Below, one piece after another: positions 1-40,158 of a stretch of DNA of 40,158 nucleotides; within the stretch, counting starts at the first letter, position 1, and every line of letters begins with the position of its first letter. Made by a program: the position numbers and the translations under genes. Below the pieces are notes generated by a model. The model saw only the letters and a program-made list of their open reading frames with translations. It was not told the DNA's origin and ran no database searches. Source of the stretch: Planctomycetota bacterium (lineage in GTDB: Bacteria > Planctomycetota > Planctomycetia > Pirellulales > Thermoguttaceae); assembly GCA_029550925.1 (NCBI GenBank), contig JAKPGL010000117.1, positions 1 to 40,158 on the forward strand, written 5' to 3'.

Positions 1-2029
1 GCGTCTGCTCTGCCGCAGCGGCCGGGGGATAGGCCTTCCAGCAGCCGATCCCTACCAGCACCAGGCCCACCAGGCCCAGCCCCACACTAACGGCAGCCTG
101 TACCGGCCAGGGGTCCAGGAGGCTTGTGTGGTTGAGCCACTGGAGCATGTTCAGGAATAGTTCCGCCTTTCCCGGCTGGAACACACAGAAATTGGAAAAG
201 ATGGTCGAATCGGTAAAGGCCAGCACTCGACCTCGGCCGTAACTGGCAGCCCACAGTTGCACAAAGGCCCCGGCCCGCAAATGCGGCAGATATTCGGCCT
301 GGGGATGGTAATTGCTGGCCTCATACTCGGCCGGCAGGCTCCACAGCCCGGTGGTTCGGATGGCGGCCCGCCCCCAACTCCGGCCCGGATCAATAGAACA
401 CGAAACCGCAAAATCCATTTTTTCCACATGCTGAACCGCCGGATGCACCGGCCGGGGCCGACGATACGCCTGCTCATACGGCGACCCAATACAGAACAAT
501 AGATCGTTTCGGAAGGTAAACCCCATCGACCGGCAAATGGCGTTCAAATAGGTGCTCGAACGGAACACGTTCGTATGATCGCCGATCAGGAGCAGGCTGC
601 CGCCGCCTGCTACATACCGATGGACCGCCTCGATTTCTTCCGGCTGATAAGGAGCGGTCGGGATTTTGATGATCAAAATATCACATTCCCGGAGACGTTC
701 CTCGGTGATCGGTTCGGACTCCAGAATCCGTCCCATCTGGAAAAAGCGGCTGCAATAGTCGTAGAGCAACCGGTAGTTGTAGCCGGACGGTTCGCCGTAC
801 CAGGTGGTGTCGTAGGGCCGCAGCGTGGGTTCCCATTGGCTGTGGCGTTCGACGACTAGGACCCGGCCCTGTTTGGGCTGCCCGACAGGCGTCCATCCGA
901 CGGAAGCGGCCGCCAGCGCCGCCCCGGCAGCCGACCACAGCATCGCCCATCCTATCCGAAGGCCAAACCGCTGGCTTTCGACCGGAAAGCCTCCTGCACT
1001 TTCTGCCACTTCTTCGGGTTCGACCGGAACGGCCGGGTCATCCTCGCTCTGTTTTAGGCTCTGGAATTCTCGGAGCAGACGACCGGCCAAAACCGCCGGC
1101 CCCGCCAACAACAGTAAATAGACCCAGGGACTAAACATCTGGGCTATCGCTAGATGTTCTCCCTCCACTCCTTCCAGCCCCGCCCGATGCAGATACAGAC
1201 CCAGAACCAGCATCCAGCGGACCGGAATCCAAACCAGCATCAGGACGCATAACCGCCGAAAGCCTGCCAGCCACCAGGTCCACCGGCGCCCGGTCGGCGC
1301 CGATTCCAAACATCGCCAGGCCAGCCAAACCAGTCCGCCGGTAAAAAAGAGCATGGCGGCCGGGTCCAGAAACCACTCCCAACACAAGCCGATTCGATGC
1401 ACCTGGCCCAAAACCCGAAAGACCAAATCGCTGCCGCTATCGGCGGCATCGGCGTCTAGCAGTTTGGCCAATCCGACTGCGGCCGGCCGGAGCCAAACCG
1501 GCAGTTCATGCGTCCGGGCCGTTTGGGCCTGATAGGCCTCCAGCATCCCGGCCTGGACTACGAGGATGGTTCCACCTAGCAGAAACGCCCGGCTGAGCCG
1601 TCGGGCGGCCCCACCGACCCAAGGCCAACTACCAGCCAGCCAAAGCCCCAGCCAACCGGCCAGCATCAGCAGCGGCCCTGTCTTTTGCGGCCAAGGCCAA
1701 AACCACGAAGGAATGAGAAGAACCAGGAGTATCAAGATTCTGAATCGGCAGGGCAAGCCAAAAGAGGCGTACGGCCCGGCTGTTGAGAAGGGATAGGTTT
1801 CGGTTTCTGGGCGGCTCTGCCGGGACAATGGTTCGGCGGAAGAGGAGAAAGACTGATCTTTCGGACTATCCGAGGCAACCTTCTGGCTTGACCGTCCGAG
1901 GCCAACCGTCAGCAGTCCAATCGAAGCGGCTAAACTAGCCAAATACCAGCCAACCTGGGGCGGCGCAAAATAATGCATCCCCCAAAGCCAACCGACGCTG
2001 AAGATGGCTACGGCCAACCAGATACTCAT
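1..2029 (-). CDS. Large membrane protein with amidotransferase-like extracytoplasmic domain (C-terminus beyond window)
   Basis: An open frame of about 676 codons runs from an ATG at 2029 off the left edge, so the end of the gene is missing. The start is chosen because GGGAG lies about 11 bases upstream. The protein opens with hydrophobic segments (MSIWLAVAIFSVGWLWGM), has further membrane helices in the middle third, and then a soluble region with a strand-loop pattern typical of class I glutamine-amidotransferase-like folds (ECDILIIKIPTAPYQPEEIE, then VAGGGSLLLIGDHTNVF). A last helix begins near the window edge. No amidotransferase catalytic Cys is evident, so I infer a binding or sensing fold, as in DUF4350-type proteins. 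It lies 98 bp downstream of a similarly built gene on the same strand and is probably co-transcribed with it. Function unknown. Confidence 0.75.
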   Translation of the reverse strand, partial: MSIWLAVAIFSVGWLWGMHYFAPPQVGWYLASLAASIGLLTVGLGRSSQKVASDSPKDQSFSSSAEPLSRQSRPETETYPFSTAGPYASFGLPCRFRILILLVLLIPSWFWPWPQKTGPLLMLAGWLGLWLAGSWPWVGGAARRLSRAFLLGGTILVVQAGMLEAYQAQTARTHELPVWLRPAAVGLAKLLDADAADSGSDLVFRVLGQVHRIGLCWEWFLDPAAMLFFTGGLVWLAWRCLESAPTGRRWTWWLAGFRRLCVLMLVWIPVRWMLVLGLYLHRAGLEGVEGEHLAIAQMFSPWVYLLLLAGPAVLAGRLLREFQSLKQSEDDPAVPVEPEEVAESAGGFPVESQRFGLRIGWAMLWSAAGAALAAASVGWTPVGQPKQGRVLVVERHSQWEPTLRPYDTTWYGEPSGYNYRLLYDYCSRFFQMGRILESEPITEERLRECDILIIKIPTAPYQPEEIEAVHRYVAGGGSLLLIGDHTNVFRSSTYLNAICRSMGFTFRNDLLFCIGSPYEQAYRRPRPVHPAVQHVEKMDFAVSCSIDPGRSWGRAAIRTTGLWSLPAEYEASNYHPQAEYLPHLRAGAFVQLWAASYGRGRVLAFTDSTIFSNFCVFQPGKAELFLNMLQWLNHTSLLDPWPVQAAVSVGLGLVGLVLVGIGCWKAYPPAAAAEQT

Positions 2030-2127
2030 CGGCTCACGCTCTCCCGATACGGTTTGGGACGGAAAAAAGGGGTGGTTGCCTTTGACCGGGCCTTTGGGGC
2101 TGTTAGAAAGACTATGGGCAGACGGGT

Positions 2128-5073
2128 CTAAGGGGCCTCCGGCGGCATCGGTTCCGAGGTCATCTCTTCTGGCGGCACCAGGGTCTGCCACTGTTTCGGA
2201 TCGGGCGGAATCCATTCCTCCCGGCCTCTTACCCGACTGAGCATCCACCGCCAAAAATGGGCGTTTTCAATCATTCCGGCAGTGGGCGACCCAGCGGTTT
2301 CGTCGAAGTTCTTATTGGTTGCAAAATAGGTATCGCCGATCACGACTACACCGCCGCCGCCAATATGCCGATGGATCACGATCGGCGTATCCTCGTAGCC
2401 CCGGACCAGCACATCGGCGTCTTCGGTCTCGGCCTCGACCGGCCAAGGGGCGTACAGGGTAACCGCCAGCATGTAATCGCCCCGGCCATAGTGTTTGGCG
2501 TTGAGATAATAGGTGCGAAGCCGACCGTAGTTGTCGGGGGATTCTCCTGGGCCGGGCGATAGACCGATCGGCTCGGCTTCCGGCTCGGTTTCTCCCGGAC
2601 CGACCGGAGAACGTGGTATCCGAACTCTCCAGGCGTCCAACAAGGGCCGCAGGGCCTCGGCATCCTCGGCCCCGGCCATCGCAATGAAATTGCCGCCATT
2701 TTGGACATGTTCCTGAATAGCGGACTGCTCCGAACCGGAAAAGCGCCGAGCCGGCCCGATCGACAGCCACACGGCCGCCGTCTGGAGCCGATCCGGCTTT
2801 GCGTCCGGCGCCAAAAGCGGCAAATACCCCGCCTGCATCAGGCTGATAAACAATCGGCCAAGGCCGTCCGGGTGCCAGGGCCGAAGGCTATAGGCTTCCA
2901 TGTGGGAGGCGTCGATGTAGGCCAGCGGCAACCCCTTGGGCGCAAGCAGCGCTACCCCTTCCCTTTCCGGAGAAGAAGCGGCCCCATTGGGAGCGGCGTC
3001 AGAAATGTTCCCGACACCGGAAGCCGTCGGAGCTGTTCGGCCGCCGCCCGGGGGTTGCAGTAACACCCGGCCCGCTCGGCTTGTTTGCTGCCAACCGACC
3101 AAGATCATCCCCCCTAAAACGGCGGCGGTAACGGCCAGGACGGTGTAACGCGGCCGACAGGCCAACAGCACCAGCATCAAGCCCCCGCAGAACAAACCAA
3201 CGATCTGCCGCCACCAATCGGCCGAGCTGGCGCCCCGATGGGCCAAATAGCCTAACAATCGGCCTACAAAAAGATAGGAAATCGGAAGATTTTCCGTCTG
3301 GAGACACTCGGGGCTTGCCAGCACGACCACCCGACCCAATCCCAGCCGGGTTTCGGCGGCCAAGACTACATCCCCAAGCCGTTCTCCGGGATCATACCGG
3401 GGGAGGAAATCGGACTGGGCAGCTTCTCGGCCTGGATCGCCATAACCCCAAAGACCCACCAGCAGCGGACTGGCGGGCCAATGAAGTTCCAAGCTGCCCG
3501 GACGGTCCCAACCTACCAGAGACTTTTGTAGAGGGTGGCGGGCCTGGGCCAGGGGAAAGACGGCCGGATGACTTACCAGCAGCAGCCCCTCCGCCCAATC
3601 CCCCCAAACCGGCACCCCCGTCTCATACCGAAACTTTATCCCCCATTCTGCCAGCAATTCGGGCAAGGATATTTGCTCCGATCCGGATAAAATAGCACTA
3701 GTTCCGCCCGAACAGGCCACGAACAAACTGCCGCCTCCTTCTACATATTGCTGAAGGGAATTGGCAACTTCCCGGGGGAAAGGCCCTATGTTCCCCAGCA
3801 AAAGAACTACATCGGTTTGTTGGAGGTCTTTTTCGGCTAGTCGGGTGGTATAGCTCCATTGGCCGCCCAAACTGGCGACCAATTCCGGCAACATCCCGAA
3901 TCGGCCCATCTCGGAACGGGCGTATCGGTCGGGCAGGGGCCGGGTCCAGTCCTGAGGATTCGGCGTATAGGCCAGCAGTTTTTTCCCGGCCAGATTGCCC
4001 GGGGTGCCCCAGAAGAACATTAGCCCTCCCCACAGGAGGACTAAAACAACCGGTCCCGCTTCGAGGGCGATTTCTTTCCAGACGGTACCAGGGGAGGGCG
4101 TCTTCCTTGCAACAGGAGCAGAAGAGGACAAAGAGTATTCCGCAGATGTTTCATCTTCCCCTAATGGCAGGGACTTGGGCCAACCTATCCATCGGGCGGC
4201 CAGACCAAGAACGGTCAGGTAAATGGCCAGCCCTACCCAAGGGAAATTCCAGGGCAAAAGACTTTTCAGGGCCTCCGACCAACTCCAGGGCGGCGGAAGA
4301 TAAACATGATATTCTGGCCGGGGCGGCGGCGGAGGGAGGTTATCTCTTAAAATAGGCGTCCAACTTAATCCAGCCAAGTAGAGCAGGTGTCCCAGGAAGA
4401 GGGCGATGGCCAATCCCAAGGTCCCTTTCCAACCAAATGGGCCGGTTCGCCTCCTCCAGATAAGGAGCCAAGCGAAGCTCAACACCAAAAAATCCACCCC
4501 GCCAAAAATTGCCCCCACTTCCAAGGGTTGCCCCCCAAAACGGCCGCCTAACCATCCCAGCAACCGGCCGATCCAGTCGGCCAGACGCCAATACAGGGGG
4601 ATAGTGAACACAGCCAAGCGATGGACGGCGAACACCAAGGCGGCCAAGGCCAAACAGGTCAGGAGGTTTCGGAGTCGGTCTTGTTGGAGGCTGGCCAACC
4701 CGGCCAGGGCCAGCACCACCGCCAAAAGATTCAATACTGGAAGAGAATCTGCCGCAAACAGAATGACCAGCACCAGAATGCCGGCTGCTTGAGCGAGTTT
4801 TTCCCCGGGAATAGGCCACCCAGAAGGGTTAGGAGAAGACGCCGCCTTGCTGGGAACGATCCGCCCCGGCCACGCCAAAATCCCCATCGCCACAAGCACC
4901 AGAGCAATCAGCACATGCCGAAACGCCCCGGCAAGCAAACCCACCGAACCGGCGCCGATCCAGCAGGCCGACAACCCCAAAAGAAACACACCCATCTCCC
5001 GGGCTGAGAGGGGAGCGAGGCTAGGCAAAGAGAATCCCTGGTTGGGAGGGCTTTGCCCTTTTAGCTCGTCCAT
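2128..5073 (-). CDS. Membrane protein with two GATase-like domains, function unknown
   Basis: This 981-residue protein starts at an ATG preceded by AGGAGG about 10 bases upstream. The first 320 residues hold about eight to ten hydrophobic helices. Two soluble regions follow, each with the alternating strand/helix pattern of glutamine-amidotransferase-like folds: one around residues 390-560 (DVVLLLGNIGPFPREVANSL, then YVEGGGSLFVACSGG) and one in the C-terminal third (GPARRFSGSEQSAIQEHVQN, then GGNFIAMAGAEDAE). They are separated by two helices near residues 640-680. The tail is rich in Pro and Glu. No catalytic Cys-His-Glu triad is seen, so enzymatic activity is unlikely. In planctomycetes such proteins often neighbour MoxR/DUF58/VWA operons; here only the two membrane genes are in view. 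Role unknown. Confidence 0.85.
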   Translation of the reverse strand: MDELKGQSPPNQGFSLPSLAPLSAREMGVFLLGLSACWIGAGSVGLLAGAFRHVLIALVLVAMGILAWPGRIVPSKAASSPNPSGWPIPGEKLAQAAGILVLVILFAADSLPVLNLLAVVLALAGLASLQQDRLRNLLTCLALAALVFAVHRLAVFTIPLYWRLADWIGRLLGWLGGRFGGQPLEVGAIFGGVDFLVLSFAWLLIWRRRTGPFGWKGTLGLAIALFLGHLLYLAGLSWTPILRDNLPPPPPRPEYHVYLPPPWSWSEALKSLLPWNFPWVGLAIYLTVLGLAARWIGWPKSLPLGEDETSAEYSLSSSAPVARKTPSPGTVWKEIALEAGPVVLVLLWGGLMFFWGTPGNLAGKKLLAYTPNPQDWTRPLPDRYARSEMGRFGMLPELVASLGGQWSYTTRLAEKDLQQTDVVLLLGNIGPFPREVANSLQQYVEGGGSLFVACSGGTSAILSGSEQISLPELLAEWGIKFRYETGVPVWGDWAEGLLLVSHPAVFPLAQARHPLQKSLVGWDRPGSLELHWPASPLLVGLWGYGDPGREAAQSDFLPRYDPGERLGDVVLAAETRLGLGRVVVLASPECLQTENLPISYLFVGRLLGYLAHRGASSADWWRQIVGLFCGGLMLVLLACRPRYTVLAVTAAVLGGMILVGWQQTSRAGRVLLQPPGGGRTAPTASGVGNISDAAPNGAASSPEREGVALLAPKGLPLAYIDASHMEAYSLRPWHPDGLGRLFISLMQAGYLPLLAPDAKPDRLQTAAVWLSIGPARRFSGSEQSAIQEHVQNGGNFIAMAGAEDAEALRPLLDAWRVRIPRSPVGPGETEPEAEPIGLSPGPGESPDNYGRLRTYYLNAKHYGRGDYMLAVTLYAPWPVEAETEDADVLVRGYEDTPIVIHRHIGGGGVVVIGDTYFATNKNFDETAGSPTAGMIENAHFWRWMLSRVRGREEWIPPDPKQWQTLVPPEEMTSEPMPPEAP

Positions 5074-5241
5074 GAAACTGTTGGCCTCCTGTTCGGGTTG
5101 GTTGGGGAACCAGAACCTACCACCCCTTCCCCATCTGCCCAGTTACCCCAGATTCACGGAAAATCTTGGTCGATTCTGAGGAAGAGCCATTTCCTCCTTC
5201 AAGATGGTGGAGTCATGGGGCGGCAGTGGAAACCGGAATGT

Positions 5242-5757
5242 TTACTCTCGAACTGCTGCGGTGCGGAACTTCCACAGACCCCAGGGCAATAGCGCGGCGG
5301 CTACGGGTTTATCGGCCGCATGGGCTTCCGGCGACCAGGGGAGTGCATAGGCGCAAAGCACCCCGCTATTGACCTCGACCACATACACCAAACTGGAAGC
5401 AGGGCGGACGCCCCCGGGGACGCGGGCAATGTCGGCTATACCGGTTACCATGAGGAAACTGGGTTTTTTCCCTTGTTCGATGGCGAAATCCGTCAGCACG
5501 TTTCGGGCGAATTGGGCTTGAAAACCGGGCTGACGCTTGGACACCACCGCCGCTTTCAAATCCCCGGTCAATGCATCCAGCACATACACCGCTTCCACAG
5601 CCCCGTCCACCGGACCGGTCGCAATAAGGCAATTGGGGTTCGAATCGGTGGCTACAGCATGAAGCGGCGCCTGGGGCAAAAAGATACAAGCTGCTGCCAA
5701 CACCCCCACCGCCGCTACCAACCAGGCAATCCGGAACCGGCTCGACACTCTGGACAT
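5242..5757 (-). CDS. Small secreted protein of unknown function
   Basis: A 171-residue protein with a clear N-terminal signal sequence: Arg residues, then the hydrophobic stretch AWLVAAVGVLAAACIFL, with possible cleavage near residue 35. The Cys in AAAC could be a lipobox-like site, but the context is not convincing. AAGGAG lies about 10 bases before the ATG. The mature part contains two similar strand segments (AVYVLDALTGDL and LVYVVEVNSGVLCAY), which suggests a small beta-propeller-like or duplicated beta fold. I know of similar small exported proteins in planctomycetes without assigned function. It is separated from the membrane gene downstream by about 170 bp. Confidence 0.8.
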   Translation of the reverse strand: MSRVSSRFRIAWLVAAVGVLAAACIFLPQAPLHAVATDSNPNCLIATGPVDGAVEAVYVLDALTGDLKAAVVSKRQPGFQAQFARNVLTDFAIEQGKKPSFLMVTGIADIARVPGGVRPASSLVYVVEVNSGVLCAYALPWSPEAHAADKPVAAALLPWGLWKFRTAAVRE

Positions 5758-5945
5758 GATCCTTCTCCTTTCTCTTTTGGGACTCGACCTGCTCGCAGGA
5801 GACCATGAAGAACCTGGGGCTTTCGGGGCATTCCTTGTGGTACGCCCCTCAATGAATTATCCCAAATTTTCTTCGGTTTGGAAAGGCCAGCTCGGCGTCT
5901 GTTTAGGCTAGGGGTGTGCATACGCTCTTGGCCCCCCGGCTAACC

Positions 5946-6100
5946 GTCGGCGTTACGTAACTTAGCCTGTCTAGTAACTTAGGCTGTCCAGCCTGAGCCA
6001 AGCGCCGACTGACAGTCGGCGTTACGTAACTTAGCCTGTCCAGTAGCTTAGGCTGTCCAGCCTGAGCCAAGCGCCGACTGACAGTCGGCGTTACGGAGGC
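5946..6100. repeat. Tandem 69-bp repeat, two full units and a partial third
   Basis: Units begin at 5946, 6015 and 6084 with GTCGGCGTTACG and repeat with a period of exactly 69 bp; the third stops after about 13 bases, followed by a second GGCGTTACGG. Each unit ends in the 17-bp palindrome GCCGACTGACAGTCGGC (6004-6020 and 6073-6089) and carries an internal inverted repeat AGGCTG/CAGCCT. The two full units differ at only a few positions. Because 69 is divisible by three, the array is open on the minus strand and mimics a 23-residue protein repeat. The last repeat-derived bases supply the TAA stop of the GTPase gene (6102-6104). A copy in the opposite orientation lies at 8676-8762. Confidence 0.85.
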
Positions 6101-6101
6101 G

Positions 6102-8000
6102 TTACGGCCTGGGCTGAGGGACGGAAACGGCGGCATCGTCGAGCCGTTGGAGGAGTTCCTGGCGGAGAGCATGGATTTGAGAAAATAGTGGGCCTTCCGG
6201 CAGTCGAGCGCCCCGCCGCAGTTCATCAAGCAAGGGGGCCAACAGGTGGCGGTCGAGCCAATCGGCCAACCATTGCTGCCGGTCGGCCACGTATTGGGTT
6301 TGCAAGGAGAGGAGCAGTTGGCTGGCGGTCTGCCGGGCGGTTTGGCCGGTGGTGGTTAGCACGGCTTCGCCGCCGCCGGTCATGCCAGCGGCCAGCGCGG
6401 TGTTGACCACGATTTCCATGGTTCCGTGCCCGGCCATTTGGCCGACCGCCTCTCCGGCCAGGTGCAATCCCGTGAAAAATAGCGAACCGGTAATCATCGG
6501 TCGGGCCATCGCTAACAGGGTATCTAAGGATCGGAGTAATTTGACCGCCCTGGGATGTTCCTTTTCCCACTGGGCCAATCGGTCTCCGATAAACTGTCGG
6601 AAGCCTTCGTCCACCGGCGGCAACTGGCGATGATCCTGCCGAAGACGGGCCAGGAGGGCCTCTCGATCTTTGCCGCCCAAAAGGCGTTGGACCCTCGGCT
6701 GAAGCACTTCGTTGCCCACCTGCGCCCATTGGTGAAGTTTTTCATATACCTGTCCGAGGATTCGGACGATGGTCTCTTGTTCCTTTTGCTGAAACTCTTC
6801 CCAGTCGTCCAGCGAACGGTCGGGCCGAGCGGATTCCTTTTGGAGAAGGGATCGAACGGGCCAGGACAATCCTCGCAACAAGGGGCGTCCAATCGCCTGG
6901 CCGATCTTCCGATAGGTTTGGTGAACAGCCCGAACCCACGGAGGACGCCGCCCATCCCACCAGGCCAGGATTTCCTCGCTCAACATTTTGGCCGGCAATT
7001 GCGGCCAAGGGGTTTGGGCCATTTTATCGGCTTCCAGAACTCGGACGGCTGCCTGAAACTGCTGGCTTTTTTGCTCCAGAGCCGACAGATACCCGCCCAA
7101 CCCTTTGTTTTGGTCCAACACCCGGCGCAGAGCGCCCCGGAGCGTGCGAAGTTTGATCGGCTCGAAGTGCAGGGCGGCCAGCTCTTCGCGAAGGTCCACC
7201 TTTCGCAGGTGCTCGTTTCGGCCATCCCGGCCCACGTCATAAAACGGCAGTTGAAGCCGATCCGCCGCCGCTCGATCCGCTGGCGACACATACACCCACA
7301 TCGGATCCGCCCCGGTCTCCTGGCAAAACGTCTGGAGCCACAACGGCCAATACGCCCGGTCCGCCTCCAAGTAGCATTGATTGAAAAGGACGATCACGGG
7401 TTTATCGGCCTGGGCGGCTTCGCGGAAAAATTGTTTCACCGCGGCGTCATTGTATTTCTGTTGGGTGAGCACGGCGATCAGCACGTCGGCCACCTGCCGA
7501 ATACGCCGCGCCCGCTCCCAATTGATCGGCATGTCCGAATCCACATCCGGCGTGTCCAATAGAAGCAAGCGGGGCGGCACATTTTGGCTAGGACGCCAAA
7601 ATAAAAGATGTTCGTCTGTCTCCAGCAGCGGATCGTCGGCCGATCGCCAAGGCCGAAGCTCGAATCCCTCAAACAGTCGGCCCAAAAGCTCCGGTTGGGC
7701 GCTCTCGGGCGGCGCTAGACAAACCGGATGCTTCGTCCGGGCGGCCAAGGGACTGACGGCGCTGGCCATCTCGCCGGCTAAATGGTTGAAAATCAGCGAT
7801 TTGCCGATGTTCGTGCCGCCGATAATCGCAACGACCAACCGCAGATCGGTGGTCAACTGCGGCAGCAGCTTATAACGCAAAAGCCGATACCATTCCTCCT
7901 GCCCAGGCGCCGGCAGGCCGACAAACTCCCCCTCCGGCGCAAGCGCTTCCAAAGCCGACTCCAATTGCCGAAGCTTTTCCACCCAGGCGGATACATCCAT
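6102..8000 (-). CDS. P-loop GTPase-domain protein, dynamin/Era-like
   Basis: A 632-residue protein. After an N-terminal helical segment it carries a Walker A motif GGTNIGKS (residues 61-68), a switch/G3 motif DTPD (149-152) and a G4 position that reads NQCY (207-210) rather than the canonical NKxD, so guanine specificity is uncertain. The middle (about 290-480) is strongly helical with Gln-, Arg- and Leu-rich segments that look like stalk helices. Near 500-570 there is a Gly/Ala/Met-rich hydrophobic stretch (GSLFFTGLHLAGEAVGQMAG and following) that could insert in or pair with a membrane. This layout is that of bacterial GTPases acting at membranes, but the target is unknown. The ATG at 8000 has only a weak ribosome binding site. 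The stop codon lies in repeat-derived DNA. Confidence 0.82.
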   Translation of the reverse strand: MDVSAWVEKLRQLESALEALAPEGEFVGLPAPGQEEWYRLLRYKLLPQLTTDLRLVVAIIGGTNIGKSLIFNHLAGEMASAVSPLAARTKHPVCLAPPESAQPELLGRLFEGFELRPWRSADDPLLETDEHLLFWRPSQNVPPRLLLLDTPDVDSDMPINWERARRIRQVADVLIAVLTQQKYNDAAVKQFFREAAQADKPVIVLFNQCYLEADRAYWPLWLQTFCQETGADPMWVYVSPADRAAADRLQLPFYDVGRDGRNEHLRKVDLREELAALHFEPIKLRTLRGALRRVLDQNKGLGGYLSALEQKSQQFQAAVRVLEADKMAQTPWPQLPAKMLSEEILAWWDGRRPPWVRAVHQTYRKIGQAIGRPLLRGLSWPVRSLLQKESARPDRSLDDWEEFQQKEQETIVRILGQVYEKLHQWAQVGNEVLQPRVQRLLGGKDREALLARLRQDHRQLPPVDEGFRQFIGDRLAQWEKEHPRAVKLLRSLDTLLAMARPMITGSLFFTGLHLAGEAVGQMAGHGTMEIVVNTALAAGMTGGGEAVLTTTGQTARQTASQLLLSLQTQYVADRQQWLADWLDRHLLAPLLDELRRGARLPEGPLFSQIHALRQELLQRLDDAAVSVPQPRP

Positions 8001-8918
8001 AGAAGAAATCTCATTCAGAAATGATAGGCGTCTCCTAAAAGTGTATCATTCACGGCGACCGCCTTCGAGAAGGGCGCTACGCCGAAAGAGTTATCCTCAA
8101 ACCCACTGTTTGACGGTGCCAGCTACGAATAGCCGACGCAACCCATTGTGGGCCAATGATGTTTTTGTACTACATGTAGGGTCCTCCCCGCCAACTGGAT
8201 ACCATCAAACTAAACTTGATCGTTCGGTGGGCGTTTCGGGAAAGCTTCGTTTCGAGCAAACCATCGGGAAAACCCCTCCGAAGAGGGGAACCAAACGGTC
8301 AACAGCAGGGCTTACTCCCATTGCCCGGAAAACGCCTGGAATGGGCTTGCTTTTGAGAAGGAAACCGTGGAAAAAATACGGTGGTTATTTCTCAGGAGCC
8401 ATTTTTCGTAATTATTCAGCAGAGTGCAGAACTGCCGGGATTTTCTTAGCAAAACCCGAGATTTTTCCGGCAGAGATGTCACTGCCGCCCTAGCGGGAAT
8501 CTAGGCTTCTTGCTGCCGCTACTTGAGTGGAATAACAATGTAGCCGCCTCACAGGACCCTGGATTGAGAGCTTGCGCGGGAATGACAAGGTACTGCATTC
8601 GGCTAAAATGTTACCATTTTCTGTTTTGCCTATTTTACCAAAATTACCTCATGTGTAATGCTGTCTGTCTGTGCCGCCGTCTGGACAGTCGGCGATGGAC
8701 TCAGGCTGGACAGCCTAAGCTACTGGACAGCCTAAGCTACGCAACGCCGACTGTCAGTCGGCCAGTTTTGCTCCGGCGGGGAGCAAGCCAGCCTAAAAGA
8801 CTTGGGTACAATAAATCGTTGGTTTCGGTCTGGAGGCTAGAGGCTACTTTGGGGCGTATTCTGGTTGTAGCCGAACATAGCAACACCTTTCCATAATTCT
8901 CGTAAGGGAGACCTGGCG
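8001..8918. other. Gene-poor spacer between divergent GTPase and pfk genes
   Basis: I see no convincing gene here. Open frames on the plus strand (8041-8493 and 8510-8896) give low-complexity Arg/Pro/Ser translations with no recognisable motif and no ribosome binding site. The second half contains a GCGGGAAT-type motif twice (near 8490 and 8575), of the sort found in dispersed intergenic repeats, and one copy of the 69-bp repeat (8676-8762). The last 130 bp should contain the pfk promoter, but no good -35/-10 pair stands out. Confidence 0.6.
8676..8762. repeat. Dispersed copy of the 69-bp repeat unit, inverted orientation
   Basis: This copy is the reverse complement of the 5946-6100 units. 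It reads CTCAGGCTGGACAGCCTAAG, then a second GGACAGCCTAAG block, then GCAACGCCGAC. It is bounded by two palindromes: GCCGTCTGGACAGTCGGC (8676-8693, imperfect) and GCCGACTGTCAGTCGGC (8746-8762, perfect 17-mer). It lies in the long spacer upstream of the phosphofructokinase gene. Confidence 0.8.
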
Positions 8919-10229
8919 ATGACGAAGCCGACCCAGATTGTTTCGGTTCCCTGTTTAGGTCCGGCGGATGTTCCATCGCCGCTTCGGCGGAGCAGCAAGC
9001 CGGGGGATGGATTTCCAAAGTTTGTGCCGCCGACGCAGTATGTACGGCATCCGTTGGAATGGAATCCCCAGCAGTCGCAGGAGGAAATGCTTTTTGAGAA
9101 GGCAGGGCCTCGGCAGCAGATTTTCTTTGATCCGCGGCAAGTGCGGGCGGCCCTGGTTACCTGCGGGGGACTGTGTCCAGGGTTGAACAATGTCATCCGG
9201 TCGGCCTTTTTAGAATTACACATGAATTACGGAGTGCCGGAAGTTTTGGGTATCCGGTACGGCTTTCGGGGGTTGAATCCGGCCGTAGGCGACCCGCCGA
9301 TTCGGCTTACCCTGGAGATGGTTGAACGGATTCATCAGACAGGCGGCACGATTTTGGGTTCTTCCCGCGGGCCGCAAGAGGCGGCCGTCATGGTCGATTT
9401 TCTGGTCGATCAAAAAATCCAGGTTCTTCTTTGCATCGGCGGCGACGGCACCCAGCAAGGGGCTCAAAAGATTTTTGAGGAAATCCAACGACGCCGACTG
9501 CCGATCGCCGTAGTGGGCGTACCGAAAACGATCGACAACGATATTCTCTATTGTGAGCGATCGTTTGGGTTTACCACGGCGGTGGCCGAGGCGGCCCGGG
9601 TGTTGGATTGCGCCCATATGGAATCCAAAGGCGCCCCGTATGGGATCGGTCTGGTGAAGCTCATGGGCCGGGAATCCGGCTTTATTGCAGCCGCCGCCAC
9701 CTTGGCCAGCCAGGAGGTCAATTTCACGCTGATCCCCGAGTCGCCTTTTGTGTTGGAGGGGGAAGGCGGTTTTTTGGCCGCCCTGCGACGCCGACTGCTG
9801 GATCGCCGTCATGCCGTCATTGTCGTCGCCGAAGGAGCGGGCCAAGACCTGCTCGGCGGCCCTTCGCCGCAGCGCGACGCATCGGGCAACCGGAAACTCC
9901 AGGACATCGGCCTTTTCCTAAAAGAGCGGATCACCGCCTATTTTGCCGAGCACGGTCCAGAAGTGAGCCTCAAATATATCGACCCCAGTTATATCATCCG
10001 CAGCGTCCCGGCGTCGAGCGAGGATGATATTTTGTGCGATCAATTTGCTCGTCATGCGGTCCATGCGGCCATGGCGGGCAAGACGGGGATGATGATCGGC
10101 CTCCAGCACGGGGCGTTTATCCATGTGCCCTGGAGCCTTTCCGTAGGCCGACGCCGATATGTGGAGGAAGAGGGCGACCTGTGGGCCGCCGTCTTGGCAG
10201 CCACCGGCCAACCCAAACGCTTCCAGTAG
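8919..10229 (+). CDS. ATP-dependent 6-phosphofructokinase (group X-like)
   Basis: A 436-residue PFK-A superfamily enzyme that phosphorylates fructose 6-phosphate in glycolysis. Visible motifs are the nucleotide loop CGGLCPGLNNVIR, GGDGT (174-178), PKTIDND (202-208) with Asp206 as the expected catalytic base, and MGRESGF for substrate binding. In this family Gly at the first diagnostic position (Gly177 here) favours ATP and Asp favours pyrophosphate. Lys at the second (Lys203) occurs both in PPi enzymes and in the ATP-using 'X' clade that includes plant and trypanosome enzymes. The Gly/Lys pairing therefore predicts ATP use. An N-terminal extension of about 80 residues precedes the core. GGGAG lies about 9 bases before the ATG. 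The gene is monocistronic and faces lysC convergently. Confidence 0.92.
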   Translation: MTKPTQIVSVPCLGPADVPSPLRRSSKPGDGFPKFVPPTQYVRHPLEWNPQQSQEEMLFEKAGPRQQIFFDPRQVRAALVTCGGLCPGLNNVIRSAFLELHMNYGVPEVLGIRYGFRGLNPAVGDPPIRLTLEMVERIHQTGGTILGSSRGPQEAAVMVDFLVDQKIQVLLCIGGDGTQQGAQKIFEEIQRRRLPIAVVGVPKTIDNDILYCERSFGFTTAVAEAARVLDCAHMESKGAPYGIGLVKLMGRESGFIAAAATLASQEVNFTLIPESPFVLEGEGGFLAALRRRLLDRRHAVIVVAEGAGQDLLGGPSPQRDASGNRKLQDIGLFLKERITAYFAEHGPEVSLKYIDPSYIIRSVPASSEDDILCDQFARHAVHAAMAGKTGMMIGLQHGAFIHVPWSLSVGRRRYVEEEGDLWAAVLAATGQPKRFQ

Positions 10230-10285
10230 GGCGAGTTGCGTTCGCGGGGCGTGGTTTGTCCGTATGACACCCTCTTGCATGGATC

Positions 10286-10302
10286 GCCGTCTGTCAGACG
10301 GC
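10286..10302. repeat. 17-bp palindrome between convergent genes
   Basis: GCCGTCTGTCAGACGGC is a perfect 8-bp stem around one base and belongs to the same palindrome family as those at 6004, 6073, 8746 and 39999. It lies in the 210-bp gap between the 3' ends of pfk and lysC. It could act as a bidirectional transcription barrier, but no T-run follows on either strand, so a terminator call is not supported. Confidence 0.6.
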
Positions 10303-10439
10303 ATCCCCCTTGTCCTTCGACGCTCGCCCTAGCCAGCGCAGCCCATCTCCACCCGAACCTGCCAACCGCCGGTGGAAGCGGAGACGCCTCGTTTGACGCT
10401 CGACTTAGCGCGGGCTAGACTCAGACGATTTGGGGAGGA

Positions 10440-12215
10440 TCAGACCAGGGCGTCGGCGAACTCTTTCTTCAGGGCGTCGAGGGCCTTTCGACCGTGGGCG
10501 GCGTCCACCACCACATGGAACCGCACTTCGCTGGTGGAGATCATATCGACGTTGATTTTGGCGTCCGCCAGGCACTGGAACATCCGGCGGACCAGCAGGG
10601 TATGGGTTCTCATGCCGACGCCGCTGACGGAGAGTTTGGCCACCTTCGGGCTGCTCTTCGGGGCGGGGCATCCGAGAGACTTGGCCGTCGCTTCGGCCGC
10701 TCGGAGACATCGGTCGAGGTCTTGTTGCGGGATGGTGAAACTGACGTTCGCTTTGTTTTCCCGACCGACGCTTTGGACGATCATATCCACCACGCCGCCG
10801 GCCTGGGCGATCTGTTCAAAAATCCGGGCGGCCACGCCGGGCCGATCCGGCACGTTCACCAGGGTGATGCGGGCTTGGGCGTCGTCCAGGTCCACCCCGG
10901 TGATGATCAAATCTTCCATACCGGCCATCCGGGCCGCATAATTCACCGCCGCCTTGGCTTTGCTCGTATGGGCCGACGGCTGAACCGGGCTGAGCTTTTC
11001 CGGCGGCTGATCCAGCCGAAACGCTTCGTGCACCGCCCGCAAGGCTTCTTCCGCCCGGTCCCGATCCACCACTGTAGAGATTTTGATCTCGCTGGTGCTG
11101 ATCATGAGGATATTGATTCCCCGGTCCGCCAGAGCGCGGAACATCTTCTGGGCCACGCCCGGCTGTTGGGCCATCCCCGCGCCGACGATCGAAATCTTGG
11201 ACACATTGTCGTCGTAGGTGTAGGCTTCGGCGCCGAGTTCTTGGACGGCCTCGGCCACCGCTTTCATTGCGCCGGGCAGATCGTCCCGAAACACGGTAAA
11301 CGAAATGTCCGCCTCGCCGTTTTCGGCCACGTTTTGGACGATCATATCGGTGGGGATATTTCGGGCGGCGATGCGGGAAAATAGCGTCATGGCCGCCCCA
11401 GGCCGATCCGGCACTTTCTGCACCGTAATCCGGGCCTCGTTTTTGACCATCGCCGCTCCGCAGACCGGCTGGGCCTGGCTTTCCGGCTCCGTAGTGATCA
11501 ACGTACCGGGCGAATCCGTCATGCTGCTCCGGACATAAATGGGGGTCAAAAATTTCTTGCCAAACTCGATGGACCGGTTGTGCATCACCGCGGCCCCGGC
11601 GCTGGCCAATTCGAGCATCTCGTCGTAGCTGATCTGTTTCAGCAGGCGGGCCTCCGGCACAATCCGAGGATCGGTCGTATAAACGCCGTCCACATCGGTA
11701 TAGATTTCGCATCGTTCTGCGCCCAAGACGGCGGCCAGCGCTACGGCGGTCGTGTCGCTTCCGCCCCGGCCCAAGGTGGTGATATTGCCCTGGTCGTCCA
11801 CCCCCTGAAAACCGGCGGCGATGACAATCTTCCCCTCTTTGAACGCCTTCTTCAGTCGCTCCGCAGAAATCGACTGAATACGGGCCTTCGTATGGGTGCT
11901 GTCGGTAACAATGCCGATCTGCGCCCCCGTGAAACTGACCGCCTCATAGCCCAGCCGATGAACCGCCATCGCCATCAGCGCTACGCTGACCTGCTCGCCG
12001 GTGGAAAGCAACATGTCCATTTCACGCGGCGAGGGCGAATCGGTGATCTGCTTCGCTAGGTCGATGAGCATATCGGTCGTATGCCCCATGGCGCTAACGA
12101 CCACGACCACATCATGGCCGTCGCGTTTGGCCTGGATGGCTTTCCGGGCCGCCGCCAAAATCTTGGCGCTATCTGCAACGCTCGTCCCGCCAAACTTCTG
12201 CACAATCACGGACAT
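10440..12215 (-). CDS. lysC: Aspartate kinase with four ACT domains
   Basis: This 591-residue enzyme phosphorylates L-aspartate, the first step towards lysine, threonine and methionine. The kinase domain (about 1-245) begins with VIVQKFGGTSVADSAKIL and contains the family motifs LSTGEQVS and GRGGSDTTA with ITTLGR before it. The regulatory half carries four ACT repeats in two pairs, recognised by KVPDRPGAAMTLFSRIA, ISIVGAGMAQQPGVAQKMF, NVPDRPGVAARIFEQIA and LSVSGVGMRTHTLLVRRMF. Typical aspartokinases of about 400-450 residues have two, so this is the long form known from cyanobacteria and planctomycetes. Feedback inhibition by Lys and/or Thr is expected from the ACT domains. AAGGAG lies about 10 bases before the ATG. 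It is the last gene of the hom - apgM-like - lysC cluster. Confidence 0.95.
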   Translation of the reverse strand: MSVIVQKFGGTSVADSAKILAAARKAIQAKRDGHDVVVVVSAMGHTTDMLIDLAKQITDSPSPREMDMLLSTGEQVSVALMAMAVHRLGYEAVSFTGAQIGIVTDSTHTKARIQSISAERLKKAFKEGKIVIAAGFQGVDDQGNITTLGRGGSDTTAVALAAVLGAERCEIYTDVDGVYTTDPRIVPEARLLKQISYDEMLELASAGAAVMHNRSIEFGKKFLTPIYVRSSMTDSPGTLITTEPESQAQPVCGAAMVKNEARITVQKVPDRPGAAMTLFSRIAARNIPTDMIVQNVAENGEADISFTVFRDDLPGAMKAVAEAVQELGAEAYTYDDNVSKISIVGAGMAQQPGVAQKMFRALADRGINILMISTSEIKISTVVDRDRAEEALRAVHEAFRLDQPPEKLSPVQPSAHTSKAKAAVNYAARMAGMEDLIITGVDLDDAQARITLVNVPDRPGVAARIFEQIAQAGGVVDMIVQSVGRENKANVSFTIPQQDLDRCLRAAEATAKSLGCPAPKSSPKVAKLSVSGVGMRTHTLLVRRMFQCLADAKINVDMISTSEVRFHVVVDAAHGRKALDALKKEFADALV

Positions 12216-12347
12216 GAATAAATGCTCCTTGTAAAAACTTATCTATTCAATCGGAACGTTCGGCGTTCTATTCTGGTTTGGGAATCGGCGCCCACTCTAT
12301 CCTTTCTGCGGAAGCAATCGCCCGGTTTCCCTCAGCCGACCCTCGCT

Positions 12348-13568
12348 TTAGCGAGCGAGGCTGGTTCGGCCCAGGAAAAACTCCATCAGTTTCCACCCTT
12401 CCGGGAAGGAATGGATGGAACGGGCCGCCGTGGGTTCGTCGTACCGGCGGGCCTCGTCCGGCTTGATGTCCGAACCGGCCATCGCGACGGGTACGTCGCC
12501 GTGGGCGTGCGTTTTGAGCCGAAGCGGCGTCGGATGATCCGGAAGGATCATCATCCGATACCCGCCCTTTTTCCGCAACGCTTCGTAAACAGGGCCGACA
12601 ATGCACCGGTCAATCTCTTCCAGGGCCTTCAGCTTGGCTTCCAGATGCCCTTCATGGGACGCCTCGTCGGTGGCCTCCACATGGACGCACACCAAATCCA
12701 CTTCTTCCAACGCCCCAATGGCATATCGCCCCTTGGCGGCATAGTCCGTGTCTAAATAGCCGGTAGCGCCTGGTACGTCGATCCGCCGCCATCCCAAAAG
12801 CGCCCCCAGGCCGCGCAATAAATCCACGGCGGTGATGATGGCCCCCTGGAGGCCATATCGGTCGGCAAATCGGGGCAGTTTCGGCGCCTGTCCCAGGCCC
12901 CACAACCAGATGTTCGTCGCCGGCAGTTTGCCGGCCGCCTGACGGGCCAGGTTGACCGGATGCTCGGCGAACACCCCGATACTGTCGCTCATCAGTTGGT
13001 TCAACAGGTCGCTGCCCGGTCCGCGCGGATAATAATCCAGCACGCTTTGGTCCGTCAGATCGTGCGGCGGCGTGGTGCGGGTATCCGCTGAAAACGGCGG
13101 CGGCGACTCCGGCGAGCCCCGATAAACCACCAGGTTCCGGTAACTGACGCCCGGATAAAACCGAACCCGCTCCGAACCGAGTTTTTCCTGGGCGGCGGCC
13201 ATCAGTTCTGCAGCTTCCGCCGAACTAATCTGCCCGGCCGTAAAGGAACGCATCACCTGGTCTTCAATGGTAACCAGATTGCACCGGATGGCCCAATCGT
13301 GCGGGCCAAGCTGAATCCCCTGCGCCGCGGCTTCCAACGGCGCACGCCCCGTATAATATTCCAACGGATTGTATCCCAAAAGGCTCATGCAGGCGATGTC
13401 CGAGCCGGGCGGCAAACTGGACGGCGTGTGGTTGGCGCGCACGACGATCCCCTCGGTCGCCACTCGGTCCATCCAGGGCGTTTGCGCCGCTTCTAACGGC
13501 GTCCGACCGCCCAGGGCCTCTTGCGGTTCGTCTGCACAACCGTCGGGAATAATGATCACATATTTCAC
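12348..13568 (-). CDS. Cofactor-independent phosphoglycerate mutase family protein, proposed homoserine kinase
   Basis: A 406-residue member of the archaeal-type, alkaline-phosphatase-superfamily phosphoglycerate mutases (ApgM-like). Metal/nucleophile residues are visible: PDGCADEP at 8-15 with Asp9, the catalytic Ser56 in PPGSD, the His/Asp cluster HVEATDEASHEG, and the metal motif ILPDHPTPL followed by THAHGDVP. A subfamily of this group has been proposed to be a non-orthologous homoserine kinase from its association with threonine genes. Here it sits exactly between homoserine dehydrogenase and aspartokinase, and no GHMP-type thrB is in the window, which supports that role over glycolysis. 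The initiation codon is GTG at 13568, preceded by AGGATGG. The last 20 residues are less conserved-looking. Substrate remains an inference. Confidence 0.85.
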   Translation of the reverse strand: MKYVIIIPDGCADEPQEALGGRTPLEAAQTPWMDRVATEGIVVRANHTPSSLPPGSDIACMSLLGYNPLEYYTGRAPLEAAAQGIQLGPHDWAIRCNLVTIEDQVMRSFTAGQISSAEAAELMAAAQEKLGSERVRFYPGVSYRNLVVYRGSPESPPPFSADTRTTPPHDLTDQSVLDYYPRGPGSDLLNQLMSDSIGVFAEHPVNLARQAAGKLPATNIWLWGLGQAPKLPRFADRYGLQGAIITAVDLLRGLGALLGWRRIDVPGATGYLDTDYAAKGRYAIGALEEVDLVCVHVEATDEASHEGHLEAKLKALEEIDRCIVGPVYEALRKKGGYRMMILPDHPTPLRLKTHAHGDVPVAMAGSDIKPDEARRYDEPTAARSIHSFPEGWKLMEFFLGRTSLAR

Positions 13569-13622
13569 GGCCTGGCCATCCTATTCAGGGAAGATTCCAA
13601 GGACTCCCGCCCCTCCGCTATT

Positions 13623-14927
13623 TTAGCTGAGCACCCTCATGCGAACCACTCTCGGTTCCACACAGGAGAGGCGTTCGATCTGTTTCAACGCCTCGTTGAG
13701 TTTTCCCGCCGGGGCCGCATGGGTCATGATCACCAGGGGCACCATCGGATGGTCGCCCGGCTCTTCGGTCTCGTGCTGGATGACCGAGGCGATCGACACC
13801 TGATGGGCGCCTAGAATGCCTGCGATCTCGGCCAACACGCCGGGCCTGTCTTCGACGTTGAGACGCAGATAGTATCGGCTGGTGATGGCGGCGGGGTCTC
13901 GAAGGGGGACTACGGCGGGGCGATCCGGCGCCCAAAGCCGAAGCGTCCGGAAGGTGATGCCGGTTCGGCCCAGGGCGGTGCTGAGGATGTCGGCGGTAAC
14001 GGCGGAGGCGGTGGGCATTTGTCCTGCGCCCTGCCCGTGGAAAAACACAGGCCCTACGGCGTCCCCTACAACCCGAATCGCATTGAACGCCCCCCGCACA
14101 TGCGCCAGCGGATTGTGCCGACCGACCAAGGTGGGCGAAACGTGCAACTCCAACCCGCCCGAAACCAGTTCCGCAACCGCCAATAATTTAATGGTATAAC
14201 CCAATTCGGCGGCGTATTTCATGTCGGCCGACTCCACCGTATCAATCCCGGTCCGGGGAATCTCCTGCCAACGGACCCGTACGCCAAAGGCCAGGTGGGC
14301 CAAAATGGCCAACTTCTGCGCCGCATCCGTACCGTTGACATCCAGGCTGGGATTCGCCTCGGCATAGCCAAGCTGCTGGGCCGTGCGAACCGCATCCGCA
14401 TACGCCGCGGCCTGCTCCTCCATCTGCGTCAGGATGAAATTGCTCGTGCCGTTGAGTATCCCGTTGATGGATTGGATCTGATTGGCCGTCAAACTCTCGG
14501 CAATGGCCGCTATGATGGGGATGCCACCCGCCACCGAGGCTTCAAAGGCGATCGACCGGCCATGTTTTCGGGCCGCCTCGAACAGTTCCGTCCCATGCTC
14601 GGCCAAAAGGGCCTTGTTGGCGGTTACGACATCTTTGCCTGCCGCCAGCAGCCGAAGCACAATCGTCCGGGCCGGTTCCAGGCCCCCCACCAGCTCCACA
14701 GCAATCTGGATTTCCGGATCCTCCAGCACTGCGGAGAGCTGATCGGTGAGTAGGCCCGACGGCAACTGCACATTCCGCCGCCGCTCCAGATCGACATCGA
14801 CCACCCGGGCCAACTCCACAGGGCGGCCCACCTGCCGGGCCAGCCGCTCTCGCTCCTCCAGCAAGAGCTTGGCCACCCCGGACCCAATCGTTCCAAATCC
14901 AATAATGGCAACTCGGACCGGCTTCAT
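13623..14927 (-). CDS. hom: Homoserine dehydrogenase
   Basis: A 434-residue enzyme that reduces aspartate-4-semialdehyde to homoserine with NAD(P)H. The N-terminal Rossmann fold shows VAIIGFGTIGSGVAKLL; the middle has the conserved SVAGGIPII and NGILNGTSNFILTQM segments and the catalytic/lysine region GYAEANPSLDVNGTDAAQKL; the C-terminus is an ACT domain (LNVEDRPGVLAEIAGILGAH) for threonine feedback. The ATG at 14927 is preferred over an in-frame GTG nine bases upstream because AGGTGG is spaced for the ATG. It is first in the cluster, with 54 bp to the apgM-like gene and 132 bp from that gene to lysC. Confidence 0.95.
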   Translation of the reverse strand: MKPVRVAIIGFGTIGSGVAKLLLEERERLARQVGRPVELARVVDVDLERRRNVQLPSGLLTDQLSAVLEDPEIQIAVELVGGLEPARTIVLRLLAAGKDVVTANKALLAEHGTELFEAARKHGRSIAFEASVAGGIPIIAAIAESLTANQIQSINGILNGTSNFILTQMEEQAAAYADAVRTAQQLGYAEANPSLDVNGTDAAQKLAILAHLAFGVRVRWQEIPRTGIDTVESADMKYAAELGYTIKLLAVAELVSGGLELHVSPTLVGRHNPLAHVRGAFNAIRVVGDAVGPVFFHGQGAGQMPTASAVTADILSTALGRTGITFRTLRLWAPDRPAVVPLRDPAAITSRYYLRLNVEDRPGVLAEIAGILGAHQVSIASVIQHETEEPGDHPMVPLVIMTHAAPAGKLNEALKQIERLSCVEPRVVRMRVLS

Positions 14928-14959
14928 AAACCCCACCTTTGGTCTATACAGAATCTTCT

Positions 14960-14988
14960 ATCCTAAAACCAACCCCCCCGCCGGTCAA
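14960..14988 (-). promoter_or_regulatory. Candidate sigma-70-type promoter for hom cluster
   Basis: On the minus strand TTGACC (14983-14988) and TAGGAT (14960-14965) are separated by 17 bp, matching 5/6 and 4/6 of the consensus boxes. It lies about 33 bp upstream of the hom start. The spacer contains a run of seven G residues, which is unusual. Strength is not predictable from sequence. Confidence 0.4.
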
Positions 14989-15179
14989 GAGCAGTCCCCC
15001 TCCTCTCCATGGTAGGAAGCCGGAAAAATGCATTTTCTCTCTGGCAAAAAACCGTACAATTACAGCAATACGTTCCCATACCGGACGCCGTACGGTCCGG
15101 AGGCGATCCAACTGCCCCGGATCACACGGAACCAAACCATGTTCAAACCTTTTTTCCCAAAAAACAAAAGGAAGTTTCC

Positions 15180-16349
15180 ATGAAACGTCGAGCGATTGGT
15201 GCGGGGGTGGAGTGGTTGGGGGCGGTGGATTGGAATCGGCGGCTATTTGACAGCTTGATCCCGCTGCCCGACGGCACCAGCTATAACGCCTATCTGGTCC
15301 GGGGCGCAGAAAAGACCGCCTTGTTGGATACGGTCGATCCGCCCATGACGGAGGTCCTGTTTCGACAATTGGAGGATGTGCCGCGGATCGACTATCTGGT
15401 CGCCCACCACGCCGAGCAGGACCACTCCGGCACTATACCGGCCGTGCTGCGCAAATATCCCGAAGTCCAGCTCCTCTGCACGCCCAAAGCTAAGCCGCTC
15501 TTGGTCGATCACCTGGACGTACCGCCGGAGCGAATCCTGACCGTCGAAGACGGACAGAGGGTGGACCTGGGCGGCAAAACGCTCCAATTCCTCCACACCC
15601 CTTGGGTCCATTGGCCGGAAACCATGTGCACCTACCTGCCAGAAGACCAGGTCCTGTTTTCCTGCGACTTTTTCGGCTCTCACTTGGCGACCTCCGAACT
15701 TTACGCCGGAGAAGACCCCTACGTGCTTCAGGCGGCCAAACGCTACTACGCCGAGATCATGATGCCGTTTCGCAAAATCGTGGCCAAGAACATTGAGAAG
15801 GTCCGGCCATTGGCAATGAAGTACATTGCCCCGAGCCACGGCCCCATCTACGATCGGCCCCACGAAATTATCGCCGCCTATGAGGAGTGGGTGTCCGACC
15901 GGGTAACTAACCTGGCCCTGATCGCCTATGTTTCTATGCACGGCAGTACGGAGATGATGGTCAACTATTTGCTCTCTGCCTTAGCGGAGCGAGGCGTACG
16001 GGTGCAGAAATACGAACTCACGACGACCGACATCGGCAAACTGGCGATGGACCTAGTGGATGCGGCCACCTTGGTCGTCGGGACGCCGACGGTCCACGGC
16101 GGACCGCATCCGACCGTATTCGCCGCCACAAATTTGGCCAACGCCCTACGGCCCAAACTGAAATATGCGGCTATCATCGGCTCCTACGGCTGGGGCGGTA
16201 AGGCGCCGGAACAGATCGCCCAGCTCATCCCCAACTTACAGGTAGAACTTTTGGGGACGGTGCTTTGCAAGGGATTGCCCCGGCAAGACGCCTTCGCCGC
16301 CTTGGACACGCTGGCCGAGCAGATCGCCCAAAAACACGCCGCCCTGTAG
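15180..16349 (+). CDS. FprA family A-type flavoprotein (flavodiiron protein)
   Basis: A 389-residue flavodiiron protein, expected to reduce O2 to water or NO to N2O in the cytoplasm with electrons from rubredoxin or a similar donor. The N-terminal metallo-beta-lactamase-like domain has the diiron ligands HAEQDH (His77, Glu79, Asp81, His82), His144 in HWPE, Asp163 in SCDFFGSH and His220 in APSHGP. The C-terminal flavodoxin domain starts near residue 250 with the FMN loop YVSMHGSTE and includes GTPTVHGGPHP and GSYGWGG. No rubredoxin or reductase domain is fused, so this is the minimal class A form. The start is set at 15180 because AAGGAAG precedes it and conserved sequence begins there; the frame is open further upstream but without homology-like content. 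Confidence 0.94.
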   Translation: MKRRAIGAGVEWLGAVDWNRRLFDSLIPLPDGTSYNAYLVRGAEKTALLDTVDPPMTEVLFRQLEDVPRIDYLVAHHAEQDHSGTIPAVLRKYPEVQLLCTPKAKPLLVDHLDVPPERILTVEDGQRVDLGGKTLQFLHTPWVHWPETMCTYLPEDQVLFSCDFFGSHLATSELYAGEDPYVLQAAKRYYAEIMMPFRKIVAKNIEKVRPLAMKYIAPSHGPIYDRPHEIIAAYEEWVSDRVTNLALIAYVSMHGSTEMMVNYLLSALAERGVRVQKYELTTTDIGKLAMDLVDAATLVVGTPTVHGGPHPTVFAATNLANALRPKLKYAAIIGSYGWGGKAPEQIAQLIPNLQVELLGTVLCKGLPRQDAFAALDTLAEQIAQKHAAL

Positions 16350-16521
16350 TGCTACCCCCCCTGGGAACCCATCTTGATTTTTTACTTTAGCCTTTGACCT
16401 TCTGGGATGGCGGTTGCTTTGCCCGGAGGTTACACTGATAGATGGCCTCCCTAGAAGGAGGTACTTTCAGGTTGGAACGTCCCTGTTATTCGGAAGATGC
16501 GCACGTCTTTTTTTATTCTGC

Positions 16522-16645
16522 TGGAGTTTTGCAAAATGGGCTTGTTCAGGTGTTCGCAGACGGAACAGGTCCCCCAAAAATCCCTTGATTTTTGAGGATC
16601 GGTAGTGTACAAGATCGGTGGAAATCCCCAATTTGCAAAACTCCA
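16522..16645. mobile_element. 124-bp MITE-like element, copy 1
   Basis: The element begins TGGAGTTTTGCAAA and ends with its inverted complement TTTGCAAAACTCCA. It is the same length as the copy at 26438-26561 and I count 9 mismatches and no gaps between them (about 93% identity). It has no coding capacity. It contains a central short inverted repeat around CAAAAATC/GATTTTTG. A target-site duplication is not clear here; TTCTG occurs on both flanks but one base out of register. The element sits in the leader of the following oxidoreductase gene and ends 18 bp before its ATG. Confidence 0.8.
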
Positions 16646-16663
16646 CTTCTGGAGGGAAAATCC

Positions 16664-17995
16664 ATGAAATATATGAGCCGACGTAGATTTTTGCAGGCGG
16701 CGGTTGCCTCCGGCGTTGCGGCGCCGATCATTGCCAAACATCTGCTTTCTGCGCCGCCGAGTAGTCGCATCCGGCACGCCAGTTTCGGCGCTGCCGGCAT
16801 GGGCGGGGCCGACATGGTCTCCATCGGCGGCCATCCGAACGTTGAGCTTGTCTGTGTGGCCGAGGTGGATCAGTCCCGCCTGGGAATGCTCAAACAACAT
16901 TTCGGCGCCCAGAAGGTTACCGTCTATCAGGATTGGCGCAAGATGCTCGATAAAGAGGGCAAACGCCTGGATTCGGTCAACGTCGGCGTCCCGGACCACA
17001 TGCACGCCCCGATGGCCATGTCGGCCATGCAGTTGGGGCTCCATGCCTATGTGCAGAAGCCGCTGGCGCATGATATTTACGAAGTGCGACGCCTAACCGA
17101 AGTGGCCCGCGAGAAAAAACTGGTTACCCAGATGGGCATCCAGATCCACTCGGCCGCCTATTACCGGATTGCGGTAAAACTAGTCCATCAAGGGGCCATT
17201 GGCAAAGTGGTGGAATCGCATTCCTGGAGCAGTAAGAAGTGGGGCGACAAGGGATCGCCGCCGGACCGAAAAGATCCGGTTCCGCCGGAGTTGGATTGGG
17301 ACCTGTGGATCGGCGTCTGCCAGCCCAGGCCGTATATCCAGGGGTATTATCATCCTGGCAATTGGCGGAAACGGCTCGATTTCGGCACCGGGACGTTTGG
17401 CGACATGGGATGCCATATTTACGACCCGGTGTTTGAGGCGTTGGGGTTGCAGGCGCCGCTTACGGTTCGGTCCGAAGGCCCCGCACCAGACCAGTGGAAC
17501 TGGGCCATCAATGCGGTGATTCATTATGAGTTTCCCGGCAGCCAATACACGGCGGATAAGACGGTAAAGGTCCACTGGTATGACGGGGATGAACGTCCCC
17601 CCAAAGAGGTTCAGGCGTTATTGGAAGGCAAACCGCTGCCGGATCAGGGTTCGATCATCATTGGCACCAAAGGGGTGCTGCTAATCCCCCACGTAGCGGT
17701 ACCCGTGCTCTTTCCTCAGAAAGAGTTCAAAGATTATAAGATACCCAGAGACCCGGGCACTTCGCATACGAACCAGTTTGTGGATGCCGTGTTAGGGAAA
17801 ACCCAGACGAGCGCTCCGTTTGATTATTCGGGACCGTTGACGGAAGCAGTCCTTTTGGGGGGAGTGGCCACGCGGTTTCCGAAGACCACCCTGGAGTGGG
17901 ATGCGGCGAATTTACGGTTCAAAAACAGTCCGGAAGCTACCGCCTCGCTCCGACGGCAATATCGTAAGGGCTGGGAGGTTCCGGGGTTAAGTTAA
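16664..17995 (+). CDS. Tat-exported Gfo/Idh/MocA family oxidoreductase
   Basis: A 443-residue NAD(P)-dependent sugar-type oxidoreductase predicted to be exported folded. The N-terminus MKYMSRRRFLQAAVASGVAA is a twin-arginine signal. The Rossmann part follows (ASFGAAGMGGADMVSIGG), with VGVPDHMHAPMA and the substrate/cofactor region VQKPLAHDIYEVRRL, where Gln replaces the Glu of the usual EKP. Then come HSWSSKKWGDKG and a C-terminal beta-sheet domain with GDMGCHIYDPVFEALGL. Such secreted family members are numerous in planctomycetes; substrates are mostly unknown. GGAGGG lies 8 bases before the ATG, just outside the preceding MITE. The upstream in-frame extension lies inside the MITE and is rejected. 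Confidence 0.92.
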   Translation: MKYMSRRRFLQAAVASGVAAPIIAKHLLSAPPSSRIRHASFGAAGMGGADMVSIGGHPNVELVCVAEVDQSRLGMLKQHFGAQKVTVYQDWRKMLDKEGKRLDSVNVGVPDHMHAPMAMSAMQLGLHAYVQKPLAHDIYEVRRLTEVAREKKLVTQMGIQIHSAAYYRIAVKLVHQGAIGKVVESHSWSSKKWGDKGSPPDRKDPVPPELDWDLWIGVCQPRPYIQGYYHPGNWRKRLDFGTGTFGDMGCHIYDPVFEALGLQAPLTVRSEGPAPDQWNWAINAVIHYEFPGSQYTADKTVKVHWYDGDERPPKEVQALLEGKPLPDQGSIIIGTKGVLLIPHVAVPVLFPQKEFKDYKIPRDPGTSHTNQFVDAVLGKTQTSAPFDYSGPLTEAVLLGGVATRFPKTTLEWDAANLRFKNSPEATASLRRQYRKGWEVPGLS

Positions 17996-18211
17996 CGTGT
18001 TTGGGTGGTTTAGGAAAGCAACTTCCAGGGTAGAGAGAGTTTCAACTCTCCCTCTGGAGGGTTAGGCATATTTTCTAAAAAGGAGGTATTTTCAAGGGGG
18101 TACCTAGGGGTTATAATAAGTGTTGCTCAATCGCCCATACCGATTGGGCATGGGCGAAAGCCGGACTATAGGTGTCGGAAAAATTGGCCGAAAAAATTCT
18201 TTGCTAGCCAG
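17996..18211. other. Spacer between oxidoreductase gene and 16S promoter
   Basis: No gene is seen. A hairpin GAGAGTT-TC-AACTCTC (18035-18050) lies 40 bp past the oxidoreductase stop and may end its transcript, though no T-run follows. An AAGGAGG-like string at 18080 is not followed by an open frame of any length. Confidence 0.5.
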
Positions 18212-18239
18212 TTGACACCTTCAGGGTCTGTGCTACAAT
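18212..18239 (+). promoter_or_regulatory. rRNA promoter for the 16S unit
   Basis: TTGACA (18212-18217) is a perfect -35 box. TACAAT (18234-18239) is a -10 box with one mismatch, preceded by TGC (extended -10). The spacer is 16 bp. The predicted start point is near 18246, about 210 bp before the mature 16S, which is a normal leader length. This is the strongest promoter match seen in the window. Confidence 0.8.
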
Positions 18240-18259
18240 GATCTATTGCCTGCACCACA

Positions 18260-18305
18260 CAAGCCTTTGTGGGCTTGGAAGTGGAAAGGGATGATCTTTG
18301 ACAAT
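18260..18305 (+). promoter_or_regulatory. boxB-boxA-like antitermination leader
   Basis: A hairpin CAAGCC-N6-GGCTTG (18260-18277) is followed by TGATCTTTGACAAT (18292-18305), which matches the bacterial rRNA boxA consensus (TGCTCTTTAACA) at most positions. The order hairpin then boxA is that of rRNA leader antitermination sites bound by NusB/S10. It confirms that transcription starts upstream specifically for this 16S gene. Confidence 0.6.
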
Positions 18306-18458
18306 TTGGGAGTGGCCCCAAGGATAGCCGTTTCGGTCTTTGCGGAACCGGATCAAACCGGACATTTTCCTGGTACAACCAGGGACGTTCGGGGATGAAC
18401 CTTTCTGGTGTTTGTAAGCCGTTGCGGGAGGTGCGAACCTTCGGCGACGGAAGCAAAT

Positions 18459-19997
<1,539 letters not shown>

Positions 19998-20002
19998 GTG
20001 CC

Positions 20003-20026
20003 GGTCAGTGCCTCACGACACTGACC
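20003..20026 (+). other. Hairpin just downstream of 16S
   Basis: GGTCAGTG and CACTGACC form a perfect 8-bp stem with an 8-base loop, 14 nt after the mature 3' end. It is likely part of the precursor folded or cut during maturation. A larger stem encloses the whole gene: 18305-18323 pairs with 20067-20083 (see findings). Confidence 0.55.
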
Positions 20027-20093
20027 AACCATATATGGGACGGTTCCCTAATGCCGATCGGTCTTTCCTTGGCCGCTCCCAAAAATATACCCG

Positions 20094-20129
20094 GCCCAGC
20101 CGAGGCGTACGCCTCGGCTGGGCTTTTTT
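20094..20129 (+). terminator. Strong intrinsic terminator of the 16S unit
   Basis: GCCCAGCCGAGGC and GCCTCGGCTGGGC form a 13-bp perfect stem around GTAC (the whole 30-mer is self-complementary), followed by six T residues. It lies about 105 bp after the 16S 3' end and closes the transcript with no other RNA gene inside. Confidence 0.92.
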
Positions 20130-20289
20130 GTGCGCCCTGTCCCTCCACCCTCTCCCGAAAATGCAAACTCTCCTCGGAACCTCCCTGCCGCTTCCCTTAA
20201 GGCTCAGGCTGGCCTTTCTATTCGTCTTAGGGTAATATAGGCAATCTACTTCACTGCAGAACGAATAACTCGTTGTGGGAGGTCTTCCT

Positions 20290-22920
20290 ATGCGAACACA
20301 ATCTCAACCATCTTTCTGGCAGAAAGTCGCTCCGAAAATTCGGCAAACCTTGGGCTTAGGCGTCCTTTGGGTTGTGGGAAGTTGGTGTTTTGGCGAAGAG
20401 GGAGTCAGTGTGCCAGAAAACGCCCCTGGTCCCAGCCCGGCAACGGGGTCCCAATGGATCGCTGCGGCCTCCCAACCTACCACAGAAAAGACTCTACCCA
20501 CCCAGACTCCCCTCTCCGAGGCCAAAAATCTTTTCGACGGACGCACGCTGACCGGTTGGAAGGTGCTGGATGAGTTGGCATTTAAGACGCACGGCAAAGT
20601 AGAAGTTCGGGACGGCCAGATTCTTTTGTACCGAGGCGAACCATTTACCGGCGTCCAGTGGACCGGCCAGTTTCCCCGCTCCGATTATGAAGTCCTGATC
20701 GAAGCCCGCCGCGTCGATGGCGACGACTTTTTCTGCGGCCTGGTCTTTCCGGTAGGTCAGGCTGATTGTTCGCTCATCGTAGGCGGCTGGGGCGGCAGCA
20801 CCGTCGGCCTTTCCAATATCGACGGCGAACCCGCCGCCGAAAACGAAACCGCCAAAGTCTATGATTTTGAAAAAGGCCGATGGTACTCCATCCGCCTTCG
20901 CGTAACCGATCAGAAAATCCTGGTCTGGATCGACCAGGAAAAACTGGTCGATTTCAAGTATCCGGATCGGAAGCTGTCCATCCGCTGGGACCAGGAACCG
21001 ATGCGCCCCTTTGGCATCTGCACCTGGCAAACGACCGGCGCAGTACGAAACGTGCAACTTCGTCGGCTTGGCAAAGACGAACCGCCGGCAGAGCGGGCGA
21101 CGGCCAAACCGGAACCTGCCAAACAGAAATCATCTCAAACCGAGCACCTCCAGCCGAACTTGTCCCTGTCGTCTGCCGAACAGCCCTCTGGTTTACAACC
21201 TCCTGCCTCCACTGGTCGATTGCCTACCGCACAGGGGACCCGCAGCGAGTTTGCCGCGCCGAAGACCTTCGACGGAAAACTTGTCCACTGCCGGGTTGAA
21301 CTTCAAGAAATTGGCCAAGGCTTTCGCATCTATCGGTTCTGGTATCCGTCGCCGATTCAGACGCCGGTAGAGCAAAACAATACGATCCCGGCGGAGTATT
21401 ACCTGCCTGATGGAGCAGAGACTGGGCCGGCCCGGCCAGCGGTCATTGTGCTGCACATTCTGAACGGCAATTACGAGTTGGAGCGGTTGTTGTGTCGGAC
21501 GTTGGCCCTGCGGGGCGTGCCGGCGCTGATGTTCAAGCTGCCCTATTACGACGAGCGGGCGCCGGCGGGCGGTCGGAAACGGCTCCTCCAGGAACCAGAG
21601 CTTTTTGTGCAGGCGTTGCCCCAGACCATTGCCGACTGCCGACGCACGATCGACGTATTGGCCGCCCGGCCGGAAGTCGATTCGGCCAAAATCAGCCTGG
21701 CCGGCATTAGTCTGGGCGGCATTGTCGGCGCTACGGCGGCGGCTGCCGACGGCCGGATCCACCGGGCCGCCTTGCTCCTGGCCGGCGGCGATCTACTGGC
21801 GATTATCCACCATTGCCGGGAAGCCCGACCGTTGCACCAGTTTTTGGAGTCCTTGCCCGCCCAGCGCCGCCAACAGATGGAAAAGGCCCTAGAGGAAATC
21901 GATCCACTCCATCATGCGTCGGCTTTGCGCGAGCGGGCGCAGGCCGGCCGAGTCCTGATGGTCAACGCCGCCCAGGATGAGGTGATCCCCCGGGCCTGCA
22001 CTGAAAAACTGGCCCAGGCCCTCGGCATGGCCGATCGGGTCGTCTGGCTAGACGGTTTGGGCCACTACACGGCCATCGCGGCTTTGCCGCAAACCCTTGC
22101 CCAGACCACGGCCTTTTTTGCCGAGGATTTGCCAGCCGAAGCCAAACCGCCTGTTGTGTCGCCGCCGAAACCGGACACCCCCTTGGAAGTTGCGGGCGGT
22201 TTGGTGCGTGAGCTTTTGACCATTCTGCTTCAAGAGCCGAACGAAGGCCGATGCCGTCTGCTGGATATTTCCGCCGAGGTCTCTGATCCGGAGGGCAAAA
22301 AACACGAGGGCCGACTCCGCTGGATCTGCGGCGACAAGTACCGATTCCGTCTGGAGGTAAAAGTTACCGGCTTCCCGGAACTGCAGACCGGCCAAGGAGA
22401 TCGACCCTGGTTGGTCTCAACGAAGCGGGTCTTTGTGGGACGGATCAACCAGGGCCAGGAGGCCCCAACCAGCCCGCAGCGGCCGGATCCGTTGAAGTTT
22501 GTTCCGGATCGGCATCTGGGGCGTATCAAGGTATGGACCGCTGCCCTGCGAGGCGCGGTCCAAATGCCTAGTTTGCTCCAGTCGCTCCTGGAAGCGGAAG
22601 AAATCCAACCGGCCAGTGGTCCAAAAGTCGCCGATTCGCCGACGGCAGCCCAGACCGGTCGAGTCCTTCAGCTCCGCCAGAAGGAGAAAAAGCAAAACAC
22701 CCTCCAAATGGTTTTGACCCCGGAGGGCCGCCCAAGCCAGATAGAGCTTTCCATAGATAAAGTCCGGGCGAAGATCACGGTGCACGGCTGGCAGGTGGAC
22801 GCCCCAGCCCCTGCGCCGCTCTTCGATCCGCCCGATCTACCCATCCAACAGGTCGATCCGGAAGACCTCGTGCGTATTTGGTCCGCCCTGGTGGAATTTA
22901 TGATGGAAAAGATGGAATGA
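20290..22920 (+). CDS. Secreted DUF1080 - alpha/beta hydrolase - C-terminal domain protein
   Basis: An 876-residue protein with an N-terminal signal (GLGVLWVVGSWCF). Residues about 80-260 form a DUF1080/3-keto-disaccharide hydrolase domain of jelly-roll fold (NLFDGRTLTGWKV, then GRWYSIRLRV and DQEPMRPFGICTW). Residues about 330-625 are an alpha/beta hydrolase resembling acyl/acetyl esterases, with Ser474 in GISLGG, Asp563 in AAQDEV and His592 in GLGHYT as a plausible triad. The last 230 residues are a beta-rich domain that looks LolA/lipoprotein-carrier-like (KYRFRLEVKV, then MVLTPEGRPSQIELSIDKV); this last call is inference. The ATG at 20290 follows GGGAGG; an in-frame GTG 15 bases upstream is less likely. 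It is 47 bp upstream of the GH62-containing gene and probably co-transcribed. The domain combination is unusual. Confidence 0.88.
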   Translation: MRTQSQPSFWQKVAPKIRQTLGLGVLWVVGSWCFGEEGVSVPENAPGPSPATGSQWIAAASQPTTEKTLPTQTPLSEAKNLFDGRTLTGWKVLDELAFKTHGKVEVRDGQILLYRGEPFTGVQWTGQFPRSDYEVLIEARRVDGDDFFCGLVFPVGQADCSLIVGGWGGSTVGLSNIDGEPAAENETAKVYDFEKGRWYSIRLRVTDQKILVWIDQEKLVDFKYPDRKLSIRWDQEPMRPFGICTWQTTGAVRNVQLRRLGKDEPPAERATAKPEPAKQKSSQTEHLQPNLSLSSAEQPSGLQPPASTGRLPTAQGTRSEFAAPKTFDGKLVHCRVELQEIGQGFRIYRFWYPSPIQTPVEQNNTIPAEYYLPDGAETGPARPAVIVLHILNGNYELERLLCRTLALRGVPALMFKLPYYDERAPAGGRKRLLQEPELFVQALPQTIADCRRTIDVLAARPEVDSAKISLAGISLGGIVGATAAAADGRIHRAALLLAGGDLLAIIHHCREARPLHQFLESLPAQRRQQMEKALEEIDPLHHASALRERAQAGRVLMVNAAQDEVIPRACTEKLAQALGMADRVVWLDGLGHYTAIAALPQTLAQTTAFFAEDLPAEAKPPVVSPPKPDTPLEVAGGLVRELLTILLQEPNEGRCRLLDISAEVSDPEGKKHEGRLRWICGDKYRFRLEVKVTGFPELQTGQGDRPWLVSTKRVFVGRINQGQEAPTSPQRPDPLKFVPDRHLGRIKVWTAALRGAVQMPSLLQSLLEAEEIQPASGPKVADSPTAAQTGRVLQLRQKEKKQNTLQMVLTPEGRPSQIELSIDKVRAKITVHGWQVDAPAPAPLFDPPDLPIQQVDPEDLVRIWSALVEFMMEKME

Positions 22921-22967
22921 CCTAGGAGGCCGAAGATACGTTGGCGATAAACAAAGGAGATCATGGC

Positions 22968-25298
22968 ATGTATAGAAGATTAGTTTTCGGGGTTTGTTGC
23001 ATTGGGCTTGTGGTCTATTGTTGGACGCCCTTGGCGGCCGCTGAGGTGGGCGGCCCCGGTTCGGATCGCCAAACGGTCGAACACCAACCACCAGCCTCCG
23101 CCAACCGATCCTTTCCCGAGCCGGAACTGGTGGCTAAGGACCCGGCGGGCCACGGCGTGCTGGGCCGATTGGAAGGCAAAACCATCCTCATCGTCCACGG
23201 TACGCCAGCCCAAATGGGCCGGGCGCACGGCACGTTGCTGGCCGAAAAGGCCCGCATCTTAACTACCCGCGTGCTTTACAGCGTCGGCGGTCTGGATACG
23301 ATCCAAAGCGGCCGATGGTTCCTGGACCTGATGGAAGAAATCCATCGGCGAACCGGACCGTTTGTCCCGAAGCGATTTTTTGAGGAGATCGATGCGGCTA
23401 GCCAGGCTGCCGGCATTTCTGTACGGGACGGCCGACTGGCCAATCTTTTCCCCGAACGGTTCCATTGCAGCGGGGTGGCGGTCCGCGGAAAGGCAAGCCG
23501 GGACGGCCGGGTCTATCATGGCCGGGTGCTCGATTACATGCGGGATATTCACCTCCAACGGGCCGCCGTGGTGCAGGTGTTTATCCCGGACGGGTACAAC
23601 ACCTGGATGAGCCTGGGCTATGCCGGGTTTCTCGGTACGGTAACCTGCATGAATGAGCGAGGCTTGGCCATCGGCGAAATGGGCGGTCGCGGCGAAGGCG
23701 ATTGGGATGGAATGCCGATGACCTTCCTGATGCGGGACATCATGGAGCGGGCCAGCACGGTGGAAGAAGCCCTGGAAATCTTCCGGAAAACGCCCCGCAC
23801 GTGTGAATATTACTATGTGCTGAGCGACAAACATCGGGACATGGCCGCCGTGCGGGCCACGCCTAAAGAACTGCTGGTGCTTCGCCCCGGCCAACAGCAT
23901 CCTTTGTTGCCGCATGTGCCGGAGGATACGGTCTTCATTTCCGGCGACACCCGCGCCCAGGTCCTCAGCCAGCGATTGCAGGAGCATTACGGCAAAATCG
24001 ACGTGGAACGGATGATCCAGATCATCAAACGCCCGGTGGCAATGGCCAGCAACCTGCACAACGCCATTTTTTCGCCGGAGACGCTGGAGATGTGGGTGGC
24101 CGACGCCGGTCGGGACACCCCAGCCTGCGACGAGCCGTATGTGCGGGTCTCGCTGCCGGAACTGGTGCAGTGGTATCGGAAAGTCAACAAATTATCCGAA
24201 GGGCAAAAGAATCCTATTTCGGGGAAGTTTCTCCGGGACATGCCCCAAAATCTATCGGAAGATTTTGCGTCCGGGAGAGACCCTGAAAGCCGCTGTCTGA
24301 TCAACATTCAGGCCGGGGAGCAATCTCTTCCATCACCCTCCCCCGGGCTAGAGGCCGTTTTGAAGGGGCGGTTTTCGTGGCAAATTGGGCCGCCGCTGGT
24401 AGAACCCGTGCAACCGGAAGGCGACGTCTGCTACAGCGTAAAAGACCCCAGCATTGTGTTCCACAATGGCCGATGGCATTTGTTCTGCACCGTTCGGGGC
24501 CAGAAACGCAGCCATCAGATTGAATACCTTAGCTTTGCGGATTGGAAGGAAGCCAACGGCGCCCGGCGGATTCGCCTCGAGAATCATGAGGGATTTTTCT
24601 GTGCCCCGCAGGTATTCTATTTTACGCCGCACAAGAAGTGGTATCTCATTTGTCAGGCCAGCGACCCGGCATGGAATCCGAAATACGGGGCGGCCTTTGC
24701 TACGACGGAAAACTTGGCCGATCCGGCCTCGTGGACGGGGCTTCGGCTGTTGGGCGCCAAACCGGCCGACGGCAAAGCCGGCCTGGACTTCTGGATCATC
24801 TGCGATGAAAAGTCCGCCCATCTCTTTTTCACCACCCTGGACGGCCGAATGTGGCGAGAGGAGACCCGGTTAGAGGATTTTCCCCACGGCTGGTCCGAGC
24901 CGGTGCTGGCCATTCAGGGCGATATTTTTGAAGCTGGCCATGTGTATAAACTTCGGGGAATGCAACAATATATCGCCCTGATCGAAGCCCAAGGTGGGCC
25001 CGGCTGGCGGTACTACAAAGCCTACTTGGCCGATCGACTGGAAGGCCCCTGGAAACCGGCGGCCGACAGCCAGGACCAGTCGTTTGCCAGCATGAAGAAC
25101 GTCCGACAGACCGGCGCCCAATGGACCGATTGCATCAGCCACGGCGAACTGCTCCGCTGCGGTGTGGACGAACACCTGGAGGTAGATCCGAACGACTTGA
25201 AGTTTCTCTTCCAGGGGGTCTTGGACCCAGACCGGGCCGGCAAACCCTACGGACAAATCCCCTGGCGATTGGGCCTGCTGGAACCGCCCAAGCCGTAA
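22968..25298 (+). CDS. Secreted fusion: C45-type acyltransferase/peptidase + GH62 alpha-L-arabinofuranosidase
   Basis: A 776-residue protein with an N-terminal signal (LVFGVCCIGLVVYCW). Residues about 70-400 form an Ntn-hydrolase-like C45 domain: GTPAQMGRAHGTLLAEK, the expected nucleophile Cys167 in RFHCSGVAV, GRVLDYM, and CMNERGLAIGEMGG. In this family, autoproteolysis frees the Cys as a new N-terminus, which here would split the chain. Residues about 470-776 match GH62: VKDPSIVFHNGRWHLFC (base Asp493), LDFWIICDE (Asp607), IFEAGHVYKL (acid Glu655), TDCISHGELLR and PWRLGLLEP. All three GH62 catalytic carboxylates are present, so cleavage of arabinofuranosyl side chains (arabinoxylan) is plausible. 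The ATG at 22968 follows AAGGAGA; an upstream in-frame TTG is rejected. Confidence 0.88.
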   Translation: MYRRLVFGVCCIGLVVYCWTPLAAAEVGGPGSDRQTVEHQPPASANRSFPEPELVAKDPAGHGVLGRLEGKTILIVHGTPAQMGRAHGTLLAEKARILTTRVLYSVGGLDTIQSGRWFLDLMEEIHRRTGPFVPKRFFEEIDAASQAAGISVRDGRLANLFPERFHCSGVAVRGKASRDGRVYHGRVLDYMRDIHLQRAAVVQVFIPDGYNTWMSLGYAGFLGTVTCMNERGLAIGEMGGRGEGDWDGMPMTFLMRDIMERASTVEEALEIFRKTPRTCEYYYVLSDKHRDMAAVRATPKELLVLRPGQQHPLLPHVPEDTVFISGDTRAQVLSQRLQEHYGKIDVERMIQIIKRPVAMASNLHNAIFSPETLEMWVADAGRDTPACDEPYVRVSLPELVQWYRKVNKLSEGQKNPISGKFLRDMPQNLSEDFASGRDPESRCLINIQAGEQSLPSPSPGLEAVLKGRFSWQIGPPLVEPVQPEGDVCYSVKDPSIVFHNGRWHLFCTVRGQKRSHQIEYLSFADWKEANGARRIRLENHEGFFCAPQVFYFTPHKKWYLICQASDPAWNPKYGAAFATTENLADPASWTGLRLLGAKPADGKAGLDFWIICDEKSAHLFFTTLDGRMWREETRLEDFPHGWSEPVLAIQGDIFEAGHVYKLRGMQQYIALIEAQGGPGWRYYKAYLADRLEGPWKPAADSQDQSFASMKNVRQTGAQWTDCISHGELLRCGVDEHLEVDPNDLKFLFQGVLDPDRAGKPYGQIPWRLGLLEPPKP

Positions 25299-25314
25299 GC
25301 CAGTTGGCTTTTTT
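25297..25314 (+). terminator. Short intrinsic terminator after the GH62 gene
   Basis: AAGCC-AGTT-GGCTT followed by TTTT overlaps the stop codon of the preceding gene by two bases. The stem is only 5 bp, with six T residues in total counting the stem, so it is moderate. It separates the glycan-degrading pair from the aquaglyceroporin gene. Confidence 0.6.
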
Positions 25315-25429
25315 CAGAATTGCAAATTGGGGTACTATGTTTGTCAACTAGAGGACTCTACTCCTGGTAAATGGCCGGCGGCCCGCAGAAAAGGCGCAAG
25401 GTCTGGGAACTGTATTTAGAGAGGGAACC

Positions 25430-26206
25430 ATGCAAAGGTCGATCGCTCGGGAAATGGCGGCGGAGTTTTTGGGGACTTTTGTATTGATCGTCTTCGGGTG
25501 CGGTTCGGTGGCCCAGGTGTTGCTGAGCGGCCGCACCAATGGCGAATACTTGTCGATCAATATCGGTTGGGCCTTGGGGGTGACGTTGGGCGTGTACGTG
25601 GCCGGCGGCGTATCGGGGGCGCATTTGAATCCGGCGGTAAGCGTGGCCTTGGCTACGTTGGGACGATTCCCCTGGCGGAAGGTATTGCCCTACAGTGCAG
25701 CCCAACTGGCCGGCGCCTTTGCGGCTTCCGCGGTGGTCTATATTACCTATCTGGACGCCTTGAACCACTTTGACGGAGGCGTTCGCCAGGTGCTCGGCGA
25801 GTACGGCACTGCCGGCATCTGGGCGACCTATCCCCAGCCGTTCCTTTCGCCCCTGCCGGGCGGCCTGATCGACCAGATTGTCGGCACGGCTCTGTTACTT
25901 TTGTGTATCATGGCGTTGATCGACCGGCGCAACTGCGCCCCACCGACCAATCTGAGTCCGCTGGTGATTGGCCTGGTGGTGTTAGTGATCGGAATCACTT
26001 TTGGGTACAACTCTGGATATGCGATCAATCCGGCCCGGGATTTGGGGCCGCGGCTGTTTACATTTCTGGCCGGTTGGGGCGTGGAGGTCTTTCGCGCCGG
26101 CGGTTATTGGTGGTGGATCCCGATCGTCGGGCCGTTGGTGGGCGGGGTGCTGGGCGCCTGGGTTTATGAGTTGCTCGTGGGACGGCGGCATCCTCCGGAA
26201 CAATAA
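25430..26206 (+). CDS. glpF: Glycerol facilitator / aquaglyceroporin (MIP family)
   Basis: A 258-residue inner-membrane channel with six helices and both hemichannel signatures: HLNPAVS (Asn67-Ala69) and INPARD (Asn200-Asp204). The Asp after the second NPAR is the residue that marks glycerol-conducting GlpF members rather than water-only AqpZ. The loops after helix 3 are long, as in GlpF. GAGGGA precedes the ATG. No glycerol kinase or glycerol-3-phosphate dehydrogenase lies next to it, so its physiological solute is not confirmed by context. Confidence 0.93.
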   Translation: MQRSIAREMAAEFLGTFVLIVFGCGSVAQVLLSGRTNGEYLSINIGWALGVTLGVYVAGGVSGAHLNPAVSVALATLGRFPWRKVLPYSAAQLAGAFAASAVVYITYLDALNHFDGGVRQVLGEYGTAGIWATYPQPFLSPLPGGLIDQIVGTALLLLCIMALIDRRNCAPPTNLSPLVIGLVVLVIGITFGYNSGYAINPARDLGPRLFTFLAGWGVEVFRAGGYWWWIPIVGPLVGGVLGAWVYELLVGRRHPPEQ

Positions 26207-26429
26207 AAACTACCACCCTCCGAATCCTCCCCAAATGATTCTAAACTACTTCCGTTGGACGACCGCCGTTGGACGTGCCCTGGAGGAATCGAAAGCCGTT
26301 GCGGAGGGCGGCTAGTTAACCTATTGGGACGTACTGAACGACTTTAGTAATACTTCCGCCGGGAGAAGAAGGCGCCAGGCTCTCCTGGGTGTGGGCAATG
26401 GCGTCATTACCGCACAAGCGGCAGTCCAG

Positions 26430-26569
26430 GTTCCCACTGGAGTTTTGCAAAATGGGCTTGTTCAGGTGTTCGTACACTGAACAGGTCCCTCAAAAATCCC
26501 GTGATTTTTGATGGTCGGTAGTGTACAAGATCGGGGGAAATCCCAAATTTGCAAAACTCCAGTTCCCAC
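26430..26569. mobile_element. 124-bp MITE-like element, copy 2, with 8-bp target-site duplication
   Basis: The element proper is 26438-26561, bounded by TGGAGTTTTGCAAA and TTTGCAAAACTCCA. It is flanked by direct repeats GTTCCCAC at 26430-26437 and 26562-26569, a textbook target-site duplication (a 9-bp reading is possible because a T follows on both sides). An internal hairpin GTTCAGGTGT-TCGT-ACACTGAAC is better paired than in copy 1. There is no coding capacity, so mobilisation would need a transposase elsewhere; none is in the window. Confidence 0.85.
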
Positions 26570-26697
26570 TTACCCAGCCTCCACCCCCGGGGCAAGGCTC
26601 GGCCGGTCTCTCCCACGGCGGAGAGGCGATTTTCTTCAAACGGCGGAATGGTTATCCAGCCAGAAAATTGCTCTTCTTTTGTGGGCGACCGAAGGGG

Positions 26698-26703
26698 TAT
26701 AAT
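26698..26703 (+). promoter_or_regulatory. -10 box upstream of prfB
   Basis: TATAAT is a perfect -10 hexamer 41 bp before the prfB ATG. At 17 bp upstream the sequence is TCTTTT, a poor -35, so the promoter is only partly supported. Confidence 0.4.
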
Positions 26704-26744
26704 TTCTTGGAGTCTCTTGGCACTTTGAGGGAGGAATCTTGGGA

Positions 26745-27867
26745 ATGGAAAAAGAGTGGTTAGATCGGGCCGAGGCGATTCGAGAGCGGCTAAAACAATT
26801 GCAGGACTCTCTTTGACTATGCGGCCAGACAGGCACGAGCGGCGGATCTGGAAGAGCAGATGGCCCAGCCAGATTTCTGGAATCGGCCGGAACGCTCCCA
26901 GGCGGTCGTTGCGGAGTTAAAGGCCCTGAAAGCCATTCTGAAACCGATGGAGACTCTGGCCCGGCAGACCGATGACCTTCACGCCCTGCTGGAGATGGCC
27001 GAGGAAGACGCCGAACTGGCCGCCGAAGTCCCCCAGGCCTTGGAACAACTCGAAGCTCAACTGAAAGACCTGGAACTGAAGGCCCTGCTCAACGGGCCGT
27101 GGGACGGCCATTCGGCGATTGTCAGTATCCACGCCCGGGACGGCGGCGCCGATGCGGCCGATTGGGCCGAGATGCTCCTGCGCATGTATATCAACTGGGC
27201 AAAAAGCCGCGACTATGAAGTGGAACTCCTGGATCGGCAAGACAACGACCCGGCCGGCATTGCCAGTGCGGCGATTGCGGTGCGCGGGCCGATGGCCTAT
27301 GGGTATCTGAAAGGCGAGTCGGGCATCCATCGGCTGGTTCGGATCAGTCCGTTCAATGCGGAGGGCAAGCGGCAGACCAGTTTTGCCGCCGTCGATGTTA
27401 CGCCGGAAATTACCGACGAAAAAGAGGTCGAAATCCGGGAAGAAGACATTGAGGAGCAGGTGTTTCGATCCAGCGGGCCGGGCGGCCAGCATGTGAATAA
27501 AACTTCCAGCGCCGTCCGATTGACCCATATTCCGACCGGCATTGTCGTCGCCTGTCAGACCCAACGAAGCCAACATCAGAATCGGGCCGCCGCAATGCGG
27601 ATGCTGCGGGCGCGGCTTGCCCGGATCGAAGAAGAAAAACGAGAAGCCGAACAGGCCGCCAAATACAAACAAATGCCCAAAACCGGCTTCGGCTCCCAAA
27701 TTCGCAATTATTTCCTCCATCCGGAGCAGCGGGTTAAAGACGCCAGAACCGGCTATATGGTTACAGATTTCCACCGTGTCTTGGACGGCGACATCCAGCC
27801 GTTCCTGGACGCCTACCTGCGCTGGCGGGCTGCGCAGGAAGAACCTTCGACGAAAACGCACTCCTGA
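26745..27867 (+). CDS. prfB: Peptide chain release factor 2, programmed +1 frameshift
   Basis: Release factor 2 reads UGA and UAA and triggers peptide release. The gene needs a +1 shift: an ATG at 26745 (after GGGAGG) opens 23 codons ending CTT TGA C, with TGA at 26814-26816. Skipping the T at 26814 continues in frame from GAC at 26815 to the stop at 27867, giving 373 residues, the normal family length. Visible motifs are the tripeptide anticodon SPF (201-203) and the peptidyl-hydrolysis GGQ (246-248) in SSGPGGQHVNKTSSAVRLTH. An AGGA lies a few bases upstream of the CTT TGA C site as a weak stimulatory Shine-Dalgarno. RF2 therefore autoregulates its own synthesis. Starting at the internal ATG at 26860 would lose the N-terminal helix. 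Confidence 0.95.
26807..26817 (+). promoter_or_regulatory. RF2 recoding site (CTT TGA C)
   Basis: The slippery CTT codon (26811-26813), in-frame TGA (26814-26816) and following C match the conserved RF2 frameshift site. When RF2 is scarce, the ribosome pauses at UGA and shifts by +1, restoring RF2 production. Confidence 0.92.
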
Positions 27868-27909
27868 ATCGCTTCCTCCGGTCTATTCTGCCTAGAAAAC
27901 CGCAACCCC

Positions 27910-28155
27910 ATGTTGGACCTCCGCATCGAGAAGCTCCGGCAGGAATATACGAATCGGTATGTAACCGTCGAAGGCGATCGGCCGGAATATCGGCGATTCC
28001 AGGGCCGGATCGGCCAGGTAAAAACCGTCGCGATGAACGGGCGGGCTTTGGTCCAGTGGATCGACTCGTCCGACCGGGCGTGGTATGCTCTGGATTTAGA
28101 CAACTTGCGGATTGTGGATCGCCCTTTGACTCACCCCTCTACCGCTGGGGAATAG
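27910..28155 (+). CDS. Small conserved protein, SH3/KOW-like, function unknown
   Basis: An 81-residue protein, 42 bp downstream of prfB on the same strand. It is charged and beta-rich: RIEKLRQEYTNRYVTVEGDR, then FQGRIGQVKTVAMNGRALVQ and WYALDLDNLRIVD. The pattern of a basic strand, a Gly turn and aromatic-containing strands resembles small SH3/KOW RNA-binding barrels, and I recall similar short proteins in planctomycetes without a function. The ATG lacks a clear Shine-Dalgarno sequence, which suggests translational coupling or leaderless-type initiation. Confidence 0.72.
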   Translation: MLDLRIEKLRQEYTNRYVTVEGDRPEYRRFQGRIGQVKTVAMNGRALVQWIDSSDRAWYALDLDNLRIVDRPLTHPSTAGE

Positions 28156-28265
28156 TCGTCCCAAGAGTCGCCAGAATGGTGTTTGGATCGTCGCCGGGGT
28201 TGGCCTTGAAAAACGCTCTTCCTAATCCTTTTCAGTAAACGTCCCTCTTAAAAAGGAGTGAACGC

Positions 28266-28757
28266 ATGGACGACACGAACGCCAAAAGCGGGGAAAATGT
28301 TTCGGCGGGAACCGCCTCGGTTCAGGCTCGGCCCATGGGGTGGAAACTGCTTGTGGGCCTGTTGGTGACGGCCCTGGTGGGAATGGTGGCAGGTTTTGTC
28401 GGGTTTTGGTTGGTGGTGCTTCAGCCCAAATCCGCCGAACCCTACCGAATGGCCTTAGAACTAGTCCAAAAAGACCTCCAGGTCCAGAAGGCCCTGGGCG
28501 AACCGATCGAAGAAGCCTCTTGGTACCTCCCCCCCAGCGGAGAAATGGAGTTAGAAGGCGGCCAAGGCCGGGCGTTTTACAGCTTCGACGTCAAGGGACC
28601 CAACGGCATGGCCAATGTGCGGGTCGAAGCCCGTTATCTTAACGGCCAATGGGGCCTGACGCTCCTGGACGTAACCGTCGCCGCCACCGGACACCGTATC
28701 CGTATCGACACCTCTTCTGCCGGCCCAGGCGACGAAGCCCCCAAATGGAAACCATAA
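28266..28757 (+). CDS. Coa1-like membrane protein (cytochrome c oxidase assembly factor family)
   Basis: A 163-residue protein with one N-terminal transmembrane helix (LLVGLLVTALVGMVAGFVGFW) after a short cytoplasmic tail, then a periplasmic alpha/beta domain. The domain resembles the Coa1/Tim21-type fold: a helix YRMALELVQKDLQVQKALGE followed by strands around GRAFYSFDVKGPNG and ANVRVEARYLNGQWGLTLLD. In mitochondria Coa1 helps mature the Cox1 subunit; bacterial relatives are widespread but their role is not established. AAAAAGGAG precedes the ATG. No cytochrome oxidase gene is in the window. Confidence 0.78.
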   Translation: MDDTNAKSGENVSAGTASVQARPMGWKLLVGLLVTALVGMVAGFVGFWLVVLQPKSAEPYRMALELVQKDLQVQKALGEPIEEASWYLPPSGEMELEGGQGRAFYSFDVKGPNGMANVRVEARYLNGQWGLTLLDVTVAATGHRIRIDTSSAGPGDEAPKWKP

Positions 28758-28850
28758 ACAATGCCCTGCCGCCCAGAACCCCTTGGAGGCCGCTCCCGGA
28801 GCCACTTCTGCGGATGCTCCTTCCCGGATTGACCGAAGGGACGCCCGATA

Positions 28851-28893
28851 TGTTTTGTCGCCTGTACAGACTCCGAACGGACGGAGCAAAACA
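28851..28893. terminator. Imperfect hairpin between convergent genes
   Basis: An outer stem TGTTTTG/CAAAACA (28851-28857 with 28887-28893) encloses an inner stem CTCCG/CGGAG (28871-28875 with 28882-28886). It lies between the converging Coa1-like and YgiQ-like genes and may serve both as a weak terminator. The T- and A-runs belong to the stem itself, so support is limited. Confidence 0.35.
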
Positions 28894-28908
28894 TTCACGC
28901 AGAATGGA

Positions 28909-31029
28909 TTACATCCCCGCCTGACGGCGGCGGGCGGTCTTTCGGCCTGGACGGTAGCCAGAACTTATCCGTTTGGATGGGGCCTCTGACGACAGGTCCG
29001 AAGGGAGCTTCTCCAGGTCGGCAAAATTGTCCTCTGCTCCACGTCCCGCCGTTGCAGGTTGGATGGAATCGGAGCGGGTGGGGTCTCTTCTTTGCCGACG
29101 GGCTTCCGCCGGCGGCTTGGCCGGAATCAGACATTCCGGGCCGTCGCCGATCAGGTCCTGCCGACCGGCTTCCTCCAGAGCCGCCCGCACATCAAAATAG
29201 TTCTCCGGTTTCCAGTACTGAAGCAAGGCCCGTTGCCATCGCCGCTCCCGGCCCCTGCGGGGCACATACACCGACTGGCCTGTCAGCGGATCCAGACTGG
29301 TCCAATACATGCAAGTGGACAAAGTACCCGGCGTAGGCAGAAAATCCTGTACCTGTTGCGGCCGAAGCCCTGAACGTTTCAAATAACAGGCCAGTTCGAC
29401 CATGCTCCGGAGGCTGCTGCCCGGATGGCCCGCGATAAAATACGGCGTCAGATATTGCTCTAGGCCTGCCCGGCGCGAAGCCGACTCAAAAACCCGTCGA
29501 AACTCTTCGAACTCTTCGATAGGCGGTTTTTTCATCAGTTCCAGCACCTTCGGGTCCGTATGTTCAGGAGCCACCTTCAAATGCCCGCCCACATGATGCC
29601 GGGCCAATTCTTCGACATATTCGGGCTGGCGTCGGGCCAGGTCCATCCGCACTCCCGAAGCGGCCAGCACCCGGCGAACACCCCGCACGTTTCGCACCCG
29701 GCGCAGCAGTCCCAACAACGGCTGATGGTCCACGGAAAAGAATCGGCAAATCGTCGGATGGAGGCAACTGAGCCGTCGGCACCGGGCCTGCAATTGCGGT
29801 CGTCGGCAATGCATCCGATACACATTGGCGGTCGGGCCGCCCAGATCGCTAATGACCCCAGAAAATCCCGGCATGTGAGCCAGCCGACGGACTTCCCCGA
29901 CAATGGACCGTTCCGATCGGTTTTGGACGATCCGGCCTTCGTGCAGCGCGAGCGAGCAGAAGCTACATCCGCCCGGACAACCCCGCACTATTTGAACAGA
30001 TGTTTCCACCACCTGCAAGGCCGGGATCGGTTCCTGATAGCTCGGATGCGCCCGGCGCGTAAACGGAAGGCCGTAAATCCAGTCCATTTCCGCCTCAGCC
30101 AGCGGCAGGTCGGGCGGATTGACCACCACCGCTTCCGGGCCATGATACTGGACCAATCGTCGGGCATTGTACGGATTGGTCTCCCGATAGGCGAGCGCGG
30201 TCATCCGGGCGAACGCCTCCTTGCTGGTCGAAACCTCCTCATAACTAGGTAGTACCAATGTCTCCACTTGGGAGGGAAGAGCTATGAGTTGGGCAGCCGG
30301 TTCGGATTCCGATCCCCTTTCAGGAGCGGGTTCGACAGACGTCGAGCCGAGGCAAAGCGGGCGGGCTTCTCGGACCAGGGGTTCCGGCAGCGGTTCTTTC
30401 GCTCCAACCCGATACGCCGTCCCACGCAAATCCCGCAAGTTTTTCACTGGTTCGCCGGAGGCCAACCGCCGCACGATCTCCACCAACACCCGTTCGCCCA
30501 TGCCATAGACCAGTAGGTCCGGCTTAGCGTCCATGAGGATGCTGCGGCGGACCTTATTGCTCCAATAGTCGTAGTGGGCCAGTCGGCGGAGGCTGGCTTC
30601 GATGCCGCCGGCAATCACCGGCACCCCCGGATAGGCCTCCCGGGCCCGCTGACAGTAGGCCAACGTGGCCCGGTCCGGTCGCAGACCAATCCGCCCGCCT
30701 GGACTGTACGCATCGTCATTTCGCCGCTTTCGATTGGCCGTGTAGTGATTGACCATCGAGTCCATATTGCCGGCGCTAACGGCAAAGCAGATCCGAGGCC
30801 GACCGAACTGCCGCCACGGCTGGCAGGAGCGCCAATCGGGCTGGCTCAGAATAGCCGTCCGAAAACCAGCCGCCTCAAGAGTGCGTCCCAAAATGGCCAT
30901 CGCAAAACTGGGATGATCCACGTAGGCGTCGCCGGTTACAAAGACCACATCCACCACGTCCCAACCGCGTCGGTGCACCTGGTCGGGCGTCATGGGCAAA
31001 AAATCTTCACTTCTGCCGCCGTGGACCAT
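28909..31029 (-). CDS. YgiQ family radical SAM protein
   Basis: A 706-residue member of the UPF0313/YgiQ group. The N-terminal half has the family features ([60 protein letters not shown]). The radical SAM core carries the 4Fe-4S motif CPGGCSFC in [20 protein letters not shown], followed by [15 protein letters not shown]. The C-terminus includes [18 protein letters not shown] and ends in a basic low-complexity tail. Substrate is unknown for the whole family. The ATG at 31029 has AAGGAT upstream. It follows gatA on the same strand after 90 bp and may be read from the same transcript. Confidence 0.9.
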
Positions 31030-31119
31030 TTTGGAAATCCTTCTGGCCGGCCTTATGACGCATTAGGAAGGCAGAGAACCAAGGCCGCCGGTAAACCATG
31101 GAGCGGGGCTTTATCTATT

Positions 31120-32682
31120 TTATGGCCGACGGGCAACCAGCTTTTCTAGCGGCGGACGGCGTCGCCAATCGGTCGCCTGCTGGAACATGGCCGCCGCCCG
31201 CAGAAGCCGATCTTCTTCAAACGCCGGCGCTTGCAAATGCAGCCCGATCGGCAACCCCAGCCGGGAAAATCCGCACGGAATGGAGACCCCGCAAATGCCC
31301 GCCAAATTGGTTACCACCGTATAGAGATCAAATAGATACATCGCCAGCGGATCGTCGATCTTTTCGCCTAGCCGAAACGCCGGCGAAGGAGTAACAGGTC
31401 CTAAGATCACATCGACCTCTTGAAACGCCTGGTCAAAATCCTGGCGGATCAGACGCCGCACTTTCAGGGCCTTCAAGTAATAGGCCTCATAGTAACCGGC
31501 GCTGAGGGCGTATGTGCCGAGCATGATACGGCGTTTGACTTCTGCGCCGAACCCTTCCGAACGGGTTTGCCGAAACATCCGCACCAGCGGCGTGTCCAGT
31601 TCTTCCAGGGCGGTTTGGTTGCCTGTACGGCGTAAGAGGGCCTCTTCGGCCTCCAACTGGGCCCGCATGGCCTGCTCCGGCGTCCGATAGCCAAAATGCA
31701 CCCCGTCATACCGGGCCAAATTGCTGGACGCCTCCGACGGGGCGATGATGTAATAGGCGGCCACTGCATATTTGCTGTGCGGCAGATGAACTTCCCGAAT
31801 CGTCGCCCCCAGAGAACGATACACCCGGACCGCCTCCTGCACCGCCTGAGCCACCTCTTCGTCTAGGCCCTCCGTGTAATGCTCCGGCACAACGCCGATC
31901 CGAAGCCCCTGGAGTTTTTCGCCGACAGTTTTGGAATACGGGGGGACCGGCCTGGGGACGGAGGTAGAGTCCTTCGGATCATGCCCGGCCAGGACTTCCA
32001 AGAGCAGGGCGGCGTCTTCCACCGTGCGGGCCAAGGGGCCGATCTGGTCCAAACTGGAGGCGAACGCCACCAGGCCGTATCGACTGACCCTGCCATAGGT
32101 AGGTTTTAGCCCAACCACACCGCACAAGGCAGCCGGTTGCCGGATGGAACCGCCTGTATCGGTCCCGACCGAAAGGGGAGTCATTCGTGCCGCCACACAA
32201 GCAGCCGACCCGCCGCTGGAACCGCCCGGAATCCGCTCGAAGTCCCACGGATTCCTGGTTTTCTGAAAGGCAGATGTTTCGGTCGATCCGCCCATGGCAA
32301 ACTCGTCCATATTAGTTCGGCCCAACAGGATGGCATCGGCCTGCTTGAGCCGTTGGACGACCGTAGCATCATACGGGGGCCGAAAATCGGCCAACATTCG
32401 GGAGGCGCAGGTGGTGGGCACATTCAGGGTGCAGAGGTTATCTTTAATGGCTACCGGAAGCCCCGCCAACGGACCAACCGGTTCGCCAACCTGCCGACGG
32501 CGGTCGATCTGGGCGGCCTGGGCCAAAGCCGCTTCGGCCCCCACCTGCAAAAAGGCCCCAACCAGGCCGTCCCAGCGGGCTATCTGATCCAGACAGGCTT
32601 GGACCAGTTCGACGGCCCGCACTTGGCCAGAGTTCAATAGCTCCAAAAGTTCGGCAGCGGTATGTTCCAGCAAATCGGTCAT
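31120..32682 (-). CDS. gatA: Asp-tRNA(Asn)/Glu-tRNA(Gln) amidotransferase subunit A
   Basis: A 520-residue amidase-signature protein that supplies ammonia from glutamine to mischarged Glu-tRNA(Gln)/Asp-tRNA(Asn). The Ser-cisSer-Lys triad is visible: Lys in PVAIKDNLC, the cis-Ser in GTDTGGSIRQPAALCG and the nucleophile Ser in GGSSGGSAACVAARM. VGLKPTYGRVSRYGLVAFAS is the conserved family segment. The start ATG at 32682 follows GGGGGA; a TTG four codons upstream is rejected. It lies downstream of gatC by 110 bp. The partner gatB is not in the window, so the complex is encoded at two loci. Confidence 0.95.
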   Translation of the reverse strand: MTDLLEHTAAELLELLNSGQVRAVELVQACLDQIARWDGLVGAFLQVGAEAALAQAAQIDRRRQVGEPVGPLAGLPVAIKDNLCTLNVPTTCASRMLADFRPPYDATVVQRLKQADAILLGRTNMDEFAMGGSTETSAFQKTRNPWDFERIPGGSSGGSAACVAARMTPLSVGTDTGGSIRQPAALCGVVGLKPTYGRVSRYGLVAFASSLDQIGPLARTVEDAALLLEVLAGHDPKDSTSVPRPVPPYSKTVGEKLQGLRIGVVPEHYTEGLDEEVAQAVQEAVRVYRSLGATIREVHLPHSKYAVAAYYIIAPSEASSNLARYDGVHFGYRTPEQAMRAQLEAEEALLRRTGNQTALEELDTPLVRMFRQTRSEGFGAEVKRRIMLGTYALSAGYYEAYYLKALKVRRLIRQDFDQAFQEVDVILGPVTPSPAFRLGEKIDDPLAMYLFDLYTVVTNLAGICGVSIPCGFSRLGLPIGLHLQAPAFEEDRLLRAAAMFQQATDWRRRPPLEKLVARRP

Positions 32683-32792
32683 ATTTTCCCCCAAAAGAGG
32701 TAAGAATATGAACTGCCCCCCAGATGGAACACCTTAAATCTCTATGATCCCGGCCAGTTGGACAGACGAAGGTACTTTACAGAAAAGAGGGA

Positions 32793-33086
32793 TTAAACCT
32801 CCCCCAAAACAGCGGGCACCCGATAACACTCTTCATCTCGGTGGGGAGCGTTGGCCAGGGCCAATTCCCGCGACAAACTGGGTTCCGCCCGGTCTTCACG
32901 AAAGACATTGGCCATTTCCACGGCATGGGCCATCGGCTGGACCCCCTCCGTATCCACCTCCCTCAATAGGGCCATATAGTCCAGAACCCTCCCCAGTTGA
33001 GTGGTCATTATATCCACTTCCTGGGGGTCAAGCAGCAATCGGCCTAACAGGGCCACTTTTTGAACTTCCTCCCGGGAAATGGCCAT
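32793..33086 (-). CDS. gatC: Asp-tRNA(Asn)/Glu-tRNA(Gln) amidotransferase subunit C
   Basis: A 97-residue small subunit that stabilises GatA and the GatA-GatB interface. It has the usual layout: N-terminal helix EEVQKVALLGRLLLDPQEVD, a second helix LGRVLDYMALLREVDTEGVQ, then the conserved PMAHAVEMANVFREDRAEPS loop. AGAGGAAAG precedes the ATG. It lies between rpmB and gatA on the same strand. Confidence 0.93.
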   Translation of the reverse strand: MAISREEVQKVALLGRLLLDPQEVDIMTTQLGRVLDYMALLREVDTEGVQPMAHAVEMANVFREDRAEPSLSRELALANAPHRDEECYRVPAVLGEV

Positions 33087-33237
33087 GAGAGCTTTCCTCT
33101 AGTAAGAAGGAGACATTCGCGGACAGTCCCCTAGGGAGAGAAACCTTTTTCTGGAAAGGACAGGGGATTGATTTAGCCAGTGCCCGAAGTCGTTGATGCC
33201 CCCCTCCGGCCGCTCGTACCTAAACCAGGGCAACGCC

Positions 33238-33609
33238 TTACGTTTTTTTCTTTTTTTGTTTGGGTTTGGAAGGGGCCTGGTCGGTTTGGGGGGCTGGTTC
33301 CGGAGAGGGTTTTGCAGGGGCTGCTAGGGAAGATTCCTGCCCGGCTTCCGATGCGGGCAGCTTAAACGGGGCAACTCGGATAATTCGGGTTACTGCCCCG
33401 CTCCGCAGACATTGGGTACAAATCCGAATTCGTTTATGGGTCCCATTGGGGGTGGTGATCCGTACCCGTTGGAGATTAGGCCGAAATTGCCGAGGAGAAA
33501 TCCCGGTAACCTTCGTTCCCACCCCGCCGAGGTATTTGGCCTTCCCACGAGTGGTAATCTGATTGCCCATCACGATCTTTTTGCCGCAAATTTCGCATTC
33601 TCTCGACAT
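33238..33609 (-). CDS. rpmB: 50S ribosomal protein L28 with extended Lys/Pro tail
   Basis: A 123-residue L28. The core (about 1-80) reads MSRECEICGKK, VTGISPRQFRPNLQRVRI and RIRICTQCLRSG, with Cys5, Cys8 and a C-terminal CxxC pair forming a probable zinc site. The family is usually 60-80 residues; here a 40-residue tail rich in Pro, Ala, Gln and ending in a run of Lys follows (APAKPSPEPAPQTDQ, then KPKQKKKK). The ATG at 33609 with AAGGGAAAG upstream is chosen; an in-frame extension of 37 codons lacks L28 features. It is first of the rpmB-gatC-gatA series. Confidence 0.93.
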   Translation of the reverse strand: MSRECEICGKKIVMGNQITTRGKAKYLGGVGTKVTGISPRQFRPNLQRVRITTPNGTHKRIRICTQCLRSGAVTRIIRVAPFKLPASEAGQESSLAAPAKPSPEPAPQTDQAPSKPKQKKKKT

Positions 33610-34156
33610 AGCTCGGCTCTTTCCCTTTTCTAATTTCTCAGTCCCTCGCAAAAGCCCATGTAATATCTGGGTAAAAATATAAGTATGCAGTCTATCAGGC
33701 CCGAACACAAGAGAGATCAATTATTATAATACCGAAAAGGGAGTAAAATCTAGGCCATCGGCGTCTTGGAAGCGAGATTTTGTTTTCCGGCCGAGGGCGT
33801 GAACCACGTAAAAAATGCCTTAACTTCTTTTATCAAAAAGACTTAGGGAAGAGATTCTAGCCAAATCCAAGCCGAATATCTCCGGGAATCCCCATGTGTT
33901 GATTTTCTCTGAAGGCCCTTCCTGCTATTGTTTCGATCTCTAGAAAACCCTGTTGCAGGGGCCAGCGTTGGAAGGGCAGAGGGCTGCCTTGAGGTGGGGC
34001 TTGTTGGCTGGGGGGTGTTAGAAGGCCGCTGGATGGGGTACCATAATAATTCCAGAGTTTCTTCCGCAAGGGCGACCATCAAAACCTGCCATGATATTTA
34101 CCCTGAGCAACCGCTCTTTCCACAACGTTGTTTTTTAACAGCATGAGGAGATACGT
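33610..34156. other. Divergent spacer between rpmB and corrinoid protein gene
   Basis: No gene is seen. It must hold promoters for both directions. On the minus strand TTATAAT-like AT-rich sequence lies near 33720-33730, and TTGTGT-N17-CATACT near 33685-33710 is a weak candidate for rpmB. I looked for a cobalamin riboswitch in front of the corrinoid gene and found no convincing B12-box. Confidence 0.5.
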
Positions 34157-34795
34157 ATGGCAAAGCCGGAAGAATTGTATGATGCGATCTTGACGGGCAA
34201 TGCGAAAATGGCGGAGGAGGCGGCCCAAGCTGCCTTGGATGCCAATATCGATCCGAATGAACTGTTGACCAAATACATGATCCCAGCCATGGATGAAGTG
34301 GGCCGGCGCTTCGAGTGCAATGAGTATTTTGTGCCGGAACTTTTGATTGCGGCCCGGGCAATGAAAAAGGCGCTGGAGCTATTGACGCCGAGACTGGCCG
34401 CTGCCGGGGCCAAGGCCGCTGGCCGGGTGGTGATCGGCACGGTCCAGGGCGACTTGCACGACATTGGCAAAAACCTGGTGGCTTCCATGCTTGAAGGCGG
34501 CGGGTTTGAAGTTACCGACTTAGGTATTGACGTACCACCGGAACGTTTCGTCGAAGCCGCCCGGGAGAAAGGCGACGGCGCCATCGTGGCGATGTCCGCC
34601 CTGCTTACGACCACGATGACCATGATGAAAAAAGTCATTCAGGCGTTGGAAGAGGCCGGGTTGCGATCCAAGGTCAAGGTCATTGTCGGCGGGGCGCCGG
34701 TTACCCAGCAATACGCCGAGCAGATCGGTGCGGACGGCTACAGCGACAATGCGAGCGGCGCCGTGGCTCTAGCCCGCCGCCTGGTGGGCGCGTAA
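34157..34795 (+). CDS. Corrinoid (B12-binding) methyl-carrier protein
   Basis: A 212-residue corrinoid protein of the MtaC/MtbC type that carries a methyl group on cobalt. The N-terminal helical cap (1-85) includes PAMDEVGRRFECNEYFVPEL. The Rossmann-like B12 domain contains DLHDIGK with His101 as the lower axial ligand, plus IVAMSALLTTTMTMMKKVI and VIVGGAPVTQQYAEQIGADG. TGAGGAG precedes the ATG. The methyltransferase 84 bp downstream is the obvious partner. No MtaB/MttB-like substrate methyltransferase or corrinoid reactivase is adjacent, so the methyl acceptor or donor is unknown. Confidence 0.92.
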   Translation: MAKPEELYDAILTGNAKMAEEAAQAALDANIDPNELLTKYMIPAMDEVGRRFECNEYFVPELLIAARAMKKALELLTPRLAAAGAKAAGRVVIGTVQGDLHDIGKNLVASMLEGGGFEVTDLGIDVPPERFVEAAREKGDGAIVAMSALLTTTMTMMKKVIQALEEAGLRSKVKVIVGGAPVTQQYAEQIGADGYSDNASGAVALARRLVGA

Positions 34796-34879
34796 GCCGA
34801 GCGCGGCCTTCCCCTTTTCAGCCTTTCTTCTCGAAGAGATTTCCTGCGGGAAAGGTCTCGGTTTTCCCAGGAGTTTTTT

Positions 34880-35755
34880 ATGCCCATTGAAGGTTTGAGC
34901 ATCATTGGCGAGTCGATCAACGATTCCGTGCCTTCGACGCATCAGATGTTCGAGGCGGGCGATTGGGACGGTATTATGGAGTTGGCCCGGACGCAGGACG
35001 CCGGCGGGGCGGCCTATATTGATGTGAATGTCGGGATGCGGACCGCCGACTTCATGGCCGAGGCCGTCCGACGGATCCAACAGGTTACCCGCAAGCCGCT
35101 CGCGATTGACACGCCGGATCAAGACTTGGCCCGTGCAGGGCTGGAAGCGTACGACCCGGCCAAAGCCGACGGCCAGCCGCCCATCCTCAATTCCATCTCT
35201 CCGCTTCGGACTCGTATGTTCGATCTGTGGGCGATCCAGCCGTTTCGGCCCATCCTGCTCGTCTCCGAGCACGAGGTGGACGGTCGCGCCCAGCCGTGCC
35301 GAACCCCGGAAGAAACCTATCGGGCCGCCCAATGCCTGCTCCGGGAAGCCCTCCGTCGATGCCCGGGACTCGGAAACCAGGATTGCATCTTCGATCCGGG
35401 CATTGCGCCGATCGGCTCCGACGTGGAAGGCAACCTGGTTCGGCTTATCCGGGCGATGGAGATGATCCATAACGATCCCGAATTCGCCGGAGTGCATTTT
35501 TCCGTAGGACTGAGCAATTTTACGGTGATGCTTCCTTCGCGGCGGGCGGACGGTTCGCCGGTGAAAGGTCCTCTGGAAAGCGCCTTCATCACCAAGGCCA
35601 AACCGCTGGGGCTGGACATGATTGTCGGCTCGGTGAAACGCCGGTATGAGCTTTTGCCGCCGGAACACCCGGCCATGCAATGCCTGGAAGATTGTTTGCA
35701 GCGGCCCGGTTTTGACGCCCTCATGCGGGTCCGACAGTTCTACACAGAATCGTAA
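34880..35755 (+). CDS. Methyltetrahydrofolate:corrinoid methyltransferase (pterin-binding)
   Basis: A 291-residue TIM-barrel pterin-binding enzyme of the dihydropteroate-synthase-like superfamily, resembling AcsE/MtgA methyltransferases that move a methyl group between methyl-H4folate and a corrinoid protein. Motifs: GLSIIGESIND at the start, QDAGGAAYIDVNVG, KPLAIDTPDQDL, ILNSISPLR, DCIFDPGIAPIGSD and HFSVGLSNFTVMLP near the C-terminus. CAGGAG lies 7 bases before the ATG. With the preceding corrinoid protein it forms a two-gene one-carbon module. The direction of methyl flow is not determined by sequence. Confidence 0.9.
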   Translation: MPIEGLSIIGESINDSVPSTHQMFEAGDWDGIMELARTQDAGGAAYIDVNVGMRTADFMAEAVRRIQQVTRKPLAIDTPDQDLARAGLEAYDPAKADGQPPILNSISPLRTRMFDLWAIQPFRPILLVSEHEVDGRAQPCRTPEETYRAAQCLLREALRRCPGLGNQDCIFDPGIAPIGSDVEGNLVRLIRAMEMIHNDPEFAGVHFSVGLSNFTVMLPSRRADGSPVKGPLESAFITKAKPLGLDMIVGSVKRRYELLPPEHPAMQCLEDCLQRPGFDALMRVRQFYTES

Positions 35756-35795
35756 GTAGTTCTGCGATGGGGAATCGCAAGAGCAGGTCCCGATA

Positions 35796-35826
35796 CGAAC
35801 GAGCATCGTTCGGGTACGTCCTTTTT
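35796..35826 (+). terminator. Possible terminator after methyltransferase
   Basis: CGAACGA-GCA-TCGTTCG (35796-35812) is a perfect 7-bp stem 40 bp past the stop. A T-run (35822-35826) follows but is spaced nine bases from the stem, so efficiency is doubtful. Confidence 0.4.
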
Positions 35827-35931
35827 CTGGGGCCGCGAAAATTTCCACGAAAACTCCCGATGCTTATTGGGGCGACAAGGACCGGGTTTGTCAAACCCTT
35901 TCGGATCATAACTCCTGAAGAAGCTCTGTAG

Positions 35932-36148
35932 CGACACGAGCGGTATCGAGCTTTCAGCGGCCAAGAGGAGCTGAAAGTCGCATTGGACTTGCATAAGTTT
36001 GCCTGCAATGTGGCCCGGCAGGGCATCCGACGCCAATTTCCCGCATGCTGCGCCGGAAGAAGTGGATACGATGTTGCGTCAGCGCATTGAGCTGGCCCGA
36101 TCGGAACAGATATTCCGGTTTGTCCAGGCCCATCGACATAGACCTTAA
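35932..36148 (+). pseudogene. Frameshifted small helical protein (partner of nucleotidyltransferase)
   Basis: One frame encodes EELKVALDLHKFACNVARQG followed by IRRQFP, and then the sequence continues one frame on as FPHAAPEEVDTMLRQRIELA and on to a TAA at 36148. A single extra base near 36040-36043 (CCCG for CCG) explains the break. The start is not clear; a stop lies at 35929. The joined product, about 70 residues, matches the layout of a small helical family I know next to nucleotidyltransferase genes in planctomycetes, and closely resembles the broken copy at 38393. TAATG at its end overlaps the start of the next relic, the usual coupled arrangement. Confidence 0.6.
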
Positions 36149-36418
36149 TGGACAGAGTATAACCATTGGTGTCTCCCCATGTTGGCGTATGGTGGGAAGG
36201 CGGCGCTAGCCGCCGACAGGCCGCTTGTTTTAGCCTTTCCTCCATCCGGGAACTCCCCTGGAGAAGATTTGGGTTGACCGAGCGACGCCGCCGGCGTCTA
36301 TGCCGTCCAGGTCGATCCGCTCGATCTGGGCTATCTCCGCCAATGGGCAGCCTATCTCCAAGTCCACCGGGAATTGGAAGAGCTGCTTGCCGGTAAAATT
36401 CGCCCTAAAATGACATAA
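36148..36418 (+). pseudogene. Relic of a MNT-type nucleotidyltransferase
   Basis: An ATG at 36148 overlaps the stop of the upstream relic but runs only four codons to TAA. The central part has no recognisable nucleotidyltransferase core, suggesting a large deletion. The 3' end, in another frame, reads AAGVYAVQVDPLDLGYLRQW and then AAYLQVHRELEELLAGK to a TAA at 36418. This resembles the C-terminus of nucleotidyltransferase-domain proteins (pattern VQ.D.LDL.YLR.WA..L...ELL). The call rests on pattern memory, not on a search. Confidence 0.5.
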
Positions 36419-36486
36419 TCAGCAAGGGGGGATTCCCCAGGAGACTTTCTTTTCGGGTTATATGGTATATGGAAAGGGATCGGTCG

Positions 36487-36795
36487 ATGGTGCTATTGGA
36501 TTTTACGATGTTTCCCTTGGACAAGGGGCCGAGCGTGAGCCAATACGTGGCCCGCAGCTTGGAAATTATCGAGGCCAGCGGCTTGGACTACCGTACCCAT
36601 GCCATGGGTACCATCCTGGAAGGCCCGTTGGACCGCTGTCTGGAGGTGGTCCGACAGTGTTTTGAAGCCATGGCCCAAGACTGCGACCGAATTGAGTGTA
36701 TTATCAAGTTCGACTATCGCCGAGACCGCGTCGGCGGATTAGAATCAAAGGTAGCCAAGGTCGAATCGCTCCTTGGCCGACCGCTGAAAAAATAG
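36487..36795 (+). CDS. MTH1187 family thiamine-binding protein
   Basis: A 102-residue protein of the YqgV/UPF0045 family, whose members form small ferredoxin-like tetramers that bind thiamine or its relatives. It shows MVLLDFTMFPLDKGPSVSQY, SGLDYRTHAMGTILEGPLD, and FDYRRDRVGGLESKVAKVE. AAAGGGA lies 8 bases before the ATG at 36487, so this start is preferred over the in-frame ATG at 36469 (six residues longer). It lies 33 bp upstream of the GlcD-like gene and is likely co-transcribed with it. Confidence 0.85.
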   Translation: MVLLDFTMFPLDKGPSVSQYVARSLEIIEASGLDYRTHAMGTILEGPLDRCLEVVRQCFEAMAQDCDRIECIIKFDYRRDRVGGLESKVAKVESLLGRPLKK

Positions 36796-36828
36796 TTCTT
36801 AAGCCAATCCTCGATGAGGACGCGCCGT

Positions 36829-38328
36829 ATGCACGCTGGTTGGGCCGCTGTTTCGGTTTTAGCGCGCAAGTTTCGTCGTATCGTGGGCTGGGACGGCGTA
36901 CTGAGCACCCCGAGCGATCTGGCCGTCTATGAGTGCGATGGCTACACCCTGGAAAAACATCGGCCAGATCTGGTCGTCTTTCCTCGCAGCACGGCCGAAG
37001 TGGTCGAAATAGTCCGCCTGTGCGGACAGTATCGGGTTCCCATTTTGGCCCGTGGAGCGGGCACCAGTTTGGCCGGCGGCTGTACGCCCCTTGGCGGCGG
37101 CGTGCTCGTGGCCATGACCCGCATGAACCACATCCTCCAGATCGACCCCCGCAATCGAATGGCCGTTGTCGAACCCGGTGTGCTCAACGTCCAGTTGGCT
37201 CGCGCCCTGGAAGGGACCGGACTGCATTTTGCGCCGGACCCGTCCAGTCAGACGGCTAGCACGCTGGGCGGCAATGTAGCCACCAATGCCGGCGGTCCCC
37301 ACACCCTGAAATACGGGGTTACTGGCAATCATGTGTTGGGTCTGGAGGTGGTCTTGGCCGACGGCTCATGCCTGCAACTGGGACCGGCCCTGGACCCGCC
37401 CGGCTATGATCTTTTGGGCCTCCTGGTAGGCAGTGAAGGCACGCTGGCCATCCTGACCAAGCTCTGGCTTCGGCTCACGCCCAATCCGCAGGACTATCGG
37501 ACGCTCCGGGCCGTGTTTGCCGACGTAGAGGACGCCTGCAATGCGATTAGCGACATCATCGGCCAGGGGATCATCCCGGCCGCTATGGAACTGATGGACC
37601 AGGGCATCTTGGCCGCCGTGGAAGAAGCCTATCATTTCGGCTTCCCGCTGGACGCCGAGGCGGTGGTCATTATTGAGGTGGATGGGCTATCGGCAGGTCT
37701 GGACGAGCAACTGGCCCGGATCGTCGAAGTGTGCCGACGTTGGAACGCCCGTCAAATTCTCCACGCCTCCAGCGCCGAAGAACGAACTCAATTGTGGAAA
37801 TGCCGGAAAATGGCCGTCGGCGCGGTGGGCCGACTCAGCCCCAGCTACTGCATCCAGGACGGCGTGGTCCCGCGCACCCAATTGCCACGGATCGTCCGCC
37901 GCATTGCCGAGATCAGCCGACAGCATCATATCCGCATTGTCAACGTAGCCCATGCGGGCGACGGCAATATCCACCCCATCCTGCTTTTCGATCAGGACAA
38001 CCCGGAGGAAGTGCGTCGGGCGCTGGCCGCCAGCTACGAACTGCTGGCAGCCTGCCTGGAGTGCGGCGGCAGCATCACGGCCGAGCACGGCGTCGGCGTC
38101 GAAAAACTGCCGCTCATGCCCCGACAGTTTGCCCCGGCGGACTTGGAAGCCATGCGGCGGGTCCGAGAGGCGTTCGACCCGGAGGGCTTGCTGGCGCCCG
38201 GCAAACTCCTGCCGGCCAAGCCCCCTCCGGACCAACTCGCCGACGCCACACCCCCTGCCAATCCGCCTGCTGCTTCCCTTACCGGGCAGCAGTCTTTTTC
38301 CCTTTATCACCGGGGCGGATTGCCGTAG
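36829..38328 (+). CDS. glcD: FAD-linked (glycolate/D-lactate-type) oxidase subunit GlcD
   Basis: A 499-residue flavoprotein of the PCMH-type FAD family. The FAD-binding region includes VVFPRSTAEVVEIVRLCG, ARGAGTSLAGGCTPLGGG and GGNVATNAGGPHTLKYGVTG, then LVGSEGTLAILTKLWLRLTP. The C-terminal substrate domain has NVAHAGDGNIHPILLFD and CGGSITAEHGVGVEKLPLMP, which carry the metal/substrate His residues of D-2-hydroxyacid dehydrogenases. A Pro-rich tail of about 30 residues follows. GAGGA lies 8 bases before the ATG at 36829; an ATG at 36814 is an alternative. GlcE and GlcF are not adjacent, so it may be a stand-alone D-lactate/glycolate dehydrogenase. Confidence 0.9.
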   Translation: MHAGWAAVSVLARKFRRIVGWDGVLSTPSDLAVYECDGYTLEKHRPDLVVFPRSTAEVVEIVRLCGQYRVPILARGAGTSLAGGCTPLGGGVLVAMTRMNHILQIDPRNRMAVVEPGVLNVQLARALEGTGLHFAPDPSSQTASTLGGNVATNAGGPHTLKYGVTGNHVLGLEVVLADGSCLQLGPALDPPGYDLLGLLVGSEGTLAILTKLWLRLTPNPQDYRTLRAVFADVEDACNAISDIIGQGIIPAAMELMDQGILAAVEEAYHFGFPLDAEAVVIIEVDGLSAGLDEQLARIVEVCRRWNARQILHASSAEERTQLWKCRKMAVGAVGRLSPSYCIQDGVVPRTQLPRIVRRIAEISRQHHIRIVNVAHAGDGNIHPILLFDQDNPEEVRRALAASYELLAACLECGGSITAEHGVGVEKLPLMPRQFAPADLEAMRRVREAFDPEGLLAPGKLLPAKPPPDQLADATPPANPPAASLTGQQSFSLYHRGGLP

Positions 38329-38392
38329 AGCGAGGCGGCGAGGCAGAATGATCAAATAATAGTATCCCGATTGGAACTGGGAGATCATTCCG

Positions 38393-38628
38393 ATGGATCC
38401 GGAAAAGCCCCTTCGGCGGCAGATCGAGCGATACCGGGCGACGCCGGGTGAAGAGCGGTTTCGGCTGGCTCGGGAACTTCATCCGTTTGCCTGCCTGGCG
38501 GTCCGAGAAGGCATCCCCCCAGGCCGCCCCCGGACCAAGTGGAGAAACACCTGCACCGCCGCCGGCTTCGCCTGGCCCACCAGTTCCGGTCTCCTCCCAC
38601 CGAACAGCCCCGCCCGAACGCCCCCTAA
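38393..38628 (+). pseudogene. Second broken copy of the small helical protein family
   Basis: The ATG at 38393 opens MDPEKPLRRQIERYRATPGE and continues FRLARELHPFACLAVREGI, then the coding signal moves to another frame as HPPRPPPDQVEKHLHRRRLR and on through LAHQFRSPPTEQPRPNAP to TAA at 38626-38628. Compared with the relic at 35932-36148 the join lacks the residues equivalent to RRQ, so a deletion of about 8 bp next to GGCATC explains it. Shared features are LH.FAC..AR.GI and P..V...L..R..LA. The original frame stays open to 38701 only as a Pro-rich artefact. No nucleotidyltransferase partner follows here. Confidence 0.6.
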
Positions 38629-38666
38629 CTTTTACCCGCCAGGAAAAGACCAGGATAAATTTCTTC

Positions 38667-38682
38667 CATTTACCGGTAAATG
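38667..38682. other. Perfect 16-bp palindrome upstream of the sialidase gene
   Basis: CATTTACCGGTAAATG is a perfect inverted repeat 39 bp before the sialidase ATG. Its symmetry and place are those of an operator for a dimeric regulator. A weak terminator for the upstream relic is a less likely alternative because no T-run follows. Confidence 0.4.
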
Positions 38683-38720
38683 TTCCTTAACCTCCTTCTA
38701 GCAAAAAGGGGGATTCTGTC

Positions 38721-39869
38721 ATGGTGGAACTTGGAATGTATGTGGTTTTAGGTTGGTTGGCGGCTGAGGCGGATACACCTTCTGGAAAACCGGCGGCGGC
38801 CTCAGCGGTGCTAAAACATGTGGATGTCTTTCATGCGGGCCAGGACGGCTATTTTGCCTATCGGATACCGGCTATCGAGGCGGCCGCCGATGGCAGCTTG
38901 CTGGCCTTTGCCGAGGCCAGAAAACATAACCTGAACGATCCCGGCTTCGGCAAACAGGACATCGACCTGGTGCTCAAACGGAGCGAGGACGGCGGAGTTA
39001 CCTGGTCGGCCATGAAGGTGATCGAAGACCCCGGGGAGCTATGGTCGGCGGCCAACCCGGCTACCGTGCTGGATCGGACGAACAAGCGGCTTTGGGTGTT
39101 TTATTTGCGGTGCCGACCAGAACGAAATACCCACACGGCCCGGCCCGGTACGGATGATGTGCTCCTTTTGGCCCGATGGAGCGACGATCACGGCCGGACC
39201 TGGTCCGATCCGATGGATCTGACCAGCGTGGCCCGGGACATGAAAGACCCCCATTGGCGGATTACGGTCCCAGGGCCGGGCGGAGCGATTCAGGATCGGC
39301 AGGGTCGGCTTCTGGTTCCCTGTTGGAAATACGAAGGCTGGCAGAATTTTGCCATTTATAGCGACGATCATGGACGCACGTGGCGGCGAAGCGAGTTTGT
39401 GCCCGGCGGCAAGGAGGGCGATGAAAACCAACTGGTAGAACTGTCGGACGGCAACCTGATGATGGACATACGTCAATCCAAAGGCCCCCACCGCTGGCGA
39501 ACCGTCAGCCGAGACCGCGGCCAAACCTGGTCCCAGCCCCAGCCCGGTCATCAGGTTACGCCGGTGGCCTGTGCGATCGAACGGCTTCCGCGTTCTGCTA
39601 GCGGGAGGGAACAGGACCTTTTGATCTGGACCGGCCCTAAAGGCCCAGGCCGACATACCCTCATCCTCCAACTAAGCTCCGATGACGGGAAGACCTTCGG
39701 TCAGGAGCGGATTTTGGCCGCCGAGCCGGCCGCCTACTCCGACCTGACGGTGCTGCCGGACGGTAGCGTGGGCGTGCTGTGGGAACGAGATAACTATAAA
39801 AAGATCACCTTCACCCGCTTGCAGCGAGAAATGATTGCCAATTTGGCCTCTGGAGACAAGCAGCAGTAA
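38721..39869 (+). CDS. Exo-alpha-sialidase (BNR/Asp-box, GH33-like)
   Basis: A 382-residue six-bladed beta-propeller hydrolase. The YRIP motif (FRIP equivalent, with the Arg of the carboxylate-binding triad) is at YFAYRIPAIE, and five Asp-box repeats are seen: SEDGGVTWS, SDDHGRTWS, SDDHGRTWR, SRDRGQTWS and SSDDGKTFG. ARKHN, GDENQLVELSDGNLMMDIRQ and YSDLTVLPDGSVGVLWERD carry the expected acidic and Arg/Tyr residues of the GH33-type active site. The N-terminus MVELGMYVVLGWLAAEADT is a short, weak signal peptide. GGGGGA precedes the ATG. It would release sialic acid or related residues from glycans; the exact substrate is not settled by sequence. Confidence 0.9.
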   Translation: MVELGMYVVLGWLAAEADTPSGKPAAASAVLKHVDVFHAGQDGYFAYRIPAIEAAADGSLLAFAEARKHNLNDPGFGKQDIDLVLKRSEDGGVTWSAMKVIEDPGELWSAANPATVLDRTNKRLWVFYLRCRPERNTHTARPGTDDVLLLARWSDDHGRTWSDPMDLTSVARDMKDPHWRITVPGPGGAIQDRQGRLLVPCWKYEGWQNFAIYSDDHGRTWRRSEFVPGGKEGDENQLVELSDGNLMMDIRQSKGPHRWRTVSRDRGQTWSQPQPGHQVTPVACAIERLPRSASGREQDLLIWTGPKGPGRHTLILQLSSDDGKTFGQERILAAEPAAYSDLTVLPDGSVGVLWERDNYKKITFTRLQREMIANLASGDKQQ

Positions 39870-40158
39870 GTCCAATACCGCTATTTTGGAGTTCTAGACG
39901 GCGGGGACCTCTGATGCCAGGGATTCCATTGCTGTTTTCGGCGGCGGTACCCGTCTGAAGGAGGGGCATTCTGTTGTCCTCCATGGACCGGAACCTTACC
40001 GTCTGACAGACGGTGCTACCCTATAAGAGATTTATTAGCCCCCTGGAGTTTACCCAGTGTGGGATGATCGCCAAATACCGGGCAGAAGCTAAAATTCGCC
40101 CATCTTTCGGGTTACCGCCGGGATGTCGTCCGCGCTAGCACTCGAGCGGGTTGGTATG
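39870..40158. other. Gene-free right end with a 17-bp-family palindrome
   Basis: No gene is seen in the last 289 bp. CCGTCTGACAGACGG (39999-40013) is a perfect 7-bp stem around one base and belongs to the dispersed palindrome family. It may lie near the end of the sialidase transcript. Confidence 0.5.

What the first reader, a model, noticed from the sequence alone, without database searches (positions are those of the whole stretch)
22968..25298. C45 acyltransferase/peptidase fused to a GH62 arabinofuranosidase
One reading frame joins an Ntn-hydrolase-like C45 domain (Cys167 in RFHCSGVAV) to a complete GH62 domain with its three catalytic carboxylates (Asp493, Asp607, Glu655). C45 enzymes normally act on amide or acyl bonds and mature by self-cleavage, while GH62 removes arabinofuranosyl groups. 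A single secreted chain with both is not an arrangement I know. It might strip both the sugar and an amide- or acyl-linked group from one substrate, or use autoproteolysis to release the glycosidase.
Basis: partly seen in the sequence, partly recalled or inferred. Interest (0 to 1): 0.68.

Follow-up and report, generated by a model that had tools for sequence, protein, structure and literature searches.

The report
Acylase–arabinosidase fusion beside esterase gene
Three related uncultured planctomycetes carry one probably secreted protein that joins a self-cutting acyl-removing enzyme to an arabinose-removing enzyme; the join is real but was found only in this genus, and the acyl-removing part has an older, widely shared partner esterase encoded next to it.

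Summary
Window 22968-25298 encodes a 776-aa protein with a complete C45 Ntn-hydrolase domain (Cys167; NF040521 147 bits, cut-off 85) and a complete GH62 domain (PF03664 124 bits, cut-off 22.1; Asp493, Asp607, Glu655), joined by a variable linker of about 56 aa. It is not an assembly artefact: the domains are collinear in 3 of 3 genomes of the genus, open in two, with an in-frame TAG in the linker of the third. Both are under purifying selection (omega 0.04-0.05 and 0.07-0.09). No C45-GH62 fusion was seen outside the genus (62 GH62 matches in 396 genomes of the order, 22 in 392 of the phylum with one unexamined, 46 named loci). 'Autoproteolysis releases the glycosidase' fails on geometry: the cut before Cys167 leaves GH62 on the beta chain. 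Unforeseen: an alpha/beta-hydrolase with a C-terminal domain unknown to Pfam is encoded beside C45 in several phyla and often fused to it, in both orders. In this genus both neighbours gained a sugar-related domain. Best reading: a deacylating pair retargeted to an acylated, arabinose-bearing polymer, like the characterised GH62-CE6 enzymes. Substrate and joint action are inferred; a bystander fusion is the main rival.

The parts
22968..25298 (+). C45-GH62 fusion gene (776 aa plus stop)
22968..23042 (+). probable Sec signal peptide (about residues 1-25)
   Evidence: read by eye: basic start, hydrophobic run, AAA-E; predicted helix 4-18 at low pLDDT; no signal-peptide program run
23115..24182 (+). 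C45 autoproteolytic Ntn-hydrolase domain (about residues 50-405)
   Evidence: NF040521, PF03417, alignment A3, fold: IAT 2x1d Z 34.1, rmsd 2.7, 308 aligned; NAAA 6dxw Z 30.6, rmsd 2.9, 293 aligned
23466..23468 (+). Cys167 codon: predicted nucleophile; predicted self-cleavage just before it
   Evidence: invariant in 33 of 33; structural alignments to the NAAA and ceramidase beta chains begin at model residue 167
24195..24362 (+). inter-domain linker (about residues 410-465), variable in length, low confidence in the model
24363..25286 (+). GH62 alpha-L-arabinofuranosidase domain (about residues 466-773)
   Evidence: PF03664, PDB GH62 matches, tree
24444..24446 (+). GH62 Asp493 (presumed catalytic; role recalled)
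   Evidence: 50 of 51 rows
24786..24788 (+). GH62 Asp607 (presumed catalytic; role recalled)
   Evidence: 51 of 51 rows
24930..24932 (+). GH62 Glu655 (presumed catalytic; role recalled)
   Evidence: 50 of 51 rows
20290..22920 (+). upstream neighbour gene: 3-keto-disaccharide-hydrolase-like domain, alpha/beta-hydrolase, C-terminal domain unknown to Pfam; its stop ends 47 bases before the fusion's ATG (start codon unsure: GTG 20275 or ATG 20290)
20521..21063 (+). 3-keto-disaccharide-hydrolase-like domain on the neighbour protein
   Evidence: PF06439 E 2.9e-13; by BLAST found only in the three genus members among the loci searched; two relatives of the neighbour protein scanned with Pfam lack it (L120, L124)
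21262..22137 (+). alpha/beta-hydrolase domain with invariant Ser, Asp and His
   Evidence: alignment A2 invariants S150, D239, H268 in 30 rows; fold nearest CE7 acetyl xylan esterase 2xlc Z 26.3, rmsd 2.8, 265 aligned
22180..22914 (+). C-terminal domain of about 230-245 aa with no Pfam family
   Evidence: model mostly above pLDDT 80; no Pfam match for the window copy, two chance-level single-member matches among 19 copies

Best explanation
The protein is a secreted two-enzyme chain. The N-terminal half is a C45 proenzyme that cuts itself before Cys167 and then uses Cys167 to hydrolyse or transfer an acyl group held by an amide or ester bond. The C-terminal half is an ordinary GH62 exo-alpha-L-arabinofuranosidase that stays attached to the C45 beta chain by a flexible linker. 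The C45 enzyme works with the esterase (alpha/beta-hydrolase) encoded 47 bases upstream, an old pair found in several phyla. In the ancestor of this genus the pair was retargeted: the esterase gained a sugar-related domain at its N-terminus and the C45 enzyme gained GH62 at its C-terminus, so that acyl groups and arabinose are removed from the same arabinose-bearing polymer. Shown here by sequence: both domains, their catalytic residues, the reading frame, purifying selection, the gene pair and the additions seen only in this genus. Inferred: secretion, self-cleavage, both activities, the shared substrate, and that the pair acts together.
For: Domains above curated cut-offs and PDB relatives of both. 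C45 model (pLDDT mostly above 90) aligns with isopenicillin N acyltransferase, NAAA and acid ceramidase, Z 29-34. Cys167, Arg186, Asp189 and Asn229 invariant in 33 of 33, Asn362 nearly so. GH62 carboxylates kept in 50, 51 and 50 of 51. Pairwise dN/dS 0.04-0.05 for C45 and 0.07-0.09 for GH62 among the three genus members. Linker open in two of three genomes against chance. Gene pair: of 117 C45 matches in 396 genomes of the order, 36 have the alpha/beta-hydrolase upstream on the same strand (35 within 700 bases, one at 3042) and 29 have it downstream within 350; of the 39 best-scoring C45 matches 34 have it upstream. Equal open-frame lengths put both in one frame in 6 genomes with the hydrolase first and 24 with C45 first. 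Nearest fold of the esterase is CE7 acetyl xylan esterase. Precedent: GH62-CE6 of Ruminiclostridium releases arabinose and acetate (PMC6556953, passages). In family f7 GH62 is fused to a PF00756 esterase.
Against: One of three genomes has an in-frame TAG in the linker, so in that assembly GH62 would lack a signal peptide. GH62 is not a general partner of this C45 family: 24 of 396 genomes have both against 16.3 expected, p 0.012 without correction for kinship; of the 37 family genomes, 13 have GH62, 24 have C45 and 11 have both, p 0.065. The pair is not universal either: 52 of 117 C45 matches had no alpha/beta-hydrolase within 3.5 kb at the threshold used, and of 137 genomes with the hydrolase 51 lack a C45 match at 1e-60. 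No xylan-degrading gene is among the ten window ORFs scanned. C45-type enzymes are known mainly for amides, while acyl groups on arabinoxylan are esters (general knowledge). The upstream hydrolase scores below the Pfam AXE1 cut-off (10.8 against 21 bits), so it is CE7-like in fold only.
Confidence: 0.5

Rival explanations
1. Bystander fusion. A GH62 gene landed downstream of the C45 gene, the stop was lost, and GH62 uses the C45 signal peptide and expression. Both domains are active but act on unrelated substrates.
For: Fusion seen in one genus only; linker fast-evolving and variable in length; weak co-occurrence of GH62 and C45; one genome has a stop between the halves.
Against: Frame held in two of three lineages at dS 0.7-0.9; the neighbouring protein gained a sugar-related domain in the same lineage.
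Confidence: 0.33
2. GH62 acts as a binding or anchoring module that brings the C45 deacylase to arabinose-bearing polymers; its own hydrolysis is secondary.
For: The other added domain in the same operon, PF06439-like, may also serve binding (recalled; one search gives only the family). The linker is long and modelled with low confidence, as expected of a flexible one.
Against: All three carboxylates are kept in all three genus members, with dN/dS 0.07-0.09.
Confidence: 0.1
3. Self-cleavage releases the glycosidase.
For: Ntn-hydrolases are made as inactive precursors that process themselves (PMC9140057, start of abstract in a search listing; C45 enzymes in particular: recalled, and the NCBIfam name).
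Against: The predicted cut lies at 166/167, at the start of the C45 beta chain, so GH62 stays linked to it.
Confidence: 0.03
4. Assembly or sequencing artefact.
For: The window is a contig of a draft genome; one relative has a stop in the linker.
Against: The same join in three different genomes at 81-87% identity.
Confidence: 0.02

Closest known systems
GH62-CE6 bifunctional enzymes (RcAbf62B-Axe6 of Ruminiclostridium cellulolyticum; RjAbf62A-Axe6A of R. josui)
   Same: GH62 and a deacylase in one chain; arabinose and acetate release measured (PMC6556953, passages)
   Different: The deacylase is a CE6 esterase, not a C45 Ntn-hydrolase; module order there is GH62-CBM6-dockerin-CE6, here C45-GH62
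GH62-PF00756 esterase proteins of a sister family (L139-L142)
   Same: GH62 plus acyl hydrolase in one chain within the same order
   Different: Feruloyl-esterase-like alpha/beta-hydrolase; domain order reversed; separate GH62 branch in the tree
Isopenicillin N acyltransferase, NAAA and acid ceramidase (C45-type Ntn enzymes)
   Same: Fold, Cys at the start of the beta chain
   Different: 14-19% identity in the structural alignments; a GH62 partner or this esterase neighbour is not known for them (recalled); substrate here unknown
CE7 acetyl xylan esterase / cephalosporin C deacetylase (for the upstream gene)
   Same: Closest fold over the alpha/beta-hydrolase part, Z 26.3; Ser, Asp and His kept
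   Different: Below the Pfam AXE1 cut-off; extra C-terminal domain; encoded beside C45

Membership tests
C45 autoproteolytic acyltransferase/hydrolase | score above the curated NCBIfam and Pfam cut-offs | tested here: met
   NF040521 147.4 against 85; PF03417 52 against 23.2
C45 autoproteolytic acyltransferase/hydrolase | nucleophile Cys and surrounding catalytic residues | tested here: met
   C167, R186, D189, N229 invariant in 33 of 33, N362 nearly invariant; roles recalled from NAAA
C45 autoproteolytic acyltransferase/hydrolase | Ntn (alpha-beta-beta-alpha) fold | tested here: met
   model against 2x1d Z 34.1, rmsd 2.7, 308 aligned
C45 autoproteolytic acyltransferase/hydrolase | self-cleavage before the Cys | not testable with these tools
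   needs purified protein
GH62 | score above the Pfam cut-off over the whole profile | tested here: met
   124 against 22.1 bits, profile 23-270 of 272
GH62 | three catalytic carboxylates | tested here: met
   D493, D607, E655 in the protein, kept in 50, 51 and 50 of 51; that these three are the catalytic ones is recalled, not read in a paper
GH62 | arabinofuranosidase activity | not testable with these tools
   needs assay; dbCAN not available
CE7 (upstream alpha/beta-hydrolase) | score above the Pfam AXE1 (PF05448) cut-off | tested here: not met
   10.8 against 21 bits
CE7 (upstream alpha/beta-hydrolase) | CE7-like fold with Ser-Asp-His | tested here: met
   Z 26.3 to 2xlc, rmsd 2.8, 265 aligned; S150, D239, H268 invariant in A2, 30 rows
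GH62-CE6 bifunctional enzyme | CE6 module on the same chain | tested here: not met
   Pfam reported only GH62, AAT and a weak GH43 match on this protein; the second module is C45

The most novel reading that the evidence does not exclude
The C45 domain belongs to a secreted enzyme system of three modules for which I found no description: C45 Ntn-hydrolase, CE7-like esterase, and a beta-rich domain of about 230 aa without a Pfam family. By record titles it occurs in Planctomycetota, Verrucomicrobiota, Lentisphaerota, Kiritimatiellota and, in a rearranged form, Bacteroidota, Calditrichota and KSB1. It breaks an amide and an ester bond in one acylated compound, and in this genus it was rebuilt into an arabinose-polymer deacylase by adding GH62 and a 3-keto-disaccharide-hydrolase-like domain.
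Probability: 0.25. Interest if true: 0.72.

Novelty: new variant of a known kind. Interest (0 to 1): 0.45.

Why it matters
GH62 joined to a deacylase is known, but I found no report of a self-activating Ntn-hydrolase in that role (searches; open-access library). It gives a concrete test of what environmental C45 enzymes do: GH62 points to a sugar-bearing substrate, and the common esterase neighbour points to a molecule with more than one acyl bond. The repeatedly fused C45-esterase pair is a strong lead to a shared pathway step in several phyla.

Tried and rejected
Rejected: assembly artefact (same join in three genomes); release of GH62 by self-cleavage (position of the cut); a general C45-GH62 partnership (weak co-occurrence); a xylan-utilisation locus around the gene (ten window ORFs scanned, none a polysaccharide-degrading enzyme; the remaining ORFs were not scanned).

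Long GH62 frames checked for C45: five in family f7, four of them scanned and carrying a PF00756 esterase, the second G081 copy not scanned; G537 is GH62-GH10, G506 and G287 show only GH62; G397 and G210 read as GH62 alone once a start codon is required. G413 (1547-aa frame, match below the cut-off) was not examined. Of the 62 matches, those without a fetched locus were judged by frame length only, and a few (G353, G009) are truncated or split. 54 GH62 loci held no C45 match at E 1e-3 within the DNA held, often only 1.5 kb on each side, and some of these loci overlap. The named-genome scan works from six peptide patterns of this protein and reaches close relatives only.

Led nowhere: alignment A1 put GH62-only rows onto C45 columns and was dropped. 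The fusion model left GH62 badly modelled (pLDDT under 70 in nearly all blocks, pTM 0.56), as only two rows covered it, so it says nothing on domain packing. The first GH62 alignment and tree cut the wrong part of the G002 row; both were redone. hhalign between the esterase's C-terminal domain and the N-terminal domain of C45 in other phyla gave probability 0.3% with fewer rows, then 63% global and 39% local with more: suggestive, not shown. PDB sequence searches with these two domains gave nothing and short matches to two Ig-design-like chains, best E 5.8e-4, judged spurious. In the structural lists only C45 and the alpha/beta-hydrolase were covered, so the C-terminal domain's fold stays open. 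I considered an amide-and-ester lipid such as ornithine lipid as the substrate; nothing here tests it. Two fragment rows (one each of G020 and G004) were dropped before the count of 117; Table rows were retyped by hand into. In the neighbourhood check, eight duplicate loci were left out, L119 has no hydrolase beside C45, and L101 and L126 end too close to tell.

Papers: searches listed no paper that by title or abstract treats a C45-GH62 protein or the C45-esterase pair; only passages of PMC6556953, PMC11131199 and PMC5863359 were opened. In one search none of the ten listed of 5,178 papers holds the enzyme's name. The library is open-access only.

Full report
WHAT IS THERE. The frame 22968-25298 (+) encodes 776 aa. 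Residues 78-372 match the C45 proenzyme family NF040521 (6e-43, 147 bits against a cut-off of 85) and 182-301 match PF03417. Residues 489-741 match GH62 PF03664 (9.6e-36, 124 bits against 22.1), and 467-772 align with solved GH62 structures such as 5b6s (2.4e-67). Cys167, Arg186, Asp189 and Asn229 are invariant in 33 of 33 aligned C45 rows, Asn362 nearly so. Asp493, Asp607 and Glu655 are kept in 50, 51 and 50 of 51 GH62 rows. A model of the C45 part (pLDDT mostly above 90) aligns with isopenicillin N acyltransferase (Z 34.1, rmsd 2.7, 308 aligned), NAAA (Z 30.6, rmsd 2.9, 293) and acid ceramidase (Z 29.1, rmsd 3.5, 304); the alignments to the mature NAAA and ceramidase beta chains begin at model residue 167. 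The GH62 part of that model is poor and is not used.

IS THE JOIN REAL. Two other genomes of the genus hold the same join: G002, whose contig has the same length as JANXAQ010000088.1 (Thermoguttaceae SKYB124), and G001, matching CALIRO010000047.1 in the same way. G002 is open. G001 reads GTT TAG CTT CAG in the linker. The linkers of G000, G001 and G002 hold 0, 1 and 0 in-frame stops where 2.2, 2.6 and 3.0 are expected from base composition. Pairwise dN/dS is 0.04-0.05 for C45, 0.07-0.09 for GH62 and 0.26 and 0.43 for the two linker pairs where it could be computed, at dS 0.70-0.92 in the two domains. G001's GH62 shows no excess of amino-acid changes (codons unique to it: 8 changed, 38 silent; G000 9 and 31; G002 10 and 45). 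So its stop is recent, an error, or tolerated by a means not seen here.

HOW WIDE IS IT. Of 60 genomes searched with the whole protein 39 have a match; outside the genus no listed match spans both halves. GH62 is found in 56 of 396 genomes of the order (62 matches), and only G000 and G002 have an open frame that holds both halves (with for the other long frames). Of 392 genomes across the phylum 22 have a GH62 match (21 over the cut-off); none but G000 was found to be a C45 fusion, with G413 (below the cut-off, long frame) not examined. A pattern scan of one genome for each of 84,980 species gave 46 loci, two of them this fusion (one with the TAG); the window's own genome may be left out there. 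Quick trees (SH-aLRT support only) put the three fused GH62 domains together (99), next to the family member G003 (90) and near G020, and the three fused C45 domains together (100) among planctomycete C45 proteins, mostly of the family. So the genus joined two genes of kinds that its family already had.

THE OLDER NEIGHBOUR. Directly upstream (47 bases) lies a gene for a 3-keto-disaccharide-hydrolase-like domain, an alpha/beta-hydrolase and a C-terminal domain without Pfam family. In relatives titled Planctomycetota, Verrucomicrobiota, Kiritimatiellota and Lentisphaerota the C45 gene usually sits just downstream of the same hydrolase, in most with the C-terminal domain and with no BLAST match to the sugar-related part (phylum names are record titles of MAGs and some may be wrong). 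Of 117 C45 matches in 396 genomes of the order, 36 have the hydrolase upstream and 29 downstream on the same strand; 52 have none by the criteria used. Of the 39 best-scoring C45 matches 34 have it upstream. The hydrolase profile matches 137 genomes and C45 115; 86 have both, 51 only the hydrolase and 29 only C45. Equal open-frame lengths show one joint reading frame in 6 genomes with the hydrolase first (G006, G016, G127, G223, G234, G247) and in 24 with C45 first. Of the 6, four were inspected (L120, L123; L156, L166); of the 24, six (L148, L150, L151, L152, L154, L155), plus G214 (L160) whose hydrolase fell below the threshold. In loci titled KSB1, Calditrichota, Bacteroidota and others, and in some Planctomycetota, C45 carries an N-terminal domain of about 260 aa that may be kin to the hydrolase's C-terminal domain (hhalign probability 0.3% to 63% by input and mode): unproven. 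The hydrolase model (mean pLDDT 89.6) is closest to CE7 acetyl xylan esterases (2xlc, Z 26.3, rmsd 2.8, 265 aligned), with Ser, Asp and His invariant in the 30-row alignment, but it fails the Pfam CE7 (AXE1) cut-off.

MECHANISM. Shown: the two catalytic domains, their residues, the frame, selection, and the additions seen on both neighbouring proteins in this genus. Inferred: export, self-cleavage before Cys167, acyl transfer or hydrolysis by Cys167, arabinose removal by GH62, and joint action with the esterase on one polymer. The cut at 166/167 leaves GH62 on the beta chain, so release of the glycosidase is not expected. The closest working model is the GH62-CE6 enzyme of Ruminiclostridium, which removes arabinose and acetate (PMC6556953, passages read). 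Sister family f7 carries GH62-esterase fusions and G537 a GH62-GH10 fusion.

WEAK POINTS. GH62 and C45 co-occur only slightly more than expected (24 genomes against 16.3 of 396, p 0.012 uncorrected for kinship; in 37 family genomes 11 with both, p 0.065). One genome has a stop between the halves. None of the ten window ORFs scanned degrades a polysaccharide. Secretion was not tested by a program. A bystander fusion stays a serious rival (0.33).

VERDICT. Real, rare, new variant of a known kind (GH62 plus deacylase). The wider interest lies in the C45-esterase pair and its unclassified domain.

Noticed in passing
window 20290-22920 and loci L062, L063: The upstream esterase protein carries an N-terminal PF06439-like domain, by BLAST only in this genus, parallel to the GH62 gain by its neighbour.
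   Followed up: partly
L120 2324-5254, L123 1984-4875, L156, L166; L148, L150-L152, L154, L155, L160: C45 and alpha/beta-hydrolase fused in one reading frame, in both orders, in different planctomycete families.
   Followed up: partly
L083-L097, first about 260 aa of the C45 proteins: N-terminal domain starting with a hydrophobic stretch and with only chance-level Pfam matches, on C45 proteins titled KSB1, Calditrichota, Bacteroidota, Lentisphaerae and others.
   Followed up: partly
L063 9974-12385 (CALIRO010000047.1): In-frame TAG in the linker of the fusion while GH62 downstream shows no relaxed selection.
   Followed up: partly
window 19580-19882: 101-aa reading frame 97% identical in both other genus members, with no Pfam match at 1e-5.
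   Followed up: no
window 25430-26206: Aquaporin-like gene (by eye) between the fusion and the release-factor-like gene (by eye) at 26860; no BLAST match in the stretches held of the two relatives.
   Followed up: no
L139-L142; L167: GH62 fused to a PF00756 esterase, and GH62 fused to GH10, in other Planctomycetota.
   Followed up: partly
L112 3249-5129: A C45 protein with about 200 extra C-terminal residues that match no Pfam family.
   Followed up: no
L104 7733-10573: GH95 followed by a GH62 domain cut by the contig end in a MAG titled Bryobacterales.
   Followed up: no
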